Positions 1-64,000 of a DNA stretch of 64,000 nt are shown here, piece by piece; positions within the stretch are counted from its first letter, which is position 1, and every line of letters starts with the position of its first letter. The notes beneath the pieces are model-generated. The model was not told the DNA's origin. It was given only the letters and a program-made list of their open reading frames with translations, and did no database searches. Both the position numbers and the translations under genes were made by a program. Origin of the DNA: Burkholderiales bacterium 67-32 (GTDB taxonomy: Bacteria; Pseudomonadota; Gammaproteobacteria; Burkholderiales; Burkholderiaceae_B); NCBI GenBank assembly GCA_001898625.1, contig MKUP01000012.1:372001-436000 (forward strand), written 5' to 3'.

Positions 1-2
1 TA

Positions 3-917
3 CCGGCGCAGGCGTGTCACCGGCACGTCCTGATGTCGGGATCGGTCTATCGCATGGTTGCCGATGTCTGCTGGGACGAATCGAAGCGCGTGCAGGCCAT
101 GGACGAGCAGCGGGTGGAGAGGCAGGTGCTGTCGCCGATGCCCGAACTGCTTTCGTACTGGCTCGATGCCGAAGACGGGGCCAACCTGGCCCGTTTCCTG
201 AACGAGACGATCGCGGAAATGGTGGCGGCGGCGCCGGATCGGTTCGTCGGGTTGGGCACGGTGCCGCTGCAGGATGTGGACACGTCGATCGGCGAACTTG
301 AGTTCCTGATCGGGGAGTTGGGGCTCGCAGGCGTCGAGATAGGAACCAACATCAACGGCGTGGTCTTGGGAGATCCTCGCCTTCGGCCCTTTTTCGAAGC
401 GGCCGAACGGCTCGGCGCCGCGATTTTCGTGCACCCTTTGAGACCGATCGGCACTGAGCGCCTCGTGGGAGAGGGGCTGGTGCAGATTCTCGCCTTTCCG
501 GGGGAAACCGGCCTGGCGGCAGCCTCGCTGGTCACCTCGGGGTTGATGCTGCGCCACCCCGGGCTGCGCATCGCGTTCAGCCATGGCGGCGGAACGCTGG
601 CATCGTTGTTGCCGCGCTTGCAGCATGGATGGGAGGTGAATCCGGCATTGCGCGATTCGATGCCGATGGCGCCGGTCGAAGCCGTGCGGCTGATGTACTA
701 CGACAGCCTGGTCTACGAGACCGATGCGCTGCGGCGGCTCATTCATTGTTTCGGCGAAAGCCAGATCTGTGCCGGTACCGATTATCCGTTTCGCATCCGG
801 GAGCGCGATCCGGTCGGGCAGATCGGAAGGAGCGGGTTGAACGAGCGTGCGCAGGAGCAATTGCTCCGCCTGAATGCCGAGTGCTGGCTGGGCATCCAGG
901 CGAACGAACGGACGTGA
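3..917 (+). CDS. Amidohydrolase family 2 (ACMSD-like), 5' end outside the window
   Basis: The reading frame is open to the first base of the window, so the gene starts upstream and its N-terminal metal-binding HxH strand is missing. The visible ~305 residues are the C-terminal part of a TIM-barrel metal hydrolase/decarboxylase of the aminocarboxymuconate-semialdehyde decarboxylase type. Family landmarks are FVHPLRP (metal His), AFSHGGGTL (second His) and AGTDYPFR, which supplies the catalytic Asp. Members hydrolyse or decarboxylate aromatic-derived acids; the substrate cannot be read here. The stop codon lies inside a hairpin shared with the convergent pcaDC gene. The internal ATG at 33 is unlikely to be the real start because the fold would be incomplete. 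Confidence 0.85.
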   Translation, partial: PAQACHRHVLMSGSVYRMVADVCWDESKRVQAMDEQRVERQVLSPMPELLSYWLDAEDGANLARFLNETIAEMVAAAPDRFVGLGTVPLQDVDTSIGELEFLIGELGLAGVEIGTNINGVVLGDPRLRPFFEAAERLGAAIFVHPLRPIGTERLVGEGLVQILAFPGETGLAAASLVTSGLMLRHPGLRIAFSHGGGTLASLLPRLQHGWEVNPALRDSMPMAPVEAVRLMYYDSLVYETDALRRLIHCFGESQICAGTDYPFRIRERDPVGQIGRSGLNERAQEQLLRLNAECWLGIQANERT

Positions 918-949
918 GGCCGATCCCTCGATAGGGACGGGCCTCACGT
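912..949. terminator. Bidirectional hairpin between convergent genes
   Basis: Perfect 10-bp arms ACGTGAGGCC (912-921) and GGCCTCACGT (940-949) enclose a second small stem (TCCCT/AGGGA). The hairpin overlaps both convergent stop codons. There is no clear T-tract, so termination on either strand is inferred from position and symmetry. Confidence 0.5.
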
Positions 950-2115
950 CACGAGGCCTTATGCTTCTCGATCACCTTGCCGGCCAGGTGGAAGCCGGTG
1001 TTGGCCGCGGGAACGCCGGCATAGATGGCGGCCTGTACCAGCGTTTCCTCGATGACCGCGGGCTCGATGCCGGCGCGCAGCGCGGCGGCCACGTGCATCT
1101 CGAACTCTTCCCAGCGGCCCAGCGCCAGCATCATCGACAGCACGGCGATGCGCCGGGTGGTGTCCTCGAAGCGGCTGGAGGTCCAGACCTCGCCCCAGGC
1201 GTAGCGCGTGATGAAGGCCTGGAAGCGGCGGTTGAAGGGCGTGATCGCGGCGTTGCGGGCGTCGACGTAGGCCGGGCTGAGGACTTCGCGGCGGCGGGCC
1301 ATGCCGTAGTCGTAGCGGTCCTGTTCGGTTTCGACCGGTGGATCGGTCAGGAATTCGACCAGCGTGTCGCAGAATTGCAGCGGCACTTCGCTGGCCGCGA
1401 TGTGGGCGGCGGGCAGCATGCGGGTCGTGGCGCCCGGGATCCGGCCAGCGATGAATTCGCCGGCGGCCGGCGGGGTCGAGACGTCGCGCTCGCCGGTGAC
1501 GACCAGCGTGGGTACCGAAATGCGATGCAGGTCGTCCGCCACCTGCATGTCGCGGATGGCCGCGCAGCAGCCGGTGTAGCCGGTCGCGGACGTTTGCAGG
1601 AAGGTGTTGCGCACGCGCTGGAATGCGATGCTGTTGCGCGCCACGTACTCGGGCGTGAAGAAGCGGCCCATGGCCATGTCGACGATGCTGGCCATGCCGT
1701 TGGCGCGCACGGTCTCGATGCGGGTGCGCCAGGCCTGCGGGTCCATCTGGCAGGAGGTGTTGCACAGCACGAGCCGGCGCAGGCGGCCGGGCTTGTTGAT
1801 GCCGTACCACATGCCGATCATGCCGCCCAGCGATACGCCGGCATAGTCGAAGGTCTCGGCGCCGGCGGCGGTGGCGACGGCGTCCAGGTCGTTGCCCAAC
1901 TGCTCCAGCGTGTAGTCGCCGGCCGGTGCGTCCGAGGCGCCATGGCCGCGCGCATCGAAGCGGATCACGCGGAAGTGGCGCATCAGGCGCGGCAGCACGT
2001 CGTCCCAGACCGCGAAATCGGTGCCGATGGAATTGGCCAGCACCAGCGGCGGCAGGCTTTCGTCGCCGTCGCTGCGCCAGTAGATGCGGGCGTCGCCGCT
2101 GACAACGTGGGGCAT
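949..2115 (-). CDS. pcaDC: Fused 3-oxoadipate enol-lactonase / 4-carboxymuconolactone decarboxylase
   Basis: A 388-residue two-domain enzyme of the protocatechuate branch of the beta-ketoadipate pathway. Residues 1-~260 are an alpha/beta hydrolase (PcaD) with nucleophile Ser95 in GVSLGG, Asp211 in GERD and His238 in PAAHIA. After a short linker, residues ~268-388 are a carboxymuconolactone decarboxylase domain (PcaC) ending in GVPAANTGFH. The protein would catalyse two consecutive steps, from 4-carboxymuconolactone to 3-oxoadipate. It follows pcaB with only 3 bases between the genes, and its AGGAGG ribosome site lies in the pcaB stop region. Such fusions (PcaL) are known in other bacteria. 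Cytoplasmic. pcaGH and pcaIJ are not in the window. Confidence 0.93.
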   Translation of the reverse strand: MPHVVSGDARIYWRSDGDESLPPLVLANSIGTDFAVWDDVLPRLMRHFRVIRFDARGHGASDAPAGDYTLEQLGNDLDAVATAAGAETFDYAGVSLGGMIGMWYGINKPGRLRRLVLCNTSCQMDPQAWRTRIETVRANGMASIVDMAMGRFFTPEYVARNSIAFQRVRNTFLQTSATGYTGCCAAIRDMQVADDLHRISVPTLVVTGERDVSTPPAAGEFIAGRIPGATTRMLPAAHIAASEVPLQFCDTLVEFLTDPPVETEQDRYDYGMARRREVLSPAYVDARNAAITPFNRRFQAFITRYAWGEVWTSSRFEDTTRRIAVLSMMLALGRWEEFEMHVAAALRAGIEPAVIEETLVQAAIYAGVPAANTGFHLAGKVIEKHKAS

Positions 2116-2118
2116 GTT

Positions 2119-3480
2119 CTAGTCCTCCTGGATAAGGTTCTTCTGTTCCTGCCATTGGTACAGCACGGCGCTGCACATGGGCTGGCACGCGGCGATCTGC
2201 GGCTGCGGGCCGGCCAGGATGTCGATGTCCCCGGTGCCGAGCACGGCGGTAACGTCGGGAATCTGCTTGAGCAGCTCGGCCACCGGCGTGCGCTGGGCAA
2301 TGGCCTGTTCACACACTTGACCGACGATGCGCTGCGCCTGGGCCGGCCCCAGCAGGGCCGACAGCCGCAGCGAGAGGCCTTCCGAATAGACGACGCCGTA
2401 CAGGCGGTCGATGTTGGCCTGCATGGCCTGCGCATCGACGCGCACGCACTCGGCGATGTCGACCGCGGCGGCGATGCTGCTGGCCGCCAGGCTGAACAGG
2501 TCGGCCAGCACCGGCAGCGAGTTGGGCCAGGTGCCCAGGCCGCGCTCGTGTTCGGAGGCCAGTTCGCCGGCCAGGATGGAGGCGAGCGCGGGGGCGCGGT
2601 ACGCGGCATCCATCAAATACATGCTGGAGACGGGATTGCGCTTGTGCGGCATGGCCGACGATCCGCCGCGGCCTTCGCCCGTGGGTTCGAAGGCCTCGGC
2701 CACCTCGGCCTGCATGAGAAGGGATATGTCGCGGCCGATCTTGCCCAGCGCGCCGCACAGAATGGCCAGCTCGCTGCCCAGCCGGGCCAGACGGTCGCGC
2801 CCGCCCTGCCACGAGATGGCGGGTACGCGCAGGCCCAGCCGGTCGGCCAGTGCGCGCGCGACGCGCTGGCCTTCGCCGTAGTGGGTGGCCAGCGTGCCGT
2901 TGGCGCCGCCGAACTGCAGCGTGCAGGCTTCGTCGCCCGCGCGCTTGAGCGCCACGCTGCTGCGGCCCGCGGCATCCAGCCAGCCGGCGACCTTCCAGCC
3001 GAAAGTGACCGGCGCGGCGGGCTGGATCAACGTGCGGCCCAGCAGCGGCGTGCGCCGGTGGGCCTCGATCTGCGTGGCCAGCGCATCGCCCAGCCGGACC
3101 AGCTCGGCCCGCAGCAGGTCCAGCGACTGCCGGGCCAGCGTGACCATCGCGGTATCGGCAAGGTCCTGGCTGGTCGAGCCGTAGTGCACGTAGGCGGCGG
3201 CGCCTTCGTTCCGTTTGCCCACTGCGGCCTTGAGCATCTTGACCAGCGGAATGGCCAGGGTGCCGGCCACGCGGGCATCGGCCGCCAGCTTGCCGGCGTC
3301 GAGCGAGAAGGATGAGCAGGTATCGATGATGGTCGTGGCCGCGTCGGCCGGGATGACGCCGCAGTCGCGCTGCGCGGCGGCCAGTTCGGCCTCGAAGCGG
3401 ATCATGGCGGCGACCACCGCCTGGTCGGTCCAGATGGCCCGGATGGCCGGGGTCGAGAAGAAGGCGTTGAGAGCGTCCAT
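2119..3480 (-). CDS. pcaB: 3-carboxy-cis,cis-muconate cycloisomerase
   Basis: A 453-residue member of the fumarase/aspartase superfamily that lactonises 3-carboxy-cis,cis-muconate, the step before PcaC. The superfamily signature GSSAMPHKRNP is at residues 273-283, and the second conserved region YGSTSQD at about 100-106. The frame is open further upstream to 3597, but the start MDALNAFF at 3480 fits PcaB homologues and keeps the palindrome at 3581-3598 outside the gene. It is the first gene of a two-gene pcaB-pcaDC operon. The intergenic region to the divergent tartrate dehydratase is 195 bp. Confidence 0.93.
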   Translation of the reverse strand: MDALNAFFSTPAIRAIWTDQAVVAAMIRFEAELAAAQRDCGVIPADAATTIIDTCSSFSLDAGKLAADARVAGTLAIPLVKMLKAAVGKRNEGAAAYVHYGSTSQDLADTAMVTLARQSLDLLRAELVRLGDALATQIEAHRRTPLLGRTLIQPAAPVTFGWKVAGWLDAAGRSSVALKRAGDEACTLQFGGANGTLATHYGEGQRVARALADRLGLRVPAISWQGGRDRLARLGSELAILCGALGKIGRDISLLMQAEVAEAFEPTGEGRGGSSAMPHKRNPVSSMYLMDAAYRAPALASILAGELASEHERGLGTWPNSLPVLADLFSLAASSIAAAVDIAECVRVDAQAMQANIDRLYGVVYSEGLSLRLSALLGPAQAQRIVGQVCEQAIAQRTPVAELLKQIPDVTAVLGTGDIDILAGPQPQIAACQPMCSAVLYQWQEQKNLIQED

Positions 3481-3580
3481 GGGGAAGGCCGTATCGGAAG
3501 GGCCGCGGCGGCGGCCGGACTGGGCATGACGATAGCATGGCGGGTCACGGGTTTTCCCCTGGCCCTGCGGTTCCTTGACT

Positions 3581-3598
3581 AATGCACACGTGTGCATT
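3581..3598. promoter_or_regulatory. 18-bp perfect palindrome, LacI-type operator candidate
   Basis: AATGCACAC followed directly by its exact inverse GTGTGCATT. Even symmetry with a central CG is the classic format of LacI/GalR operators. It sits between divergent pcaB (start 3480) and the tartrate dehydratase gene (start 3676). The run that begins at 3676 ends with a LacI-family gene (8688). That this LacI binds here is inference. Confidence 0.6.
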
Positions 3599-3675
3599 TA
3601 TCCTGGCGGCCAGGATGAAAAAGAAGCGGCCGCCGTTGTGCGGCCGCCAGCGCCACCCCACAGGAAAGAGGCACC

Positions 3676-4842
3676 ATGATCATCAAGGAGCTGCGGGAAC
3701 TCACGGTCCCGCTGCGCGGCAACATCTCCAACGCCTTGGTCAATTTCTCCGAGCACACCGTCTCGCTGGTGGCGGTCGTTACCGACGTCGTGCGCAACGG
3801 CAAGCCGGTCACCGGCATCGCTTTCGACTCCATCGGCCGCTACGCCCAGGGAGGCCTGCTGCGTGAGCGCTTCTTCCCGCGCCTGCTGGCCGCACGCCCG
3901 GAATCCCTGCTGGATGAATCGGGCCGCCGCTTCGATCCGGCCAAGGTGCACGCCTGCGCGATGCGCAACGAAAAGCCCGGCGGCCACGGCGACCGGGCGG
4001 CAGCGGTGGCCGCGCTGGAGCTGGCGTTCTGGGACCTGAACGCCAAGCTGGACGACGAACCGGCATTCCAGACCATCAGCCGCGCGCATGGAGTCTCGCG
4101 CGTGCGCGATGACGTGGACGTCTATGCCGCGGGCGGCTACTACTATCCCGGCGATCCGTGCGCCATCCTGCGCGACGAACTGCAGCGCTACCGCGACATG
4201 GGCTTTTCGGCCTTCAAGATGAAGATAGGCGGCGCCGACCTGGCCACCGATGTGGCGCGCGTCGAGGCGGCGCTGGAGGTCGCGGGCGACGGGTCCAGGC
4301 TGGCGGTCGATGCCAACGGCCGCTTCTCGGTGGACGAGGCGGCGGCCTATGCGAAGGCCATGGCACCTTTCGGGCTGCGCTGGTTCGAAGAAGCCTGCGA
4401 CCCGCTGGACTTCGATGCCAATCGCCGCTTCATCGAAGGCTATCCGGGCGCGGTGGCCACGGGCGAGAACCTGTTCTCGGCCGCCGACGTGCGCAACCTG
4501 TTGCGCTTCGGCGGCATGCGGGCGGACCGGGACATCTTCCAGATGGACGCGGGGCTGAGCTACGGGCTGACGGAATATGGCCGCATCCTGGCCGAGATGG
4601 ACGCGCACGGCTATCGGCGCGCGCAGCTTTATCCCCATGGCGGCCATCTGATCAATCTGCATATCGCCGTGGGACTGGAACTGGGCGGCTGCGAGGCCTA
4701 TCCCGGCGTGTTCCAGCCCTTCGGCGGCTATTGCGACGAATGCGTGGCGGGCGATGGCCGCATCGCGCCGTCGGGCGCACCGGGCTTCGGGCTGGAGCGC
4801 AAGCCGGAGCTGCGCGAGGCGATCGGACAACTGCTGGCGTGA
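3676..4842 (+). CDS. tarD: D(-)-tartrate dehydratase-like enolase-superfamily enzyme
   Basis: A 388-residue mandelate racemase/muconate-lactonising family protein. Catalytic residues visible are the KMK motif (Lys181, Lys183), metal ligands Asp212, Glu238 and Glu264, and His321 in YPHGGH. These positions are one less than those I recall for Bradyrhizobium TarD, and segments such as NEKPGGHG, YAAGGYYYPG and ATGENLFS match that family closely. TarD dehydrates D-tartrate to oxaloacetate. It is the first gene of a rightward run with a reductase, an aconitase-type hydratase pair and a Bug receptor. Start chosen at ATG 3676 after GAAAGAGG. The exact sugar/hydroxy-acid substrate is inferred from sequence only. 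Confidence 0.82.
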   Translation: MIIKELRELTVPLRGNISNALVNFSEHTVSLVAVVTDVVRNGKPVTGIAFDSIGRYAQGGLLRERFFPRLLAARPESLLDESGRRFDPAKVHACAMRNEKPGGHGDRAAAVAALELAFWDLNAKLDDEPAFQTISRAHGVSRVRDDVDVYAAGGYYYPGDPCAILRDELQRYRDMGFSAFKMKIGGADLATDVARVEAALEVAGDGSRLAVDANGRFSVDEAAAYAKAMAPFGLRWFEEACDPLDFDANRRFIEGYPGAVATGENLFSAADVRNLLRFGGMRADRDIFQMDAGLSYGLTEYGRILAEMDAHGYRRAQLYPHGGHLINLHIAVGLELGGCEAYPGVFQPFGGYCDECVAGDGRIAPSGAPGFGLERKPELREAIGQLLA

Positions 4843-4853
4843 AGGAGACGCGT

Positions 4854-5774
4854 ATGAAGATCCTGGTGATGGGTTGCGGGGCCATGGGCTCCATCTATGC
4901 CGGCCTTCTGGCGGGCAGCGGCAACGAGGTGGTGGCGGTGGACACCTGGCGCGAGCACGTCGCCGCCATGCGCGACCACGGCCTGCGGGTGGAAGGGGCA
5001 AGCGGCGATCGGGTGGTGAAGGTGCGCGCGCTGGAGCAGGTGCCGAACGAGGCCATGGACCTGATCGTGGTGGCGGTCAAGGCCGCGCACGTGGCCGAGG
5101 CGGCGGGCCGGCTGGTTCCGGCCGTGGGGCCGGACACGCGGGTGCTGACCATCCAGAACGGCATGGGCAGCGCGGACCTGGTGGCGCGGGCGGTGGGCGC
5201 GGAGCGGGTGGCGGTGGGCATCGCCGGCGGTTTCGGCGCGCAGATGCGCGGTCCGGGCCACACCTTCCACAACGGGATGGAAATCATCCGCCTGGGGGCC
5301 TACTCGACGCTGGCGCGCGGGCAAGTGGACGCCATCGCCGACTTGTGGTGCGCGGCCGGCTTCAAGGCCGAGGCCGTGGACAACATCGCCGTCATGCAGT
5401 GGGAGAAGCTGATCTGCAACGTCGCCTACAGCGCGCCGTGCGCGCTGACCGGCATGACGGTGGGCGAGGTCATGGACGACGCCGACATGGGGCCGGTCAG
5501 CCGGGCCGCGGCGGTCGAGGCCTGGGAAGTCGCCCGGGCGCGTGGCGTGGCCCTGGCCGTCCAGGATCCGGTGGCTCATGTACGAGCCTTCGGCGCGAAG
5601 ATTCCCGACGCCAGGCCCTCGCTGCTGCAGGACCTGGAGAACGGGCGACCCACCGAGATCGACGTCATCAACGGCGCCGTGCCCCGGGAAGCGGCGCTGG
5701 CGGGCATGCAGGCCCCGGTCAACGCGACGCTGACGGCGCTGGTCCGCCAGCGCGAGCGCCGGGCGGCGCGTTGA
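4854..5774 (+). CDS. Ketopantoate reductase (ApbA/PanE) family oxidoreductase
   Basis: A 306-residue NAD(P)-dependent 2-hydroxyacid dehydrogenase-like protein. The N-terminus has the Rossmann motif GCGAMGSIYAG, and the C-terminal helical domain has the conserved catalytic Lys in QWEKLICN. The start is ATG 4854, 11 bases after the tarD stop and preceded by GGAG; the open frame extends upstream inside tarD but that part is spurious. In catabolic operons members of this family often reduce 2-keto acids other than ketopantoate. Placement behind a tartrate dehydratase suggests a 2-oxo or 2-hydroxy acid intermediate, so I do not call it panE. Confidence 0.83.
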   Translation: MKILVMGCGAMGSIYAGLLAGSGNEVVAVDTWREHVAAMRDHGLRVEGASGDRVVKVRALEQVPNEAMDLIVVAVKAAHVAEAAGRLVPAVGPDTRVLTIQNGMGSADLVARAVGAERVAVGIAGGFGAQMRGPGHTFHNGMEIIRLGAYSTLARGQVDAIADLWCAAGFKAEAVDNIAVMQWEKLICNVAYSAPCALTGMTVGEVMDDADMGPVSRAAAVEAWEVARARGVALAVQDPVAHVRAFGAKIPDARPSLLQDLENGRPTEIDVINGAVPREAALAGMQAPVNATLTALVRQRERRAAR

Positions 5775-5793
5775 TGGCATCCGGGAGCCGGCC

Positions 5794-7053
5794 ATGGGCA
5801 TGACCGCCACCGAGAAGATCTTCGCCCGCCACGCCGGACGCGACCGGGTGCGCCCGGGCGAGATCGTGACGGCCCGGGTCGACCGCGCGCTGCTGAACGA
5901 CATCAGCGGGCCGATCGCCTTCGAGCGGCTGGCGCAGATGGGCGTGGCGCGGCTGCGCGATCCGGATCTGGCGGTGCTGGTGGGGGATCATTTCGCGCCG
6001 CCCAAGGACGTGGCCTCGGCCCGCGCGCTGCGTTCGCTCCAGCGTTTCGCCGACGAGCACGGCGTGCGGCACCACTACGACATCGGCACGGGCGGGATCG
6101 AACACACGCTGCTGCCCGAGCTGGGGCTGGTGCGTCCGGGGGACCTGATCGTCGGCGGCGATTCCCATACCTGCACCTATGGCGCGTTCGGCGCGATCGG
6201 CATAGGCATGGGATCCACCGACATCGCGGCGGCGCTGGCGATGGGCGAGCTGTGGTTCACCGTTCCGGCCACGCTGCGCATCGAGTTCCGTGGCGCGCGG
6301 CGGCCCTATGTGACCGGCAAGGACCTCATCCTGCACCTGCTCCAGCGCCTGGGCGTGGACGGGGCGGCCTACCAGAGCATGGAGTTCGGCGGCCCGGGCA
6401 TGGCGGGACTGGGCATGGACGAGCGCATGGCCCTGTGCAACATGGCGGTGGAGGCGGGCGCCAAGACCTGCATCGTACCGCCCGACGACACGACCCGGGC
6501 GTGGGCGCTGAGCGCGCCCGGCGGCGCGGGCGTGATCGAGCACGGAGATGCGGACGCCGTCTACGCGGACCGCCTGGACGTGGCGCTGGAGACGCTGCCG
6601 GTCCTGTGCGCCCAGCCCTACTCGCCCGGCAACGTGGCGCCGGTGGCCGAGGTGCGCGGCGTGCGCGTGGACCAGGCCTACATCGGCAATTGCGCCAACG
6701 GCACGCTGACCGACCTGCGCCAGGCCGCGGCCATCTTGCGCGGCCGCAAGGTGGCGCGCGGCGTGCGCTGCGTGGTCGTGCCGGCCACGCGGAATATCTA
6801 CCGGCAGGCGCTGGCCGAAGGGCTGATCGACATTTTCGCCGAGGCCGGCGCGCTGGTGTCGCCGTCGACCTGCGGCGCCTGCGCCGGGCTGAGCACCGGC
6901 GTGCTGGCCGAAGGCCAGGTCTGCGTGGCGACCACCAACCGCAATTACCGCGGCCGCATGGGGGACCCCGATTCCCAGGTCTACCTGGCCAACGCCCACG
7001 TCGCGGCGGCCAGCGCCGTGGCGGGCGAGCTCATCCATCCGGAGGCGCTGTGA
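5794..7053 (+). CDS. Aconitase-superfamily hydratase, large subunit (LeuC/DmdA-like)
   Basis: A 419-residue large subunit of an isopropylmalate-isomerase-type [4Fe-4S] (de)hydratase. The three expected cluster cysteines are Cys300 (IGNCANG), Cys360 and Cys363 (STCGAC). The substrate-binding segment GGDSHTCTYGAFG is at 122-134. At ~420 residues it is the short form typical of homoaconitase-like and 2,3-dimethylmalate dehydratase-like enzymes, not the ~470-residue LeuC. Its partner small subunit overlaps the stop codon (GTGA). MTATEKIF at 5800 is an alternative start. Substrate unknown; the context argues for catabolism of a hydroxy-diacid. Confidence 0.85.
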   Translation: MGMTATEKIFARHAGRDRVRPGEIVTARVDRALLNDISGPIAFERLAQMGVARLRDPDLAVLVGDHFAPPKDVASARALRSLQRFADEHGVRHHYDIGTGGIEHTLLPELGLVRPGDLIVGGDSHTCTYGAFGAIGIGMGSTDIAAALAMGELWFTVPATLRIEFRGARRPYVTGKDLILHLLQRLGVDGAAYQSMEFGGPGMAGLGMDERMALCNMAVEAGAKTCIVPPDDTTRAWALSAPGGAGVIEHGDADAVYADRLDVALETLPVLCAQPYSPGNVAPVAEVRGVRVDQAYIGNCANGTLTDLRQAAAILRGRKVARGVRCVVVPATRNIYRQALAEGLIDIFAEAGALVSPSTCGACAGLSTGVLAEGQVCVATTNRNYRGRMGDPDSQVYLANAHVAAASAVAGELIHPEAL

Positions 7054-7553
7054 CGCAAGCGAGCGCGACGGTGCGCCGGTTCGGCGACGACATCGATACC
7101 GACGTCATCATCCCCGCCATCTACCTGACCTCGCATCGCCCCGAGGTGCTGGCCCGCCACTGCATGGAGCCGCTGGACCCGGAGTTCGCCGCCAGGGTGC
7201 GGCCGGGCGACGTGCTGGTCGCGGGCCGCAACTTCGGCTGCGGTTCGTCGCGCGAGCATGCGGTGCTGGCGCTCCAGGCGGCCGGCATCTCGTGCGTGGT
7301 GGCCGAGAGCTTCGCCCGCATCTTTTTTCGCAATGCGCTCAACAACGGGCTGCCGCTGGTTGTCTGTCCGGACGCGGTCCGCGACGCCCGCGAAGGCGAC
7401 GCGATCCGGGTGGACCTGGACGGCGGACAGGTGTGGCTGGGCGCGCGCGCCTATCCGTTTCCCGTCCATCCGCCCTTCCTGGCCGGCATGATCCGGCAAG
7501 GCGGGCTGGTGGAATACGTCAGGCGGCGACTGGCCGAGACCGGTCCGGACTGA
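7050..7553 (+). CDS. Aconitase-superfamily hydratase, small subunit (LeuD-like)
   Basis: A 167-residue swivelling domain protein. It starts with GTG at 7050, overlapping the large-subunit stop by four bases, which indicates translational coupling. It has the family signature [13 protein letters not shown] and the segment [14 protein letters not shown]. The loop that sets substrate specificity in this family reads AIYLTSHRP here. It pairs with the large subunit at 5794 to form the active hydratase. The longer open frame that contains it, starting near 6252, is an artefact inside the large-subunit gene. Confidence 0.85.
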
Positions 7554-7591
7554 CTCACCATCGAGGCGCATAGACGCCAGAGGAGACACGT

Positions 7592-8605
7592 ATGGATTTC
7601 CACCCCCGACGATGCGGCCGCCGGCGGCGCCTCGCGCTTGCCGCCGGACTGCTGCCCGCGCTGCTGCTGGCGGCCCCAGGACTGGCGTCCGCCCAGGCCG
7701 CCGCACGCTATCCCGACAAGCCCATCCGCCTGATCGTGCCGTTCGCGGTGGGCGGGACCAGCGACGTGTTCGCACGGCTGGTCGGCCAGAGGCTCTCCAC
7801 CGCCTTCGGCCAGCAGGTCGTGGTCGAGAACCGGCCGGGCGCCAACGGCAACATCGGCACGGACATCGTCGCCAAGGCCGAGCCGGACGGCTATACGCTG
7901 CTGTTCGCGGCCGACGGCACCATGGTGATCAACCCCAGCCTGTACGAGAAGCTGCCCTTCAACGTCGAGCGCGACCTTGCGCCGGTGTCGCGGGTGGTGC
8001 TGGTGCCGCTGATCATCGTCGCCAATCCGCAATTGAAGGCCTCCACGCTGCCCGAACTCGTAGCCCTGGGCAAGCGCGCCGACGCCGACCTGGATTTCTC
8101 GTCCGCGGGGCTGGGCAGCACCGGTCATCTGGCGGGCGAACTGCTGAAGTCGCGCACGGGCATGCGCATGTCGCACGTGGCCTACAAGGGCGGCGGGCAG
8201 GCGGTCACGGACGTGGTGGGCGGGCAGGTGCCGCTGCTGGTGACGGCGCTGGCCACCGCCGACCCGTTCATCAAGAGCGGCAAGCTCAAGGCCATCGCGA
8301 TGACCTCCGGGCAGCGCGCGGCCGGGGCGCCCGGCATCCCTACCGTGGCCGAGGGCGGCGTCCCGGGCTTTGACGTTTCGTCGTGGTACGGCATCCTCGC
8401 GCCGGCCCGCACGCCCACCCCCGTCATCGAAAAGCTGCATGCCGAACTGGTGCGCATCCTGCAGGCCGACGACGTGCGGCGCCGCTTCCAGGAGCTGGGG
8501 GGCGAGCCCATCGGCGATACGCCTAAGGCCTTCGCCGGCGTGATCAAGGACGATCTGGCCAAGTGGGCGCGCATCGTCAAGGACGCCGGCATCAGCGTGC
8601 AATAG
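7592..8605 (+). CDS. Bug family (TctC-like) periplasmic solute receptor 1
   Basis: A 337-residue periplasmic binding protein. A basic N-terminus and hydrophobic stretch end in LASAQA (cleavage near residue 34). The Bug ligand motifs follow: IRLIVPFAVGGTSDV, in which the backbone binds a carboxylate, and the EPDGYTLLF loop. SHVAYKGGGQ and the C-terminal EKLHAELVRI helix complete the fold. It ends the tartrate dehydratase/hydratase run, so its ligand is probably the carboxylic acid that this run degrades. No TctA/TctB partner is nearby. Confidence 0.92.
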   Translation: MDFHPRRCGRRRRLALAAGLLPALLLAAPGLASAQAAARYPDKPIRLIVPFAVGGTSDVFARLVGQRLSTAFGQQVVVENRPGANGNIGTDIVAKAEPDGYTLLFAADGTMVINPSLYEKLPFNVERDLAPVSRVVLVPLIIVANPQLKASTLPELVALGKRADADLDFSSAGLGSTGHLAGELLKSRTGMRMSHVAYKGGGQAVTDVVGGQVPLLVTALATADPFIKSGKLKAIAMTSGQRAAGAPGIPTVAEGGVPGFDVSSWYGILAPARTPTPVIEKLHAELVRILQADDVRRRFQELGGEPIGDTPKAFAGVIKDDLAKWARIVKDAGISVQ

Positions 8606-8620
8606 CCGCGTATCCGGCGT

Positions 8621-8650
8621 GCCCGCCTGCCCGTGCGTGGACAGGCGGGC
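8621..8650 (+). terminator. GC-rich hairpin after Bug gene
   Basis: Nine-bp arms GCCCGCCTG (8621-8629) and CAGGCGGGC (8642-8650) lie between the Bug stop and the lacI-type start. No T-tract follows, so it may only weaken read-through. A -10-like TACACT occurs just after it (8654-8659), which could start lacI transcription. Confidence 0.4.
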
Positions 8651-8687
8651 GGGTACACTCTGGGCACCGGATGCCCACAGGAAGCCC

Positions 8688-9731
8688 ATGGCCAGTTCCA
8701 AGCCCGCCCACGGTCCCGTCACGATCAAGGACATCGCCGCCGCGCTGGGCATTTCGCACACCACCGTCTCGCGCGCGCTGAACGATCATCCCAAGCTCAG
8801 CGACGACACCAAGGCGCGGGTGCGGCAGGCGGCGCAGGAACTGGGCTACGTGCTGAACGCCTCGGGGCGCATCCTGCGCGGCGGCGCCAGTCCGCTGGTG
8901 GGGCTGGTCATCCCGGACATCCAGAACGATTTCTACAGCGCCATCGCCAAGCGCCTGGCCGAACGCTGCCGGGACGCGGGCTTCCAGATGGTGCTGGCGA
9001 TTACCGAGGACGATCCACAGGCCGAGTGCGGCGAGATCCAGGCGCTGATCCAGGCCCGTGCCGCCGGCATCGTCATCACGCCTTCGCCGGCGCCCCTGCC
9101 GCGCACGGTCGAACTGCTGGCCGGCACGCCCGCCGTGCAGCTCATACGCAGCGTCGCGACGCTGGCGACCGACGTGGTGGCGATGGACGATGCCGCGGCG
9201 GCGCACGCGGCGGCGGCCCACCTGCTGTCGCTGGGCCACCGGCGCATCGGCTATGTGGGCGGGTACGCACGCATCAAGCCGGGGCGGGACCGCCTGCGCG
9301 GTTTCGTGAAGGCGCATGCCGAGGCCGGGCTGGAGCCGGACCCGGATCTCGTCGTGCAGGTGCCGCCGCGCCAGGAGTTCGGGGCCGAGGCGATGCGCCG
9401 GCTGCTGGCCGCGCGGCAGCGGCCCACGGCGGTGGTCATCGGCAGTTCCGAACTGACCATCGTCGCGTTGGCGGTCATCCGCGAGCACGGTCTGTCCATC
9501 CCGTCGGACATCTCGGTGGTGGGTTACGGCGATCCCAAGTGGTACGAACTGACGACGCCGCCGCTCACGGCGGTCCGCCTGCCCATCGAGGCGTTGGCGG
9601 CATCCACGGCCGAACTGGTTTTCGCGCGCATCGCCGCCCAGGCCCGGCCCGGCGATCCCGCGCCCGCGCCGAGCAAGCTCCGCATCCGGCCCGAACTGAT
9701 CGCGCGGGGTTCCGCCGTGCCGCGCCGCTGA
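8688..9731 (+). CDS. LacI-family transcriptional regulator
   Basis: A 347-residue repressor-type protein. The N-terminal helix-turn-helix VTIKDIAAALGISHTTVS is at about residues 10-27, followed by the hinge region LNASGRILRGG and a periplasmic-binding-protein-like effector domain (GLVIPDIQNDFY, GHRRIGYVGG). The start at ATG 8688 puts the HTH at the usual distance; the open frame runs further upstream to 8619 but includes the hairpin. It likely senses a sugar acid or hydroxy acid and may bind the palindrome at 3581-3598. Confidence 0.92.
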   Translation: MASSKPAHGPVTIKDIAAALGISHTTVSRALNDHPKLSDDTKARVRQAAQELGYVLNASGRILRGGASPLVGLVIPDIQNDFYSAIAKRLAERCRDAGFQMVLAITEDDPQAECGEIQALIQARAAGIVITPSPAPLPRTVELLAGTPAVQLIRSVATLATDVVAMDDAAAAHAAAAHLLSLGHRRIGYVGGYARIKPGRDRLRGFVKAHAEAGLEPDPDLVVQVPPRQEFGAEAMRRLLAARQRPTAVVIGSSELTIVALAVIREHGLSIPSDISVVGYGDPKWYELTTPPLTAVRLPIEALAASTAELVFARIAAQARPGDPAPAPSKLRIRPELIARGSAVPRR

Positions 9732-9737
9732 AGGCGC

Positions 9738-10649
9738 CTAGCGCCGGCGCGCCGCCTTCGGCCGCACGTTGCCATGCAGGGCCGCATAGGCCATCAGTTC
9801 CTGCTCCATCGCCTGCGCCAGCGGCGGCAGGGATTGCGACTTCACCTTCACGATGCCGATCCGCCTGTGGCGGCCGGGGCGGACCAGCGGCACGAAGCAC
9901 AGGTCCTTCGCGAACGCCGGCACCGCCAGCCGGGGCAGGATGGTGACGCCCACCTGGCTGGACAGCATGGCCGACAGCGTCATCATGTTGGAGACGTGGA
10001 ACCAGCAGTGGTCCAGCCACTTCGCCTCGGGGGTGCCGTTCAGCTCGCGGTGGGCGGTGGTGCCGATCAGCGGCAGGTCGGCCAGCACGGACCAGTCCAG
10101 CCGGCTGCGCCGGGCCAGCGGATGGCTGGCGTGGCAGACCAGCCCGAAGGCGTCGGTCATGAGCGGGACGAAGTCCAGGCCGGGCGTGATCGAGATTTCG
10201 CTGGACAGGCCGAAGTCGACTTCCCCCGACAGCACCATGCGGTGGATGTTCTCGGAGTTGTCGTCGATCAGCCGCACCGCCGCGCCGGGATGCCGGCCGA
10301 TGAAGTCCTTGATCAGCGCCGGCACCCAGTTGGTGGCGAAGCTGCCGATGGACGCCAGCGTGAGCGTGCCCGCGTGCTGGCGCGACTGCGACAGCAGTGT
10401 CTCGACGATGCGGTCGTGGTGCTTGACCAGTTCCCTGGCCAGGGGCTCGCACACCTTGCCGAAGGGCGTGGGGGTGGTGCGGCGGTCGGCCTCGAACAGC
10501 GGCGCGCCCAGCTTTTCCTCCAGCAACTGGATGATCTTGGAGACGGCGGGCTGGCTGCGCAGGACCTTGTCGGCGGCGGCGCGATAGCTTTTCGCATCCA
10601 GGACGTGCAGGAAGACGCGCAACTGGGCGATCGGGATCTCTGCCAGCAT
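9738..10649 (-). CDS. LysR-family transcriptional regulator
   Basis: A 303-residue LysR protein with a winged HTH at residues ~18-38 (SYRAAADKVLRSQPAVSK) and a substrate-binding effector domain, ending in a basic tail (RPKAARRR). It is divergent from the alpha/beta hydrolase at 10725, the usual LysR arrangement, with an ATTG-N6-CAAT box between them. It converges with the lacI-type gene (stops 6 bases apart). The likely target is the hydrolase-Bug pair. Effector unknown. Confidence 0.92.
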   Translation of the reverse strand: MLAEIPIAQLRVFLHVLDAKSYRAAADKVLRSQPAVSKIIQLLEEKLGAPLFEADRRTTPTPFGKVCEPLARELVKHHDRIVETLLSQSRQHAGTLTLASIGSFATNWVPALIKDFIGRHPGAAVRLIDDNSENIHRMVLSGEVDFGLSSEISITPGLDFVPLMTDAFGLVCHASHPLARRSRLDWSVLADLPLIGTTAHRELNGTPEAKWLDHCWFHVSNMMTLSAMLSSQVGVTILPRLAVPAFAKDLCFVPLVRPGRHRRIGIVKVKSQSLPPLAQAMEQELMAYAALHGNVRPKAARRR

Positions 10650-10666
10650 GGCGATTCCATAAGGTT

Positions 10667-10680
10667 ATTGTTCGATCAAT
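10667..10680. promoter_or_regulatory. LysR-type box
   Basis: ATTG (10667-10670) and CAAT (10677-10680) form an inverted repeat around TTCGAT in the AT-rich 75-bp divergent promoter region of the LysR (10649) and hydrolase (10725) genes. Format and position fit a LysR binding site. Confidence 0.5.
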
Positions 10681-10712
10681 ATTATTCAATTTTTGGATGA
10701 TGCGGACGGGCC

Positions 10713-10718
10713 TATCAT
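10713..10718 (+). promoter_or_regulatory. -10 box TATCAT, implies leaderless hydrolase mRNA
   Basis: TATCAT ends seven bases before the ATG at 10725, which places the expected transcription start at or next to the A of the start codon. No ribosome site precedes the gene. Confidence 0.35.
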
Positions 10719-10724
10719 CGCCGG

Positions 10725-11483
10725 ATGAATCATGCAGATCGACCCGACGAGGCGCCCGTTGCGCCGCACCTCGTCCAGGAAACCGGCCCGCTCGTCCTTG
10801 CCCTGGCTGGAGGCGGATGCAGCCCTGGGATCTACGGCCAGGTTGCCGCGCCGGGCTGCGCGCTGCATGGAGTCGACTGGATGCAGGGGGCGGGCCCCTT
10901 CACGCCGCAGGCGGTCGCCCAGCGACTGGCCGCCGCGCTGGCGCCGCGTACCGCACCGACGGTCTTGCTGGGACATTCGCTGGGCGGCGTGATCGCCCTG
11001 CTGACGGCCCTGGCCCGTCCGTCCGCCGTGCAGGCGTTGGTCATCTCCAACACGGGGCCGCACACGCGGGACCACGGCGACAACTCGCTGCCCGAACGGA
11101 TACGCCACCACTGGACGCCGCAGGCACGGCGGGCGTTCCTGCTGGCGTGCTTCGCGCATGAGCCGCCGGCCGCCCTGATGCGGGAGCTCGAACGCTACCT
11201 GGACGCGCTGCCGGCCGGATCGCTGCTGGAAGCGGTCGAGGGCCTGCGCCGGCTGGACCTGAGCCATGGCCTGGGCGCGATCCGCTGCCCGGTGCTGATC
11301 GCGCACGGAGAACTGGACCGGCGCCGGGGCGTCGCCGACGCGCGGCGACTGGCGACGCTGATCCCGGGTGCCGAACTGGTCCTGCTACCGGGCGGGCATA
11401 CCCCCATGGTGGATTGCATCGACGCCTACAACGATGCGCTGGACACGTTTTTGGCGCGCCATCTGCGCGCCATCCAACCCTGA
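10725..11483 (+). CDS. Alpha/beta hydrolase
   Basis: A 252-residue alpha/beta hydrolase with nucleophile elbow GHSLGG, an acidic residue in AHGELDR and the terminal His in LPGGHTP. No signal peptide, so cytoplasmic. It is followed after 28 bases by a Bug receptor gene, and the pair is divergent from a LysR gene, so it is probably an inducible ester, lactone or ring-cleavage-product hydrolase. The start codon has no ribosome site but a -10 box just upstream. Substrate not identifiable. Confidence 0.85.
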   Translation: MNHADRPDEAPVAPHLVQETGPLVLALAGGGCSPGIYGQVAAPGCALHGVDWMQGAGPFTPQAVAQRLAAALAPRTAPTVLLGHSLGGVIALLTALARPSAVQALVISNTGPHTRDHGDNSLPERIRHHWTPQARRAFLLACFAHEPPAALMRELERYLDALPAGSLLEAVEGLRRLDLSHGLGAIRCPVLIAHGELDRRRGVADARRLATLIPGAELVLLPGGHTPMVDCIDAYNDALDTFLARHLRAIQP

Positions 11484-11511
11484 CGGGCAACAAAAGAACG
11501 AGGAGACAAAC

Positions 11512-12495
11512 ATGAACATCGGAAGCATCCGGCGCCTGGCCCCGGCAGGACTGCTGGCGTGCGCGGCGGCCTGGGCGGGCGCCGCGCACAGCCAGACATC
11601 CGACTGGCCTAGCCGTCCGGTCACCATCATCGTGCCGTCGGCGGCGGGCGGCGCGGCCGATTTTTCCGCGCGCGTGTTCGCGGGCTACATCGCCAAGGTC
11701 CATCCCAAGGCCACCGTCGTGGTCGATGACCGACCCGGCGCCGGCGGGGTGATCGGCACCATGGCCGCCAAGGAGGCCAAGCCCGACGGCTACACCTTCC
11801 TGCTGTCCACCAATTCGACCCACGCCGCCAACCTGAGCCTGTACAAGGAGCTGCGCTACGACCCGGTCAAGGATTTCGTGCCGGTGGGCCGCTTCGGCAC
11901 CTTCGGCTCGGTGCTGATGGTGCCCAAGGAAAGCCCGTTCCGGACGGTGCAGGATCTCATCGCCCAGGCGAAGGCCCAACCCGGACGCATGAGCTTCGGC
12001 TACTACAGTTCGTCGTCGCAGGTGCCGGCGGAAATGCTGAAGGCCGCCGCGGGCGTGGTCTATGAGGGCGCCGCCTACAAGAACGTGACGCAGATTATCA
12101 CCGACCTGATCGGCAAGCAGTTCGACTTCGCGTTCCTGGATGCGCTGTCGGCCGCCCCCGCGCTGCAGAACGACCGGCTCAAGCCCATAGGCGTCACGAC
12201 CCCGCGCCGGCTGCCGCAACTGCCCGACGTGCCGGCCATCGCCGAGGCCATCCCCGGCTACGAAATGCAGGGCTGGCTGGGCCTGACGGCCCCGGCCGGG
12301 ACGCCGCCCGCCATCGTGGAGACCGTGAGTGCGCTGATGGGCAAGGCGATGGCGGACCCCGAGGTCAGGCAGTCGCTGGAGGCCAAGGGTATGCAGGCGG
12401 GCTTCCTGCCCGCCCGCGACATGGGCGCCTTCATCGCGGCGGACATCGTGCGCTGGCGCGACTGGGTGCGCATGGCCAACATCCCGCCCAACTGA
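11512..12495 (+). CDS. Bug family periplasmic solute receptor 2
   Basis: A 327-residue exported receptor with a signal peptide of ~27 residues ending AGAAHSQ. The first ligand loop IIVPSAAGGAADFSAR departs from the usual F-PGG-D form, having Ser-Ala-Ala-Gly-Gly-Ala. The second loop is KPDGYTFLLS. Start at ATG 11512 follows GAGGAGAC; the open frame extends 144 bases upstream inside the hydrolase gene. It is co-transcribed with the hydrolase at 10725 and converges on a porin gene, so an uptake role with that porin is plausible. Confidence 0.92.
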   Translation: MNIGSIRRLAPAGLLACAAAWAGAAHSQTSDWPSRPVTIIVPSAAGGAADFSARVFAGYIAKVHPKATVVVDDRPGAGGVIGTMAAKEAKPDGYTFLLSTNSTHAANLSLYKELRYDPVKDFVPVGRFGTFGSVLMVPKESPFRTVQDLIAQAKAQPGRMSFGYYSSSSQVPAEMLKAAAGVVYEGAAYKNVTQIITDLIGKQFDFAFLDALSAAPALQNDRLKPIGVTTPRRLPQLPDVPAIAEAIPGYEMQGWLGLTAPAGTPPAIVETVSALMGKAMADPEVRQSLEAKGMQAGFLPARDMGAFIAADIVRWRDWVRMANIPPN

Positions 12496-12501
12496 GACCG
12501 G

Positions 12502-12530
12502 CCCGCGCCGGGGTGATGCGCCGACGCGGG
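12502..12530. terminator. Hairpin between convergent Bug and porin genes
   Basis: Arms CCCGCGCCGG (12502-12511) and CCGACGCGGG (12521-12530) pair with one mismatch around a 9-nt loop. The position between convergent stops at 12495 and 12539 suggests a two-way terminator. Confidence 0.5.
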
Positions 12531-12538
12531 GTGTTGCC

Positions 12539-13666
12539 TCAGAACTTGTGCCGTATGCCGGCGATGATGGACATCTGGGTTTTCGAGTCCGACGGCAGGT
12601 TGCTGAAGATCTGCGCGTAGCGGGCGTCGCCGGCGGCCTTCTGGTAGATGCCCACCAGGAATACGTCGGTGCGCTTGGACAGGAAATAGTCCACGCCCAG
12701 GTTCAACTGGTGCCACTTGGGCTTGTTGCCGTTGCTGCTGTACTTGCCGTCGGTGAAGATGTAGCCGGCGCCCACCAGGGTGCTGGGATTGATGAAGTAG
12801 GTGATCGTGCCCTCGTAGTTCGACAGCTTCAGGTCGCTGTTGTCGAAGTAGTCGAACTTGCTGTGCGTGTACAGGGCCGAGACCTTCAGCGCCGGGGAGA
12901 TGGAGTACGAGCCGCCCGCGCCGTACATGGATTGGCGGTTCACGCCCGCCCCGCCGGGGCTGGTGACGAAGGGCGAGGTGATGCCCCAGTCGCCGTAGAT
13001 CGCGCCGTTGGGGTTGGTGGCGCTGTTGGGGCGCCGCATGTCGTGGTAGGCCACGCCCACCGACCAGGGGCCCCGGGTGTAGCCCAAGCCGGCGCTGATG
13101 CTGCGGTTGTCGGTGGAGTCGCCGGGCTTCTCGGCGGCGCCATAGACGCCGATGAATTGCAGGCCGCCGAACTTGTTCATGTACTGCACCGAGTTGCTGA
13201 TGCGGGCGACCGGGAAGAGGTTGTCGTTGTCGCCGATGTGGGTGCCGATCGAGGCGAACTGGATGGCCGATTCGTAGCCCACCAGGGTCTGCGACATGGC
13301 GTCCATCTGCCGGCCGATGGTGACCTGCCCCCAGGTGTCGTTGGCCAGGCCGACGATGGCGGTGCGGCCGAACAGGCGGCCCTGGGTCCAGGTGCCGGTG
13401 TCGGGCGAGAATCCGCTCTCCAGGTTGAACAGCGCGCGCGTGCCGCCGCCCAGGTCCTCGGTGCCGCGCAGCCCCCAGCGCGAGACCTGCATGACGTTGG
13501 CCTTGAGTTCGGACAGGCTCTTGCCGCCGACGTTGTTGGTGTAGGAATAGCCTTCGGAAATGATGCCGTACAGCGTGACGCCGGTCTGCGCCTGGGCGGT
13601 GCCGGCCAGGGCCGCTGCCAATAGGCCGCAGCCTGCCGCGGCGGAGGCCGCGATGCGTGTCTTCAT
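12539..13666 (-). CDS. General porin, outer membrane beta-barrel (OmpC/Omp32 type)
   Basis: A 375-residue Gram-negative porin of the beta-proteobacterial type. The signal peptide of ~26 residues ends AGTAQAQ. The mature start TGVTLYGIISEGY is typical, the segment SRWGLRGTEDLGGG forms strands 2-3, and the protein ends in the C-terminal Phe needed for barrel assembly (GIRHKF). It is a trimeric channel for small, mostly anionic solutes. Start chosen at ATG 13666 after GGGGAGACACC; the longer frame to 13714 lacks a signal sequence at its N-terminus. Its own promoter lies in the 165-bp gap upstream, where I see no other feature. Confidence 0.93.
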   Translation of the reverse strand: MKTRIAASAAAGCGLLAAALAGTAQAQTGVTLYGIISEGYSYTNNVGGKSLSELKANVMQVSRWGLRGTEDLGGGTRALFNLESGFSPDTGTWTQGRLFGRTAIVGLANDTWGQVTIGRQMDAMSQTLVGYESAIQFASIGTHIGDNDNLFPVARISNSVQYMNKFGGLQFIGVYGAAEKPGDSTDNRSISAGLGYTRGPWSVGVAYHDMRRPNSATNPNGAIYGDWGITSPFVTSPGGAGVNRQSMYGAGGSYSISPALKVSALYTHSKFDYFDNSDLKLSNYEGTITYFINPSTLVGAGYIFTDGKYSSNGNKPKWHQLNLGVDYFLSKRTDVFLVGIYQKAAGDARYAQIFSNLPSDSKTQMSIIAGIRHKF

Positions 13667-13831
13667 GGTGTCTCCCCTCTTTTTTCGATGATGGCCTGGC
13701 GACGGGCAAAGCAAGGTCCTCCAGGCGCGCGCGGGCGTCCGGATGCGAAACTCGCCGTCAGGTGTGGTGGCGCGTCGGACGGTCAGGAAGGGCCAGGAAT
13801 GCGGGCCTCCCGCCGGCGGACGGCGCGCCGG

Positions 13832-15010
13832 TCAGTCAAGCAGTCCGCGCTGCCTAAGCCAGTCCATGCATAGGTCCCCCGCCTGTTGCAGATGTTCGGG
13901 TTGGCCGACGAAGTAGTGGTTGGCCCCCCGGATGACGGTCATGCTTTTGTCGGCGCTTGCCGCCGCGTCGAAGATGCGGCGGGTGTGCGGCTGCGGTACG
14001 GCGTCGTCGGCCGAGTGCTCGATCGCCAGCAGCGGCACGTGGATGCCGGCAGCGCATTTTTCGCCGTGCGCGTTGGTGTCGTCCGGCGACCATTGCGACA
14101 GCCACGAGCGCAACGTGGAAAAGCGCGCCAGCCCGATTGGGCCGTTGTTGGCGGTCTCGGGCACACCCATGAAGCAGGTGCCGATGGGCCGGTCGTTGGG
14201 ATCGATGGCGCCGTCCAGGAAGCGGGGCTCGGCCATGGTGCGGTGGGTGGCGAAGCCGCGTTCCAGCTCCTTGCCGCCGCGTTTTTTCAGCGTCTCCAGC
14301 GTTTCCTTGACCCAGGCCGTGCGGCGGCGGATGCGGGCCAGCTGCGCGGCGCGGAATCGCGCCAGGAACTCGGTCGAGTATGGCGGCTTGCGGTCGGGGT
14401 GGTAGAGATCGAGTTCCGGGTCGCGGCGGTCCGGGTCGTTCTCGTCGATGACGCTGGGGTCGATCCAGTCGGCGAAGGTGACGGCGCGCGAGACGTGCGC
14501 CGCCTGGAAGATCATCGCGTCGGCCGGTATCAGACCGGCGGTGGTGATGGCGCAGGGGTCGCCGGCCGGCGTATGGGTGAGGGTGGGCCGCTCGGCCTGC
14601 GACTGGTAGAACAGCGACAGCGAGCCGCCGCCCGACCAGCCCATCAGCACGATCTTCTCGTAGCCCCATGTTTCGCGGGCATGGCGGATGTATGCGCCCA
14701 GGTCCACCACCACGTTCTCCATGACGAGGGCGCTGTCGTTGCGCGCGTAGCGGCTGCCGGCGCACAGCACGTGCAGGCCGCGGGCGGCCAGGGCGCGCGG
14801 CATGGGCAGCAGTTGCAGCGTGGTGGCCGGGTGCATGAAGACCAGCAGGGTCCGCGATTTCACGCCCTTGGGGATGTAGCGGACGCCTTCGAGGTGAATG
14901 GTGCCGAGCGAGCCCGCGAAGCCGTACACCGCCTTGAAGGCCGCCTGTTCCGGGAATTCGATGTGCACCCATTCGGCCTGGGTGTCGTGGAGGGGTCTGT
15001 CCTTGCTCAC
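13832..15010 (-). CDS. Alpha/beta-fold hydrolase, 392 residues
   Basis: A large alpha/beta hydrolase starting with GTG at 15010, preceded by AGGAGAC. The nucleophile elbow is GWSGGG, the Asp is in EHSADDAVP and the catalytic His in GANHYF. The extra ~130 residues between the nucleophile and the acid form a charged helical cap. It is the last gene of a leftward operon with a VOC protein (20 bases upstream), a complete Liv-type ABC transporter and an FMN reductase. This suggests hydrolysis of an aromatic or ring-cleavage product imported by the transporter. The precise reaction is unknown. Confidence 0.83.
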   Translation of the reverse strand: MSKDRPLHDTQAEWVHIEFPEQAAFKAVYGFAGSLGTIHLEGVRYIPKGVKSRTLLVFMHPATTLQLLPMPRALAARGLHVLCAGSRYARNDSALVMENVVVDLGAYIRHARETWGYEKIVLMGWSGGGSLSLFYQSQAERPTLTHTPAGDPCAITTAGLIPADAMIFQAAHVSRAVTFADWIDPSVIDENDPDRRDPELDLYHPDRKPPYSTEFLARFRAAQLARIRRRTAWVKETLETLKKRGGKELERGFATHRTMAEPRFLDGAIDPNDRPIGTCFMGVPETANNGPIGLARFSTLRSWLSQWSPDDTNAHGEKCAAGIHVPLLAIEHSADDAVPQPHTRRIFDAAASADKSMTVIRGANHYFVGQPEHLQQAGDLCMDWLRQRGLLD

Positions 15011-15029
15011 TGTGCGGGGTCTCCTGCGG

Positions 15030-15557
15030 TTAGCGCGCCGCGGCCAGGCGCGCGGCCTTTTCGCGGGTCCAGGCGTCGCACTGCGCGCGCGCGTCGGCGC
15101 GGTAGCCGGCCATTTCCTCGTCGCTGGCGACCGTGGTGGTCAGCTCCAGCCGCACGCCGTTGGGGTCGAAGAAGTAGATGGACTGCACGAAGCCTTCGTG
15201 GTCCACGGGTCCCAGCACTTCCACGCCGGCGGCCTGCAGCCGGGCGCGGGCGTCTTCCACCGCCTGCACCGAGTCCACGCGCAGCGCCAGGTGATTGGCC
15301 CAGCGCGGTGTGTTGGGCGACGGTTCGGCCGCCTGGTTGTCGCCCAGGTCGAAGAAGGCCACGCTGCTGCCGTCGGTCATCTCGAAAAACAGGTGGACGT
15401 AGGGGCAGTATTCGCCGGTGCTGGGAATGTTCTCGGCCCGCACCAGATGGGTCAGCGGCAGGCCCAGGAGATCCTGGTAGAAACGGCGGGTTTCCTCGGC
15501 GTCGCGGCATCGGTAGGCGAAGTGATGCAGGCCGCGGATGGGTACGAAAGATGTCAT
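15030..15557 (-). CDS. VOC (glyoxalase/extradiol dioxygenase fold) protein
   Basis: A 175-residue vicinal-oxygen-chelate metalloenzyme made of two beta-alpha-beta-beta-beta modules. Candidate metal ligands are His11/12 in GLHHFAY, His in WANHLALRV and Glu in NGVRLELT. Its length is closer to glyoxalase-like or single-domain dioxygenases than to ~300-residue catechol dioxygenases. Start ATG 15557 follows GGAGCAACACC. Between livF and the hydrolase gene in one operon, it probably acts on the transported compound. Confidence 0.83.
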   Translation of the reverse strand: MTSFVPIRGLHHFAYRCRDAEETRRFYQDLLGLPLTHLVRAENIPSTGEYCPYVHLFFEMTDGSSVAFFDLGDNQAAEPSPNTPRWANHLALRVDSVQAVEDARARLQAAGVEVLGPVDHEGFVQSIYFFDPNGVRLELTTTVASDEEMAGYRADARAQCDAWTREKAARLAAAR

Positions 15558-15594
15558 GGTGTTGCTCCGGATGAAACGTGCGGTCGCGTCGGGC

Positions 15595-16312
15595 TCATGC
15601 CGCCTGCCGCGCCAGATCGAAATAGAGTTGGGCGAGGTCGTCGCGACGGGCCAGCTCGGCGCTGTCGGCGGCCAGCGCGATGCCGCCCTTCATCAGCACG
15701 TAGGCGCGGCGGGTGAAGGGCAGCGCGATGTCCAGCTTCTGCTCGACCAGCAGCATGGTCAGGCCCTCGGCCCGCAGCCGGTCGAGCACCGCCAGGATCT
15801 CGTCCACGACCCGCGGGGCCAGGCCCAGGAAGGGCTCGTCCAGCAGCAGCATGCGCGGCGCGGACATCAGCGCCCGGCCGATCGCCACCATCTGCTGCTC
15901 GCCGCCCGACAAGGTGCCGGCAAGCTGCCGGCGCCGCTCGGCCAGGCGGGGGAACAGGCGGTAGACGAAGTCGAAGCGTTCCTCGGCGCGCGAACGGTCG
16001 CGCCGGACCAGCGTGACCGAGCCCAGGCGCAGGTTGTCTTCCACCGACAGCGGCGCGAACACGTGCCGGCCCTCGGGAACCTGGACCAGTCCGCATTCGA
16101 CGATGCGATGGCTGGGCAGCCCGCCGATGTCGGCGCCGGCCAGCTTCACCGTGCCCGAGCGCTGCGCAAGAATGCCCGACAGCGCCGCGAGGAGCGTGGT
16201 CTTGCCCGCGCCGTTGGGTCCCAGCAGCGCGACGGTCTCGCCGCGCTCCACCCGCAGGTCGACGTTGCGCACCACGGGCGCGTGGCCATAGCCGCCGCTG
16301 ACGTTGCGTAGT

Positions 16313-16320
<8 letters not shown>
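15595..16320 (-). CDS. livF: Branched-chain-type ABC transporter ATPase LivF
   Basis: A 241-residue ABC ATPase with Walker A GPNGAGKTT, Q-loop, signature LSGGEQQ, Walker B LLLDEP and the LivF-type FLGLAPRVVDE stretch. It overlaps livG by 8 bases. It energises an ABC importer of the hydrophobic amino acid/aromatic acid transporter group together with LivG, LivH, LivM and the receptor at 18987. Operon partners suggest the substrate is an aromatic acid and not an amino acid. Confidence 0.93.
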
Positions 16321-17091
<771 letters not shown>

Positions 17092-17095
<4 letters not shown>

Positions 17096-18087
17096 GCCAG
17101 GCCCTCCCGTTTCACCGGCTTGGGCTCGATGGCCGGCGCGCGCGGTAGGACGGCGGGAGGCCGGTGGTGGCGGGCCCGCAGCCGGTCCCACAACCCGATC
17201 AGGCCGCGCGGCTGGAACAGCACCGCAAGCACCATGAACACACCGAACACCAGCGCATGGTGATGCCCGATCAAGGGCGACAGTACGAGCGGCATCAGGT
17301 AGAGCAGCGCCGCGCCCAGGATGGCGCCCGCCATGCGGCCGCTGCCGCCGACGATCACCATGAACAGCAGCAGGAAGACGTTCTCCAGCCCGAAGATGTG
17401 CGGGTTGACGGTGTTGTCGACGAAGGCGTAGACCATGCCGGCGACGCCGGCCAGCGCGCTGGTGACGGCATAGGCGATGACCTTGGTGCGCCGCACGTCC
17501 ACGCCCATGGCCGCTGCGGCCTCGGGGTTGTCGCGCACCGCGCGGCAGGCGCGGCCGAACCAGGAGCGGTCCAGCCGGCCGATGATGGCCATGGTGGCCA
17601 GCATCAGGACCACGATCACCACCGTGTACCAGGGGCCCGTGACGTGCACGCCGAAGATGTCCGGCAGCCGGTAGCTGGCCAGCCCGCCAGTGCCGCCGGT
17701 GATCGCGCCGCCTTCGTTCAGCACGACGATGAAGAGCTGGGCGAAGGCCAGCGTGGCCAGCGCCAGATAGAAGCCCTCGAGGCGGGTGGCCGGTATCGCC
17801 ACCACCAGCGCCAGCGCCACGCAGACCGCCACCGTGGCCAGCACCGCCAGCGGCAGCGGCAGGCCCGCCTGGGTGACCAGGATGACGATGGTGTAGGCGC
17901 CGATGCCATAGAAGCTGAAGTGCGAGAAAGCGATTTGGCCCGAGATGCCGAACAGGAAGTTGTAGCTGATGGCCAGCGCGATCCACAGCAGCATCTTGCG
18001 GTAGATGTCGGTCTGGTAGGCCCCCAGTGCGAAGGCGATGGCCGACAGCACCACGGCCGCCACGACGTAGGAAAGCAGGGATTTCAT
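17092..18087 (-). CDS. livM: Branched-chain-type ABC transporter permease LivM
   Basis: A 331-residue inner-membrane permease. Hydrophobic segments start with LLSYVVAAVVLSAIAFALGA. The family-typical GISGQIAFSHFSFYGIGAY and the EAA-like loop GRACRAVRDNPEAAAAMGVD, which contacts the ATPases, are present. Overlaps 4 bases with both livH upstream and livG downstream. The last ~30 residues are a basic, proline-rich cytoplasmic tail. The longer frame reaching 18846 is an antiparallel-frame artefact inside livH. Confidence 0.92.
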
Positions 18088-18968
18088 GCGCGGGCCTCCC
18101 GGGGACGCAGCAGGCCCGCGGGGCGCACCAGCAGGAAGGCGATCAGCAGTACCAGCGGCACGCCCATGGCCAGGCCGGGTGGAACCGGCGCGTAGCGCAC
18201 CGTGAATTGCTCGGCGAAGGCCAGGATCAGGCCGCCCAGCAGCGCGCCCTCGACCCGCGTCGCCCCGCCTATGACCAGCGCGGTAAAGCCCTGTATGGCC
18301 AGCGGCATGCCCATCAGATAATGGGCCGAGACGTTGGGCGCCACCAGCACGCCGGCCAGTCCGGCCACCACCGCCCCGGCCGAGAAGGACAGCGCCGTCA
18401 CGCGCGACAGGTTGATGCCCATCAGCGCGGCGGCGCGGCGGTCCAGCGCGACCGCCTCGAACGACCGGCCGGTCAGCGTGCGCTCGAAGAAATACCAGGC
18501 ACCCGCGAACACCGCCGCGGCAATCGCGATGATGAAGAAGCTCTGGTAGGAACCCGCCAGCAGCCCGAGTTCCAGCCGGCCGAAGCCGAAGGCCGGGGGC
18601 ACCGGCTGCGGGTCGGGGCCGAAGCCCAGCGACACCAGTTCGCGGAACACCACCAGCATGCCCAGCAGCGCGAGCACCGGTGCCAGCGGCGGCGCACCCC
18701 TGACCACCAGCGGCCGCACGGCCAGCCGTTCGGTCAGCCAGCCCACGGCCACCATCAGCACGGCCACCAGCGCGATGGACACGGCGTAGGGCAGCTCGAT
18801 GCGGGACAGCGCCACGTAGGCGCCGAAGGCCGCCACCATGGCCCATTCACCCACGCCGAAGTTGATGATGCCGGTCGGGCGCGTGATCAGCAGGTAGGCC
18901 AGCGCCACCAGCCCGTAGATACAGCCGCTGGCGGCGGCGCTGACGAGGAGTTCGAGTAGATCGGTCAT
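18084..18968 (-). CDS. livH: Branched-chain-type ABC transporter permease LivH
   Basis: A 294-residue inner-membrane permease. The N-terminus LLVSAAASGCIYGLVALAY and the segment TGIINFGVGEWAMVAAF are typical of LivH. The ATPase-contact loop is in AVALDRRAAALMGIN. ATG at 18968 lies 18 bases after the livK-type stop. Together with LivM it forms the membrane channel. Confidence 0.93.
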   Translation of the reverse strand: MTDLLELLVSAAASGCIYGLVALAYLLITRPTGIINFGVGEWAMVAAFGAYVALSRIELPYAVSIALVAVLMVAVGWLTERLAVRPLVVRGAPPLAPVLALLGMLVVFRELVSLGFGPDPQPVPPAFGFGRLELGLLAGSYQSFFIIAIAAAVFAGAWYFFERTLTGRSFEAVALDRRAAALMGINLSRVTALSFSAGAVVAGLAGVLVAPNVSAHYLMGMPLAIQGFTALVIGGATRVEGALLGGLILAFAEQFTVRYAPVPPGLAMGVPLVLLIAFLLVRPAGLLRPREARA

Positions 18969-18986
18969 GAGGTCCCTGCACCCGCG

Positions 18987-20156
18987 TCACTGCGCGCCCG
19001 AGAAGACGACCTTGCCCTGCCTGTCGCCTTCGTACACCCGCACCACCATGCCGTTGCGGTCGAAGCCCGTGCGCTTGCCGGCGGGGAAGCCGTAGGCCGA
19101 TCCCACCGCGCCCAGCACGCCCACGTAGCCCTGCGTGGCCTGCATGGCCGCGCGCACCTTTTCCTTGTCGGTGCCGCCGGCCCGCTTGATGGCATCGGCC
19201 ACCAGCATCAGCCCGTCGTAGCCGTAGCCGTTCAGGTTGTAGGGCTCGACGCCGTTCTCTTTCTTGTAGGCCTCGATGAAACGGCGCGCTTCCGGCTTGG
19301 CCGGATCGAAGGCATCGACGAACACCACGCCGTCCAGCAGTCCCTTGGCCACCACCGCGGTCTGGGGCACCGACAGGTTGAAGTTGCCCAGCAGCGGCAT
19401 CTTCAGGCCCAGTTGCCGGTACGAACGCAGGATGAGCACGTTCTCGGGCGTGGTGACGCCGGTCAGGAAGATGGCGTCGGGTTTGGCGGCGCGCACCTTC
19501 TGCATCTGCGGGTCGGCGGTGGTCGAGCCGCGCGGGACCACTTCCTCGGCCACGATCTGCACGCCGGATTTCTCCAGTCCCGCCTTGAACGAGCGGTTGG
19601 TCAACTGGCCCAGGTCGGAGTTTTCCCCCACCAGCGCCACGCGCTTGAAGCTGCGATTGGCGGCGTAGGCCAGCAGCGTGGCGATCTGGGTCGACCCCAA
19701 GGGGCCGGTCTGCCAGAAATACGGGTTGTCGATCTGCGTGGTCAGGGTGTCGCCGCTGTTGGACGGCGTGAGCTGCGGCGTCCTGGTTTCCAGCGTGACG
19801 GTCTGCACCTGCTGGGTCGACGGCGTGAGCGATAGCGACAGGATGAACGTGGCGCCGGCTTCGACCAGCTTGCGCGCGGCCGTGGCCGAGATGTCGGGGC
19901 GGGCCTGGTCGTCCTCGATCAGCAGTTCGACCTGGCGGCCCAGGACGCCGCCCTTGGCGTTGAGCTCCTTGGCGGCGAAGACGGCACCCGCGGTGACCGG
20001 TTCGGCATAGGGCTTGGCGGGGCCGACCTTGTCGGTGATGATGCCTATCTTGATGGGCTGGGCCATGGCGGGGGCCATGGCCAGCGCGGCGGCGGCCAGG
20101 GCGGCGCGCACGGCGAATCCGGCCATGCGGCCGGACCGGGGGGATGCGATCTTCAT
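18987..20156 (-). CDS. livK: Branched-chain-type ABC transporter substrate-binding protein (LivK-like)
   Basis: A 389-residue periplasmic receptor of Leu/Ile/Val-binding fold type I. The signal peptide ends ALAMAPAMAQ (~32 residues). IKIGIITDKVGPAKPYAEP begins the mature protein, and ELLIEDDQARPD is the strand/helix typical of the family. A strong ribosome site GGAGGAGACACC precedes the ATG. First transporter gene of the liv set. The ligand pocket cannot be read by eye; an aromatic carboxylate is a reasonable guess from the FMN reductase, VOC and hydrolase neighbours. Confidence 0.92.
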   Translation of the reverse strand: MKIASPRSGRMAGFAVRAALAAAALAMAPAMAQPIKIGIITDKVGPAKPYAEPVTAGAVFAAKELNAKGGVLGRQVELLIEDDQARPDISATAARKLVEAGATFILSLSLTPSTQQVQTVTLETRTPQLTPSNSGDTLTTQIDNPYFWQTGPLGSTQIATLLAYAANRSFKRVALVGENSDLGQLTNRSFKAGLEKSGVQIVAEEVVPRGSTTADPQMQKVRAAKPDAIFLTGVTTPENVLILRSYRQLGLKMPLLGNFNLSVPQTAVVAKGLLDGVVFVDAFDPAKPEARRFIEAYKKENGVEPYNLNGYGYDGLMLVADAIKRAGGTDKEKVRAAMQATQGYVGVLGAVGSAYGFPAGKRTGFDRNGMVVRVYEGDRQGKVVFSGAQ

Positions 20157-20175
20157 GGTGTCTCCTCCTGTTGTT

Positions 20176-20781
20176 CTAGGCGCGCGCCGGGTCCAGGGCG
20201 CGCAGGCGCCGGACCCAATGGGCGAAGGCTGCCATCTGGTCGCCCAGCACCTTGCGCGTGGCTTCGTCGGCCAGCCGGCCCTTGGCGTCGAATTTCGTGT
20301 GGCAGGAACCGATGAATACCTCGGGCCGCAGCAGCACCTGCGCCTCCAGGCAGCCGAGGATCTTGCGCAGGTCGTACTGATTGCGCGCGCCTCCCACCGG
20401 TCCCTGCGTGGCGGACAGCACGGCCACCGGCTTGTACCGGAAGGGCTGGGGGTCGAGGCGCGAGAGCCAGTCGATCGCGTTCTTGAGCGCGCCGCTGACC
20501 GAGAAGTTGTATTCGGGGCTGGCGATGAGCAGTCCGTCCGCGGCGCGGATGCGGTCCGCCAGCTGCCGCACCGGCTCGGGGATGCCCTCGGCCTCCATGT
20601 CGCCGTTGTAGATGGGAATGCCGTCGAGTTCGGCCAGTTCCAGCGACAACTCGACCGGCATCAGGTCGTGCGCGGCGAGCAACGCCATGCGGTTGTAGGA
20701 ACGGCGCCGCAGGCTGCCGCATATCCCCAGGATCTGGAGGCGGCCGGTCTGATGCGCGCCGGGCGTCGTGTGAGCGTCCAA
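20176..20781 (-). CDS. NADPH-dependent FMN reductase
   Basis: A ~201-residue flavodoxin-fold reductase. ILGICGSLRRRSYN is the phosphate-binding loop, and SPEYNFSVSGALKNAIDW is the family hallmark. It reduces FMN or a quinone-type substrate with NAD(P)H. I chose TTG at 20781, which has GGGAG eight bases upstream. The frame stays open to an ATG at 20859, but that would add ~26 residues with no homologue-like sequence and run close to the LysR operator. First gene of the operon, 19 bases before livK. It could supply reduced flavin to an oxygenase or act as a quinone reductase. Confidence 0.85.
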   Translation of the reverse strand: MDAHTTPGAHQTGRLQILGICGSLRRRSYNRMALLAAHDLMPVELSLELAELDGIPIYNGDMEAEGIPEPVRQLADRIRAADGLLIASPEYNFSVSGALKNAIDWLSRLDPQPFRYKPVAVLSATQGPVGGARNQYDLRKILGCLEAQVLLRPEVFIGSCHTKFDAKGRLADEATRKVLGDQMAAFAHWVRRLRALDPARA

Positions 20782-20884
20782 GCGTCTGTCTCCCGTGGCG
20801 CCTTCGTGGGCGCCTGTTTCTCGTGATGGCGAAGCCAGTCTAGGGCCGAGCGATATCAATTCCTAGCAAAATGGTTTATCTTCA

Positions 20885-20903
20885 ATATCAACGGCGTTGA
20901 TAT
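20885..20903. promoter_or_regulatory. LysR-type operator in divergent promoter
   Basis: Perfect inverted repeat ATATCAAC-GGC-GTTGATAT, with an additional half-site GATATCAA about 30 bp to the left (20852-20859). It lies 10 bp before the LysR start (20913), between LysR and the FMN reductase-liv operon. A two-site arrangement is normal for LysR autoregulation and activation. Confidence 0.6.
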
Positions 20904-20912
20904 CACTCCGAC

Positions 20913-21836
20913 ATGGATCTGCTGCGTTTCGACCTGAATCTGCTGCTGTGCTTCGACGCCATCTACCGGCACCAACGTCTGTCGACGGCGGCCGACGAAC
21001 TCAATCTGACCCAGCCGGCGGTCAGCGCCGCGCTCAAGCGCCTGCGCGCCCATTTCGACAATCCGCTGTTCGTGCGCACCTCGCGCGGCATGCGGCCCAC
21101 GCCGTTCTCGGACGGCATCGCGCCCAAGATCGCGCAGGTGCTGGAGGTGCTCAAGGGCGTGGACCTGTCGTCCGAGTTCACGCCCGCCAGCACCACGATC
21201 AATTTCCGCGTCTACATCAACGACGTCGGCATGATCGTCGCGATGCCGCAGGTGCTCGCCCACCTGCGCGAGCACGCACCGCACGCGCGCCTGACCATCG
21301 TGGACCTGCGCCCGGACGAGGTCGTCGAATCCCTGGACAGCGGCAACATCGACCTGGCCATCGGCTATTTCCTGGGCATGCCCAACTGGGCGCGCCAGCA
21401 GAACCTGCGCACCACGCGCTACGTGTGCATGGTCGCGGGCCATCATCCCGAGATTCGCGACTCCCTGTCGCTGGAGCAGTTCCTGCGCTGTCGCCATGCC
21501 ATGTACGTGAACAGCGGTTCGCAGTACTACGCCATGGAGCAGGCCCTGGCCGAGCGCGGCCTGACGCGCGACGTGATCCTGCACGTGCCGCGTTTCTCGG
21601 CCCTGCCCTTCCTGGTGGCGCAGGCCGACCTGATCGCGACCGTGCCCGAGGACCTGGGCACGCTGTTCTCGCGGCTGCTGGACGTGCGCATCTTCACGCC
21701 GCCGCTGGAACTGGCCAATTTCCAGATCCACCAGTACTGGCACGAGCGGCTGCATGCCGAGCCGGCCTATCGCTGGTTGCGGCAGATCGTCTATGACAAG
21801 ACCTCGGGGCTGCCCGTGGCGCGCCGCGCCGATTGA
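20913..21836 (+). CDS. LysR-family regulator (NodD-like subgroup)
   Basis: A 307-residue regulator. The N-terminus MDLLRFDLNLLLCFDAIY and the HTH STAADELNLTQPAVSAALKR (residues ~28-47) are of the NodD/NahR-like subgroup, whose members often sense aromatic compounds. Divergent from the FMN reductase-liv-VOC-hydrolase operon with a palindrome between them, so it is the likely regulator of that operon. A Bug gene follows 128 bases downstream. Confidence 0.92.
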   Translation: MDLLRFDLNLLLCFDAIYRHQRLSTAADELNLTQPAVSAALKRLRAHFDNPLFVRTSRGMRPTPFSDGIAPKIAQVLEVLKGVDLSSEFTPASTTINFRVYINDVGMIVAMPQVLAHLREHAPHARLTIVDLRPDEVVESLDSGNIDLAIGYFLGMPNWARQQNLRTTRYVCMVAGHHPEIRDSLSLEQFLRCRHAMYVNSGSQYYAMEQALAERGLTRDVILHVPRFSALPFLVAQADLIATVPEDLGTLFSRLLDVRIFTPPLELANFQIHQYWHERLHAEPAYRWLRQIVYDKTSGLPVARRAD

Positions 21837-21964
21837 GAGCCCTGGCGACTCAATCGAGGCGTGTTTTCGAATTGGACGGTGCCGCCCGCCCGGGGCTAGA
21901 GTGCCGGCGTCGCTCCGGGAACGGCTGTTTCCCGGTCCCATCATTCCGTCCAGGACAGCACGCC

Positions 21965-22948
21965 ATGCGCAAGATCCTTTCTTCCTCCTCCTTCCGCCAC
22001 GCCGCGTGGGCCCTTGCCGCGGCCGCCGTGGCGGGTCCAGCCAGCGCGCAGACCTATCCCGACAAGCCGGTCCGCATGGTCGTCGCGTTCGCGCCGGCGG
22101 GCGGGACGGACATCGTCGCCCGGCTGGTGGCCCCGCGCATGGCCGAGCTGTTCGGCCAATCCGTCGTGGTCGAGAACCGGGCGGGCGCGGGCGGCGTCAT
22201 CGGCACCGAGAACGTGGCGAAGGCCGCGCCCGACGGCTACACCACGCTGATGGCGACGATGGGCAACCTGGCGGTCAATCCCTATCTGTATTCGATGCGC
22301 GTCGACGTCCAGCGCGACCTGAAGCCGGTCAGCAAGGTGGTGGAGGTGCAGTTCGCGCTGCTGGTGCATCCGTCGGTGCCGGCCAAGACCCTGCGCGAGT
22401 TCATCGACCTGGCCAAGGCGCGCCCCGGCCATCTGACCTATTCGTCGTCGGGCATAGGCGGCGGGCCGCACCTGGCCGGCGAACTGTTCGACAGCCTGGC
22501 CGGCACCAAGCTCACGCACGTGCCCTACAAGGGCAGTGGCCAGAGCCTGTCGGATCTGATCGGTGGCCAGGTGTCGGCATCGTTCGACAGCCTGCTCCAG
22601 GCGCTGCCCTACGTGCGCGACGGGCGGCTGCGCGCGCTGGCGATACTGGGCAGCGAACGGTCGCCGCTGCTGCCGGATGTGCCCACCGTGGCCGAGGCCG
22701 GCGTGCCGGGCTATGAGTTCACCAACTGGTACGGGCTGGTCGCGCCCGCGGGCACGCCGCAGCCGGTGGTCGAGAAGCTGAACGGCGCCGTGCGCCAGGT
22801 GCTGGGGCAGCCCGATATCCGGCGCAAGCTCGAAGACATGGGCGCTCGGGTGGTGGGCGACTCGCCGGAGGCGTTCGGCAAGTTCATCGCCACCGAGAAC
22901 ACCAAGTGGGAGAAGGTGATCCGCGCCGCCAAGATCACGGCCCAGTAG
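21965..22948 (+). CDS. Bug family periplasmic solute receptor 3
   Basis: A 327-residue receptor. The signal peptide ends GPASAQ (28 residues); the first loop is VRMVVAFAPAGGTDIVAR and the second APDGYTTLM. VPYKGSGQ and NWYGLVAPAGTP are further family landmarks. The start is ATG 21965. The open frame upstream to 21833 overlaps the LysR end and is not credible. The gene stands alone after the LysR (128-bp gap) and converges on another LysR. Confidence 0.92.
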   Translation: MRKILSSSSFRHAAWALAAAAVAGPASAQTYPDKPVRMVVAFAPAGGTDIVARLVAPRMAELFGQSVVVENRAGAGGVIGTENVAKAAPDGYTTLMATMGNLAVNPYLYSMRVDVQRDLKPVSKVVEVQFALLVHPSVPAKTLREFIDLAKARPGHLTYSSSGIGGGPHLAGELFDSLAGTKLTHVPYKGSGQSLSDLIGGQVSASFDSLLQALPYVRDGRLRALAILGSERSPLLPDVPTVAEAGVPGYEFTNWYGLVAPAGTPQPVVEKLNGAVRQVLGQPDIRRKLEDMGARVVGDSPEAFGKFIATENTKWEKVIRAAKITAQ

Positions 22949-22960
22949 GCCGCAGGCGTG

Positions 22961-23848
22961 CTACGGCTCGCGCGGCGCCCCGGCCAGGCCGATGAATTTT
23001 TCGGCCGCCGGGTTGCGCATGTCCTGCCGGCGGACCGCGTACAGCGTGGTGATGTTTTCCTCGGTGCCGGTCAGCGGCCGGTAGTGCAGGGCGCCGGTCC
23101 AGGTCGCCTGGGCCGAGGCCGGTACCAGCGCCGCGCCCATGCCCGCCTCGACCAGCGCCAGCATGGTGGGCAGGATGCTGGCCTGGACCACGTGCGGCGC
23201 GACTTGCGCCGCGTGGAAGAGCCGCTGGCACAGTTCGTACGAGTACGGTGCCTGGTCGGGGGAAAATCCGATCAGGTGCAGCCCGTCCAGGTTGCTGACC
23301 GGGACTTGTTCGAGATGCGCCAGGGCATGGTCGGCGGGCAGCGCCAGCACCAGCCGCTCTTGCGCGATGACGCTGTGCGCCAGGCGCGGATCCGCGAGCG
23401 ATTTTTCCGGCGGCCGCAGCAGCGCGACGTCCAGCTTGTCGGCGTGCAGCGCATCGAGCATGGGCTCGGGGCGCATTTCCTCCAGCCGCAGCTCGACCTC
23501 GGGGTACTGGCGGCGGAAGGCCGAGACCAGGCGGGGCAGCGTGCGGTAGATGGAGCTGGCGGTGAAGCCGATGGCCACGCTGCCGGCCGAACCGCTGGCG
23601 GCGCGCCGGGCCGCGTCCGCCGCGGATTCGGCATCCTGCAGGATCTTTCTTGCGCGGTCGTGCAGGATCCGCCCCGCGGGCGTCAGGCTGACCGAGCGCG
23701 TCGTGCGGTGGAAAAGCTCGGCCCCGATCATCTGCTCCAACTGGCGGATCTGCTGGCTGAGCGGCGGCTGGGTCATGTGGAGCCGCTCGGCGGCCCGGCC
23801 GAAATGCAATTCTTCCGCGACGACCGAGAACGTGTGGAGCAGGCGCAT
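22961..23848 (-). CDS. LysR-family transcriptional regulator
   Basis: A 295-residue LysR protein of the CatR/BenM-like kind: MRLLHTFSVVAEELHFGRAA, HTH to QPPLSQQIRQLE, then FHRTTRSVSLTPAG. Start at 23848 gives the canonical LysR N-terminus. An ATG at 23914 would add 22 residues and occupy nearly the whole 78-bp gap to the divergent amidase. That amidase gene (23927) is the probable target. Confidence 0.9.
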   Translation of the reverse strand: MRLLHTFSVVAEELHFGRAAERLHMTQPPLSQQIRQLEQMIGAELFHRTTRSVSLTPAGRILHDRARKILQDAESAADAARRAASGSAGSVAIGFTASSIYRTLPRLVSAFRRQYPEVELRLEEMRPEPMLDALHADKLDVALLRPPEKSLADPRLAHSVIAQERLVLALPADHALAHLEQVPVSNLDGLHLIGFSPDQAPYSYELCQRLFHAAQVAPHVVQASILPTMLALVEAGMGAALVPASAQATWTGALHYRPLTGTEENITTLYAVRRQDMRNPAAEKFIGLAGAPREP

Positions 23849-23926
23849 GGAAAGCAGTGGCACTTTTTTCCCGATGTGTGGAACGGCCCCTAAGGCCGTT
23901 CGTTCTATTGACATGGTTTCCCCGGC

Positions 23927-25195
23927 ATGAAGACTCCAGCCCCCAATTTTCTCAGCGCGCTGTCCGCCCTGCGGGCGATCGAGGAAGGCAGCCTCAGCAG
24001 CGAGGCCCTGGTGCGGGCCTGCCTGGACCGCATCGACGAGCGGGAGGCCACGGTGCGCGCCTTCGCGCAGGTCGACCGGGCCCGGGCGATCGCCCAGGCC
24101 CGGCAGGCCGATCGAGGCGGCGCCCCGGGGCCCTTGCGCGGCCTGCCGTTCGCCGCCAAAGATATCCTGGATTCCGCCGATCTACCAACCGCCTACGGTT
24201 CGCCCATCCATGCCGGCCATCGTCCGGCCGCCGATGCCGCCTGCATCGCGGTGGCTCGCGAGGCGGGCGGGATCCTGCTCGGTAAGACCGAGACCTGCGA
24301 GTTCGCCACGCTGACGCCGTGCGCCACGCGCCATCCGCTGGATCCGTCGCGCACTCCGGGAGGCTCGTCCAGCGGTTCGGCCGCCGCCGTGGCCGACGGC
24401 ATGGTGCCGCTGGCGTTCGGCACCCAGACCAGCGCCTCGATCATCCGCCCCGCGGCCTATTGCGGCGTCGTCGGCTACAAGCCGTCCTACGGCCTGATCA
24501 ACACGTCCGGCCTCAAGCATGCGAGTCCCAGCCTGGACACGATAGGCGTATTCGCCAGAACGGTGGCCGACGCGCGCCATGCCGTGTTCGGCCCGGCGGC
24601 CGCGCGAGAGCCGGGGGCGCTCCGGATCGCCGTGTGCGAATCCAGCCAGTGGGCGGCCGCCCGGCCCGAGACCGTCGAGGCGCTGCTGGCCTTCGCCCGC
24701 CGGCTCGAACGCGGCGGCGCCCGGCTGCGGACCGTGCACCTGCCACCGGGCCTGGAGGCCGCCGTGGTGCTCCAGGCCCGGCTGTCGGCGTTCGAACTGC
24801 GGCAGTCGCTGGCGCATGAACGCCGATGGCATCACGAGCGGCTCAGCCCGCGCCTGCAACAGCGGGTCGAGGCCGAAGCGGATCTGTCCATGGCCGGGTA
24901 CGCCGAACTGCGGTCGTCCATGCGGGCCGCGCAGCGCGAGGCCGCCAGCCTGTTCGACGACGCCGACGTCCTGCTGTATCCGGCGGCCGATGGCGAGGCC
25001 GAGGTCGGCATGGAAACCGGCTCGCCGCGCTACGGCGGGCTGTGGACCTTCCTGCACCTGCCCGCCTTGTCCCTGCCCATGGGCCGTGGGCCGGCCGGGT
25101 TGCCGCTGGGCGCGCAACTGATAGGCGCGCCTGGCCGCGACTTCGAGTTGCTGGCTGCGGCGGCTTTCGCAGAAGGATGCGCCGCCGCGGACTGA
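23927..25195 (+). CDS. Amidase-signature family hydrolase
   Basis: A 422-residue amidase. The Ser-cisSer-Lys triad is visible as Lys78 (FAAKD), Ser147/148 in PGGSSSGS and nucleophile Ser171 in SASIIRPA. In many relatives the last motif is GGSIRIPA, so Ser-Ala-Ser-Ile-Ile-Arg-Pro-Ala is a mild variant. Cytoplasmic. It is divergent from a LysR and is followed 77 bases later by an alpha/beta hydrolase. Substrate not readable. Confidence 0.9.
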   Translation: MKTPAPNFLSALSALRAIEEGSLSSEALVRACLDRIDEREATVRAFAQVDRARAIAQARQADRGGAPGPLRGLPFAAKDILDSADLPTAYGSPIHAGHRPAADAACIAVAREAGGILLGKTETCEFATLTPCATRHPLDPSRTPGGSSSGSAAAVADGMVPLAFGTQTSASIIRPAAYCGVVGYKPSYGLINTSGLKHASPSLDTIGVFARTVADARHAVFGPAAAREPGALRIAVCESSQWAAARPETVEALLAFARRLERGGARLRTVHLPPGLEAAVVLQARLSAFELRQSLAHERRWHHERLSPRLQQRVEAEADLSMAGYAELRSSMRAAQREAASLFDDADVLLYPAADGEAEVGMETGSPRYGGLWTFLHLPALSLPMGRGPAGLPLGAQLIGAPGRDFELLAAAAFAEGCAAAD

Positions 25196-25272
25196 CCGGG
25201 CCGTGCGCCTTGCGGGCTGGTGCGGCCCGGGCGCGCGGGGTATCGTAGGGCGTTGTTCGATCGCAAGCCACC

Positions 25273-26244
25273 ATGAGCGCCCTGCCCAAGCCACCGCCCG
25301 CCGGCTTCGCCCGGCCCGCCGCCGCGCTGCCCGTCGTCATCCATGCGGACGACGGCTATCCGCTGGGCGGCTTCGTCTGGCGCGGCATCGACGTGGGCGC
25401 GATGACGAGGCCGGTGGTGATCATCAACGCGGCCACCTCGGTCAAGTGCCGCTATTACTTCCGCTTCGCCCAATACCTGTACGACAACGGCATGGACGTC
25501 GTCGCCTACGACTACCGGGGCATAGGCGAATCGCGTCCGGACCGCCTGCGCGGCTTCCCGGCAAGCTGGACCGACTGGGGCGCGCGGGACTGCGAGGCCG
25601 TGCTGCGCTATGCCGCCGCCATGTGGCCGGGCCGCGAGATCCATGTCGTCGGGCACAGCTTCGGCGGCTGGGCTCCCGCGCTGGCCGCGTCCTGTTCCAG
25701 GATCGGCCGCATGGTCACGGTGGGTGCCCAGTTCGCGTACTGGCGCGACTACGACGCCGCGGTGCGCTGGCGCATGGCGGTCAAGTGGCATCTGGCGATG
25801 CCACTGCTGGCCCGGGTATGCGGATACTTCCCGGGCCGCCGGCTGGGTTGGCTGGAGGACACGCCCGCCGGCGTCGCGCTGGACTGGAGCGCGCGCACGC
25901 CGCGCTACGAGGACCGGCCGAGCGCCCGCCTGGCCTTCGGCGGCGGCCCCCTGCCGGCCGCCACGGCGCGGGCCGGCATCCTGGCGATCAGCCTGACCGA
26001 CGACCCCTTCGGCACGGTGGCGGCCGTCGAGCGCACCCTGGGCTACTTCACGCACAGCGAGCGCACGCATTTGCGCATCGCGCCCGAGGAGGTCGACAGC
26101 CAGGCGATCGGGCATTTCGCCTTCTTCCACAGCGACTACCAGGACCTGCTGTGGCCGCTGGCCCTGGAATGGCTGCGCGATGGCGGCATGTCGCGTCCGG
26201 TCGGGCGCGACATGCCGGTGCCCAGGACGATCGCCGCTGTCTAG
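25273..26244 (+). CDS. Alpha/beta hydrolase
   Basis: A 323-residue serine hydrolase with nucleophile Ser129 in GHSFGG, the strand-order landmark YDYRGIGES and a late HFAFF region with a candidate catalytic His. No signal peptide. The first ~20 residues (PKPPPAGFARPAA) are a proline-rich extension. It resembles the uncharacterised serine aminopeptidase-like (YheT/lysophospholipase) hydrolases. It lies between an amidase and a LysR, all rightward. Confidence 0.82.
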   Translation: MSALPKPPPAGFARPAAALPVVIHADDGYPLGGFVWRGIDVGAMTRPVVIINAATSVKCRYYFRFAQYLYDNGMDVVAYDYRGIGESRPDRLRGFPASWTDWGARDCEAVLRYAAAMWPGREIHVVGHSFGGWAPALAASCSRIGRMVTVGAQFAYWRDYDAAVRWRMAVKWHLAMPLLARVCGYFPGRRLGWLEDTPAGVALDWSARTPRYEDRPSARLAFGGGPLPAATARAGILAISLTDDPFGTVAAVERTLGYFTHSERTHLRIAPEEVDSQAIGHFAFFHSDYQDLLWPLALEWLRDGGMSRPVGRDMPVPRTIAAV

Positions 26245-26259
26245 GTCCTTGGGGTTCAC

Positions 26260-26265
26260 TACAAT
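26260..26265 (+). promoter_or_regulatory. -10 box TACAAT before LysR gene
   Basis: TACAAT at 26260-26265 puts transcription start near 26272. That leaves a ~27-nt leader to ATG 26299 and only ~6 nt to ATG 26278, which favours the later start. No good -35 is seen. Confidence 0.35.
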
Positions 26266-26298
26266 GACGGGCTTTCGATGGCTTCGGGGTTCGCGCGC

Positions 26299-27249
26299 AT
26301 GTCCGATCACAAGCGGATCAACCTCCAGTTGCTGACCTACCTCGACGCCCTGATGCGCGAGCGGCACGTGACGCGCGCGGCCGAGCGGGTGGGCATCGGC
26401 CAGTCGGCCATGTCGAGCGCGCTGGCGCGGCTGCGCGAGATCTTCCACGATCCGCTGCTGGTCAAGACGTCGTCGGGCATGGAGCCCACTGCACGGGGCG
26501 TGGAGCTGGCGCGCAAGGTGCACGAGGCGCTCGAGCTGATCGACGCGGCCACGCGCGGCACCGACGAGTTCGTGCCCGAGGTGGCCGAAGGACATTTCCG
26601 CATCCTGGCGTCCGAGGGCGTGGCGCGCCAGTTCCTGCCGGGTCTGATGGCCCGCGCCCGGCGCGAGGCGCCGCGGCTGCGCTTCACCTCGCGGCCGGTG
26701 GACATCCGCCGCACCCACGAATACCTGCGCGACGCCGAAGGCGATCTCGTCATCGGCTATGTCCGGCAGGTGCCGCAAGACCTGCACCAGACCGTGCTGT
26801 ACCCGCAAAGCATCGTCTGCATCGCCGCGGCCGGCCACGCCGGCATCCGGGGTTCGCTCACGCTGGAACAGTTCCTGGCCTATCCGCACGTGGTGTGGGG
26901 GACCGGGCCGGTGCCCTATCCGACCATCGAGGTCATGGTGGACGACATCCTCGAGCGGCGTGGCCTGTCCCGCGACGTCGGGCTGCGGGTGCCCAACGTG
27001 CTGCTGTCGGCCGACGTGGTGGCGGTGACCGACATGCTGGCCATCGTGCCGCAGCGCATCGCCTGCGACGCGGCGCGTACGTTGCCGCTGCAAATCCTGC
27101 CCCTGCCCTTCGACACTGACCGCGCCGACCTGAGCATGCTGTGGCACGAGCGCGTGCACCGCGAACCCGCGCACGTCTGGCTGCGCGGCGTGATGCGCGA
27201 CGTGGCCGCGCAACTGCGCCAGGACGCGGCGATCGACGGTCCTCAATAG
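26299..27249 (+). CDS. LysR-family regulator (NodD-like subgroup)
   Basis: A 316-residue LysR. The N-terminus INLQLLTYLDALMRERHVT is followed by the HTH VGIGQSAMSSALARLRE. Effector-domain landmarks (LVIGYVRQVPQDLH, LWHERVH) match the NodD-like subgroup. ATG 26278 is an alternative start, disfavoured by the -10 box position. Between two alpha/beta hydrolase genes, same strand as both, so its target is ambiguous. Confidence 0.9.
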   Translation: MSDHKRINLQLLTYLDALMRERHVTRAAERVGIGQSAMSSALARLREIFHDPLLVKTSSGMEPTARGVELARKVHEALELIDAATRGTDEFVPEVAEGHFRILASEGVARQFLPGLMARARREAPRLRFTSRPVDIRRTHEYLRDAEGDLVIGYVRQVPQDLHQTVLYPQSIVCIAAAGHAGIRGSLTLEQFLAYPHVVWGTGPVPYPTIEVMVDDILERRGLSRDVGLRVPNVLLSADVVAVTDMLAIVPQRIACDAARTLPLQILPLPFDTDRADLSMLWHERVHREPAHVWLRGVMRDVAAQLRQDAAIDGPQ

Positions 27250-27292
27250 CGGTATCGGCGGCGCGCGATTGTGCCGCACCGGCCCGGCTTGC

Positions 27293-27298
27293 TGTAAT
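27293..27298 (+). promoter_or_regulatory. -10-like TGTAAT, possible leaderless mRNA
   Basis: TGTAAT ends eight bases before the ATG at 27306, so transcription would start at or just before the initiation codon. The layout resembles that before the hydrolase at 10725. Confidence 0.3.
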
Positions 27299-27305
27299 CG
27301 CCGGC

Positions 27306-28037
27306 ATGCAAGATCACCTGTTTTCTCCTGTGGACCGCCCGTGGCGGGAAGAGCGGCTGCGGCTTGCCGTCGAGGGCCGCGCCGTGCCGGGCATCGCCTG
27401 GCTGCCCGAGACCCCCTGTGCCGGGCTGGTCCTGGCCTGCCATGGCGGCAGCGGCCATAAGGAATCGACGGCCGTGCTCGCCATCCGCGACTGCCTGTTG
27501 TCCGAGGGCTACGCGGTGGCCGCCATCGACGGTCCGGTGCACGGCGAGCGCCGCGCCGACGGTTCGCGCGATCCGGGCGCGGCGAAGACGGATTTCCGCG
27601 CCGCCTGGCGCGACGGTTCCACCCGCGACAGCATGACGGCCGACTGGCGTGCGTTCCTGGATGCCTTGCTGGCGTGGCCGGCGCTGGAGGGCCGGCCCGT
27701 GGGCTACATCGGCGTTTCCATGGGCACCGCCTACGGGCTGCCCTACCTGGCCGCGGACGGCCGGGTGCGCGCCGCCGTGCTGGGGTTGTGGGGCACCTCG
27801 TATCCCGCCAGCGAGCACCTGGCGCCGGCCGCGCGGCAACTGCGCATCCCGGTGTGGTTCACCCAGCAGTGGGACGACGAAGTCTTCGACCGCGAGGGCA
27901 CGGCCGGGTTGTTCGACGCCCTGGGTAGCGCCGACAAGCGGCTGGTGGCCTACCCCGGCCCCCACCTGGAACTTTCCGGCGAGCGGCTGGACGATGCCGC
28001 CGCCTTTCTCGTCTCGCGGCTGCGCGCCGCCTGCTAG
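27306..28037 (+). CDS. Alpha/beta hydrolase, dienelactone-hydrolase-like
   Basis: A 243-residue hydrolase with oxyanion strand LACHGGSGHKES, nucleophile in YIGVSMGT, acid near QQWDDEVFDR and catalytic His in PGPHLEL. It is small and without a lid, so closer to dienelactone hydrolase/acetyl esterase families than to lipases. No ribosome site precedes the ATG. The next gene, a bicupin, starts 40 bases later, which suggests one transcription unit. Confidence 0.82.
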   Translation: MQDHLFSPVDRPWREERLRLAVEGRAVPGIAWLPETPCAGLVLACHGGSGHKESTAVLAIRDCLLSEGYAVAAIDGPVHGERRADGSRDPGAAKTDFRAAWRDGSTRDSMTADWRAFLDALLAWPALEGRPVGYIGVSMGTAYGLPYLAADGRVRAAVLGLWGTSYPASEHLAPAARQLRIPVWFTQQWDDEVFDREGTAGLFDALGSADKRLVAYPGPHLELSGERLDDAAAFLVSRLRAAC

Positions 28038-28077
28038 CCGGCCGTGGCCGGCCCTATTCCCAATCGATGGAGCCTGG

Positions 28078-29181
28078 ATGAAAACCCTGGATGTTTCGTA
28101 CGAAGCCATGGGCGCCCGCACGGCGCGGTTCGACGACTATGCCCGCGCGGAGCGCGAAGGCGCGCGTGCCGAGGCCGTGCGCGCGCTGTGGGGCGGGCAA
28201 CTGGTGGCCTTGATGGGCGCCCGCAACACGCGCGGCCGTTTCGCCGAGCCCCGCGTGCCCAGCCCCGCGCGCGCCTGCACCGGCTATGCGGCGTGGGATC
28301 CGGGCCGGGGCTCGCTGCCCTACCGCAACCCCGATGCCATGGAGAACATCCTGTGCCTGGCGGGTGCGCTGCGCGTGCGCTTCGGCCCGGACCTGGCGCA
28401 TGAGATCCGCCTGGGGCGCTTCGACATGCTGTCGATACCCGCCGACGTGCTGCACGAGGTCTCCTGCCATGGCGCGGACGGCGCCAAGGCGCTGATGTTG
28501 CTCAACGGCGAACCCGATTGCGCCTATCCCGCGATATTTCCGGGCCCGTTGCCAGCGGCGGTCGATGCGCAAGAGCTGGCCGGGTTGAACGCGCGCGTCG
28601 AGCCGGGACGCGGGCGGGAGGCCGATCCGGACATGATGGCGCAGCGCGTGACGCGTTTCGCCACGCTGGTACCGTACAAGCGCGCCCTGAACGCGCGCAG
28701 CGCCATCCCGCCCGAGGCCACCGAATGGCTGACCGCCAGTTCCGTGTTCCCGCTGCTGGTGCCCGACGGCCATGTCGGCCGCTCGCAGGATGCGCCGCTC
28801 AAGGGCGGCCCCGGCCTGTACGTGGCGATCGCCGAATGCGTGCCGGACGACGGGCCGCTGCCGCACGCGCATTTCGACACGCAGGAATCGTTCTTCGTGC
28901 TGGACGGCGAATGGGACATTACCTGGGGCTTCGAGGACGAGTACCGCCTGCCGGTGCGCGCCTGCGATCTGGTCGGCATGCCAACCGGCGCGATGCGCGC
29001 CTTCCGCAACACCGGCAAGGAGACCGCGCGGCTGTTCGTCATCATCCAGGGACAGGAGCGGATGAGCGATACCGTCGTCTATTCCCCCACGGTGGGCGAG
29101 GAGGTGAACCGCCGCTTCGGCCCCGAGGTGGTCGAGGCCTTCCGCAAGGTCAACATCACGTTCGACGCCGAGCGCGCCTGA
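28078..29181 (+). CDS. Bicupin protein
   Basis: A 367-residue protein with two cupin folds. The N-terminal one (~residues 80-145) has LRVRFG, the GRFDMLSIPADVLHEV segment and a conserved His. The C-terminal one (~245-320) has PLPHAHFDTQESFFVLDGEW, which gives two His and a Glu as metal ligands, and GDL-like and PTGAMRAFRN strands. Bicupins include ring-cleaving dioxygenases and decarboxylases, and a gentisate-like or oxalate-type role is possible. ATG 28078 was chosen; the frame continuing back to 27649 lies inside the hydrolase gene. Followed by two Bug receptors. Confidence 0.8.
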   Translation: MKTLDVSYEAMGARTARFDDYARAEREGARAEAVRALWGGQLVALMGARNTRGRFAEPRVPSPARACTGYAAWDPGRGSLPYRNPDAMENILCLAGALRVRFGPDLAHEIRLGRFDMLSIPADVLHEVSCHGADGAKALMLLNGEPDCAYPAIFPGPLPAAVDAQELAGLNARVEPGRGREADPDMMAQRVTRFATLVPYKRALNARSAIPPEATEWLTASSVFPLLVPDGHVGRSQDAPLKGGPGLYVAIAECVPDDGPLPHAHFDTQESFFVLDGEWDITWGFEDEYRLPVRACDLVGMPTGAMRAFRNTGKETARLFVIIQGQERMSDTVVYSPTVGEEVNRRFGPEVVEAFRKVNITFDAERA

Positions 29182-29235
29182 ACCATGATCCGCCAGCCTC
29201 CACAGAGAGGCCGTGCGGCACAAGGAGGAGTGGAG

Positions 29236-30225
29236 ATGAAACAAGGACTTGTCGTGCCGGGGCGCAGGCGGTATCTGGCCACGTTGTTCGCAGCGGGCCT
29301 GGCGCTGGCCGCCGGGCGGGCGGAGGCCCAGCCGTATCCTGCCAAGTCGATCAAGCTGATCGTGCCCTACGCGCCGGGCGGCGTGACTGACGTATCCGCG
29401 AGGCTGGTGGCGCAGAAGCTGGGCGAGCTGCTGGGCCAGACCGTGTACGTGGAGAACAAGGGCGGCGGCGGTACGCGCATCGGGGCCTCGGAAGCGGCGC
29501 GCGCCGCACCCGACGGCTACACCCTGCTGTACGCCAACTCCATCACGCACGGCACCCTGCCGGCCACGGCGGCCTCGCTGCCGTTCGATCCGGTCAAGGA
29601 CTTCACGCCCATCGCCAAGCTGTTCTGGTACGCCAGCACCATCGTCTGCCACCCTTCGGTGCCGGCCAGTACGGTGGCCGAGCTCGTGGCCTATGCCAAG
29701 GCCCATCCGGGCAAGCTGAGCTATGCCAGCGCCGGCCCCGGCACGGGCAATCATTTTTCTAGCGAACTGTTCAACGTGATGGCCGGCGTGAAGATCGTGC
29801 ACGTGCCCTACCGCGGCAGCGGTCCGGCGTTGCAGGACGTAATCGCCGGGCAGGTCAGCTGTACCCACGACGGCGCGGCCAAGCCCTACGTCGATGCGGG
29901 CAAAGTCAAGGCCATCGCCACCACCGGGATCGCGCGCGATCCGCGCCTGCCCAGCGTGCCCACGGTGGACGAGGCGGGCCTGAAGGGCTACGACATGACC
30001 TGGTGGCAGGGTCTGATGGCGCCGGCTGGCACGCCGCCCGGCGTGGTGGAGCGGCTGGCGCGCGCGACGCAGACCTTGGCCAAGGACGAGGCCTTTCGCG
30101 CCAAGGCCTACGACATCGGCCTGAACGTGCAGTACGAGCCGGCCGACGTCCTGGCCAGGCAGGTCGTGCAGGACATCGCCAAGTTCCGCCGGATCGCGGC
30201 CGAGGCCAATATCGTGCTGGATTGA
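29236..30225 (+). CDS. Bug family periplasmic solute receptor 4
   Basis: A 329-residue receptor. The signal peptide begins with GRRRYLATLFAAG, a twin-arginine-like start, and ends RAEAQ (31 residues). The first ligand loop is IKLIVPYAPGGVTDVSAR and the second APDGYTLLY; it also has VPYRGSGPAL. A very strong AAGGAGG site lies 7 bases before ATG 29236. It is 54 bases after the bicupin gene and is probably part of the hydrolase-bicupin unit. Confidence 0.92.
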   Translation: MKQGLVVPGRRRYLATLFAAGLALAAGRAEAQPYPAKSIKLIVPYAPGGVTDVSARLVAQKLGELLGQTVYVENKGGGGTRIGASEAARAAPDGYTLLYANSITHGTLPATAASLPFDPVKDFTPIAKLFWYASTIVCHPSVPASTVAELVAYAKAHPGKLSYASAGPGTGNHFSSELFNVMAGVKIVHVPYRGSGPALQDVIAGQVSCTHDGAAKPYVDAGKVKAIATTGIARDPRLPSVPTVDEAGLKGYDMTWWQGLMAPAGTPPGVVERLARATQTLAKDEAFRAKAYDIGLNVQYEPADVLARQVVQDIAKFRRIAAEANIVLD

Positions 30226-30250
30226 AGGGGCCGGGCGGCCGGCCGTTGAT

Positions 30251-30269
30251 CCATGCATTTACTGCATGG
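30251..30269. promoter_or_regulatory. Inverted repeat between two Bug genes
   Basis: Perfect 7-bp arms CCATGCA and TGCATGG around TTTAC, in the 132-bp gap before the Bug gene at 30358. It could be an operator for the Bug-Rieske-sulfatase operon; the arms are too AU/GC-mixed and T-tract-free to be a good terminator. Confidence 0.45.
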
Positions 30270-30357
30270 GCAATCCGAATCCTAACGTTGTCGCATACCC
30301 GCTTCACTCCTATCCTGGCTCCCGTCTCACAACAATACGAGCAGGAAGGAGGCGGAC

Positions 30358-31392
30358 ATGAAGCGAGTGGACGTATCGGATCGGGCCGTTCCCGAAGCCC
30401 CGCGCCGACGCGCTGCGGTGCTGGCCATGGCGGGCGCCCTGGCATGCGCGTCCGCGATGCAGCCCGCATCGGCGGCGGACCATGCCTATCCGGAGAAGCC
30501 TGTACGGCTGGTCGTGGGATTCGCGACCGGCACGCCTCCGGAAATCATGGCGCGCCTCATCGCCAATCAATTCACCAAGGCGATGGGGCAGGCCTTCTAT
30601 GTGGACGCCCGCCCCGGCGCCGGCAGCACCATCGCGACCGCGGCGGTCGCCCGCGCCAAGCCGGATGGCTATACGCTCATGCTGGGGGTGGCATCGGGCC
30701 TGGGCACCGGTCCCCATGTGATTCCCACCGCGGGTTACGATCCGCGCCGCGATCTCGAGCCCATCGGTTTCGTGCAGCGAGGCCCCTACTACATCAGCGT
30801 GCGCAGCGACCTGCCGATCCATGACCTGAAGAGCATGCTGGCCTACCAGAAGAGCGCAGCGACGCCGCTGGTGTTCGGTTCACTGGGCGTGGGCTCGGTG
30901 CACCATCTCCTCTGGGAGCTCCTGATGGCCAAGAGCGGCGCCCAGTTGACGCATCTGCCGTTTGGCGGAACGCCACAGATGGTCAACGAGGCCCTGGCCG
31001 GCAGAGTGGATCTGATGCTGGAGACCGCTTCTTCCTTGACGGTGCCCTATGTGAAGGCGGGCAAGTTCCGCTATATCGCCATGACCGGCGAGTCGCGCGG
31101 CGCCAGGTTTCCCGACGTGGCCACCGTGCGCGAGCAGGGCTTTCCCGAGCTGGAAAGCCAGTCGTGGTGGGTCCTCGTCGCCCCCAAGGGGACGCCGGAC
31201 ACCATCGTCCGGAGACTCAATGCCGAATTGGCGAAGGCATTGCAGAGCACCGAGGCGCAGCAACTGCTCGACAGTGTCGGCGGAGCGAGCAGCGGCGCGG
31301 GGACGCCGCAGGAGGTGCGGGAACTCATCCGTGCCGAGTACGAGCGCTGGGGCGATGTGATCGCCAAGACCAACATCAAGATCGGTGGCTGA
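30358..31392 (+). CDS. Bug family periplasmic solute receptor 5
   Basis: A 344-residue receptor with a long signal peptide (~39 residues: APRRRAAVLAMAGALACASA ... PASAA). The first ligand loop VRLVVGFATGTPPEIMAR has Thr-Gly-Thr-Pro-Pro in place of the usual Pro-Gly-Gly-x-x-Asp, so the carboxylate-binding Asp seen in Bug relatives is missing and ligand recognition may differ. KPDGYTLMLG is normal. It is 51 bases before a Rieske oxygenase gene, first in a three-gene operon, with an AGGAGG site. Confidence 0.9.
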   Translation: MKRVDVSDRAVPEAPRRRAAVLAMAGALACASAMQPASAADHAYPEKPVRLVVGFATGTPPEIMARLIANQFTKAMGQAFYVDARPGAGSTIATAAVARAKPDGYTLMLGVASGLGTGPHVIPTAGYDPRRDLEPIGFVQRGPYYISVRSDLPIHDLKSMLAYQKSAATPLVFGSLGVGSVHHLLWELLMAKSGAQLTHLPFGGTPQMVNEALAGRVDLMLETASSLTVPYVKAGKFRYIAMTGESRGARFPDVATVREQGFPELESQSWWVLVAPKGTPDTIVRRLNAELAKALQSTEAQQLLDSVGGASSGAGTPQEVRELIRAEYERWGDVIAKTNIKIGG

Positions 31393-31443
31393 CACTTCTG
31401 TCAGGGCATCGGCATATCGGATCGATCAAGCGAGAGGCGTGCA

Positions 31444-32529
31444 ATGTTTCCCTATCCGGAAGGATATCTCTATCCAAGAAATTGCTGGTACATCGCCGCA
31501 TGGCGCCACGAACTGGGCCGCAGCCTGCTTGGCAGGACCCTGCTCGGAGAGCCGGTCGTGATGTATCGGCGCGAGGACGGCACACCGGTCGCGCTGGCCG
31601 ACCGCTGCATACATCGGCGCTATCCGCTTTCCCTGAGCAGGCTGGAAGGCGATGCGGTCCAGTGCATGTACCACGGCTTCACGTTCGATTCGTCGGGTGC
31701 CTGTGTCCGGATTCCTTCCCAGGAACGCGTGCCGCCCACCTACCGGCTGCGCGCCTATCCCCTTGCCGAGCGATGGGAAATGGTATGGATCTGGATGGGC
31801 GATCCGGAACTGGCCGATCCGGCCCGGATACCGGACATGTCGGTCATGCACCTGGATACGCCCGGATGGCGGCCCGCCGTGGGCGGCCGGGTGACGGCGA
31901 AGGCACGCTACACCTTTATCCAGGACAACATCCTGGACCTGTCGCACCTGTCCTATCTGCATCATGACACGGTGGGCGGCATGCGGGTGGCGTCGACCGC
32001 GCCGGTGGTCGAGGACCATGCGGACAGGTTGTCGATCACGCGCGACGTGCGAGGAGACGACATCGACGATCTGCCGATCGCGGGCATCGTCGGAACGCGG
32101 GGCAAGGTCGATCGACGCATGGAGGCGTACTTCTTCGCGCCGTCGCTGCATGTGACGTCTTCGTATTTCCGCAGCGCGAGCGAAGGGGGAACCGAGCCGG
32201 GACGGGAGTTCGGAGGATTCCAGGTCATCCACGGCCTGACGCCGGAAACACCGCACAGCACCCACTACTTCCATGCCACGACGCGCAACTTTCGCGCCCA
32301 GGAACCGGAATACGACGGCGAACTGGCGCGCATGGTGCAGATGGCCATCGCGCAGGACGAGGAAGCGGCCAAGCTGTGCGACGACATGGTCGAGATCGGC
32401 GGGCTGCCGCCGGAAATGCATCAGCGCGTGGACGCTGCCGCGCTCAAGGGACGCAAGCGGGTCCAGGACCTGATGGCCCGGGAGCGCCGCGAGGCCGCTA
32501 CCGCGGAACCGGCGAGCCTTGCATCATGA
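31444..32529 (+). CDS. Rieske non-heme iron oxygenase, alpha subunit (VanA/TsaM-like)
   Basis: A 361-residue aromatic ring-hydroxylating or O-demethylating oxygenase. The Rieske [2Fe-2S] ligands are Cys55/His57 (CIH) and Cys74/His77 (CMYH). The mononuclear iron site is in DNILDLSHLSYLHH, with His168 and His173 and an upstream Asp/Asn bridge. Size and single-component look fit the vanillate demethylase/toluenesulfonate methyl-monooxygenase group, which needs a separate FAD/[2Fe-2S] reductase; no reductase is in the operon. Its stop overlaps the sulfatase start (ATGA). Substrate unknown, perhaps a sulfated or methoxylated aromatic. Confidence 0.9.
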   Translation: MFPYPEGYLYPRNCWYIAAWRHELGRSLLGRTLLGEPVVMYRREDGTPVALADRCIHRRYPLSLSRLEGDAVQCMYHGFTFDSSGACVRIPSQERVPPTYRLRAYPLAERWEMVWIWMGDPELADPARIPDMSVMHLDTPGWRPAVGGRVTAKARYTFIQDNILDLSHLSYLHHDTVGGMRVASTAPVVEDHADRLSITRDVRGDDIDDLPIAGIVGTRGKVDRRMEAYFFAPSLHVTSSYFRSASEGGTEPGREFGGFQVIHGLTPETPHSTHYFHATTRNFRAQEPEYDGELARMVQMAIAQDEEAAKLCDDMVEIGGLPPEMHQRVDAAALKGRKRVQDLMARERREAATAEPASLAS

Positions 32530-33830
32530 GCCTTCCCAATTTCATTTTCATACTTGCCGACGATCTCGGCTACGCGGACCTGGGCTGCTATGGCGGGCGG
32601 GCGCCCGTTTCGCCCAACATCGACCGGATGGCCCGGCAAGGCATGAAGCTGACGCGGGGCTATGCGAACTCGCCGGTGTGCTCGCCGACCCGGTTCGCGC
32701 TGATGACCGGCCGCTACCAGTATCGGCTGCGCGGGGCCGCCGACGAGCCTCTGCATGGCCGCAGCGCCAGCCGCAGCGCATCGGGACTGCCCCCCGAGCA
32801 TCCCACCATGCCGTCGCTGCTGCGCGAACGCGGCTACCGGACCGCCCTGGTCGGCAAGTGGCACCTCGGATTCGAGCCCGATTTCGGGCCGTTGCTCAGC
32901 GGCTACGACGAACACTGCGGTCTGATGTCCGGCGGCATCGACTACTTCACTCATACGGCGCCCAACGGCAAGCACGACCTCTGGGAAAATGGCGTGCCGT
33001 TCCATTCCGACGCCTATCTGACCGACCTGTTCTCCGCGAAGGCGGTCGACTTCGTGCGGCGATGCGCGGCCAGCCGCGATCCGTTCCTGCTGAGCCTGCA
33101 CTACACCGCCCCCCACTGGCCGTGGGAGACGCGTGAAGACCGCGAGCTGGCGCAGTCGCTGGTGGGCAAGACCTTCCATCTGGATGGCGGGTCGGTGGAG
33201 GTGTACCAGCGCATGATCCATCACATGGACGAGGGCATAGGCGGGTTGCTGGCGGAACTGGAGCGCCTGGGCCTGGATCGCAACACCCTGGTGGTGTTCA
33301 CCAGCGACAACGGCGGCGAGAGGTTCTCGGACAGTTGGCCCCTGGTGGGAGGGAAGATGGATCTTACCGAGGGGGGAATCCGGGTGCCCTATGTCGTCCG
33401 CTGGCCTGACATGATCGTTCCGGATACCGTCAGCCGCCAGTTCGCGATGACGATGGACTGGATGCCCACGTTCCTGGAAGCGGCCGGCGCGCCGGCGCAT
33501 CCCGGCTATCCGCCGGACGGCATGTCCCTGATGCCGTTGTTCCGCGACCCCGGCCTTGACCGCGGCAGGGAGTTGTTCTGGCGCATGAAGCATCGCGCGC
33601 AGCGCGCGATGCGTCGGGACAACTGGAAGTATCTGGCCATCGAAGGCAACGAATACCTGTTCGATATCGAGAAGGACAGCCGCGAGCGGGCCAACCTGGC
33701 CGGGCGGCATCCCGGGTTGCTGGCCGAGCTTCGCGGCCGCTACGAGCAGTGGGAAGCGACGATGCCGCCCATCCCCGACGATGCCCGTGTCACGCTGGTC
33801 TATACGGACAAGGACATGCCGCGGGTGTGA
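32526..33830 (+). CDS. Sulfatase, formylglycine-dependent (arylsulfatase-like)
   Basis: A 434-residue type I sulfatase. Metal-binding Asp12-Asp13 in ILADDLGYADL, the maturation signature CSPTR with Cys52 (to become formylglycine), GKWHLGFEPD and TSDNGGE are all present. No signal peptide, so it acts in the cytoplasm on an imported sulfate ester. Translation is coupled to the Rieske oxygenase (overlap ATGA). A formylglycine-generating enzyme is required and is not in this window. Converges with a LysR four bases away. Confidence 0.93.
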   Translation: MSLPNFIFILADDLGYADLGCYGGRAPVSPNIDRMARQGMKLTRGYANSPVCSPTRFALMTGRYQYRLRGAADEPLHGRSASRSASGLPPEHPTMPSLLRERGYRTALVGKWHLGFEPDFGPLLSGYDEHCGLMSGGIDYFTHTAPNGKHDLWENGVPFHSDAYLTDLFSAKAVDFVRRCAASRDPFLLSLHYTAPHWPWETREDRELAQSLVGKTFHLDGGSVEVYQRMIHHMDEGIGGLLAELERLGLDRNTLVVFTSDNGGERFSDSWPLVGGKMDLTEGGIRVPYVVRWPDMIVPDTVSRQFAMTMDWMPTFLEAAGAPAHPGYPPDGMSLMPLFRDPGLDRGRELFWRMKHRAQRAMRRDNWKYLAIEGNEYLFDIEKDSRERANLAGRHPGLLAELRGRYEQWEATMPPIPDDARVTLVYTDKDMPRV

Positions 33831-33833
33831 TCT

Positions 33834-34760
33834 TCATTCCGTGGCATGGCCGAGCTGCCGCGCGTATCGCCGAGCGGCGAGCCTGAGCGCGGAGAACAAG
33901 GCCATGCTGACGGTGGTTTGCGAAAGATGGGAGGGGTGGAAGATCCCGACCGCGTGTCCGGGCAGCGGGTCGGCGATCGGCGGCAGGCTGATCCGGCCGG
34001 CCTGCTCGGCCTCCGAGGCAAGGGGATGGGCGATGAACCCGGCCAGTTCGCGCGACTGTTCGATGAATTGCAGGCTGGAGGCGGTGGACTCGCAGTGCAG
34101 GACGGACCGGGGCGGTTCCAGCCCGCATTGGACGAACGCGTTCTGGAACAGCTCCGTCGACGCCTCCAGCGAACCTGAAACCACCCAGGGGAGCGCGCGC
34201 AGGTCGGCCAGCCTGCGCCGGTTGCGAAGACGATGGCCGCGCGGAAGCGCGACGCGCATGGCAACGGAGAACAGCGATTCCACGCGGTAGCCCTCGCGCC
34301 GCAGTCCCGCCGGGAATGAGCCCACGGCCAGGTCGATGGCGTTTTCACGGAACAACCGGATGACGTCGGGATAGGTGGATTCGACGATGCGGATGCGGGC
34401 CTGGGCGTGGGTGCTTCGCACCAGTTCGATGGCGCCCGGGAGGATGGTGGCAATGGGCACGGCGGATGCGGCCAGACGGATTTCGGCGTGGCGGGATTTC
34501 AGCCAGGCCGCCAGTTCCTTGCCCGCCCGCGCGTCCTGGTTGACGAGCGACTCGGCATGTTCCAGCACGATGCGTCCGGTCTCGGTCAGCTCCAGGCGGC
34601 GCCCCTGCCGCGACAGCAGCACCTGCCCCACTTCGGCTTGCAGTTCCTGGAGCGAACGGGTCACGGCGGGCTGGCTCAGGCCCAGGGCTTCGGCGGCCGC
34701 GGTCACGCTGCCATGCCGATGCACCGCGACCAGGCTCTGGAGCTGCACCAACGTGCTCAT
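33834..34760 (-). CDS. LysR-family transcriptional regulator, second of an overlapping pair
   Basis: A 308-residue LysR with HTH SVTAAAEALGLSQPAVTRSL and wing LSRQGRRLELTETG. The start ATG at 34760 overlaps the stop of the preceding LysR by four bases. The open frame runs upstream to 35348 within the other LysR and is spurious. It resembles the GbpR/CbbR-like branch by eye. Being coupled to another LysR is unusual; see findings. Confidence 0.9.
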   Translation of the reverse strand: MSTLVQLQSLVAVHRHGSVTAAAEALGLSQPAVTRSLQELQAEVGQVLLSRQGRRLELTETGRIVLEHAESLVNQDARAGKELAAWLKSRHAEIRLAASAVPIATILPGAIELVRSTHAQARIRIVESTYPDVIRLFRENAIDLAVGSFPAGLRREGYRVESLFSVAMRVALPRGHRLRNRRRLADLRALPWVVSGSLEASTELFQNAFVQCGLEPPRSVLHCESTASSLQFIEQSRELAGFIAHPLASEAEQAGRISLPPIADPLPGHAVGIFHPSHLSQTTVSMALFSALRLAARRYARQLGHATE

Positions 34761-35653
34761 GTCGCGCGCTCCCCGGCCGTTTGCAGCAAAGCGGCCCGGA
34801 AGAACGAGGCGGCGGGGGTCAATACCCGTTCCTCGGGCGTCAGCATGCAGATCTGCACGGCGCCTCCCAGGCCGCCCAGCAAGGGCGGCTCCAGCCTGCC
34901 TTCCCCGGCCCCCCGCTCGATCAGCAGGCGGGGCGCCAGCGTCAGCATGTCGGTGTCGGCCACGAAGCGCAGCGCGCATTCGACCGACTCGCACTGGAGC
35001 GGGCAGTCGGGTGCGTCCAGGCCGTGGGCATGGAACATTTCGGGCAGGCCGAGGCCGGTGCTGGGGCCGGAGGCGATCCAGGTACAGGCGGCCAGTTCCG
35101 CCAGGCTCCCGGCGCCGGCCTTCGCGTGGCCTTTGCGCATGGCGACCGCCAGGTGGGATTTGAGGGGAATGGGTTCGACCCGCAAGGTGGCCTCGCCCGT
35201 CCCGACCGGGGCCGGGCAGATCGCGAAATCTATACTGCCGCGTTCGAAGTGATGCAATACCTGGGGATAGACCGCCTCGGCCAACGTCAGCCGGACGCGC
35301 GGATAGCGTTTCCACAGCATGACGGCGGCCTGAGGGACGAGCAGCCACCGGGGCACGGCCGAGATCGCCACGCAGACTTCGCCTGTCCCCTCTCCGGCAA
35401 GCTGGCGGCCGGTCTCGTGGACCTTGCCATGGCTGCGCACGATGCGTTGCGCGTGGGGCAGCAATTGCCGTCCGAACTGGGTCAGGACCATGCCGGCCGG
35501 GCCGCGGGCGAGCAAGGTGGCGCCGAGCTCGGCTTCCAGTTGCTGGATGGCCCGGGTCAGCGTGGGCTGTGCCACGCCCAGGCTGCGCGCGCCCGCTCCC
35601 ATGCCGCCAGCGGCCACGGCGGCCACGAAGGCGCGCAATTGGCTGATTTGCAT
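34757..35653 (-). CDS. LysR-family transcriptional regulator, first of an overlapping pair
   Basis: A 298-residue LysR with N-terminus MQISQLRAFVAAVAAGGMGA and HTH VAQPTLTRAIQQLEAELGA. It belongs to the same general branch as the downstream LysR, suggesting an old tandem duplication. It lies 79 bases after the extradiol dioxygenase stop, same strand, so it may be the tail of that operon or have its own promoter. Confidence 0.9.
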   Translation of the reverse strand: MQISQLRAFVAAVAAGGMGAGARSLGVAQPTLTRAIQQLEAELGATLLARGPAGMVLTQFGRQLLPHAQRIVRSHGKVHETGRQLAGEGTGEVCVAISAVPRWLLVPQAAVMLWKRYPRVRLTLAEAVYPQVLHHFERGSIDFAICPAPVGTGEATLRVEPIPLKSHLAVAMRKGHAKAGAGSLAELAACTWIASGPSTGLGLPEMFHAHGLDAPDCPLQCESVECALRFVADTDMLTLAPRLLIERGAGEGRLEPPLLGGLGGAVQICMLTPEERVLTPAASFFRAALLQTAGERAT

Positions 35654-35732
35654 GCGCTTGTCCCGTCCTTGTCGTTCCGGATGGTGCGCATAGTACCGGC
35701 TGCCACCGGCTCGCGGGGATCCGGACGCGGGT

Positions 35733-36659
35733 TCAGGTCACCACCGTCAGGAACCGCTCGTTCAACTGGCGGGTATGGTAGAACACGCCGCGGCCCATCT
35801 CTTCCCAGGACCAGGTGATGGGTTCCATGTCCGGATAGTAGTCGTAGCCTCCGCAGAACGTCTCGAAGCGGTTGCCCGACGGGTCGAAGGCGTAGATGGT
35901 CGTGCCGCGGGTGATGCCGTGGCGCAGCGGCCCGATGTCGACGGGGACCCGGTGCACGGTCATGAGGTCCGCCGCGCGCAGCACCTGCTCCCACGTCTCG
36001 AGCTGGAACGAAAGGTGGTGGAGCGCGTCGTCGCGTTCGTCCCGCACGAAGGCGATGTCGTGGGCCTTGTTCGAACAGCTCATCCAGACCGCCATGTCGG
36101 TCTTGCCGTCTTCCATCAGGATGCGTTCGACGATGGAGAAGCCGAGAACGCGGGTGAACAGATCGCGGCTGCCATCCAGGTCGCCGCCGTGGATCTGCCA
36201 GTGGTCGAGGCGGATGGGGGAAATGCCCTGCCGGTTGGCGATGATGGCCTCGGGGTTGTGGGTGCCGAACTCGGTGCCCACGCGGGTCCGCTGCGCGTAC
36301 AGTTCGAAGACGTGGCCGGTCGGAGACTGGAAGCGGACGCGCTCGCCGGTGCCGGACAGCTCCCCGGCGGCCACGCGCTCGGTCGCTACGCCGTAGTCCT
36401 TCAAGTCGCTTTCCAGCCTGTCCAGCGTGGCGGCGTCCAAGACCTTGAACGCGTAGAAATCCATGCCGGCCCGGTCGGCCGGGCGCAGGACGAGGCTGCT
36501 GTGGTCCTGTTCGTCCAGGCATCGCAGGTAGGCCCGGCCCGAGGCGTCCCGCTCCACCAGCTTCAGCCCCAGGACGCCCGTATAGAAACGCAGGGCCTCG
36601 TCCATGTCCATTACGCGCAATTGGCAGTAGCCAGGCCGCAAGACACCGTTCATCGCCAT
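35733..36659 (-). CDS. Extradiol ring-cleavage dioxygenase, type I (catechol 2,3-dioxygenase-like)
   Basis: A 308-residue two-domain VOC dioxygenase. Fe(II) ligands fall at His153 (RLDHW), His214/215 (DALHHLSF) and Glu266 (NRFETFCGG), almost exactly the spacing of XylE (His153, His214, Glu265). The usual His/Tyr region GGYDYY follows. It opens an aromatic diol next to a hydroxyl group. ATG 36659 starts MAMNGVLRPGY; the longer frame to 36878 lies in the RidA gene. Upstream neighbour RidA suggests an amino- or enamine-containing product. Confidence 0.92.
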   Translation of the reverse strand: MAMNGVLRPGYCQLRVMDMDEALRFYTGVLGLKLVERDASGRAYLRCLDEQDHSSLVLRPADRAGMDFYAFKVLDAATLDRLESDLKDYGVATERVAAGELSGTGERVRFQSPTGHVFELYAQRTRVGTEFGTHNPEAIIANRQGISPIRLDHWQIHGGDLDGSRDLFTRVLGFSIVERILMEDGKTDMAVWMSCSNKAHDIAFVRDERDDALHHLSFQLETWEQVLRAADLMTVHRVPVDIGPLRHGITRGTTIYAFDPSGNRFETFCGGYDYYPDMEPITWSWEEMGRGVFYHTRQLNERFLTVVT

Positions 36660-36747
36660 CGTTGGTCTCCTTTCCATTCTCGTTTCATGGTGGCATCGAG
36701 GCTGGCGGGGCGTCCAATAACGGCAGCGTGGGACCAATGCAGAAAAG

Positions 36748-37176
36748 CTATGGGTGGCTTTTCTCCCGTTCCGGGCTGCATCGTTCAGACGAGGGGACCG
36801 AGGCCACCGCCTCGGCTTCCACCAGCACGCCGTAATGCAGCGCCGGCACGGGCACGACCGCCCGCGCCGGCCGCGCATCGCCCAGCACCCGGCGATAGGC
36901 CTGGTCGAACGCCGGCCAGTGTTCGACCCCGGCCAGGTAGACCGTGACCTTCATCACGTCGCGCCAGCCGCAGCCCGCCGCGGCCAGCGCCGCTTCGACG
37001 TTGCGCAGCGCCAGGGTGGCCTGCTCGTCCAGCGGCAGGTCGGCGCGCGGTTCGCCCGCGGCATCCAGCGGCAGTTGTCCGGATACGAAGGCCAGGCCGC
37101 CGCCGGTGGCTACGTGCGAATAGTGGCCGCGTGGCGCGGCCAGGTCCGCCACGGCCGGGAACGCGGCATCGCGCAT
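36748..37176 (-). CDS. RidA/YjgF/YER057c/UK114 family deaminase-like protein
   Basis: A 142-residue trimeric-barrel protein with GGGLAFVSGQLPLDAAGE, WRDVMKVTVYLAGVEHWPAF and RPARAVVPVPAL, including the conserved Arg that binds the imine carboxylate. RidA proteins hydrolyse enamines/imines; relatives act as 2-aminomuconate deaminases. The start at 37176 shares one base with the DSD1-like stop (TGATG) and has GGGGG seven bases upstream; 37182 is an alternative. It is cotranscribed with a PLP enzyme, which can produce such enamines, and an extradiol dioxygenase. Confidence 0.9.
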   Translation of the reverse strand: MRDAAFPAVADLAAPRGHYSHVATGGGLAFVSGQLPLDAAGEPRADLPLDEQATLALRNVEAALAAAGCGWRDVMKVTVYLAGVEHWPAFDQAYRRVLGDARPARAVVPVPALHYGVLVEAEAVASVPSSERCSPEREKSHP

Positions 37177-38309
37177 CACCATCCCCCGAAGCGTGGCCAG
37201 TGGGCCTCGACGCCGGTGTCGCCGGCCACGACGGCATAGGCACCGTGCTGGGCGGCGGTGGCGCAGGCGTGGTTGGGCAGGATGCGCAGCAGGGTGCCCA
37301 CCGGCAGCATGGGCGTGGCGGCGGGGTCGGTGCGGTGGCGGACGATGCCGTGTTCCTGGTTCGCGTCGATCATGACCAGGTCCTGCAGCGGCCGGCCTTC
37401 CAGGTCGCACACCAGGCCATAGCCCTGGTCCACCGGCTGCCTGGCGGTGCCGCGGTCGCGCGACATGGCCATCCAGCCCGCGTCGGTGATGAGCCAGCCT
37501 TTCTCTTCTTGATGGCCGATCACGGTGCACAGCACGGACAGGGCGATGTCGTCGGTCCGGCAGACGCCCAGGCCGTTCATGACCAGGTCGAAGAACACGA
37601 ACACCCCGGCCCGCATCTCGGTGACGCCGTCCAGCGAGCGCGCGAAATGCGCGGTGGGGGTGCTGCCGACGCTGACCACCGGCGCCGCGTGGCCGGCCTC
37701 GCGCAGGCGTTGCGCAGCCCGGACCGCGCCCGCGCGCTCCTGCTCGGCCATGGCGGCGATGGCCTCGGTGGAACGGCAGTTGTAGGAATCGCCGGCATGG
37801 GCCAGCACACCCGCGACCCAGGCGCCCTCGCCTTCGCGCGCGAACAGGCGGGCGGCGACGTCCAGCAGCACGGGGTCTTCGGGCTTGACGCCGGACCGGT
37901 GTCCGTCGGTGTCGATCTCGATCAGCACGGGCAGTTGCAGGTCATGGTCGCGCGCGTAGGCGCTGGTGGCCGCCGCCGCCTCGGCGTTGTCCAGGATGAG
38001 CGTCAGCCTGGCGCCCCGCCGTGCCAGGCGCTCCACGTGCGGCAGCTTGGACGGCACGATGCCCACGGCATAGAGGATGTCGGTCCAGCCGTGGTCCAGG
38101 AAGTATTCGGCTTCCTTCAGCGTGGAGACGGTGATGGGCGTGCCGGCTGGGCCCAGGCGCCGCGCGACGTCGGCGGACTTGTTGGTCTTGACGTGCGGCC
38201 GCAGCGCGACGCCGAAGGGCGCCAGCCGCTCGCGCAGCCGCGCGATGTTGCGGTCCATCCTGTTCCGGTCCAGCACCAGGACCGGGGTTTCGAGTTCGTT
38301 CAGTTGCAT
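37176..38309 (-). CDS. DSD1-type PLP enzyme (D-threonine aldolase / D-serine dehydratase family)
   Basis: A 377-residue fold-type III PLP enzyme. The Schiff-base Lys41 is in LRPHVKTNK, a metal site is suggested by His347 and Cys349 in PNHACAT, and VSVGSTPTAHF is the phosphate loop. Family members cleave D-3-hydroxy-amino acids (aldolase) or dehydrate D-serine to an enamine. The latter is a natural RidA substrate, and RidA follows directly (1-base overlap). It is 13 bases after a Bug receptor gene. Cytoplasmic. Confidence 0.9.
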   Translation of the reverse strand: MQLNELETPVLVLDRNRMDRNIARLRERLAPFGVALRPHVKTNKSADVARRLGPAGTPITVSTLKEAEYFLDHGWTDILYAVGIVPSKLPHVERLARRGARLTLILDNAEAAAATSAYARDHDLQLPVLIEIDTDGHRSGVKPEDPVLLDVAARLFAREGEGAWVAGVLAHAGDSYNCRSTEAIAAMAEQERAGAVRAAQRLREAGHAAPVVSVGSTPTAHFARSLDGVTEMRAGVFVFFDLVMNGLGVCRTDDIALSVLCTVIGHQEEKGWLITDAGWMAMSRDRGTARQPVDQGYGLVCDLEGRPLQDLVMIDANQEHGIVRHRTDPAATPMLPVGTLLRILPNHACATAAQHGAYAVVAGDTGVEAHWPRFGGW

Positions 38310-38322
38310 GATGTGCCTGGGT

Positions 38323-39300
38323 TCAATCGATATAGACGTTCTTGGCCTCGAGTATGGGACGCAGGCGGGTGATTTCGCTGTCCACCAGCCGGGCGAGGTG
38401 GCCGGGCGTATTGTCGGCGCGGGCGGGGAATTCCACGCCCACGTCGCGCATCTGCTTGACCAGCGCGGGGTCGGCCAGCGCGTCGTTGATGGCAGTGTTG
38501 AGCTTGTCCACGATGGCGGGCGGCGTGCCTCGGGGAGCGAACAGCGCGTTCCATGAGCGGAAATCGATGGCGGTCCTGCCGCTGCTCTGCGCCGTGGCGA
38601 CCTTGGGCAGGCCGGGGAAGGGTTCGCGCGTCAGCACGGCCACGGCCCGCACGCGCCCGCTGGCGGCCTGCGCCAGCGAGGTGGTGGTCTGGTCGCACAT
38701 GAAGTCGGTCTCGCCGCCCATCAGTCCGGTCATGGCGGGCGCCACACCCTTGTAGGGCACGTGCATGACCTCGGCCTTCATGTCGCTCAGCAGCAGCAGG
38801 CAGGCCAGGTGCGCGATCGAGCCCACGCCCGCGCTGCCGTACGACATGGTGGCCTTGTGGGCCTGGAGGTAGTCGGCGAACTGCGGGAAATCGTTGACCG
38901 GCAGGCTCTGCTTGACCAGCAGCAGCAACGGCGCCGAGCCGACCTGGCCCAGGGGTTCGAAATCCTTGCGTGCGTCGTACAGCGGCTTGCGATACATGAT
39001 CATGTTGGCCGCATGCGTGCCGATGGTGCCGAAGCCTATGGTATAGCCGTCGGCGGCGGCGCGGGCCAGTTTCTGCATGCCGATCGAGCCGCCGGCGCCG
39101 CCCACGTTCTCGACCACGACGGAGACGCCCAGCCGCGGCCCCAGCTTGGCCGCCACGGCCCGCCCCAGCGCGTCGCTGGGGCCGCCCGCGGGGAAGGGCA
39201 TGATCAGGGTGATGGGCTTGTCGGGCCAGGCCTGGGCGCAGGCGGAAGAGGTGGCGGCGAGCGCGAACAGCGCCCCCGCGGCGATGGCGGCGATTTTCAT
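38323..39300 (-). CDS. Bug family periplasmic solute receptor 6
   Basis: A 325-residue receptor. The short signal peptide ends SSACAQ (22 residues), with ITLIMPFPAGGPSDALGR and ADGYTIGFG as ligand loops and VPYKGVAPAM in the second domain. FMCDQTTTSLAQA is a less usual segment. It lies between the HAD gene (43 bases) and the DSD1-like gene, and probably captures the amino acid or aromatic handled by this operon. Confidence 0.92.
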   Translation of the reverse strand: MKIAAIAAGALFALAATSSACAQAWPDKPITLIMPFPAGGPSDALGRAVAAKLGPRLGVSVVVENVGGAGGSIGMQKLARAAADGYTIGFGTIGTHAANMIMYRKPLYDARKDFEPLGQVGSAPLLLLVKQSLPVNDFPQFADYLQAHKATMSYGSAGVGSIAHLACLLLLSDMKAEVMHVPYKGVAPAMTGLMGGETDFMCDQTTTSLAQAASGRVRAVAVLTREPFPGLPKVATAQSSGRTAIDFRSWNALFAPRGTPPAIVDKLNTAINDALADPALVKQMRDVGVEFPARADNTPGHLARLVDSEITRLRPILEAKNVYID

Positions 39301-39343
39301 GGGGACTCCTGGAAGGGAAAAGGTCCGGCGGCGTTGGGGGTGG

Positions 39344-39982
39344 TCAGCCGCGCCGGGGGCTGTTGGCGAGTTCCAATACCGGCAGGATGCCGCGCGCCTC
39401 CTGGCGCGCGGCCGGCGCGCCGTCGGGCAGCGCCAGCCCCACGCGGTTGTGCCAGAAGGTGTCCATGCCGACGGCCGAGGTGCCGAACAGGTCGTAGCCG
39501 GATCCGGCCACGAACAGGGTGTTGCCGGGCTGGGCGCCCAGTTCCTGCAACGCCAGGCGATAGGGCCGGGGATCGGGCTTGTAGTAGCCGGCCCGTTCCG
39601 AGGTCACGACCACGTCCAGGGGGACGTTCAGACGGCCGGCGGCCAGATGGCCCAGCCGCTCCGAGCAATTGGTCACCACGCCCAGCCGGTGCGTGCCGCG
39701 CAGGCCCTCCAGCACCGTCGCCACGCCGTCCCACGGGGCGAGTTCCGCCCAGCGCTCCTCCAGCGCGTCGGCGGCGGCCGGCGGCAGGCCGGTCTCGGCC
39801 GCGGCTTCCCGCACCAGGGTTTCGTAGGGCCGGTAGGCGCCGCAGGCATAGGTGCGCTTCAGGTAGGCGGCGCGCCAGGCGCGGCCCGCCTCTTCGTCGC
39901 CGGCCGCGCTGTTCCACAGGGTCCAGGAGTCGAGCAGCGCGGTCAGCAGGTCGAACAGGACGAAATCGTATTGGCGAGTCAT
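39344..39982 (-). CDS. HAD-superfamily hydrolase (haloacid dehalogenase type II-like)
   Basis: A 212-residue HAD hydrolase. Nucleophile Asp11 is in FVLFDLLTALLD; the usual second acid of phosphatases is Leu, as in dehalogenase-like members. Motif II is VVTNCSE, motif III YYKPDP and motif IV AGSGYDLFGTSAVG. It is first in the leftward operon, 99 bp from a divergent LysR gene. Could be a dehalogenase or a small-molecule phosphatase. Confidence 0.85.
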   Translation of the reverse strand: MTRQYDFVLFDLLTALLDSWTLWNSAAGDEEAGRAWRAAYLKRTYACGAYRPYETLVREAAAETGLPPAAADALEERWAELAPWDGVATVLEGLRGTHRLGVVTNCSERLGHLAAGRLNVPLDVVVTSERAGYYKPDPRPYRLALQELGAQPGNTLFVAGSGYDLFGTSAVGMDTFWHNRVGLALPDGAPAARQEARGILPVLELANSPRRG

Positions 39983-40081
39983 GGCGGTCGGGAAAGGTCG
40001 GTGAATGACGGCCAGTGTAGGAGCCGCGCGGCCGGCTGTGGTTAATGGAATAGAATTTCTTCATTCACCAAAAGGTTAATA
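39983..40081. promoter_or_regulatory. Divergent promoter region, LysR/HAD operon
   Basis: A 99-bp intergenic segment, AT-rich from 40038 on. It contains a direct repeat GGTTAAT (40040-40046 and 40074-40080) and an imperfect inverted pair AATGGAA / TTCTTCATT (40044-40065) with LysR-like spacing. Probably both the operator and the two divergent promoters. Confidence 0.4.
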
Positions 40082-41023
40082 ATGAAGCTGGACATCGACG
40101 ACCTGCGCTTCATCCTGGCGCTGGACCGGGTAGGCAGCCTGGCCGCCCTGGCGCGCGAGGAGAACGTCACCCCGCCCGCGGTCACCAAGCGCCTCGGTCA
40201 GCTCGAGGCGCGGCTGGGCGTACGCCTGGCGATGCGCACCACGCGCCGCCTGCAACTGACGCACGAAGGGCACCTGCTGGCGCAGCACGCCACCGGAGTC
40301 ATCGAGCGCATGCAGGCCATCGAGGAAGCCTTGCAGCAGCGCAGCCAGGTGGTGGCGGGCAAGCTGAAGGTGCACGGTCCGTTCGGCTTCGGCCGCCAGC
40401 ATCTCGCGCCGCTGCTGGACGCGTTCCGCGCCAGCCATCCGCAGGTCGAGGTCCAGCTCTTCCTGTCCGACAACCTCATGCTGCCCAGCCAGCCCGTGCA
40501 TGGCCGCGATGCCTTCGACGTGCTGGTCAGCATCGGCGAGATACCCGATTCGCGCTGGGTGGCGCACCGGCTGGCGCCCAACCGGCGCGTGCTGTGCGCC
40601 GCGCCGGCCTATCTGCGCGGCGCGCCCGCGATCGAGAGCCCCGCAGCTCTGGCGGAGCACGCATGCCTGGTGCTGCGCGAGAACGACGAGGACGTGACGA
40701 TGTGGCGCTTCATGCAGCGCGAGGGCCGAAGCGAGCCGCGCCTGCACACGGTGCGCGTGCACCCCGCCATGGAAAGCAACGATGGCGAGGTCATCCGCCA
40801 GTGGTGCCTGGCCGGCCGGGGCATCATGGTGCGCTCGGAGTGGGACGTGGCCGCCAGCCTGGCCGAGGGCAAGCTGGTGGCGCTGCTGCCGCGCCACCGG
40901 CTGCCCGACGCCGACGTGACGGCGCTGGTGCCGCAGTCGCGCATTGCCTCGGCGCGCGCCCGGCTGTTCGTCGACATGTTGAAGAAGGCCTTCCGGCCCC
41001 GGCCGCCGTGGCGCGCGGCGTGA
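40082..41023 (+). CDS. LysR-family transcriptional regulator
   Basis: A 313-residue LysR of the DsdC/AaeR-like group by eye: LDIDDLRFILALDRVGSL, HTH ENVTPPAVTKRLGQLEARLG, then MRTTRRLQLTHEGHLL. Divergent from the HAD-Bug-DSD1-RidA-dioxygenase operon and likely its activator. No ribosome site is obvious in AAAAGGTTAATA apart from AAGG 8 bases before ATG. Confidence 0.92.
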   Translation: MKLDIDDLRFILALDRVGSLAALAREENVTPPAVTKRLGQLEARLGVRLAMRTTRRLQLTHEGHLLAQHATGVIERMQAIEEALQQRSQVVAGKLKVHGPFGFGRQHLAPLLDAFRASHPQVEVQLFLSDNLMLPSQPVHGRDAFDVLVSIGEIPDSRWVAHRLAPNRRVLCAAPAYLRGAPAIESPAALAEHACLVLRENDEDVTMWRFMQREGRSEPRLHTVRVHPAMESNDGEVIRQWCLAGRGIMVRSEWDVAASLAEGKLVALLPRHRLPDADVTALVPQSRIASARARLFVDMLKKAFRPRPPWRAA

Positions 41024-41049
41024 GGACGCAAGCGCCGGGACCCGTCCTC

Positions 41050-41055
41050 TACAAT
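41050..41055 (+). promoter_or_regulatory. -10 box TACAAT for the MarR gene
   Basis: TACAAT predicts transcription start near 41062, which leaves a short leader with GGAGGT (41074-41079) before the proposed CTG start at 41085. No clear -35. Confidence 0.4.
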
Positions 41056-41084
41056 GCACCCGCATTCCCGCCCGGAGGTCCGCC

Positions 41085-41519
41085 CTGAAATCCCCCAAGT
41101 CTTTCGACCTGCGCCGCCACCTTCCCCATCTGCTGCGCCGCGCCCATTTCGAGGCCGAGGCCTTGTTCGCCAGCATGTCCGAGGACGGCGCCACGTCGCG
41201 CCAGATGGCGCTGCTGGTCGCCGTCCACCAGATGCCGGGCGCTTCGCAAAGCCAGGTCGCGCAGGCTATAGGGCTGGACCTGAATACATGCAGCGACCTC
41301 GTCGCGCGCACGACCGCCAAGGGCTATCTGGTCCGCCGCCGCTCGGAAACCGACCGGCGGACCTTCTGCCTGGATCTGACGGAAACCGGCCGCGAGCTCA
41401 TGGCGGCCTCGGTCGCCGTCGCGCCCCGGTACCAGGCCCGGCTGGCCGAGCGGCTGGACAAGGGCGAGCGCGAGCAGCTCACCGCCCTGCTGCGCAAGAT
41501 GCTGGGCTTCGACGACTGA
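41085..41519 (+). CDS. MarR-family transcriptional regulator with proposed CTG start
   Basis: A winged-helix MarR protein: QMALLVAVHQMPGASQSQVAQ is helix 2-3, SDLVARTTAKGYLVRRRSETDRR the recognition helix and wing. The frame has no ATG or GTG until deep in the fold. TTG at 41163 would remove the N-terminal dimerisation helix and leave 118 residues. Homology-like sequence (FDLRRHLPHLLRRAHFEAEALF) continues upstream to a CTG at 41085 preceded at ideal spacing by GGAGGT, giving 144 residues, the normal MarR size. It probably controls the downstream deaminase-Bug pair. Confidence 0.8.
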   Translation: MKSPKSFDLRRHLPHLLRRAHFEAEALFASMSEDGATSRQMALLVAVHQMPGASQSQVAQAIGLDLNTCSDLVARTTAKGYLVRRRSETDRRTFCLDLTETGRELMAASVAVAPRYQARLAERLDKGEREQLTALLRKMLGFDD

Positions 41520-41560
41520 CACCCGCCGGCCTTTCCGGGATTCTCCTGATCGCCAGAAAC

Positions 41561-41576
41561 TACGTATTCGTATTAA
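41561..41576 (+). promoter_or_regulatory. Promoter/MarR operator candidate before deaminase-like gene
   Basis: TACGTATTCGTA (41561-41572) is a nearly perfect palindrome (10 of 12 positions) directly overlapping an AT-rich -10-like TATTAA (41571-41576). It lies in the 95-bp gap between the MarR gene and the gene at 41615. Confidence 0.4.
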
Positions 41577-41614
41577 ATGCGGCATCGCATGTCTTCGACA
41601 AAGGGCTCGCATCC

Positions 41615-42385
41615 ATGGCGGAACTCATCGCATTCGCTCCCGGCAACTACCGCTACCTGCCCGGGGGATTCCAGTACAGCGCCGCCGTCATCGCCGACGC
41701 GGGCCATGCCATCGAGCGGGCGCGCTTTGCCCGGCCGGTGCCGCTGGCCGAGGGTTTCGGCCGCATCCGCGACCATCTGGCGGCCGTGGGCCGGCCGCTT
41801 ACCGCGCTGTGCGCCTGCGAGCTGCGTTCGCCCGCGCCCATGAGCGAACCCGAATTCATCGCCTTCAACCGTCGCTATGTGCAGCCGCTGGCCGAGTGGG
41901 GGCTCTACAAGGACGAGACGAATCCTGTCGCGCGCTGCAACCTGATCCCGCAAGCCGACGTTCCGGCCGAACCCTCCTTCTACGCGTTCAGCTACACGGT
42001 TCCCGCGCAGGTGGAAGGCCGGCCCGATTTTGTCACTTCGGGCGCGGCCGAATGTCCGGACCGGCCCAACTACCGGGAGACCATCGTCCGCCTGGGAGAA
42101 ACCTCGCCCGATGCGTTGATCGACAAGCTGCGCTTCGCGCTGGGCGACCTGCAATCGCGCTTCGACGCGCTGGGCGTGTCGGCGCGGGACGTCATGGACA
42201 TGAGCCTGTACACCGTCCATGACCTGTATCCCGCAATCGCCTCGGAGTTCGCGCGCCGCGGCCTGCTCGCGGGCGGGCTGGACTGGCACTGGGTGCGGCC
42301 GCCGGTGCGGGATATCGAGATAGAAGTCGATGCCCGGCGCGTGTCGCGCCAGGTGCTGTTGCCATCCGTCCGGAGTGCGTCATGA
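41615..42385 (+). CDS. RidA-like protein, possible 2-amino(chloro)muconate deaminase (CnbZ-like)
   Basis: A 256-residue protein whose C-terminal half has RidA features: ALGVSARDVMDMSLYTVHDL and a final DIEIEVDAR strand, as in the enamine deaminases. The N-terminal half (FAPGNYRYLPGGFQYSAAV, TALCACELRSPAPMSE) is of a conserved type that I associate with 2-amino-5-chloromuconate deaminase CnbZ; this identification is from memory and moderate. The ATG at 41615 was chosen; the open frame from 41054 lies in the MarR gene. Coupled to the next Bug gene by an ATGA overlap. Confidence 0.65.
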   Translation: MAELIAFAPGNYRYLPGGFQYSAAVIADAGHAIERARFARPVPLAEGFGRIRDHLAAVGRPLTALCACELRSPAPMSEPEFIAFNRRYVQPLAEWGLYKDETNPVARCNLIPQADVPAEPSFYAFSYTVPAQVEGRPDFVTSGAAECPDRPNYRETIVRLGETSPDALIDKLRFALGDLQSRFDALGVSARDVMDMSLYTVHDLYPAIASEFARRGLLAGGLDWHWVRPPVRDIEIEVDARRVSRQVLLPSVRSAS

Positions 42386-43356
42386 AATCGCTGTGTGTAT
42401 TGCGTCACCTGCTTGCCGCCGCCTTGCTGGCGCTGCCCTGCGCCGTTTCCGCCGCCGCGCCGCCGGTGCCGGGGCCGGTCAGGATCCTGGTCGGCTTTCC
42501 CGCCGGCGGCACCATCGATGTGGTCGCGCGGCTGGTGGCCGAGCAGATGCAGGGCGACCTGGGCGTGCCCGTGGTGGTCGAGACCCTGGCCGGCGCGGGC
42601 GGACAGCTGGCGGCGCAGGCGCTCAAGCGCGCCGCGCCGGACGGCCGCACGCTGATGGTCGCGCCCGACCATACCGCCGTCATCGTGCCGCTGACCGTGG
42701 CCAAACCCGGCTTCGACAGCCGGACGGACTTCGCGCCGGTCGGCATGGTGGCCGATTACGCGGGCGCGCTGGCCGTCAGCCACGCGAGCGGGATCAAGGA
42801 CCTGCGCGATCTGATGCGCCACGTGCAGGCGCACCCGGCCGCGGGCGGCGTGGGCGTGTCGGCGCCGGGAAGCAAGCCGCAGTTCCAGCTGGACGCGCTG
42901 GCCAGGTCGCAGAAGCTGCCCTTGTCGGCGGTGCCCTATCGCGGCTCGGTGCCCATGGTGCAGGACCTGGCCGGCGGACACATCGCGGCGGGCATCACGG
43001 CGCTGGGCGATTTCCTGGAGTTCCATCGCGCCGGCAAGCTGCGCGTGATCGCCGTGACGGGCGAGCGCCGCTCCGGTGTGCTGCCCGAGGTTCCCACGGC
43101 GGCCGAGTCCGGCTATCCGTTGCGGCTGGACTTCTGGGTGGGCCTGTTCGCGCCGGCCGGAACGCCGCAACCGCTGATCGCCCGCTTCAATGCCGCGCTG
43201 AACAAGGCGCTGGACGTGCCCAAGGTGCGCGAGCGCATGGCGGCGGTGGTGTTCGACCCGCGGCCCGGCCCGCCGTCGGCCTTGCAGCAGCGCATCGCCA
43301 CGGAACTGGAACAGTGGGAGCCCATCATTGCCGCCTCGGGGTGGGTCAGGCAATGA
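42382..43356 (+). CDS. Bug family periplasmic solute receptor 7
   Basis: A 324-residue receptor. The signal peptide ends PCAVSAA (24 residues), with ligand loops VRILVGFPAGGTIDVVAR and APDGRTLMV. The Gly-Arg in place of Gly-Tyr in the second loop is a small deviation. It overlaps the deaminase-like gene by four bases, so the two are translationally coupled; its ligand is likely the (amino)aromatic or acid processed by that enzyme. Converges on speDE. Confidence 0.92.
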   Translation: MKSLCVLRHLLAAALLALPCAVSAAAPPVPGPVRILVGFPAGGTIDVVARLVAEQMQGDLGVPVVVETLAGAGGQLAAQALKRAAPDGRTLMVAPDHTAVIVPLTVAKPGFDSRTDFAPVGMVADYAGALAVSHASGIKDLRDLMRHVQAHPAAGGVGVSAPGSKPQFQLDALARSQKLPLSAVPYRGSVPMVQDLAGGHIAAGITALGDFLEFHRAGKLRVIAVTGERRSGVLPEVPTAAESGYPLRLDFWVGLFAPAGTPQPLIARFNAALNKALDVPKVRERMAAVVFDPRPGPPSALQQRIATELEQWEPIIAASGWVRQ

Positions 43357-43377
43357 CGGGCGCCACGGGCGGGCGCT

Positions 43378-44616
43378 TCAGTCCAGGGTGAGCCGGCGGT
43401 AGTAGTTCGGCAGCGCGAACAGCCCGCCGTGTACCCGCGCGTTGTAGTACTCCAGATCGCCGATCCCGCGTTCCTCCAGGCGCGCGTGGATCGTTTCGCC
43501 CGGCACCGCGTCCGGGTCCAGGGCGTCCGATGCCACCGCCAGGCCCCAGTAGGTGCCGTACAGCGGGATGTGCGTGCCGTAGGGCCGCAGGTAGGCGAAC
43601 TGGCCGCGCAGCATGGCACAAAGTTCGCGCACCTGCTCCGGCTGATGGAAAGGCGAGCCCATGTGCAGCACCAGGGCTCCGCCCGGCGCCAGCACCTGCT
43701 TGCAGCGGCGGAAGAACCCGGGCGTGTAGAGCGGGCCCGCCGGCGTGTCCGGGTCGGTCAGGTCGAGCAGGATCAGGTCGTAGCGATCGGTCGTGCGAGC
43801 GAGGAAGTCCACGCCGTTCTCGACCAGCACCGTGGCGCGTGGATCGTCCAGGGCACCGCGATGGATCTTTTCCAGATACCGGCGCGCCACGTCGATGACC
43901 TCGCCGTCCAGGTCGACCAGCGTGGCCCGTTCGATGCCACGGTGCTTGAGCAATTCCTCCAGCGCGCCGCCGTCGCCGCCGCCGATGATCAGCGCGGACC
44001 GGGGCGCGGGATGGGCGGTGGCGGCGGGATGCACCAGGGCTTCGTGATAGAAGAATTCCTCGGCCTCGGAGGTCATGTAGCGGCCGTCCAGCCGCAGGGT
44101 GCGGCCCAGCGTCGCGGACTCCAGCAGTTCCAGCCTTTGGTAGGCGGTCTGCCGGTTGAGGAGGCGTCGCTCGAAACGAAAGCCGAAATACGCCTGGCCG
44201 GCGACGTCCTCGAACACCAGTTCGCCCACGTCCGCCGGACCGTCGACGTCGCCGCGGTTCAGGTGCTGGTGCTGCATGTCGCTCGGCCGGAAGGCTTCCA
44301 CCAGGGCCTTCGTGAGCGCCTCGGCCTTGTGTGAGTTGTCTTCCTGGAAATTGCAGACGTAGACGTCGAGCGTCACGCCGTTGCGTTCGGGCCAGGTGTG
44401 GACGGCCAGGTGGGATTCTGCCAGCAGCAGCATGCCCGTCACGCCGCCGGGCTGGCCTTGGAATTCAGGGAAGGTATGCCACTTCTCGTCGACCAGGGTG
44501 AGTCCGGCTTCGAGCGTGTGGCGGCGGCAAAGGTGCGCCAGAGTATCGGCGTCCGTCATCAGGACGGCATCGCAGGCGCAATGATAAAGATCTGCGGTAA
44601 GGTGCAGGCCTTGCAT
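43378..44616 (-). CDS. speDE: Fused S-adenosylmethionine decarboxylase / spermidine synthase
   Basis: A 412-residue bifunctional enzyme. Residues 1-~125 are prokaryotic AdoMet decarboxylase (SpeD): self-cleavage Glu67-Ser68 in AESHLAVHTWPE gives the pyruvoyl cofactor, with His73 and Cys88 as the processing and catalytic residues. Residues ~140-412 are an aminopropyltransferase (SpeE) with the IIGGGDGGALEE cofactor loop and DLTDPDTPAGPLYT active-site strand. Together they make decarboxylated AdoMet and transfer its aminopropyl group to putrescine. Start at 44616; the longer frame to 44907 is upstream leader. Such SpeD-SpeE fusions are known in some proteobacteria. Confidence 0.93.
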   Translation of the reverse strand: MQGLHLTADLYHCACDAVLMTDADTLAHLCRRHTLEAGLTLVDEKWHTFPEFQGQPGGVTGMLLLAESHLAVHTWPERNGVTLDVYVCNFQEDNSHKAEALTKALVEAFRPSDMQHQHLNRGDVDGPADVGELVFEDVAGQAYFGFRFERRLLNRQTAYQRLELLESATLGRTLRLDGRYMTSEAEEFFYHEALVHPAATAHPAPRSALIIGGGDGGALEELLKHRGIERATLVDLDGEVIDVARRYLEKIHRGALDDPRATVLVENGVDFLARTTDRYDLILLDLTDPDTPAGPLYTPGFFRRCKQVLAPGGALVLHMGSPFHQPEQVRELCAMLRGQFAYLRPYGTHIPLYGTYWGLAVASDALDPDAVPGETIHARLEERGIGDLEYYNARVHGGLFALPNYYRRLTLD

Positions 44617-44922
44617 GGTGTCGATGCTCCTTGGAAAAGAGTCTTGCGACCAAGGGGATGGGCACAACGAAAGCCCGGAAGACCAGAGGTTTCCGATTCG
44701 AGTGACAACGGCCCGTTCCTTGCGGAACGGCTGGGCAAAGTGGCCGAGTCTACCCCAACCCACGAGGATGCGCGAGACCAGGAGCCGCGAGGTCCATGCG
44801 TCGGCGTTCTTGCGCTTCGCCAGCCGCTGGCCACGCCGGGCCGCGGCGCAAAAACAAAACCCCTCGCCGGGGCGAGGGGTCGTCGGTGATGCATGCGCGG
44901 GGCGCAAGCCCCGAAGCGTTCG
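44617..44922 (-). other. Intergenic leader of speDE, no gene
   Basis: A 306-bp stretch upstream of speDE. It holds the terminator of the preceding Bug gene (44851-44880) and a leader hairpin CCGTTCC-TTGC-GGAACGG (44713-44730) flanked by GCC/GGC. I recognise no riboswitch class and no coding region. Confidence 0.6.
44851..44880 (-). terminator. Rho-independent terminator of Bug gene 8
   Basis: On the minus strand: stem CCCCTCG/CGAGGGG with a 6-nt GC loop, followed by TTTTGTTTTTG. Stem at 44860-44879, T-tract at 44850-44859. It ends the transcript of the Bug gene at 44923-45927. Confidence 0.8.
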
Positions 44923-45927
44923 TCAGCCGGCGGTGATGTTGTGCGACTTGATCACCTTTTCCCAGGTCGCGGTCTCGTCGGCCTGGAACTTGCGGAAGGC
45001 GTCCAGGCGCAGCGGCGACAGCTCCAGGCCCTGGGCCTTCAGCGTCTCTTGCGTGGCGGGCTCGCTCAGGACCTTGGTCACGTCGCGCGCCAGTTGGCCG
45101 GACACGTTGGCCGGGGTCGAGCTGGGCACGTACAGGCCGTACCAGGACACCACGTTCACGCCCTTCACGCCGGCTTCGGCCAGGGTGGGGATCTCGGGCA
45201 TGATGGGCGAGCGCTCGGAGCCGGTCAGGGCCAGCGCGCGCAGCTTGCCGGACTTGATCTGGGGCATCAGGGTCGGCAGCGCGCCGAAGATGACCTGGAT
45301 CTGGCCGCCCAGCGCGTCGTTCAGCGCCTGGGTCGTGCCCTTGTACGGAACGTGCAGCAGGTCGGCGCCGGTGGCGTCCTTGAACAGTTCGCCGGCCAGG
45401 TGCAGGCCGCTGCCCACGCCGGGCGAGCCGTAGGCCATGGTGCCGGGCTTGGACTTGGTCAGCGCGATCAGTTCCTGGATGTTCTTGGCGGGAACCGAGG
45501 GGAACACGGCGACCACGTTGGGCGCCTTGGCCATCATCGCGACCGCGGTGAAGTCCTTGTCGACGTTGTAGGGCAGGTTGGCCATCAGCGTCGGGTTGAT
45601 GGTCATGTTGCCGGCCGGCACGACCAGCAGCGTATGGCCGTCGCCGGCGGCGCGCTTGACCGCGTCGATGCCGATGTTGCCGTTGGCGCCGGGACGGTTG
45701 TCCACGACGGCGCTCTGGCCGTATTCATTCTGCAGGCCGGTGCCCAGCAGGCGGGCCAGCACGTCCACCGGACCGCCCGGCGGGAACGGGGCGATGATGC
45801 GGAACGGACCGTGCTTGAGCGAAGCCTTGGCGGCGGCGTCGTCGGCCGCGGGAGCCTGGGCGAAAGAAGCCGTGGCGACCGCGGCGAACAGCGCGCCGGC
45901 AACCAGGCGAGTGCTAAATTCAAACAT
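44923..45927 (-). CDS. Bug family periplasmic solute receptor 8
   Basis: A 334-residue receptor. The signal peptide ends ATASFAQ (23 residues), followed by an extra ~15-residue charged linker (APAADDAAAKASLKHG) before the first strand FRIIAPFPPGGPVDVLAR. Second loop AGDGHTLLV; VPYKGTTQAL. It is last in a leftward set with aspartate dehydrogenase, IclR, hydrolase and cupin, but separated from them by a 222-bp gap holding a repeat element. Has a clear terminator. Confidence 0.92.
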   Translation of the reverse strand: MFEFSTRLVAGALFAAVATASFAQAPAADDAAAKASLKHGPFRIIAPFPPGGPVDVLARLLGTGLQNEYGQSAVVDNRPGANGNIGIDAVKRAAGDGHTLLVVPAGNMTINPTLMANLPYNVDKDFTAVAMMAKAPNVVAVFPSVPAKNIQELIALTKSKPGTMAYGSPGVGSGLHLAGELFKDATGADLLHVPYKGTTQALNDALGGQIQVIFGALPTLMPQIKSGKLRALALTGSERSPIMPEIPTLAEAGVKGVNVVSWYGLYVPSSTPANVSGQLARDVTKVLSEPATQETLKAQGLELSPLRLDAFRKFQADETATWEKVIKSHNITAG

Positions 45928-46074
45928 GATTGACTACTACTCCAAGACGGAAAGTCTTCGCGCTTTTGGCGCGTGATGAACAGGACCACGGATAGCGCGG
46001 TCCCACGCTTGTCTCCTTCCTCCTAGTCCACCCATCGCCGTTGTCGGCGATTCCTCCGTCGGAATTCTTTTCTA

Positions 46075-46149
46075 CCCAGGGCACAGCGGATCCGGCTTTG
46101 CCGGTCCGCCAGCGCCGCCCCCTGGGGGGCGCGTCAGCGCGTAGGGGGG
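46075..46149 (+). repeat. 75-bp intergenic palindromic repeat, copy A
   Basis: Begins CCCAGGGCACAGCGGA and ends GCGCGTAGGGGGG. It contains an outer stem CCCAGGG/CCCTGGG and an inner hairpin GCGGA-CCGGC-TTT-GCCGG-TCCGC (46086-46109). It directly abuts the stop codon of the aspartate dehydrogenase gene, on its 3' side. Nearly identical to copy B at 48833. Confidence 0.8.
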
Positions 46150-46956
46150 TTATATGGCTACAGCATGGGCCTGATTGCCGATGGCGCGGACGACGCTATA
46201 GACAGTCAGGGCGGAAGTCTTGGGGTTGGCCGCGAGCGGCTTGCCCCGCATGGTGATCTCGAAGCTGCCGAAGGCGCCGCTGGCTTGCACGTGATGCACG
46301 TTTTCCTTGCTGGTGGGATCGGCGATCAGGCGCACCTGGGTGCGGTCCAGGCCGAGGCCGGCCAGCGACAGCGTGGCGGCGACGTTGGCGTTCTTCGGGA
46401 ACAGCCGCGCGGCTTCGCCGGCGGGGCCCTCGAAGATCACCGTGGGTTCGGTCAGCGCCTCGAGCTTGAACTGGCCGTCGGCTGGCGTGTCCTTCCAGGC
46501 CAGGGCCGGCTTGCGGCCGGTGTAGACCACCGAGTCCAGGCCGCCGATCTTGGCCGCGGCCAGCGCGTCGATGCCGCCGATGGCGCCGGACAGGAGTTGC
46601 ACCTGGGTCTTGCCGCGCTTGGCCGCTTCTTCCAGCTGGCGCGCCAGCTCGACGTCGGACAGCGCACCGATGGACACCACCACGCAGGGGATGCCTTGTT
46701 CGAGCGCGGGCAGCACGTGGGCGCGCAGCGCGCCGTGGCCGGCGCATTCGACCAGCAGGTCGGGGCGTTGGGCGACTTCGGCCAGGCCGGTCACGACCTG
46801 GGCCTTGGGAGCGATCGCGGCGACCTGCTCGCGGGCCTGGTCCAGCGTGTCGGCGGCGACGATGACACTGTCGATCGACACGTCGGGATCGTTCTTCAGC
46901 AGCGACAGGACGGAGAGGCCGATGGCCCCCGACCCGATCATCGTGATTCGTAGCAT
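46150..46956 (-). CDS. nadX: L-aspartate dehydrogenase, NadX type
   Basis: A 268-residue NAD(P)-dependent amino acid dehydrogenase. It has an N-terminal Rossmann motif GSGAIGLSVLSLL and the C-terminal family hallmark KNANVAATLSLAGLGLDRTQ, then HVQASGAFGSFEI and NPKTSALT. It converts aspartate to iminoaspartate/oxaloacetate; in other bacteria it feeds NAD synthesis or amine release in catabolism. Start ATG 46956 follows AGGAGCC; an in-frame ATG at 46989 would overlap the IclR stop. The IclR-hydrolase-cupin context suggests a catabolic role, releasing ammonia or reducing an imine. Confidence 0.88.
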   Translation of the reverse strand: MLRITMIGSGAIGLSVLSLLKNDPDVSIDSVIVAADTLDQAREQVAAIAPKAQVVTGLAEVAQRPDLLVECAGHGALRAHVLPALEQGIPCVVVSIGALSDVELARQLEEAAKRGKTQVQLLSGAIGGIDALAAAKIGGLDSVVYTGRKPALAWKDTPADGQFKLEALTEPTVIFEGPAGEAARLFPKNANVAATLSLAGLGLDRTQVRLIADPTSKENVHHVQASGAFGSFEITMRGKPLAANPKTSALTVYSVVRAIGNQAHAVAI

Positions 46957-46985
46957 GGTTGGCTCCTGGGCGATGCGTTGCCCGG

Positions 46986-47786
46986 TCAATGGGATGGTGA
47001 ATAGTTGAGCAGGCGCGACAGCTCGTCGGCGGTGCCGCGCACCCGGCCGATCAGCTCGGACACGCGCGATTGCTCGACGCGCGACGACGGCAGGGCGGCG
47101 CCCAATGCCGCGACCACGCGGCCGGTATGGTCGCGCACCGGCGTGGCGATGCTGGTGATGCTGGGCTCGTAGAAGCCGGCGCCCATGGCATAGCCGTTGG
47201 TCCGGTCCTGCGCCAGCAGCCCGTGTAGCGCCGTCAGCGTGGACGGCGTGCTGGGCGAATAGACTTCCAGTTCCTCGTCGGGATAGAGCTCGCCCATTTC
47301 CCGGCGGTCCAGGTCGGTCAGCATCACGCGGCCGAGCACGGTGGCGTGCGCGGGCAGGCGTGTGCCCAGGTTGACCGCGCTGGGGAACAACGTGGGGGCC
47401 GAGACCTTCGCGACGTAGACGATGGAGCGGCCGTCGCGCACCACCAGATTGCAGGAATAGCCGATCTCGTCGCGCAGGCGCTGCAGCAGCGGCGATCCGA
47501 GTTCGGTCAGTTCGAGCGAGGCCAGGTATTCGAAGCCCAGGCTCAGCACGGCCATGCCCAGGCGGTAGCTGCGGCCGCCCTCGGCGCGTTCGATGAAGCC
47601 CAGCGCTTCCAGCGTGGTCAGCAGCCGGAACACCGTCGAGCGGGGCAGCCCCATCTTGCGCGCGAACTCGGGCGCCGACAGCGTACGGTTCTGGCGGCTG
47701 AAGTGGCTGAGCAGCCGCAGGCCGCGTTCCAGGCCCGGGACGATGTAGCGTTCGGGGATGTCTTCGCTGATGGCGGCGTCGTTCAT
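46986..47786 (-). CDS. IclR-family transcriptional regulator
   Basis: A 266-residue IclR regulator: winged HTH in SAPEFARKMGLPRSTVFRLL (residues ~38-57), then GAF-like effector domain with YSCNLVVRDGRSIVYVAKV and PAHATVLGRVML. The start ATG 47786 is two bases from the hydrolase stop. It lies inside the operon cupin-hydrolase-IclR-nadX, which it probably autoregulates. Confidence 0.92.
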   Translation of the reverse strand: MNDAAISEDIPERYIVPGLERGLRLLSHFSRQNRTLSAPEFARKMGLPRSTVFRLLTTLEALGFIERAEGGRSYRLGMAVLSLGFEYLASLELTELGSPLLQRLRDEIGYSCNLVVRDGRSIVYVAKVSAPTLFPSAVNLGTRLPAHATVLGRVMLTDLDRREMGELYPDEELEVYSPSTPSTLTALHGLLAQDRTNGYAMGAGFYEPSITSIATPVRDHTGRVVAALGAALPSSRVEQSRVSELIGRVRGTADELSRLLNYSPSH

Positions 47787-47788
47787 GG

Positions 47789-48682
47789 TCAACGGGGCGT
47801 GGCGCCGGTGGTGGCCGCGGCGTGCGCGCCTTCCAGAATGGCCGCGACCGCTTCGGGCCGCTCGATGTGGCAGGCGTGGCCGGCCACGGAGATGGAACCG
47901 TAGGGCGCGCCGAACATCTCGGCGATGGCGCGGCAGTTGGCCGGGATCGTAACGGTGTCCTGGTCGCCGGAATGGACCTCGACCGGCACGGGCGCCGGCG
48001 CGTAGCCGGCCATGTCGGCGTTGCACAGCATCTCGATCGCCTGGCGATAGCCGGCGGTATCCAGACGCTCCATGTTCCAGCGCACCCAGGCCAGGGCCTC
48101 AGCGCTGGGTTCGGACGACAGCATCTTGGCGGGGCGCGTGCGCGCCATGCCGGCGATGCCGACCTGCTCCAGCGTGCGCAGCCGCTCGGCGCGCACCGCC
48201 TCCTGCCGCTCGGCCAGCGCCGGATTGCCGTAGCCGCGGGTGGGGCTCAGTAGCACCAGGCGCGCGACCCGCTGTTTGCCCAGGTCATGCGCATAGGCCG
48301 TGGCCATCAGCGTGCCGAGCGAATGGCCGACCAGCACGCAGCGTTCGATGCCCAGCGCATCGAGCATCTGGTGCAGCCGCTGTGCGTAGTCCCCGGCGCC
48401 CGGCGAGGCTGGCGCCAGCCGCGCCGAATTGCCGTAGCCCGGCGCGTCCCAGGCGATCACACGCGCACGCGGGGCAAGCTTCACGGCCGCATGCAGCCAC
48501 GAGCCCGCACCCGAGCCGATGCCATGCAACAGCACGATGGCCGTGCCGTCCGCGCCCGGCGTGCCCGCCTCGCGATAACACTGCACGCCCCCGGCCGTTT
48601 GCACCGACTTCTCGGCAAAACGGCTATTGAGCAACTCCAGCGTTTCCGGCGACGGTTCCGGCGCCAACGTATCGGTCTGCAT
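47789..48682 (-). CDS. Alpha/beta hydrolase (meta-cleavage-product-hydrolase-like)
   Basis: A 297-residue hydrolase: oxyanion loop LLHGIGSGAGSW, WDAPGYGNS, nucleophile elbow VGHSLGT, acid in HSGDQDTVTIP and His in GHACHIERP. The Gly-Ile-Gly-Ser-Gly loop and GNS motif resemble C-C bond hydrolases of ring-cleavage pathways and haloalkane/epoxide relatives. Start at ATG 48682. It is followed within two bases by iclR. Substrate not known. Confidence 0.83.
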   Translation of the reverse strand: MQTDTLAPEPSPETLELLNSRFAEKSVQTAGGVQCYREAGTPGADGTAIVLLHGIGSGAGSWLHAAVKLAPRARVIAWDAPGYGNSARLAPASPGAGDYAQRLHQMLDALGIERCVLVGHSLGTLMATAYAHDLGKQRVARLVLLSPTRGYGNPALAERQEAVRAERLRTLEQVGIAGMARTRPAKMLSSEPSAEALAWVRWNMERLDTAGYRQAIEMLCNADMAGYAPAPVPVEVHSGDQDTVTIPANCRAIAEMFGAPYGSISVAGHACHIERPEAVAAILEGAHAAATTGATPR

Positions 48683-48832
48683 CGTCCTGTAGTCCTTCTT
48701 GCGCTCGCGAACCCTTCGGCCACGAACGCGAAAGCGCGGCATTGTATCCGTGTGTCGTGCCACCCTGCGGGAGCACGTCCGCAGAAGGCAAAAAAGCGGC
48801 AAGCACGCCGCCCCTCGCCAGCCTGTTGTTAC

Positions 48833-48907
48833 CCCAGGGCACAGCGGATCCGGCTTTGCCGGTCCGCCAGTGCCGCCCCTGGGGGCGCGCGTAAGCGCGT
48901 AGGGGGG
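48833..48907 (+). repeat. 75-bp intergenic palindromic repeat, copy B
   Basis: Same sequence as copy A apart from a few substitutions and small indels in the GC-rich right half; the same outer and inner stems are kept. Lies between the cupin stop (6 bases away) and the hydrolase promoter region. As in copy A, it follows the 3' end of a minus-strand gene in the same orientation. Confidence 0.8.
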
Positions 48908-48913
48908 GACCTA

Positions 48914-49450
48914 TTACCTCTTGATCTTAGCCAGCGGGTGCTCGGGCGGGTAGGTCGGGGTGATGGGCTTCTTGGCGCCCAGCATCACACACATCAGGGC
49001 ATCTTCGTCGCCGACGTTGATTTCCTCGCGGTACACGCCCGGGGGCACCGACACCAGGTCGCGGTCGGTCAGGATGGTCTCGAAGCGCTCGCCGTCTTTT
49101 TCCAGGACCAGCTTGAGCTTGCCGCGGATGACGAAGAAGATTTCCTCGACGTCGGTATGCAGGTGCGGGGGGCCTTCGTGGCCGGCCGGGATCACCATGG
49201 TCGAGAACGTGAAGTGCTCGGAAGGCACGGTGTTCGAGTCGGCGGCGACGCCGGTGCCGCCCGTGCCGACGTAGCGCATTTGCGCGCGGCCGTACTTGGG
49301 ATCGAAGTCGGCCTGGAACTTCAGGGCGTCCCAGTCGTACTTGCGGGTCGAGAACCGCGCGACGCGCGAGTTCATCCAGGTCTCGAAGTCAGCGCCTTCG
49401 GGGCGGTCCCAGCTGCGGGCGACTTGCTGTTGTTCGGACATATCCGTCAT
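48914..49450 (-). CDS. Single-domain cupin protein
   Basis: A 178-residue cupin. The metal-binding segment GPPHLHTDVEEIFFVIRGKL gives two His and a Glu, and GV-Y-R-E-E-I-N in the second motif replaces the usual His with Tyr/Arg, so the metal site may be incomplete. The start at 49450 is chosen for AGGAG-TACACC; 49465 is in frame but has no ribosome site. It is probably first in a set with hydrolase, iclR and nadX, though the repeat element and a 150-bp gap could separate it. Function unknown; perhaps an isomerase or a ring-cleavage enzyme. Confidence 0.82.
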   Translation of the reverse strand: MTDMSEQQQVARSWDRPEGADFETWMNSRVARFSTRKYDWDALKFQADFDPKYGRAQMRYVGTGGTGVAADSNTVPSEHFTFSTMVIPAGHEGPPHLHTDVEEIFFVIRGKLKLVLEKDGERFETILTDRDLVSVPPGVYREEINVGDEDALMCVMLGAKKPITPTYPPEHPLAKIKR

Positions 49451-49825
49451 GGTGTACTCCTGCATGGGCGGCTAGGCGCCGCGAGAGCGGGTGAAGGCGG
49501 GCCCGGAAGGCGCCCGCCGTGGTGTGTTCGCTGTCACTGCTGCGCGTTTTATATTTAAAACGCGGATTTAATAGTGAAACAAGCCTAAATATACGCCCTA
49601 TTGGTGAAATCGTCACTAGGGTAAACACCAGGCCGCCATTACCGAGTACAATCGCAATCTGCGCCTGGCTCCAATCCGGGCGTGCATCCGGCCAGGCGCC
49701 GCGCGCCATGTCTTCCGGGCTCCACCCGGACAGCCGTTTTCCGGCCGGCCTACCCCCAGTTACCACATACGTCAGCCTCGATTGGAGTCACTCAGCTTGA
49801 GCGACGGGCCGTCGCTGGAGTTGTC
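49451..49825. other. Divergent AT-rich intergenic region (cupin / rhlE)
   Basis: 375 bp with no gene. The part from 49540 to 49625 is strikingly AT-rich for this genome and contains the perfect inverted repeat at 49543-49564 and a small GTGA/TCAC pair (49604-49616). It should hold the promoters of both the cupin operon and the helicase, whose start lies 200 bp beyond the AT-rich part. A long leader for the helicase is possible. Confidence 0.5.
49543..49564. promoter_or_regulatory. 22-bp perfect inverted repeat, operator candidate
   Basis: Arms CGCGTTTTA (49543-49551) and TAAAACGCG (49556-49564) around TATT. It lies 93 bp before the cupin start and overlaps an AT-rich -10-like region on the minus strand with a TTGTTT -35-like hexamer ~18 bp upstream. 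The IclR protein encoded in that operon is the obvious candidate ligand. Confidence 0.5.
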
Positions 49826-51310
49826 TTGATTACTTCCGATATTTCGTTTGCCGACCTTGGCCTGGCCGAGCCGCTGATGCGCGCCATCGCCGATGCCGGT
49901 TATACCCATCCCACCCCCATCCAGGCCCAGGCCATCCCCCAGGTGCTCAAGGGCGGCGACCTGCTGGCCGCCGCGCAGACGGGTACCGGCAAGACCGCCG
50001 GCTTCACGCTGCCCCTGCTGCACCTGCTGTCGTCCAACCGTCCCGCGCAGATGCGCCCGGGCCGGCCGCGCTGCCTGATCCTGACACCCACGCGCGAACT
50101 GACCGCGCAGGTCGAGGAGTCCGTACAGATCTACGGCAAGTACCTGCCGCTCAAGTCCATGGTGATGTTCGGCGGCGTCAACATCAATCCGCAGATCAGC
50201 GCGCTGAAGAAGCCGGTGGACATCCTGGTCGCCACCCCCGGCCGCCTGCTGGACCACGTGGGCCAGAAGACGCTGGACCTGTCCGGCGTCGAGATCCTGG
50301 TGCTGGACGAAGCCGACCGCATGCTGGACATGGGCTTCATCCGCGACATCCGCAAGATCCTCGCGCTGCTGCCGGCCAAGCGCCAGAACCTGCTGTTCTC
50401 GGCCACCTTCTCCGATGACATCCGGGCCCTGGCCAAGGGTGTGCTGAACGACCCGGGCGAGGTCTCGGTCGCGCGGCGCAACACCGCGTCCGAGCTGGTG
50501 CAGCAATCGGTGCTGCTGGTGCAGAAGGAACAGAAGCGCGACCTGCTCAGCCACCTGGTGCGCAGCAACGGCTGGAAGCAGGTGCTGGTGTTCACGCGCA
50601 CCAAGCACGGCGCCAACCGGCTGGCCGAGAAGCTGGTCAAGGACGGCGTTCCCGCCGCCGCCATCCACGGCAACAAGAGCCAGTCCGCCCGGACCAAGGC
50701 GCTGGCCGGATTCAAGGACGGCTCGGTGGAAGTGCTGGTGGCGACCGACATCGCGGCGCGCGGCCTGGACATCGACCAGTTGCCGCAGGTGGTGAATTTC
50801 GAACTGCCCAACGTGCCCGAGGACTACGTGCACCGCATCGGCCGGACCGGCCGCGCGGGCGCGACGGGCGCCGCGGTGTCGCTGGTCGACGGCGAGGAAG
50901 GCAAGCTGCTGGCCGACATCGAGAAGCTGATCAAGCGCAAGATCGACCGCGAGCCCCTGCCCGCCTTCACCGTGTCGGCGCCCGATCGCGACGAGCGGGC
51001 CGACCGCCCACCGCGTTCGCATGCGCCGCGTCAGGGCCAAGGACGCCAGGGCGCGCCGCGCGACGGCGGCCGGGGGCAGTCCGGGCATGGTTCGGGCGGC
51101 CGCCAGCCGTCCGGCGGCGGCCGTGGACAGGGCGCCGCGCGCGGGCAGGGCCCGGCCAGCCGGCCGGCCGCGTCTCCGTCCAGCCAGGCCCGTCCGGCCC
51201 AGCCGCGCCACGCCGCGCCGGCTTCCCAGGGCGCGGCTCGCCCCGCCGGCGAAGCCCGCAGCAGCGGCGCCCGCCGCCCCGCCCTCTTCACGCCCAAGAC
51301 GCAGGGCTGA
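49826..51310 (+). CDS. rhlE: DEAD-box ATP-dependent RNA helicase RhlE
   Basis: A 494-residue DEAD-box helicase. Motifs in order: Q-motif [19 protein letters not shown], Ia PTRELTAQ, Ib [26 protein letters not shown] and [12 protein letters not shown]. The C-terminal ~120 residues are a Gly/Arg/Gln/Pro/Ser-rich basic tail typical of RNA-binding extensions. RhlE remodels ribosome precursors and mRNA structures, often in the cold. I place the start at TTG 49826 because GGAG lies 6 bases upstream and the protein then begins [15 protein letters not shown]; the frame upstream to 49682 looks non-coding. Confidence 0.93.
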
Positions 51311-51414
51311 GTCCCCATCCCCGCCGGATCGCCTGCGCGGTCCGGCGGCGCGTGCCGTCGCTTCCCTCCCTTCGTTTTCAATCCGTTCGCGTCCCGCACC
51401 CGGTACTTTGCGCG

Positions 51415-51443
51415 TTGACGCCGGATAGCTACGCTCGTACACT
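51415..51443 (+). promoter_or_regulatory. Sigma-70 promoter of the monooxygenase gene
   Basis: TTGACG (51415-51420), a 17-base spacer and TACACT (51438-51443). The operator at 51446-51472 begins three bases after the -10 box and covers the predicted start of transcription. Confidence 0.7.
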
Positions 51444-51445
51444 AT

Positions 51446-51472
51446 TTGCGAAACTTAGTTTCGCAATGCGAA
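51446..51472 (+). promoter_or_regulatory. Operator, copy 1 of the pyridine-cluster regulon
   Basis: Palindrome TTGCGAAAC-TTA-GTTTCGCAA (51446-51466) extended by TGCGAA to 51472. It matches the operator at 57558-57584 in 26 of 27 positions when read on the strand of the operon that each one controls. It is placed over the transcription start, so repression is likely. The binder is probably the IclR at 57647. Confidence 0.8.
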
Positions 51473-51522
51473 CTTAACGTATCCGGCCATCACCTCATGT
51501 CCTACAGCGAGAGACAGCACGT

Positions 51523-52788
51523 ATGAAAGCGCCACACGACCAACCGCGCATCCTGATCGCCGGCGCGGGCATAGGAGGGCTGACGACGGCCCTGGCTCTC
51601 AGGAAACTGGGTTTTCGCCACATCGAGGTGCTGGAACAGACGGCGGTCCTGAAGGAAGTCGGCGCGGGCATCCAGCTCGGGCCCAATGCCGTGAAGGTCC
51701 TGCACGACCTGGGCATCGCCCCGGCGCTGGAAGCCGTGGCGGTGGCGCCGCTGGCCACCCGGTCGCGCGACTGGGCCAGCGGCCGCACCATCCGCGATTT
51801 CCCGCTCGGCCCGGAGTGCGCGCAGCGCTACGGCGCGCCCTACTACCACGTGCATCGCGCCGATCTGCACAATGCCCTGATCGACGCCTACGGGCGCGAG
51901 AACGTGCGGCTGGCGCAGCGCGTCAAGACGTATGCGCAGGACGCGGCGGGCGTGCGCGTGATCCTGGAGTCGGGCGAGACCGTGGAAGGCGACGTGCTGG
52001 TCGGGGCCGACGGCGTGCATTCGGTCGTGCGCGGCCAGTTGCTGGAAGGACAGGATCCGCGCTTTACCGGACTGCTCGCCTGGCGGGGCATGGCGGATGC
52101 GGACCGTGCCGGCCACCTGGGCATCGAGAAGAATGTCAACGCCTGGTGGGGACCGCACCGGCACTTCGTGAACTACTACGTGTCGGCGGGCCGGCGCATC
52201 AACTGGATCGGCATCGTGCCCGCGGGTCAGTGGCGGCTCGAATCGTGGTCGGCGCGCGGCGACAAGGCCGAGGTGCTGAAGGAGTTCGATGGTTGGCACC
52301 CCATCGTGCGCGGCCTGATCGAGGCCACCGACGACGTGTTCAAGTGGGCGCTGTACGACCGCGATCCCTGGCCTGTGTGGACCCGCGGCCGAGTGACGCT
52401 GCTGGGCGACGCGGCCCATCCCATGGTGCCCTTCCTGTCGCAGGGCGGTTCGCAAAGCATCGAGGACGGCCATGTGCTGGCGCTGTGCCTGGCCGGGCTG
52501 CCGCACGATCCGGCCGCCGCGCTCAAGACCTACGAGGAGCTGCGCACCGCCCGCACGGCGCGCGTGCAGCTGGGCTCGCGCGAGGCGGGCCGAATGTTCC
52601 ACCAGACCGATCCGCTGAAGAAATTCATGCGCAACATGAAGTTCCGCTGGGCTGCGCTGACCAACAGCCAGGAGAAATGGCGCCGGGTCGACTGGCTGTA
52701 CAGCTACGACTGCCGGACAGCCGTGGCCGAGAAGCTTGGCGCCGTGCCCGCTAGCGCGCCAGTTCCCACCGCCGATAGCATCGCCTGA
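51523..52788 (+). CDS. FAD-dependent aromatic monooxygenase (3-hydroxybenzoate 6-hydroxylase/NicC-like)
   Basis: A 421-residue single-component flavoprotein hydroxylase. ADP-binding GAGIGGLTTALALRKLG follows strand 1, the DG motif GADGVHS is near residue 160, and GRVTLLGDAAHPMVP near 295 binds the FAD ribityl chain. It resembles 3-hydroxybenzoate 6-hydroxylase and salicylate hydroxylase most by eye. Because it shares an operator with a NicX-like dioxygenase operon, a hydroxypyridine or hydroxypyridine-carboxylate substrate is also plausible. Its last 38 bases overlap antiparallel with the P-loop gene. Confidence 0.88.
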   Translation: MKAPHDQPRILIAGAGIGGLTTALALRKLGFRHIEVLEQTAVLKEVGAGIQLGPNAVKVLHDLGIAPALEAVAVAPLATRSRDWASGRTIRDFPLGPECAQRYGAPYYHVHRADLHNALIDAYGRENVRLAQRVKTYAQDAAGVRVILESGETVEGDVLVGADGVHSVVRGQLLEGQDPRFTGLLAWRGMADADRAGHLGIEKNVNAWWGPHRHFVNYYVSAGRRINWIGIVPAGQWRLESWSARGDKAEVLKEFDGWHPIVRGLIEATDDVFKWALYDRDPWPVWTRGRVTLLGDAAHPMVPFLSQGGSQSIEDGHVLALCLAGLPHDPAAALKTYEELRTARTARVQLGSREAGRMFHQTDPLKKFMRNMKFRWAALTNSQEKWRRVDWLYSYDCRTAVAEKLGAVPASAPVPTADSIA

Positions 52789-53278
52789 TCGCCGCCGCCG
52801 ACGGCAGAACCACCTTGGGCAGGTCGAGCCCCTCGACCATCTCCGCATAGAGCCGGCGGTTGCGCGGCGTGACCACGGCGATATGGTGGATCATCGCCCA
52901 CTTGACGCTGTCGCGGCCACCGTCCAGCGCGCCGCGCCGGTCGCGCTCGAACCAGGTCCGGCGCAGGTAGCGCAACAGGCTCAGCGGCGTGGAGATGTCC
53001 AGCAGGATCACGCCGGTCGCGCGCCGCAAGCGCTGCGGCATGCAGCTGGAATAGTTGCCATCCATGACCCAGCGCCCGCCCGCGATGGCTGCATCGTGCA
53101 GGGCGGCGAATTCGTCCGCGGGGCGGGGTTCCCAGTCGGTATGGGGCAGGTGGTATAGCCGGTCGAGGTGGACCGGCTCCAGGGCGCATTTGCGGGCGAT
53201 CGCCCCGGCCAGCGTGGACTTCCCGCTGTTGGAGGGCCCGACGATGCAGATGCGCGGCCCCAGGCTCGCAAGCTTCAT
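52751..53278 (-). CDS. P-loop NTPase/kinase (adenylate-kinase-like, FlaR/topology-modulation type)
   Basis: A 175-residue nucleotide-binding protein. Walker A is GPSNSGKS (residues ~15-22), LDRLYHLPHTDW is a substrate-recognition loop common to this family, and WVMDGNY is the Walker-B-like strand. ATG 53278 was chosen as it puts the P-loop at the normal distance; the frame upstream is open to 53419 over the amidase 3' end. Last gene of the leftward operon, 70 bases after the amidase stop. A direct catabolic role is not evident. Confidence 0.83.
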   Translation of the reverse strand: MKLASLGPRICIVGPSNSGKSTLAGAIARKCALEPVHLDRLYHLPHTDWEPRPADEFAALHDAAIAGGRWVMDGNYSSCMPQRLRRATGVILLDISTPLSLLRYLRRTWFERDRRGALDGGRDSVKWAMIHHIAVVTPRNRRLYAEMVEGLDLPKVVLPSAAAIRRCYRRWELAR

Positions 53279-53348
53279 GAAAAAGGTGTCCTTCACATCC
53301 AGGCACCTTTTTATTCGATGGCGCTCGCCTTGCCCAGTCCGGCGGGGA

Positions 53349-54746
53349 TCAGATCGGCGGGCGCGCCTCGAATCCCAGTACCGCCTCCAGCGCGTGCGCC
53401 GCTTGCAATACCTGGGCATCGTGGCCGCGCGGCGCGGCGATGTGCAGGCCCATGGGCAGGCCGCCGGCGGCCAGTCCCATCGGGATGCTGATGGCGGGCT
53501 GCTGCGTCAGGTTGAACAGCGAGGTGTAGGGCGTCCAGGCCCGCCGGTTGGGAAATTCCTCGAATTCCTTCGGATAGCTCAGGTTCGCGTCGAAGGCGGG
53601 GGCCGCGACCGTGGGCGTCAGCAGAAGGTCGAAGCGCTGGTGGAAGGCGTGAAGACGCCGCGCCAGGTCCTGGCAACGCGCCTGGGCACCCATGTAGTCC
53701 TCCAGCGCCAGGCCGGCGCCGTCCTCCAGGATGCCGGCCATGACGGGCGACAGCAGCGCGCGCCGTTCCGCCGGCATGTGTTGCAGCGCGTACCGGTATC
53801 CCGCCTGCAGCAGGACCAGGTAGTCGTCGATGGGATTGTCGATGTCCGGATCGGCTTCTTCGACGATGGCGCCCAGGTCGGCCAGACGCTTTCCCATCTC
53901 CCGGAAGGCCTCGGCGATCCCGGCATCCACCTTGGGGGCGTAGCCCAGCGTCAGGCTGAGGGCGACGCGCTTGCCGCGCAGGCCTTGTCCGAGATCGGCC
54001 CCGAGGCTGTCGGGCCGCCAGGGCAGCGACATGGCGTCGCGCGGATCGGGGCGGGCGATGATGTCCAGCACCGTGGCGGTGTCCCGCACGTTGCGGGCCA
54101 GCGGGCCGACGCAGGACAGGCCGCCGGCCACGTTGGGCGGATACATGGGCACCAGGCCGCCGGTGGCCTTGAAGCCCACCACGCCGGTCAGGGCCGCGGG
54201 AATGCGCAGCGATCCACCGGCGTCCGAACCCAGCGCGAAGGGGCAGAAGCCGGCCGACACCGAGGCCGCGCCGCCGCCCGAGGACCCGCCGGCCTGCTTG
54301 GTGGTGTCCCAAGGGTTGGTGGTGGCGCCGGTGAGCGGGCTGATGGTGACGGGGCCCGCGCCCAGTTCCGGCATGGTGGTCAGGCCCAGCAGCACCGCGC
54401 CGCCTTCCTGGCAGCGCAGCACTGCGGGCGCGGTGTCCGCCACGGGATCGGCGGGCATCGCGCGCGAGCCGCGCCTGTGGGGCAGGCCGGCCACCATCAG
54501 GTTGTCCTTGGCGGTGAAGGGGGCTCCGTCCAGCGGCCCGAGCGGCGCGCCGCGCAGCCATCGCGCCTCGCTGGCCCGCGCCGCCGCGCGGGCGCGGTCC
54601 TCGTCCAGGATCGTGAACGCGTTGATGCGTTCGTTCAGCGCGGCGATGCGGGCAAGCTGCGATTCGAGCGCCTCGACCGGGGAGATCTCCTTGCGTTCGA
54701 AGGCGTGGGCGAGCTGCGTGAGGGAAAGGAACGGCAAGTCTGACAT
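53349..54746 (-). CDS. Amidase-signature family hydrolase in the NicX-like operon
   Basis: A 465-residue amidase. The catalytic triad is Lys80 (FTAKDN), cis-Ser155/156 in AGGSSGGG and nucleophile Ser179 in SDAGGSLRIPA. It is 33 bases downstream of the NicX-like gene. In the known nicotinate pathway N-formylmaleamate and maleamate are hydrolysed by an alpha/beta hydrolase (NicD) and an isochorismatase-type amidohydrolase (NicF), neither of which is here, so this amidase could take one of those steps or release the ring compound from an amide. Inference only. Confidence 0.9.
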   Translation of the reverse strand: MSDLPFLSLTQLAHAFERKEISPVEALESQLARIAALNERINAFTILDEDRARAAARASEARWLRGAPLGPLDGAPFTAKDNLMVAGLPHRRGSRAMPADPVADTAPAVLRCQEGGAVLLGLTTMPELGAGPVTISPLTGATTNPWDTTKQAGGSSGGGAASVSAGFCPFALGSDAGGSLRIPAALTGVVGFKATGGLVPMYPPNVAGGLSCVGPLARNVRDTATVLDIIARPDPRDAMSLPWRPDSLGADLGQGLRGKRVALSLTLGYAPKVDAGIAEAFREMGKRLADLGAIVEEADPDIDNPIDDYLVLLQAGYRYALQHMPAERRALLSPVMAGILEDGAGLALEDYMGAQARCQDLARRLHAFHQRFDLLLTPTVAAPAFDANLSYPKEFEEFPNRRAWTPYTSLFNLTQQPAISIPMGLAAGGLPMGLHIAAPRGHDAQVLQAAHALEAVLGFEARPPI

Positions 54747-54779
54747 GCTGGGGGGAATCCTGGGTTGATCGATGGCGCG

Positions 54780-55832
54780 TTACTGCGGCTGTGCGCCGTC
54801 GACGCGCTGGTCGGGGGCCACGACGTCGCCGTCCACGACCATGGGTTGGCCGTCCACGTGGAACGAGCATTTGCGCATGGGGATGTCCAGATGCGCCTTG
54901 GTGCGGCGGCTGCCGCCGGGGCCGGTGGAGAACAGGAAGTTGCCGTAGAACGACCGCGCTTCCATGCCTATGGTGGCGGCCTTGTCGTACAGGCCGAGCG
55001 AGGTCCAGCGGGCCTTGGGCTGCAGGCCCCAGCCCAGGTGCGACACCGCATAGGCGTCGGGGTCGTCGAAGCCGCGCAGGTAGGCATCCAGGAACTCGGC
55101 ATCGAGTCCGCCCGAGATGCGTACGATGGCGCCGCGTTCGACCTCCAGGGTGATGGGCGTCTGCACGTAGTTCTTGAACGGCAGGATGATGTCGCCGGGC
55201 GCCAGCACGACCACGCCTTCGGCCGTGCCGTCGTCGGGCAGGCGGGCGACGAAGCCGCTGGGCCAGTGGTCCCAGCGGCCGGGGCTGTCCACGTAGCCGT
55301 ATTCCGCGGTGATGGGATAGGCGCCGATGGAGGCCGTGAGCCGGGTGCCCGCGGCGGAGGTGACGGTGATGCGGTGCCCTTGCGCGTAGGCGTCGCGCGC
55401 GGCCAGCACACGGCGCCGGTCGTCCGCCGACGGCATGACGCGCGCGAGGACTTCCGGGGGCTCGTAGGCCAGCAGCATGCGGGTGCCGGACTCCAGCACC
55501 GCGCGCTGGCCCGGCGTGAACAGCAGGAACACGGTGTCGATGACCAGGTCGGCCGCCTTCATCGCGGCCAGCGCCATGGGGTCGTCGTCGATGGGCGAGG
55601 CGCCGCTGACCACGGTGGGATCGGTACCCACTTCGCAGGTATCCCAGTTGGGCGCGATGTCCAGCTTGACCACCCGCGCCTGCAGCGCGGCGGCGGCCCG
55701 GGCGGCGGCATCGACCACGCGCGGGTCGGAGTTCTGCGAGGTCAGGATCAGCACGTTCTCGCCGGGGGCCAGCTTCGAGAGCTGCAGGACTTCCGTCCAG
55801 CAGCGGGTCAGTTGCGAGGGACTCAGGGGCAT
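54780..55832 (-). CDS. nicX: 2,5-dihydroxypyridine 5,6-dioxygenase-like (NicX family, M29-related)
   Basis: A 350-residue protein of the NicX/M29-aminopeptidase-like fold. The metal triad that I recall for Pseudomonas NicX (His265, His318, Asp320) is matched by His265 in SHLGWGLQP and His314/Asp316 in AHLDIP. Long stretches such as LAYEPPEVLARVMPS, TAEYGYVDSPGRWDHWPSGF and GDIILPFKNY also follow NicX. NicX opens 2,5-dihydroxypyridine to N-formylmaleamate with Fe(II) and O2. ATG 55832, 25 bases after the flavin reductase stop. A related dihydroxypyridine or a dipeptide substrate cannot be excluded. Confidence 0.82.
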   Translation of the reverse strand: MPLSPSQLTRCWTEVLQLSKLAPGENVLILTSQNSDPRVVDAAARAAAALQARVVKLDIAPNWDTCEVGTDPTVVSGASPIDDDPMALAAMKAADLVIDTVFLLFTPGQRAVLESGTRMLLAYEPPEVLARVMPSADDRRRVLAARDAYAQGHRITVTSAAGTRLTASIGAYPITAEYGYVDSPGRWDHWPSGFVARLPDDGTAEGVVVLAPGDIILPFKNYVQTPITLEVERGAIVRISGGLDAEFLDAYLRGFDDPDAYAVSHLGWGLQPKARWTSLGLYDKAATIGMEARSFYGNFLFSTGPGGSRRTKAHLDIPMRKCSFHVDGQPMVVDGDVVAPDQRVDGAQPQ

Positions 55833-55857
55833 GGGGCCTCCGGGATGCCGGGCGCGG

Positions 55858-56496
55858 TCATGGCCGCTGCCCGAAGCGATTGAACGAATCGTGTTCCAGG
55901 CTGAAGGCATCCCCCAGCCGGCAGTAGTTCCGGCCGGCCAGCCGTCCCACGCCACGCAGCGCGGCCATGTCGATGCGGCCTTCCGCGCCGACCACGTCGG
56001 AATCCACGTGGATGGCGACGACCTCGCCCAGGACCAGCGTATAGCTGCTTCGCGGCAGCGGCAGGGCCTGCGCCAGCCTGCATTCGAACCAGGCCTTGGA
56101 CTCGGCCACGCAGGGCGGACGCACCAGCGAGGCGGGAGCGGGCGTCAGGCCCGATGCCTGGAACTCGTCCACGCCGGGAGGGTGCGCCTGGGCGCAGGCG
56201 TCCTGCTGCCGCGCGATGGCTTCGCCCACCAGGTTGACCACGAACTCGCCGGTGGCCAGGACATTGTTCAGCGTGTCCTTGGGGCGGTCAACGGCGTGGC
56301 GGCCGATGGACACGCACAGGTAGGGCGGATCGGTCGATACGGCATTGAACCAGCTGAACGGAGCGAGGTTGGCCTGCCCGTCGCGGTCGATCGTGGACAC
56401 CAGCGCGATGGGTCGGGGCACCACCAGCCCGGCCACCAGCTTGTACAGGCGCGCCGGGTCGGTCTGGTCGGGAAGGTAGCGGATCTTGGTGGTCAC
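55858..56496 (-). CDS. Flavin reductase (DIM6/NTAB-like) domain protein
   Basis: A 212-residue split-barrel flavin reductase. LVVPRPIALVSTIDRDGQAN, APFSWFNAVSTDPP and DTLNNVLATGEFVVN are typical of FMN-binding members. It starts with GTG at 56496, overlapping the Bug stop by four bases. It could provide reduced flavin for an oxygenase outside this operon, as the monooxygenase at 51523 uses NAD(P)H itself. The open frame that continues to 57609 lies antiphase in the Bug gene and is not real. Confidence 0.88.
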   Translation of the reverse strand: MTTKIRYLPDQTDPARLYKLVAGLVVPRPIALVSTIDRDGQANLAPFSWFNAVSTDPPYLCVSIGRHAVDRPKDTLNNVLATGEFVVNLVGEAIARQQDACAQAHPPGVDEFQASGLTPAPASLVRPPCVAESKAWFECRLAQALPLPRSSYTLVLGEVVAIHVDSDVVGAEGRIDMAALRGVGRLAGRNYCRLGDAFSLEHDSFNRFGQRP

Positions 56497-57467
56497 TCGG
56501 GACGGATGTTGGCTTCGCGGATGACGGTCTTGAAGGTGGTCAGCTCGTCGTGGATGAGCCTGGCCGATTCCGCCGGCGACGCATAGCGCGTGATGATGGA
56601 CTGGGCCAGCAGCGGTTCCTGCACCGCCTTGTCGGAGAAGACCTGCTTGAAGGCGCGGTCGAGCTTCTCGATGACGGGCGCGGGCGTGCCGGCGGGGGCC
56701 AGCGCGAACAGTTTGGCGCTGACGTCGTAGCCCTTCAGGCCGGCCTCGGTCGCGGTCGGCACATTGGGCAGCAGGCTGATGCGCTCGGGCGAGGCGACGG
56801 CCAGCGCGCGCAGCTTCTGGTTGCGGATGTGGGGCAGCGTGGCCGCCAGGCTTTCTATGCTCATGTTCACCTGGCCGCCCACCAGGTCGAGCAGCGACGG
56901 CGAGATGCCCTTGTAGGGAACGTGCAGCAGGTCGACGCCCGCGGCGCGCTTGAACATTTCCCCGGCCAGGTGCTGTACCGAGCCGTTGCCGCTGGAGGCG
57001 AAGGTCAGCGCGCCCGGCCTGGCCTTGGCCAGCGCGACGAGTTCCTGGACGGAGGTGGCCTTGACGCCGGGATTGACCACGATCACGAACGGAATGCTGC
57101 CGAATACCGAGACCGGCGTGAAGCTCTTCTCCAGGTCGAAGGGCGTGGAGCGTTCGTACAGCGAGGCATAGATCGCGTGGCTGGTCAGCGAACTCCACAG
57201 CAGCGTGTAGCCGTCGGGTTCGGCCTTGGCGACGGATTCCGCGCCTATGCTGCCGGTGGCGCCGGGCCGGTTGACCACGACCACCTGCTGGCCGAGCTGT
57301 TTGGCCAGCATGGGACCGGCCACGCGGGCGGCCGCGTCCACGCCGCCGCCCGGGGGCCAGGGCACGACCAGGGTGATGGGCCGCTCCGGCCATTCCGCGT
57401 GGGCCCCCAGGCTGGTCGCCAGCGCGATGGCCCCGATGGCGGTTTTCAAGACTGCTTTGACGTTCAT
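56493..57467 (-). CDS. Bug family periplasmic solute receptor 9
   Basis: A 324-residue receptor, first gene of the leftward operon. The signal peptide ends SLGAHAE (24 residues), with ITLVVPWPPGGGVDAAAR and EPDGYTLLWS as ligand loops and VPYKGISPSL. ATG 57467 has AAGGG 10 bases upstream. Its promoter (57596-57625) and operator (57558-57584) lie in the 179-bp gap to the divergent IclR. The ligand is likely the carboxylated ring compound degraded by the operon. Confidence 0.93.
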   Translation of the reverse strand: MNVKAVLKTAIGAIALATSLGAHAEWPERPITLVVPWPPGGGVDAAARVAGPMLAKQLGQQVVVVNRPGATGSIGAESVAKAEPDGYTLLWSSLTSHAIYASLYERSTPFDLEKSFTPVSVFGSIPFVIVVNPGVKATSVQELVALAKARPGALTFASSGNGSVQHLAGEMFKRAAGVDLLHVPYKGISPSLLDLVGGQVNMSIESLAATLPHIRNQKLRALAVASPERISLLPNVPTATEAGLKGYDVSAKLFALAPAGTPAPVIEKLDRAFKQVFSDKAVQEPLLAQSIITRYASPAESARLIHDELTTFKTVIREANIRPE

Positions 57468-57557
57468 GCTCGACCCTTGATGATGATGACGAAGCCCCGG
57501 CTCCCCTGCCGTGGGCGCTTGTGCAACCCGGGCCGTGCGGCCCAGTCTCCTTGGTGG

Positions 57558-57584
57558 TTCGCAATGCGAAACTAAGTTTCGCAA
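57558..57584 (-). promoter_or_regulatory. Operator, copy 2 of the pyridine-cluster regulon
   Basis: Contains TGCGAAAC-TAA-GTTTCGCA with a further TTCGCAA on the left. Read on the minus strand it differs from the copy at 51446 by one base in 27. It lies 11 bases downstream of the minus-strand -10 box, at the expected transcription start of the Bug-flavin reductase-NicX-amidase operon, and 63 bp before the IclR start. Confidence 0.8.
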
Positions 57585-57595
57585 ACTTTTGGGGT

Positions 57596-57625
57596 ATCCT
57601 ACCCAACAACTTTTGCGCGTGTCAA
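57596..57625 (-). promoter_or_regulatory. Sigma-70 promoter of the Bug-NicX operon
   Basis: On the minus strand TTGACA (57620-57625), 18-base spacer and TAGGAT (57596-57601). It fires towards the Bug gene over the operator. Confidence 0.7.
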
Positions 57626-57646
57626 CGAAGTTTGCGAGCAGGTCGG

Positions 57647-58480
57647 ATGAGAGGAACTTCCCAATCGAGGGCGATCAGCCCGGTGCCATTTGCCGAGCCG
57701 GATGCCGACGAGGATCCCGGCAGGCAATTCGTGACCGCGCTGGCCCGGGGGCTGAGCATCCTCAAGGCCTTCACTCAGGGTGACACGTCGCTGGGCAACC
57801 AGGAACTGGCCGAGCGCACGGGGCTGACCAAGCCCACGGTGTCGCGGCTGACCTATACCCTGACCCGCCTCGGCTACCTGGCCTGTTCGCCGCAGACCGG
57901 CCGCTACGAATTGGGTACGTCCGCGCTGGCGCTCGGGTACTGGGCGATGGCCGGGTCCTACATCCGGCAGGTCGCCACGCCGCTGATGGAGCGGGTCTCC
58001 GAAGAGCTGAACCTGTGCTGCGCCCTGGGCTACCGGGACGAGGCCGATGCCGTTTATCTCGAACACACGCGAGGTTCCGGCGCGCTCATCATGAGCGTGC
58101 AATCCGGCACGCGCACGCCCCTGGTGACGACCGCCATGGGCCGCGCGCTGATCGCGGTCATGGACCGGCCCGAGCGCGACAAGTTGTTCGCCGCCGAGAA
58201 GGTGCGCCACGGCGCGCAGTGGCCCAGGATCCTGAAGGGCATCCAGGAGGGCCTGAAGGACTACCAGGCGCGCGGCTTCACGCTGTCCCTGGGCGACTGG
58301 GAAAAGGAAATCAACGCCGTGGGCGTGCCGCTGGAGCTGAACGACGGCAATCCGCCTATGGCCCTGATCCTGGGCGGTTCCTCCTATGTGGTCGATCGCC
58401 AGCGCCTGGTCGAACACGTCGGCCCCCGGCTGGCCGAACTGGCCGGGCAGATACGCCACGGCCTGAGGTCGCGCGGCTGA
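57647..58480 (+). CDS. IclR-family transcriptional regulator of the pyridine-type cluster
   Basis: A 277-residue IclR protein: HTH in NQELAERTGLTKPTVSRLT (residues ~47-65), then an effector domain with LNLCCALGYRDEADAVYLEH and TPLVTTAMGRALIAV. The N-terminal ~25 residues are an acidic extension (AEPDADEDPG). The ATG at 57647 leaves the operator upstream; the open frame from 57521 would cover it. Divergent from the Bug-NicX operon. Both promoter/operator pairs point to it as repressor or inducer-responsive regulator of the cluster. Confidence 0.9.
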   Translation: MRGTSQSRAISPVPFAEPDADEDPGRQFVTALARGLSILKAFTQGDTSLGNQELAERTGLTKPTVSRLTYTLTRLGYLACSPQTGRYELGTSALALGYWAMAGSYIRQVATPLMERVSEELNLCCALGYRDEADAVYLEHTRGSGALIMSVQSGTRTPLVTTAMGRALIAVMDRPERDKLFAAEKVRHGAQWPRILKGIQEGLKDYQARGFTLSLGDWEKEINAVGVPLELNDGNPPMALILGGSSYVVDRQRLVEHVGPRLAELAGQIRHGLRSRG

Positions 58481-58596
58481 TTTCAGCTCTTCCCGGCCCC
58501 CGTTTTTGCTCATAGATCCATGATTATTTGCAATGCGACATGCGTGAAGTCGCGGCATAAGATCCGCCCGTCCATGACTGAACGAGGATCCGGGCA

Positions 58597-59700
58597 ATGC
58601 CGTCTGACCGCAATGCAATCGCCGCGCCGCCACTCGCGCAACCGGGCCGCAGGCGCGCGCTGAAGGGACTGGCGGGCTACGCCTCGCTGTGCGCCGGATG
58701 CCTGGCGCTGTCGGGCCGGGCCGGCGCCCAGGGCGCGGCCGCGCACCGCATCGATACGCATCACCACATCTTTCCGCCGGCCTACCTGGCGGCCGCGCGC
58801 GACGGCGTGGTGGATTCGTCGCCCGGCGCGCCCACGGACATGTTCGACAAATGGTCGCCGCGCAAGTCGCTGGACGACATGGACAAGCAGGGCGTGGCCA
58901 CGGCCATCGTATCGATCTCCACGCCGGGCGTATTCTTCGGCGACGTGGCGCAGGGCCGGCGCCTGGCGCGCGAGTGCAACGAATACGGCGCGAAGATGAT
59001 CGCCGATCATCCCGGCCGGTTCGGCATGTTCGCGGCCGTGCCTCTGCCCGACGTGGAAGGCAGCCTGCGCGAGATCGCCTACGCGCTGGACGAACTCAAG
59101 CTCAACGGCGTGGGCCTGCTGACCAGCTACGGCGATCGCTGGGCCGGCGATCCGGCGTTCTTCCCGGTGTTCGAGGAACTGAATCGGCGCAAGGCCACGG
59201 TCTACTTCCACCCCACGGCCGCCAACTGCTGCGGCAACCTGGTGCCCGAGACCAAGGTGTCGCTGGAGTATCCGACCGACACGGCGCGCTGCGCGGCCAG
59301 CCTCTACATCAACGGCGTGCTGTCGCGCTGCCCGGACATCCGCTTCATCCTGTCGCACGGCGGCGGGTCGCTGCCCAGCTTCGCCAGCCGCATCGATGCG
59401 CTGTTCGCCGGGTCGCCCACCGCGCCGCGCTGGCCGACCCGCGCCATGGACGAGTTCCGGCGCCTGCACTACGACACGGCCGCCATCCTGAATCCGCCCG
59501 CGATGGCGGCGCTACGCCAACTGGTGCCCGCCTCGCAGATCCTGATGGGTAGCGACTTCCCGTACCGCTCGGCAGGCCGCGCGGTCAAGGAGATCCGCGA
59601 TCTCGGCATGTTCACCGAGACCGAGCTCGAGGCGGTCGAACGCGGCAACGCGCTGCGCATCGTGCCCGGCCTGGCGACGGCCGGCCAGCGCGCCGGCTGA
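58597..59700 (+). CDS. Exported amidohydrolase family 2 (ACMSD-like)
   Basis: A 367-residue metal-dependent hydrolase or decarboxylase with an N-terminal export region: GRRRALKGLAGY followed by LCAGCLALSGRAGAQG, which is twin-arginine-like. The catalytic domain starts at ~49 with RIDTHHHIFPP (metal HxH); other ligands are VYFHPT, LSHGGGSLP and MGSDFPYRS (Asp). It is an extracytoplasmic relative of the protein at the left window end. Starts 116 bp after the IclR, in front of two more exported proteins. Substrate unknown; in picolinate degradation a related enzyme decarboxylates 3,6-dihydroxypicolinate. Confidence 0.88.
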   Translation: MPSDRNAIAAPPLAQPGRRRALKGLAGYASLCAGCLALSGRAGAQGAAAHRIDTHHHIFPPAYLAAARDGVVDSSPGAPTDMFDKWSPRKSLDDMDKQGVATAIVSISTPGVFFGDVAQGRRLARECNEYGAKMIADHPGRFGMFAAVPLPDVEGSLREIAYALDELKLNGVGLLTSYGDRWAGDPAFFPVFEELNRRKATVYFHPTAANCCGNLVPETKVSLEYPTDTARCAASLYINGVLSRCPDIRFILSHGGGSLPSFASRIDALFAGSPTAPRWPTRAMDEFRRLHYDTAAILNPPAMAALRQLVPASQILMGSDFPYRSAGRAVKEIRDLGMFTETELEAVERGNALRIVPGLATAGQRAG

Positions 59701-59763
59701 GGCTTCCCCGTTTCCGGCCCCGGGGGGCCGGGAACATCCTTCCCCATCTGTCAGGAGAGACTC

Positions 59764-60399
59764 ATGCAGCAAGCACCGAACGCGCCGCGGCGGCGCCAGC
59801 TTCTTACCGCCGGAGCGGGACTGGCGGCCGCGGTCGGCGCCGCCATGGGCAGCGCGCCGGCCCGCGCCGCGACGCCGCCTTCGCAGGCCGAGGCCCTGGA
59901 GCAACTGCTCGGCAAGCAGGCCATTTCCGAGGTGCTGTACCGCTATCCGCGCGGCCTGGATTTGCTGGACCGGGACATCCTGCTGTCGCTGGGCCACGCC
60001 AACGGCACCGTGCAGTTCGGCAAGATGCGCTTCGATCCCTGGGCCTCGTTCGTCGACTGGTTGCTCGAGGCGCACAAATCCATGCTATCCAACAACCATC
60101 GCATGACCAACATGCTGATCGAGGTGCGGGGCGACAAGGCGGTCAGCGAAACCACCGGCACCGCGACCCTGGTGGTCGCCGTCGAGAAAGATCGGATCGA
60201 GGAACGTTGGATGCACTCGCGTTATCTGGATCGCTGGTCGCGCCGCAACGGCAGATGGGCCATCGACTCGCGCCAGTCGGTCACGGATTTTCGGCGTATC
60301 GAGGTCTTCCCCGCCGCCGAGCTGAAGACCCGCTACAGCACGCTGGGGGATCGCCTGGGCAAGGACGATCCGTCATACAAGCTGTTCGATTTCCAATGA
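59764..60399 (+). CDS. Exported SnoaL-like (NTF2-fold) protein
   Basis: A 211-residue protein. The export signal APRRRQLLTAGAGLAAAVGA ends near APARAA (residue ~38), twin-arginine-like. The NTF2 fold follows: LLGKQAISEVLYRYPRGLDLLDRD is the helix pair typical of SnoaL-like dehydratases/isomerases, and HSRYLDRWSRRNGRWAIDSR the last strands. Substrate not known. Its stop overlaps the next gene (ATGA), and it follows the amidohydrolase by 63 bases, so the three are probably one operon. Confidence 0.82.
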   Translation: MQQAPNAPRRRQLLTAGAGLAAAVGAAMGSAPARAATPPSQAEALEQLLGKQAISEVLYRYPRGLDLLDRDILLSLGHANGTVQFGKMRFDPWASFVDWLLEAHKSMLSNNHRMTNMLIEVRGDKAVSETTGTATLVVAVEKDRIEERWMHSRYLDRWSRRNGRWAIDSRQSVTDFRRIEVFPAAELKTRYSTLGDRLGKDDPSYKLFDFQ

Positions 60400-60899
60400 G
60401 CGCGTCCATGAGCACTGTATCGAAGCGGGCGGCGGCGTGCGTATTGTCGCTGCTGGCCTGGGGGGCCGTGCAGGCGGCCGACCACATGCCGCAGGGCGAA
60501 CGCACGCAGGGCCGTTCGTACTCGCCCGCGGTCGTGACCGAAGGCGGGCGCATCGTCTGGCTGGCGGGCGAGACGGCCACCACCGACCTGCAGGGCCGCG
60601 ACATCAAGGGCGACTTCGAGGCGCAGGCGCGCACGGTGTTCGCGTTGATCGACCAGACCTTGAAGCGCGCGGGCGGGAGCCTGAAGGACGTCGCCACCAT
60701 GACGGTGTACATGACCGACGTACGCAACGGCGCCACCTTCGCCAAGGTGCGCAGCGAGATGTTTCCCGACCGCCGCTTTCCGGCCAGTGCGCAGATCACG
60801 GTCTCGGCGCTGGCGGTGCCGGGGATGCAGATCGAGATCCAGGCCGTGGCGGTGCTGGGCGACAGGTGCTCGCCGGCCTCGCCCTGCCTGCCGAAGTAG
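60396..60899 (+). CDS. Exported RidA-family protein
   Basis: A 167-residue RidA protein with a Sec signal (KRAAACVLSLLAWGAVQAAD), cleaved near residue 28. The RidA core is AVVTEGGRIVWLAGETATT, SLKDVATMTVYMTDVRNGA and RRFPASAQITVSAL. The position usually holding the substrate-binding Arg near the end of the core reads P-A-S-A-Q, so the classical imine-binding Arg may be absent. ATG 60396 overlaps the SnoaL-like stop; ATG 60408 is the other option. An extracytoplasmic RidA is unusual. Confidence 0.85.
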   Translation: MSASMSTVSKRAAACVLSLLAWGAVQAADHMPQGERTQGRSYSPAVVTEGGRIVWLAGETATTDLQGRDIKGDFEAQARTVFALIDQTLKRAGGSLKDVATMTVYMTDVRNGATFAKVRSEMFPDRRFPASAQITVSALAVPGMQIEIQAVAVLGDRCSPASPCLPK

Positions 60900-60910
60900 C
60901 CGGCGGGGCG

Positions 60911-60937
60911 CAGGCATCCGATAGAATCGGATGCCTG
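60911..60937. terminator. Strong hairpin after RidA gene (may also be an operator)
   Basis: 12-bp perfect arms CAGGCATCCGAT and ATCGGATGCCTG around AGA, followed by TCTTCTTG. It could end the exported-enzyme transcript. The centre contains a TAGAAT hexamer that could be a -10 box for the LysR gene at 60962, so a regulatory role is possible. Confidence 0.6.
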
Positions 60938-60961
60938 TCTTCTTGCCCGAGCGTTCCCGAC

Positions 60962-61936
60962 ATGCGTGCCAGGCCCCCCCGCCCTGTTTCCGATCCGCTT
61001 GAGCCCGGGAGCGGCCGGCCCCTGGATCTGCGGCGGATCAAGCTGCGGCACCTGGAGTGCATGCTCGAGGTCATGCGCACCCACAGCCTGCGCGAGGCGG
61101 CGCACGCGCTGCACGTGACGGAGTCGGCGGCGTCCAAGACGCTGCGCGAACTGGAGGCGGAACTGGGCGTGACGCTGTTTCAGCGGTCCAAGCTGGGCAC
61201 GGTACCGACCGAGGCGGGCGAGAAGTTCGCGCGCCATGCGGCGAGCGCGGTCGAGGCCCTGAGGTGGGGCGCGGCTTCCGCCCGCGGTCTGGCGCCGGCC
61301 GGCGCGGCGCTACGCATCGGTGCCATGCCGGTCGCGGCGGTGAGCCTGCTGCCGGCCGTCCTGCAACGCATGACCGGGCAGGTGCCCGGCCTGACGCTGG
61401 AGGTCGTGGCCGGCTCGAAGGCGATCCTGCTCAATCTGCTGCGCGAGGATGCCATCGATGCCGTGCTCGGCCGGCTGCCACCCGCGGACGACATGCAAGG
61501 CCTTTTCTTCGAACAATTGCTGCTGGACCGATACATCGCCGTGGTCCGTCCTGGCCATCCCCTGGCCGGACGCCAGGGGCTGAGGCTCGCGGACATCGTT
61601 TCCTATCCGCTGGTCCTGCCTCCGCCCGAGACCGTCACCTGGGCCGAGATCCAGCGGTTGTTCGTGTCGCAGGGCTTGCAGATGAATGAGACACGCATCG
61701 AGACGATCTATCTCGAGCTGAGCCGGGCCTGCACGCAGACGAGCGACGCCGTCTGGTTCGCGTCGACCCGGCACGTGAAGCTGGACATCGAGAATGGCCT
61801 GCTGGACCAGTTGTCGGTCGACTGCTCCATGCTGGAAGCGCCGCTGGGCATCATCGCCAGACAGGCCACGGGCCGGCATGCGCTCAGGGACCAGTTGCTG
61901 GAGATGATCCGCCAATACGTGCTCGATCCGTCTTGA
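60962..61936 (+). CDS. LysR-family transcriptional regulator (GbpR/PcaQ-like)
   Basis: A 324-residue LysR with a 20-residue Pro/Arg-rich N-terminal extension before RRIKLRHLECMLEVMRTHSL and the HTH ALHVTESAASKTLRELEAEL. FQRSKLGTVPTEAGE and a PBP-like effector domain follow. This looks like the PcaQ/GbpR branch. The start at 60962 was chosen; the frame upstream to 60437 is in the RidA gene. It may control the three exported enzymes or the Bug that follows. Confidence 0.9.
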   Translation: MRARPPRPVSDPLEPGSGRPLDLRRIKLRHLECMLEVMRTHSLREAAHALHVTESAASKTLRELEAELGVTLFQRSKLGTVPTEAGEKFARHAASAVEALRWGAASARGLAPAGAALRIGAMPVAAVSLLPAVLQRMTGQVPGLTLEVVAGSKAILLNLLREDAIDAVLGRLPPADDMQGLFFEQLLLDRYIAVVRPGHPLAGRQGLRLADIVSYPLVLPPPETVTWAEIQRLFVSQGLQMNETRIETIYLELSRACTQTSDAVWFASTRHVKLDIENGLLDQLSVDCSMLEAPLGIIARQATGRHALRDQLLEMIRQYVLDPS

Positions 61937-62047
61937 GTTTCCGTTTTGATCAACTGAAGCGCCGAAAAGTCGTTTTACCCCGCGATATCGCGCCAGTAAT
62001 CTTCACGCCAAATCGGATCGCAGTCGGTCCGCCCTATTGGAGACATC

Positions 62048-62998
62048 GTGAAGAAGATTTTGTCGAGCGCCGTGTTCGCGGCCTGCGCGCTGGTCGCGTT
62101 TTCAGCCACGGCGGCGACGGTCCAGGCCATCGTACCGTTTCCCGCCGGCGGGCCCCTGGACCTGGTTGCCCGCATCGTGACGGCGCAGATGCAGCAGGCC
62201 TCGGGCGACGTTTTCGTGGTCGACAACCGCGGCGGCGCCAACGGCATGATCGGTGCCCGGTTGGCCGCGGGCGGCGCGACGAACGGTTCCAGCCTGCTGT
62301 TCGCCGATGGCGCGATGGTCACGGTCAATCCGCGCCTCTATCCCCGTGATCCGGCGTTCGACGCGGAGCGGGATCTGAAGGTGGTCGCGGCCGTGGCATT
62401 CCAGCCGGCGGTGCTGGTGGTGAATACGTCCGTGCCGGCGAAAGGCCTGAAGGACTTCATCGCCTATGCGAAGGACAAGCGGCTGGACTATGCGTCGGGC
62501 GGCCTGGGGTCGCAGGGGCACCTGACGATGGCCGCCTTTGCCAGCGCCGCGGGGCTGGACATGACGCATGTGCCCTACAAGGGCGGCGCGCCGGCCATGA
62601 ACGATCTCGTCGGCGGCCAGGTTCCCGCGGCATTCGTCGGCGTGGCCGGCGCGATGGGGTTCATCAAGAGCGGCCGGCTGAGGGCGCTGGCCGTTTCGGG
62701 AGATCAGCGCGTTCCCGCCATGCCCGATGTTCCGACCGTGAGCGAAGCGGGACTGCCCGGCTTCGTGATGCAGGGGGCGTACTTCGTGATGGTTCCGTCC
62801 AAGACTCCCGATGCTGTGGTGAAGGATCTCGAGCAGCGCGTGTTGGCGGCGGCGTCGGACAAGCAGGCGCAGCAGAAACTGCGCGACCTGGGCCTGGACG
62901 CGAAAACCATGGACCGGGCTGCCTCCGAGCGGTGGCTGGCGGCCGAACGCCAGCGCATGGGCAAGCTGATCGCCGACCACGGCATCAAGGCGGAATAG
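62048..62998 (+). CDS. Bug family periplasmic solute receptor 10
   Basis: A 316-residue receptor, the shortest of the ten. The signal peptide ends ALVAFSATA (~22 residues) and the mature protein starts almost directly with VQAIVPFPAGGPLDLVAR. The second ligand loop is aberrant: ATNGSSLLFADG in place of PDGYTLL. VPYKGGAPAM is normal. GAGACATC precedes the start GTG/ATG region. It is 8 bases before a Gfo/Idh/MocA-type gene, so the pair is likely cotranscribed. Confidence 0.9.
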   Translation: MKKILSSAVFAACALVAFSATAATVQAIVPFPAGGPLDLVARIVTAQMQQASGDVFVVDNRGGANGMIGARLAAGGATNGSSLLFADGAMVTVNPRLYPRDPAFDAERDLKVVAAVAFQPAVLVVNTSVPAKGLKDFIAYAKDKRLDYASGGLGSQGHLTMAAFASAAGLDMTHVPYKGGAPAMNDLVGGQVPAAFVGVAGAMGFIKSGRLRALAVSGDQRVPAMPDVPTVSEAGLPGFVMQGAYFVMVPSKTPDAVVKDLEQRVLAAASDKQAQQKLRDLGLDAKTMDRAASERWLAAERQRMGKLIADHGIKAE

Positions 62999-63006
62999 GA
63001 CCCGGC

Positions 63007-64000
63007 ATGGCGGCGCATCGCGTTGCATTGATCGCTCCCAGCCACTGGCACTACCCGATGTATCGTCCGGCCTTTCTTGCGGCGGACGTCCGGATAGCGG
63101 GCGTCTGGGATCCTTCCCCGCCGCTGGCCCGGGACGTCGCGGCGGAGTTCGACGCGCCGGTATTCGCGACCATGGAGGAATTGCTGAGCCGATCGGGTGC
63201 CGGGTTCGCGTTCGCCTTCGGCGCGCACGCGGACATGCCGGCCATTGCCGGCCGGCTGATCGATCGCGGCATGCCCTTTTCGATCGAGAAACCCGCGGGC
63301 CTGCACGGCGACCACATCGCCGGCATTCGCCGCGCGGCCCGGCGCGCGGACGTGTTCGTCTCGATTCCGTTCCATTACAGGCTGAGCGCGCTGGCCCGGG
63401 CCCTGTCGGCGGCGATATCGCTGCCGTCGCCGGATTTTCTCCATGTGCAATGTTCCGTCCATGCCGGCTCGCCGCTGCGGTTCGCCGATTCGTCGCCGTG
63501 GCTGGTCGAGCCGGGGCGGGCTGGAGGCGGATGCCTGATGAACCTGGGCCATCATCCCATCGACATGCTGTCGTGGATGACGGGCGCCGACGTGGTGTCC
63601 GTGCAGGCCACGCTGTCGGACAAGGCGCTGCGGCTGGCCGTCGAGGATCATGCCTCGCTGTCGCTGGTACTGGCGGACGGCACGGTCGCGTCCCTGGAAA
63701 CCTCGTACCGGCAGCCCGCGCGTGCGGCGGACTACATGGACTTCCATGTTTCGCTTGCCCACCGCGCGTTCACCGCGAAGCGGGACGGAGAACGCCTGGC
63801 GTTCCTGGATACCGCGTCCGGCGATGCGCGGCATGTCGATGGCGGATGGCGGTTCAAGGACTATTTCGCCGACTACGTCCGCGCCACCCTGTCCCGGGTG
63901 GAGGCCGGCGCGCCGCCTGTCGCGGGACTGGAAGACCTGGAAAGGACCCAGCGGGTCATCGATGCGGCCTATCTGTCCGCGAGGACGGGGCGGTCCACGG
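63007..64000 (+). CDS. Gfo/Idh/MocA-family oxidoreductase, 3' end outside the window
   Basis: ATG at 63007 opens a frame of at least 331 codons that runs off the right edge. The family landmark EKPAG is at residues 94-98, followed by the GGGCLMNLGHHPIDMLSW active-site strand/helix with a candidate catalytic His at 182/183, and a C-terminal beta-sheet domain. The usual N-terminal GxGxxG is replaced by APSHWHYP, so cofactor binding may be atypical. Relatives are NAD(P)-dependent sugar, inositol or pteridine dehydrogenases. It starts 8 bases after Bug 10. Confidence 0.85.
   Translation, partial: MAAHRVALIAPSHWHYPMYRPAFLAADVRIAGVWDPSPPLARDVAAEFDAPVFATMEELLSRSGAGFAFAFGAHADMPAIAGRLIDRGMPFSIEKPAGLHGDHIAGIRRAARRADVFVSIPFHYRLSALARALSAAISLPSPDFLHVQCSVHAGSPLRFADSSPWLVEPGRAGGGCLMNLGHHPIDMLSWMTGADVVSVQATLSDKALRLAVEDHASLSLVLADGTVASLETSYRQPARAADYMDFHVSLAHRAFTAKRDGERLAFLDTASGDARHVDGGWRFKDYFADYVRATLSRVEAGAPPVAGLEDLERTQRVIDAAYLSARTGRST

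Follow-up and report, generated by a model that had tools for sequence, protein, structure and literature searches.

A Pigmentiphaga gene cluster that may encode an IclR-controlled, maleamate-type pyridine pathway with an amidase-signature enzyme as candidate deformylase

A candidate pyridine-catabolic regulon

The cluster at positions 51415-58480 of a 64,000-nt stretch of Pigmentiphaga DNA (hereafter the window) may represent an IclR-controlled regulon for maleamate-type catabolism of a pyridine, in which an amidase-signature (AS) enzyme would act as the N-formylmaleamate deformylase. We regard the chances for and against this reading as evenly balanced. At the level of sequence comparison, we establish the gene content, the NicX homology with its catalytic residues, the shared operators, a deletion, and the pairing of NicX with an amidase without a local NicD. 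The initial annotation had located and classified the genes correctly, each being found at its coordinates, on its strand and in its family (Table 1).

The pathway would run as follows. The 'type 2' FAD hydroxylase would convert a hydroxypyridine-carboxylate to 2,5-dihydroxypyridine or a close analogue, and the NicX-type dioxygenase would cleave the ring of this presumed substrate between C5 and C6 to give an N-formylmaleamate. The AS amidase, in the stead of NicD, would strip off the formyl group. NicF would then handle maleamate and NicE maleate; in the window strain, both would act from other sites in the genome. An undescribed pyridine or aza-aromatic route had been suggested initially. 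The cluster rather resembles a variant of the maleamate pathway, but the suggestion holds in part, since one enzyme has apparently been exchanged and the NicX is divergent, perhaps with another substrate.

Table 1. Features of the cluster, in window coordinates
Feature	Position	Strand	Remarks
Sigma-70-like promoter TTGACG-17-TACACT, FAD hydroxylase gene	51415..51443	+	1 found; shuffles mean 0.0
IclR-type operator TGCGAAACTTAGTTTCGCA	51447..51465	+	3 bp past -10 box; closely followed by a third half site, TGCGAAC
FAD aromatic/pyridine hydroxylase, 'type 2'	51523..52788	+	Q47 V202 H211 V213 Y215 F302 (NicC numbering)
Small P-loop NTPase, DNA topology modulation protein-like	52751..~53272	-	scores below cut-offs
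Amidase-signature (AS) enzyme	53349..54746	-	triad K80-S155-S179
NicX-type non-haem Fe(II) dioxygenase, divergent clade	54780..55832	-	PDB NicX match; Glu308 deleted in 306-309
Deletion junction, nicE-type and nicF-type genes missing	55847..55848	.	both present at this site in G190, G197, G191
Flavin reductase	55858..56496	-	PF01613; PDB 3bpk, 4z85
Bug/TctC-type periplasmic solute receptor, first gene of operon	56493..57467	-	family match
Operator copy 2	57565..57583	-	12 bp past -10 box of Bug promoter; 63 bp upstream of IclR start
Sigma-70-like promoter TTGACA-18-TAGGAT, Bug-flavin reductase-NicX-amidase operon	57596..57625	-	score 10/12
IclR-family regulator, PcaR/PcaU/PobR-like	57647..58480	+	divergent from Bug operon

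The small P-loop gene sits between the hydroxylase and amidase genes. Its product found no match in the locus of P. humi and is probably a passenger.

A divergent NicX-type dioxygenase

The NicX-like protein matched NicX of PDB 7cn3 (E 1.2e-111, 49-50% identity), and its predicted model superposed on NicX with a TM of 0.95 at 1.4 Å. It gave no Pfam or NCBIfam match, and Peptidase M29 (PF02073) matched neither this protein nor any other in the genome. The initial assignment as a NicX-type dioxygenase rather than an M29 peptidase is therefore upheld by homology, model and Fe ligands. The accompanying claim of "all three metal ligands" needs correction in number, since P. putida NicX has four, namely H265, S302, H318 and D320 (PMC7910607); all four are retained in the alignment. 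The substrate residues E177 and H189 are also unchanged. An M29-type aminopeptidase unrelated to pyridines would account for the distant common fold with PepS, AmpS and AmpT (TM 0.56-0.60), but against the far closer agreement with NicX its probability is negligible.

The survey of NicX comprised 181 loci (80, another 100 chosen places, and 20 kb of the window) with 175 unique NicX sequences. The 100 places were drawn from among the matches listed, the loci belong mostly to Pseudomonas and Burkholderiales, and the relatives sampled score ~330 bits or more. The window protein belongs to a clade of seven loci. In the window protein, H105, C76 and E308 of P. putida NicX are replaced by F, S and a deletion, respectively. 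The loss of E308 was found at 7 of the 175 unique loci, all in this clade. F105 occurs at 105 of the 175, that is, in all seven members of the clade and at 98 of the 168 other loci; it was found at 35 of the 36 loci with a PicC-type neighbour. Position 76 is variable among NicX proteins, six of the seven clade members having S while L035 retains C. Of the columns with at least 95% fixation outside the clade, seventeen were altered in all seven members (for example Y75V, M101V, S106T, E108G, the loss of N306 and E308, and C317A), 14 of them within 59-112 or 306-317. The runner-up among the 23 clade sets examined had six altered fixed columns, at other positions.

C76 lies in channel II of NicX, and H105 and E308 form the divider between its two channels (PMC7910607). 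According to the same paper, 2,5-dihydroxypyridine is the only substrate reported for NicX. The divergent enzyme may not take plain 2,5-dihydroxypyridine. It is possible, although we favour it less than not, that it opens a substituted dihydroxypyridine (e.g. carboxylated, methylated or halogenated) and that the AS amidase takes the matching N-formyl amide, which NicD cannot, the compound thus differing from that of other NicX loci. Many of the 17 altered columns lie near the channel residues, and the genome holds at least three further NicX loci (in G000, five NicX matches were counted and four places listed), both of which speak for such a substrate. On the other hand, the E308A variant retains roughly half the activity at a comparable Km, and C76A is still active (PMC7910607), so that a shift in substrate need not follow from such changes by themselves. 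The frequency of F105 elsewhere and the unchanged E177 and H189 also weigh against it, and the model, in which residues 61-80 are predicted with low confidence (block pLDDT 58 and 67), gives no channel geometry.

The amidase and the missing NicD

The AS-family amidase claimed initially is indeed present, with a PF01425 match of 295 bits and an intact K-cisS-S triad, in which we take the first serine of GGSS to be the triad member. Its matches to the NCBIfam models of the AS family (AtzE, allophanate hydrolase) were significant but sub-cut-off (162-209 bits). These hydrolases of imide-like substrates are thus of the same family as the window amidase; we know of no AS enzyme, whether of the AtzE/allophanate hydrolase type or any other, that acts on N-formylmaleamate. 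FAAH is an AS enzyme. A precedent for the amidase family in a nicotinate route is HxnN of A. nidulans, a FAAH1-like amide hydrolase, although HxnN acts on alpha-hydroxyglutaramate and not on an N-formyl amide (PMC9304392).

At all seven loci of the clade, the amidase gene and NicX share a strand and are no more than 3 kb apart. NicD was found at none of the seven, in flanks of ~10 kb or less (~8 kb for L031-L036), so that its absence from a locus can be due to truncation. It was found at 155 of the 168 other unique NicX loci, 151 of them at 200 bits or more; the four lower ones are L044 and L176 (contig end) and L170 and L190 (96 bits, doubtful). The labels NicD, NicE and NicF are based on seeds checked against solved structures, the NicD seed matching PDB 4l0c, 'Deformylase', at E 7e-91. 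NicD is on the NicX strand at 91 of the 175 loci with a median stop-to-stop gap of 4 bp, equal to that of the amidase, which therefore occupies the place that NicD often holds. Since the seven AS loci form a single clade, however, this exclusivity reflects about one evolutionary event and not seven. Moreover, both NicD and this amidase are absent from 13 further NicX loci (four of which carry another alpha/beta hydrolase instead), so that the absence of NicD alone is no proof of replacement.

There is another possible interpretation of the amidase. Amide xenobiotics are frequent substrates of AS amidases, and this one could be an entry enzyme that converts a pyridine-carboxamide (or another amide) to the acid for the hydroxylase, while the NicD of another cluster deformylates. 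Two NicD-like genes lie elsewhere in each of the six cluster-bearing genomes (one of those in G191 being only 44% identical), so that NicD could act in trans, and the Bug receptor suggests that a specific compound is taken up. We nevertheless think an entry role unlikely. The NicD-like placement of the amidase argues against it, as does the pairing of NicX (73%) and amidase (58%) in a diverged second copy of P. humi, which has a different type of hydroxylase and, close by, a subunit of a molybdenum hydroxylase. The retained pairing fits an amidase that acts on the product of NicX. In addition, NicD is in none of the three relatives' operons that hold NicE and NicF.

Of 268 family genomes, six, all Pigmentiphaga, had a match to the amidase at E 1e-110 or better; of 398 phylum genomes, only the window's own had one at this level. 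Among plasmids, 1,496 records had an amidase match, the best identity being 44% among the 15 matches listed. The more specific proposal, in which a NicX with a rebuilt entrance serves a substituted dihydroxypyridine and an AS deformylase replaces NicD within a two-site IclR regulon found in Pigmentiphaga only among the genomes searched, seems to us rather doubtful.

An alpha/beta hydrolase outside the cluster, at 47789-48802, was considered as NicD and rejected, because the window protein had no match to NicD at E 1e-5, and the orthologues from L032, L033, L034, L051 and L052 reached 28-31 bits against the NicD seed.

Deletion of nicE and nicF

In G190, G197 and G191, a NicF-type and a NicE-type gene lie between the flavin reductase and NicX; the window, G192 and G196 have lost both by deletion. 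The relatives' maleate isomerase (P0006) matched PDB 4fq7 at E 1.2e-97, and their isochorismatase-type hydrolase (P0005) matched 3ot4/3uao at E 1.7e-65. Being ordinary kin of maleate isomerase and maleamidase, they fit unsubstituted maleamate and speak against the substituted substrate considered above. The absence of an alpha/beta deformylase and of an isochorismatase-type amidase, as claimed initially, is true within the span. The latter, however, is the result of a deletion; since the enzyme is present in the operon of three relatives, it is not foreign to the system.

With NicE and NicF in the relatives' operon, deformylation is the only step between dihydroxypyridine and fumarate that lacks a gene. 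This leaves the AS amidase as a hydrolase without a step; the flavin reductase is likewise without one. For the reductase, no task in the proposed maleamate-type pathway is obvious, and in G190 and G197 it carries an internal deletion.

Internal deletions are thus found in five of the six cluster-bearing genomes, from about three events, and could mean decay. That the cluster is a decaying remnant with no useful pathway left is, in our view, improbable. Identities of 94-98% in L031-L034, and of 76-84% in P. humi, were found for the hydroxylase, amidase and NicX; the NicX and amidase reading frames are free of stops, and each of the six aligned genomes retains both operators. Furthermore, the genome has representatives of the lost NicE and NicF steps at other sites.

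The FAD hydroxylase

We take 5-hydroxypicolinate 2-monooxygenase (HpaM) to be a possible 'type 2' hydroxylase. The window hydroxylase scored 310 bits against the 3-hydroxybenzoate 6-monooxygenase equivalog NF006021, under its cut-off of 459. The initial view that it is not of the NicC type proved right, the NicC set H47, C202, H211, Y215 and H302 (the last presumably an active-site position of NicC) being Q, V, H, Y and F here. The first four are among the NicC active-site residues (PMC9304392). At NicC positions 47, 202, 211, 213 and 215 the window enzyme has Q-V-H-V-Y, identical to HxnX of A. nidulans, the deletion of which blocks the conversion of 6-hydroxynicotinate to 2,5-dihydroxypyridine (PMC9304392). 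Being unlike NicC therefore does not exclude a nicotinate-type route. The two enzymes differ at positions 227-229, which are I-G-I in the window hydroxylase and V-L-L in HxnX, and the fungal route opens the ring without a NicX-type enzyme (PMC9304392).

Operators and the IclR regulator

The common control claimed initially is supported by a single 19-bp IclR-type palindrome, which stands behind both -10 boxes and would place both transcripts under one regulator. The two copies in Table 1 are its only matches in the window, and none appeared in 100 shuffles. At one mismatch or fewer, exactly two copies were found in each of the six cluster-bearing Pigmentiphaga genomes, in the cluster only. At two mismatches or fewer, none was found in the five genus mates without the cluster. 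The second locus of P. humi has no copy of the operator, which tells against the proposed regulon. The -35/-10 elements of the hydroxylase promoter have a counterpart in six aligned genomes, and sequence corresponding to the Bug-operon promoter is found in the same six. The scan of the Bug-operon promoter region gave two promoter-like sites, of which the other (57457-57484, +, 9/12) was unused.

The regulator matched both HTH_IclR and IclR_C and scored 128.5 bits against TIGR02431, below the cut-off of 284.75. For PcaU, PobR and HmgR, a palindrome plus a third external box has been described (PMC8222616). We infer that the IclR protein binds the two operators and represses rather than activates; from sites just past the -10 boxes it would most likely repress both transcripts until the substrate or an intermediate appears.

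Comparison with known systems

The cluster resembles the P. putida nic genes (NicC-NicX-NicD-NicF-NicE, L066, where NicC was labelled by its place beside NicX) in its FAD hydroxylase and NicX-type dioxygenase and, in three relatives, in an operon that also includes genes of the NicF and NicE types. It differs in that the window locus has the AS amidase instead of NicD, the hydroxylase is not of the NicC type, the NicX is divergent, and the regulator is an IclR, whereas a MarR-type regulator (family assigned by eye) lies beside NicX in L066. With the pic genes of Alcaligenes/Bordetella (PicC, PicD, PicE, PicF and PicG; PMC10142695) it shares the lower-pathway logic from 2,5-dihydroxypyridine to fumarate. 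However, no PicC-type gene lies near the window NicX; a separate locus of that kind is present in the genome (L038), with the label PicC drawn from family and neighbourhood and not from comparison with a characterised PicC. 'PicC-type' and 'MetX-like' were assigned by eye and from the neighbourhood. In titles and abstract openings of the open-licence papers listed, we noticed neither an AS-type N-formylmaleamate deformylase nor an IclR-controlled NicX cluster.

The clade is a natural set of NicX-type proteins in which the catalytic site is kept and adjacent fixed residues are altered, which would make specificity directly testable. A non-homologous deformylase, if true, would be a clean enzyme replacement in a well-known pathway, and the two-site regulon would offer a ready inducer assay for finding the substrate. 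P. kullae H8 degrades a halogenated aromatic (PMC12016517), and papers on neonicotinoid breakdown mention Pigmentiphaga.

Neighbouring genes

The genes at 58597-61936, which encode a secreted-looking Amidohydro_2 protein, a SnoaL-like protein, a RidA-like protein and a LysR regulator, were rejected as members of the cluster on the evidence of conservation and the palindrome. They have no matches behind the IclR gene in L034 and L035, and L032 keeps the first only. Considered for a PicC-type role, the 58597-59700 protein has a leader-like N-terminus and is 28% identical to the PicC-type protein of L038.

The cluster and its common control

The window, G000:C12:372001-436000, contains all the genes named in the initial annotation. 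Together they make up a genuine set for opening a pyridine ring, served by two promoters and carrying an IclR-type operator. The named genus records with this cluster are P. kullae K24, Pigmentiphaga sp. NML030171 and P. humi dnA1. In an alignment of the six cluster-bearing genomes, both the hydroxylase and the Bug genes are preceded by the block TGCGAAACTTAGTTTCGCA and, after it, a third half site, TGCGAAC; one genome (G197) has a single substitution in its Bug-side copy. The palindrome, present in two copies in the window, was found in none of 100 shuffles. In whole-genome searches with at most one mismatch, it occurred exactly twice in each of the six genomes, always inside the cluster, and with at most two mismatches it was absent from all five genus mates lacking the cluster. 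At three mismatches one extra site appeared in each of G000 (the window's genome), G191 (P. humi), G189 and G194; a reversed control pattern gave 0-2 sites per genome. The second NicX-amidase locus of P. humi carries no operator copy. The common control claimed at the outset is supported by these paired operators, which tie the hydroxylase to the NicX operon despite the convergent orientation of the two. The small P-loop gene separates them in five of the six genomes, and has no match in the P. humi locus.

Since the operators begin just downstream of the -10 hexamers, their position suggests repression. The layout of a palindrome and a third half site resembles that of sites of the IclR-family regulators PcaU, PobR and HmgR, for which PMC8222616 describes a palindrome with an external third box. 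The product of the divergent IclR gene would be the natural candidate for the binder.

Positions of the features discussed
Feature	Position	Strand	Remark
Sigma-70-like promoter, hydroxylase side	51415-51443		operator starts 3 bp 3' of the -10 hexamer
Sigma-70-like promoter, Bug side	57625-57596	minus	operator starts 12 bp 3' of the -10 hexamer
Palindrome copies	51447-51465; 57565-57583		
NicX-like gene	54780-55832	minus	
Genes beside rhlE	46986-49465	minus	IclR regulator, alpha/beta hydrolase, cupin protein
Genes ending before LysR	58597-60899		Amidohydro_2, SnoaL-like, RidA-like proteins
P. humi second copy (L036)	G191:C22:250000-267000		
Alpha/beta hydrolase near NicX	L137:8624-9643	minus	PF00561; MetX-like by eye

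The NicX-type dioxygenase

Over residues 1-342 of 350 the NicX-like protein matched 7cn3, the solved structure of P. putida NicX, at E 1e-111, and no M29 model matched it; of the two families considered initially, it belongs to the NicX type and not to M29. Its AlphaFold model (mean pLDDT 86.8, falling to 58 in block 61-70 and 67 in block 71-80) fitted 7cn3 with a TM-score of 0.95 at 1.4 Å, whereas M29 peptidases gave 0.56-0.60. PMC7910607 names four Fe ligands for P. putida NicX and, as substrate residues, E177 and H189; all six are retained here.

With a P. putida nic cluster protein as the NicD seed (match to PDB 4l0c, 'Deformylase', E 7e-91), a NicD-type deformylase was found in 155 of 175 unique NicX loci at ≥90 bits, and in 151 at ≥200 bits. 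The window-type AS amidase adjoins NicX in seven loci and a MetX-like alpha/beta hydrolase in four; none of these was found in nine. NicD is absent from all seven amidase loci but present in 155 of the 168 others (Fisher 9e-8), a p-value that overstates the association, since the seven form a single NicX clade (FastTree local support 100) and thus about one event. A weaker, more distant AS amidase lies in two other loci (L064 and L135), and a second one in L032, the G190 locus.

All seven clade members lack residues 306-309, including Glu308, which is present in all 168 other homologues. At seventeen columns with at least 95% fixation outside the clade, all its members share a different state; the runner-up among 23 clade sets examined had six, at other places. 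Fourteen of the 17 fall in 59-112 or 306-317; C76, L104-H105 and E308, residues treated in PMC7910607, lie in these stretches. Position 76 is Ser in six members and Cys in the P. humi main copy; position 105 is Phe in all seven. According to the same paper, the H105A variant of P. putida NicX is inactive. Phe, however, occupies position 105 in 105 of the 175 homologues, among them 35 of the 36 that have a PicC-type neighbour, so that F105 alone is no argument against activity. In PMC7910607, E308A retained roughly half the activity and C76A was still active, so the changes in the clade need not mean a new substrate.

The nicE and nicF types

Three genomes (G190, G197 and P. humi) carry two additional genes between the flavin reductase and NicX. 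P0006 is a maleate isomerase (best PDB match, the maleate cis-trans isomerase 4fq7, E 1.2e-97), and P0005 is an isochorismatase-type hydrolase (PF00857; best PDB matches 3ot4/3uao, E 1.7e-65); 3uao is B. bronchiseptica NicF. Both genes are missing in the window, G196 and G192. Since the junction, 10 bp past the flavin reductase stop, is identical in these three, the simplest account would be one ancestral deletion in their lineage. The isochorismatase-type amidase is indeed absent from the window cluster; as a reason for novelty this absence is weakened by the probable deletion and by the presence of the gene in the three relatives. The flavin reductase is internally deleted, at different junctions, in two of the three genomes keeping these genes (G190, L032; G197, L034).

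The NicE and NicF types of the relatives would speak for an ordinary maleamate product of the NicX-like enzyme. In the window's genome the maleamate pathway could be completed in trans, because it holds elsewhere one maleate isomerase (at E 1e-40 or better), ten matches of isochorismatase type (at E 1e-20 or better) and two NicD-like genes.

The AS amidase

The second P. humi copy retains the NicX-amidase pair (NicX 73%, amidase 58%) beside several Bug receptors, a distant isochorismatase, a molybdenum hydroxylase subunit and an FAD hydroxylase of another type (N-N-Y-L-Y). Because the upstream enzymes differ while the pair persists, the more economical reading is that the amidase would act on the NicX product. 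Against its replacing NicD, it should be noted that all six genomes have NicD available in trans and that 13 other NicX loci also lack NicD nearby. The amidase has the K80-S155-S179 triad and gave significant scores, below the cut-off, with the models of AtzE and allophanate hydrolase, whose substrates are imide-like. Of 268 family genomes searched, 6 contain it, each belonging to the window's genus; among 398 phylum genomes it occurs only in the window's own. The cluster is a new form of the known maleamate route: one enzyme has apparently been exchanged for another, and NicX is divergent. The substrate of the cluster, the function of the amidase as a deformylase and repression by IclR are all three what we infer.

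An alpha/beta hydrolase lies near NicX in four NicD-less loci (L137, L037, L040 and L130). This MetX-like protein is another candidate to stand in for the deformylase and has no relation to the AS amidase.

The FAD hydroxylase

The surveyed loci contain 130 unique FAD monooxygenases that score >200 bits with either seed; the NicC set H-C-H-Y-H occurs in 95 of them and a second set, Q-x-H-Y-(F/Y/L), in 33, including the window hydroxylase. Positions 47/202/211/213/215 read Q-V-H-V-Y in the window hydroxylase and five orthologues, the residues reported for A. nidulans HxnX in PMC9304392; there, HxnX deletion blocked the use of 6-hydroxynicotinate and not of 2,5-dihydroxypyridine. The nearest profile is the 3-hydroxybenzoate 6-monooxygenase model (310 bits against a cut-off of 459), and the nearest solved structures are tropone 2-monooxygenase and then NicC. 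The view that the hydroxylase is not NicC holds, but taken alone it is no sign of a new substrate. Two of the initial reasons for novelty are weakened, one by the nicE/nicF deletion and the other by the HxnX precedent.

Flanking genes

The genes ending before LysR encode proteins with leader-like N-termini; in L034 and in L035 (the P. humi main copy) nothing behind the IclR gene matches them. The alpha/beta hydrolase beside rhlE was considered as NicD and rejected; together with the cupin protein it is conserved in the five orthologous loci.
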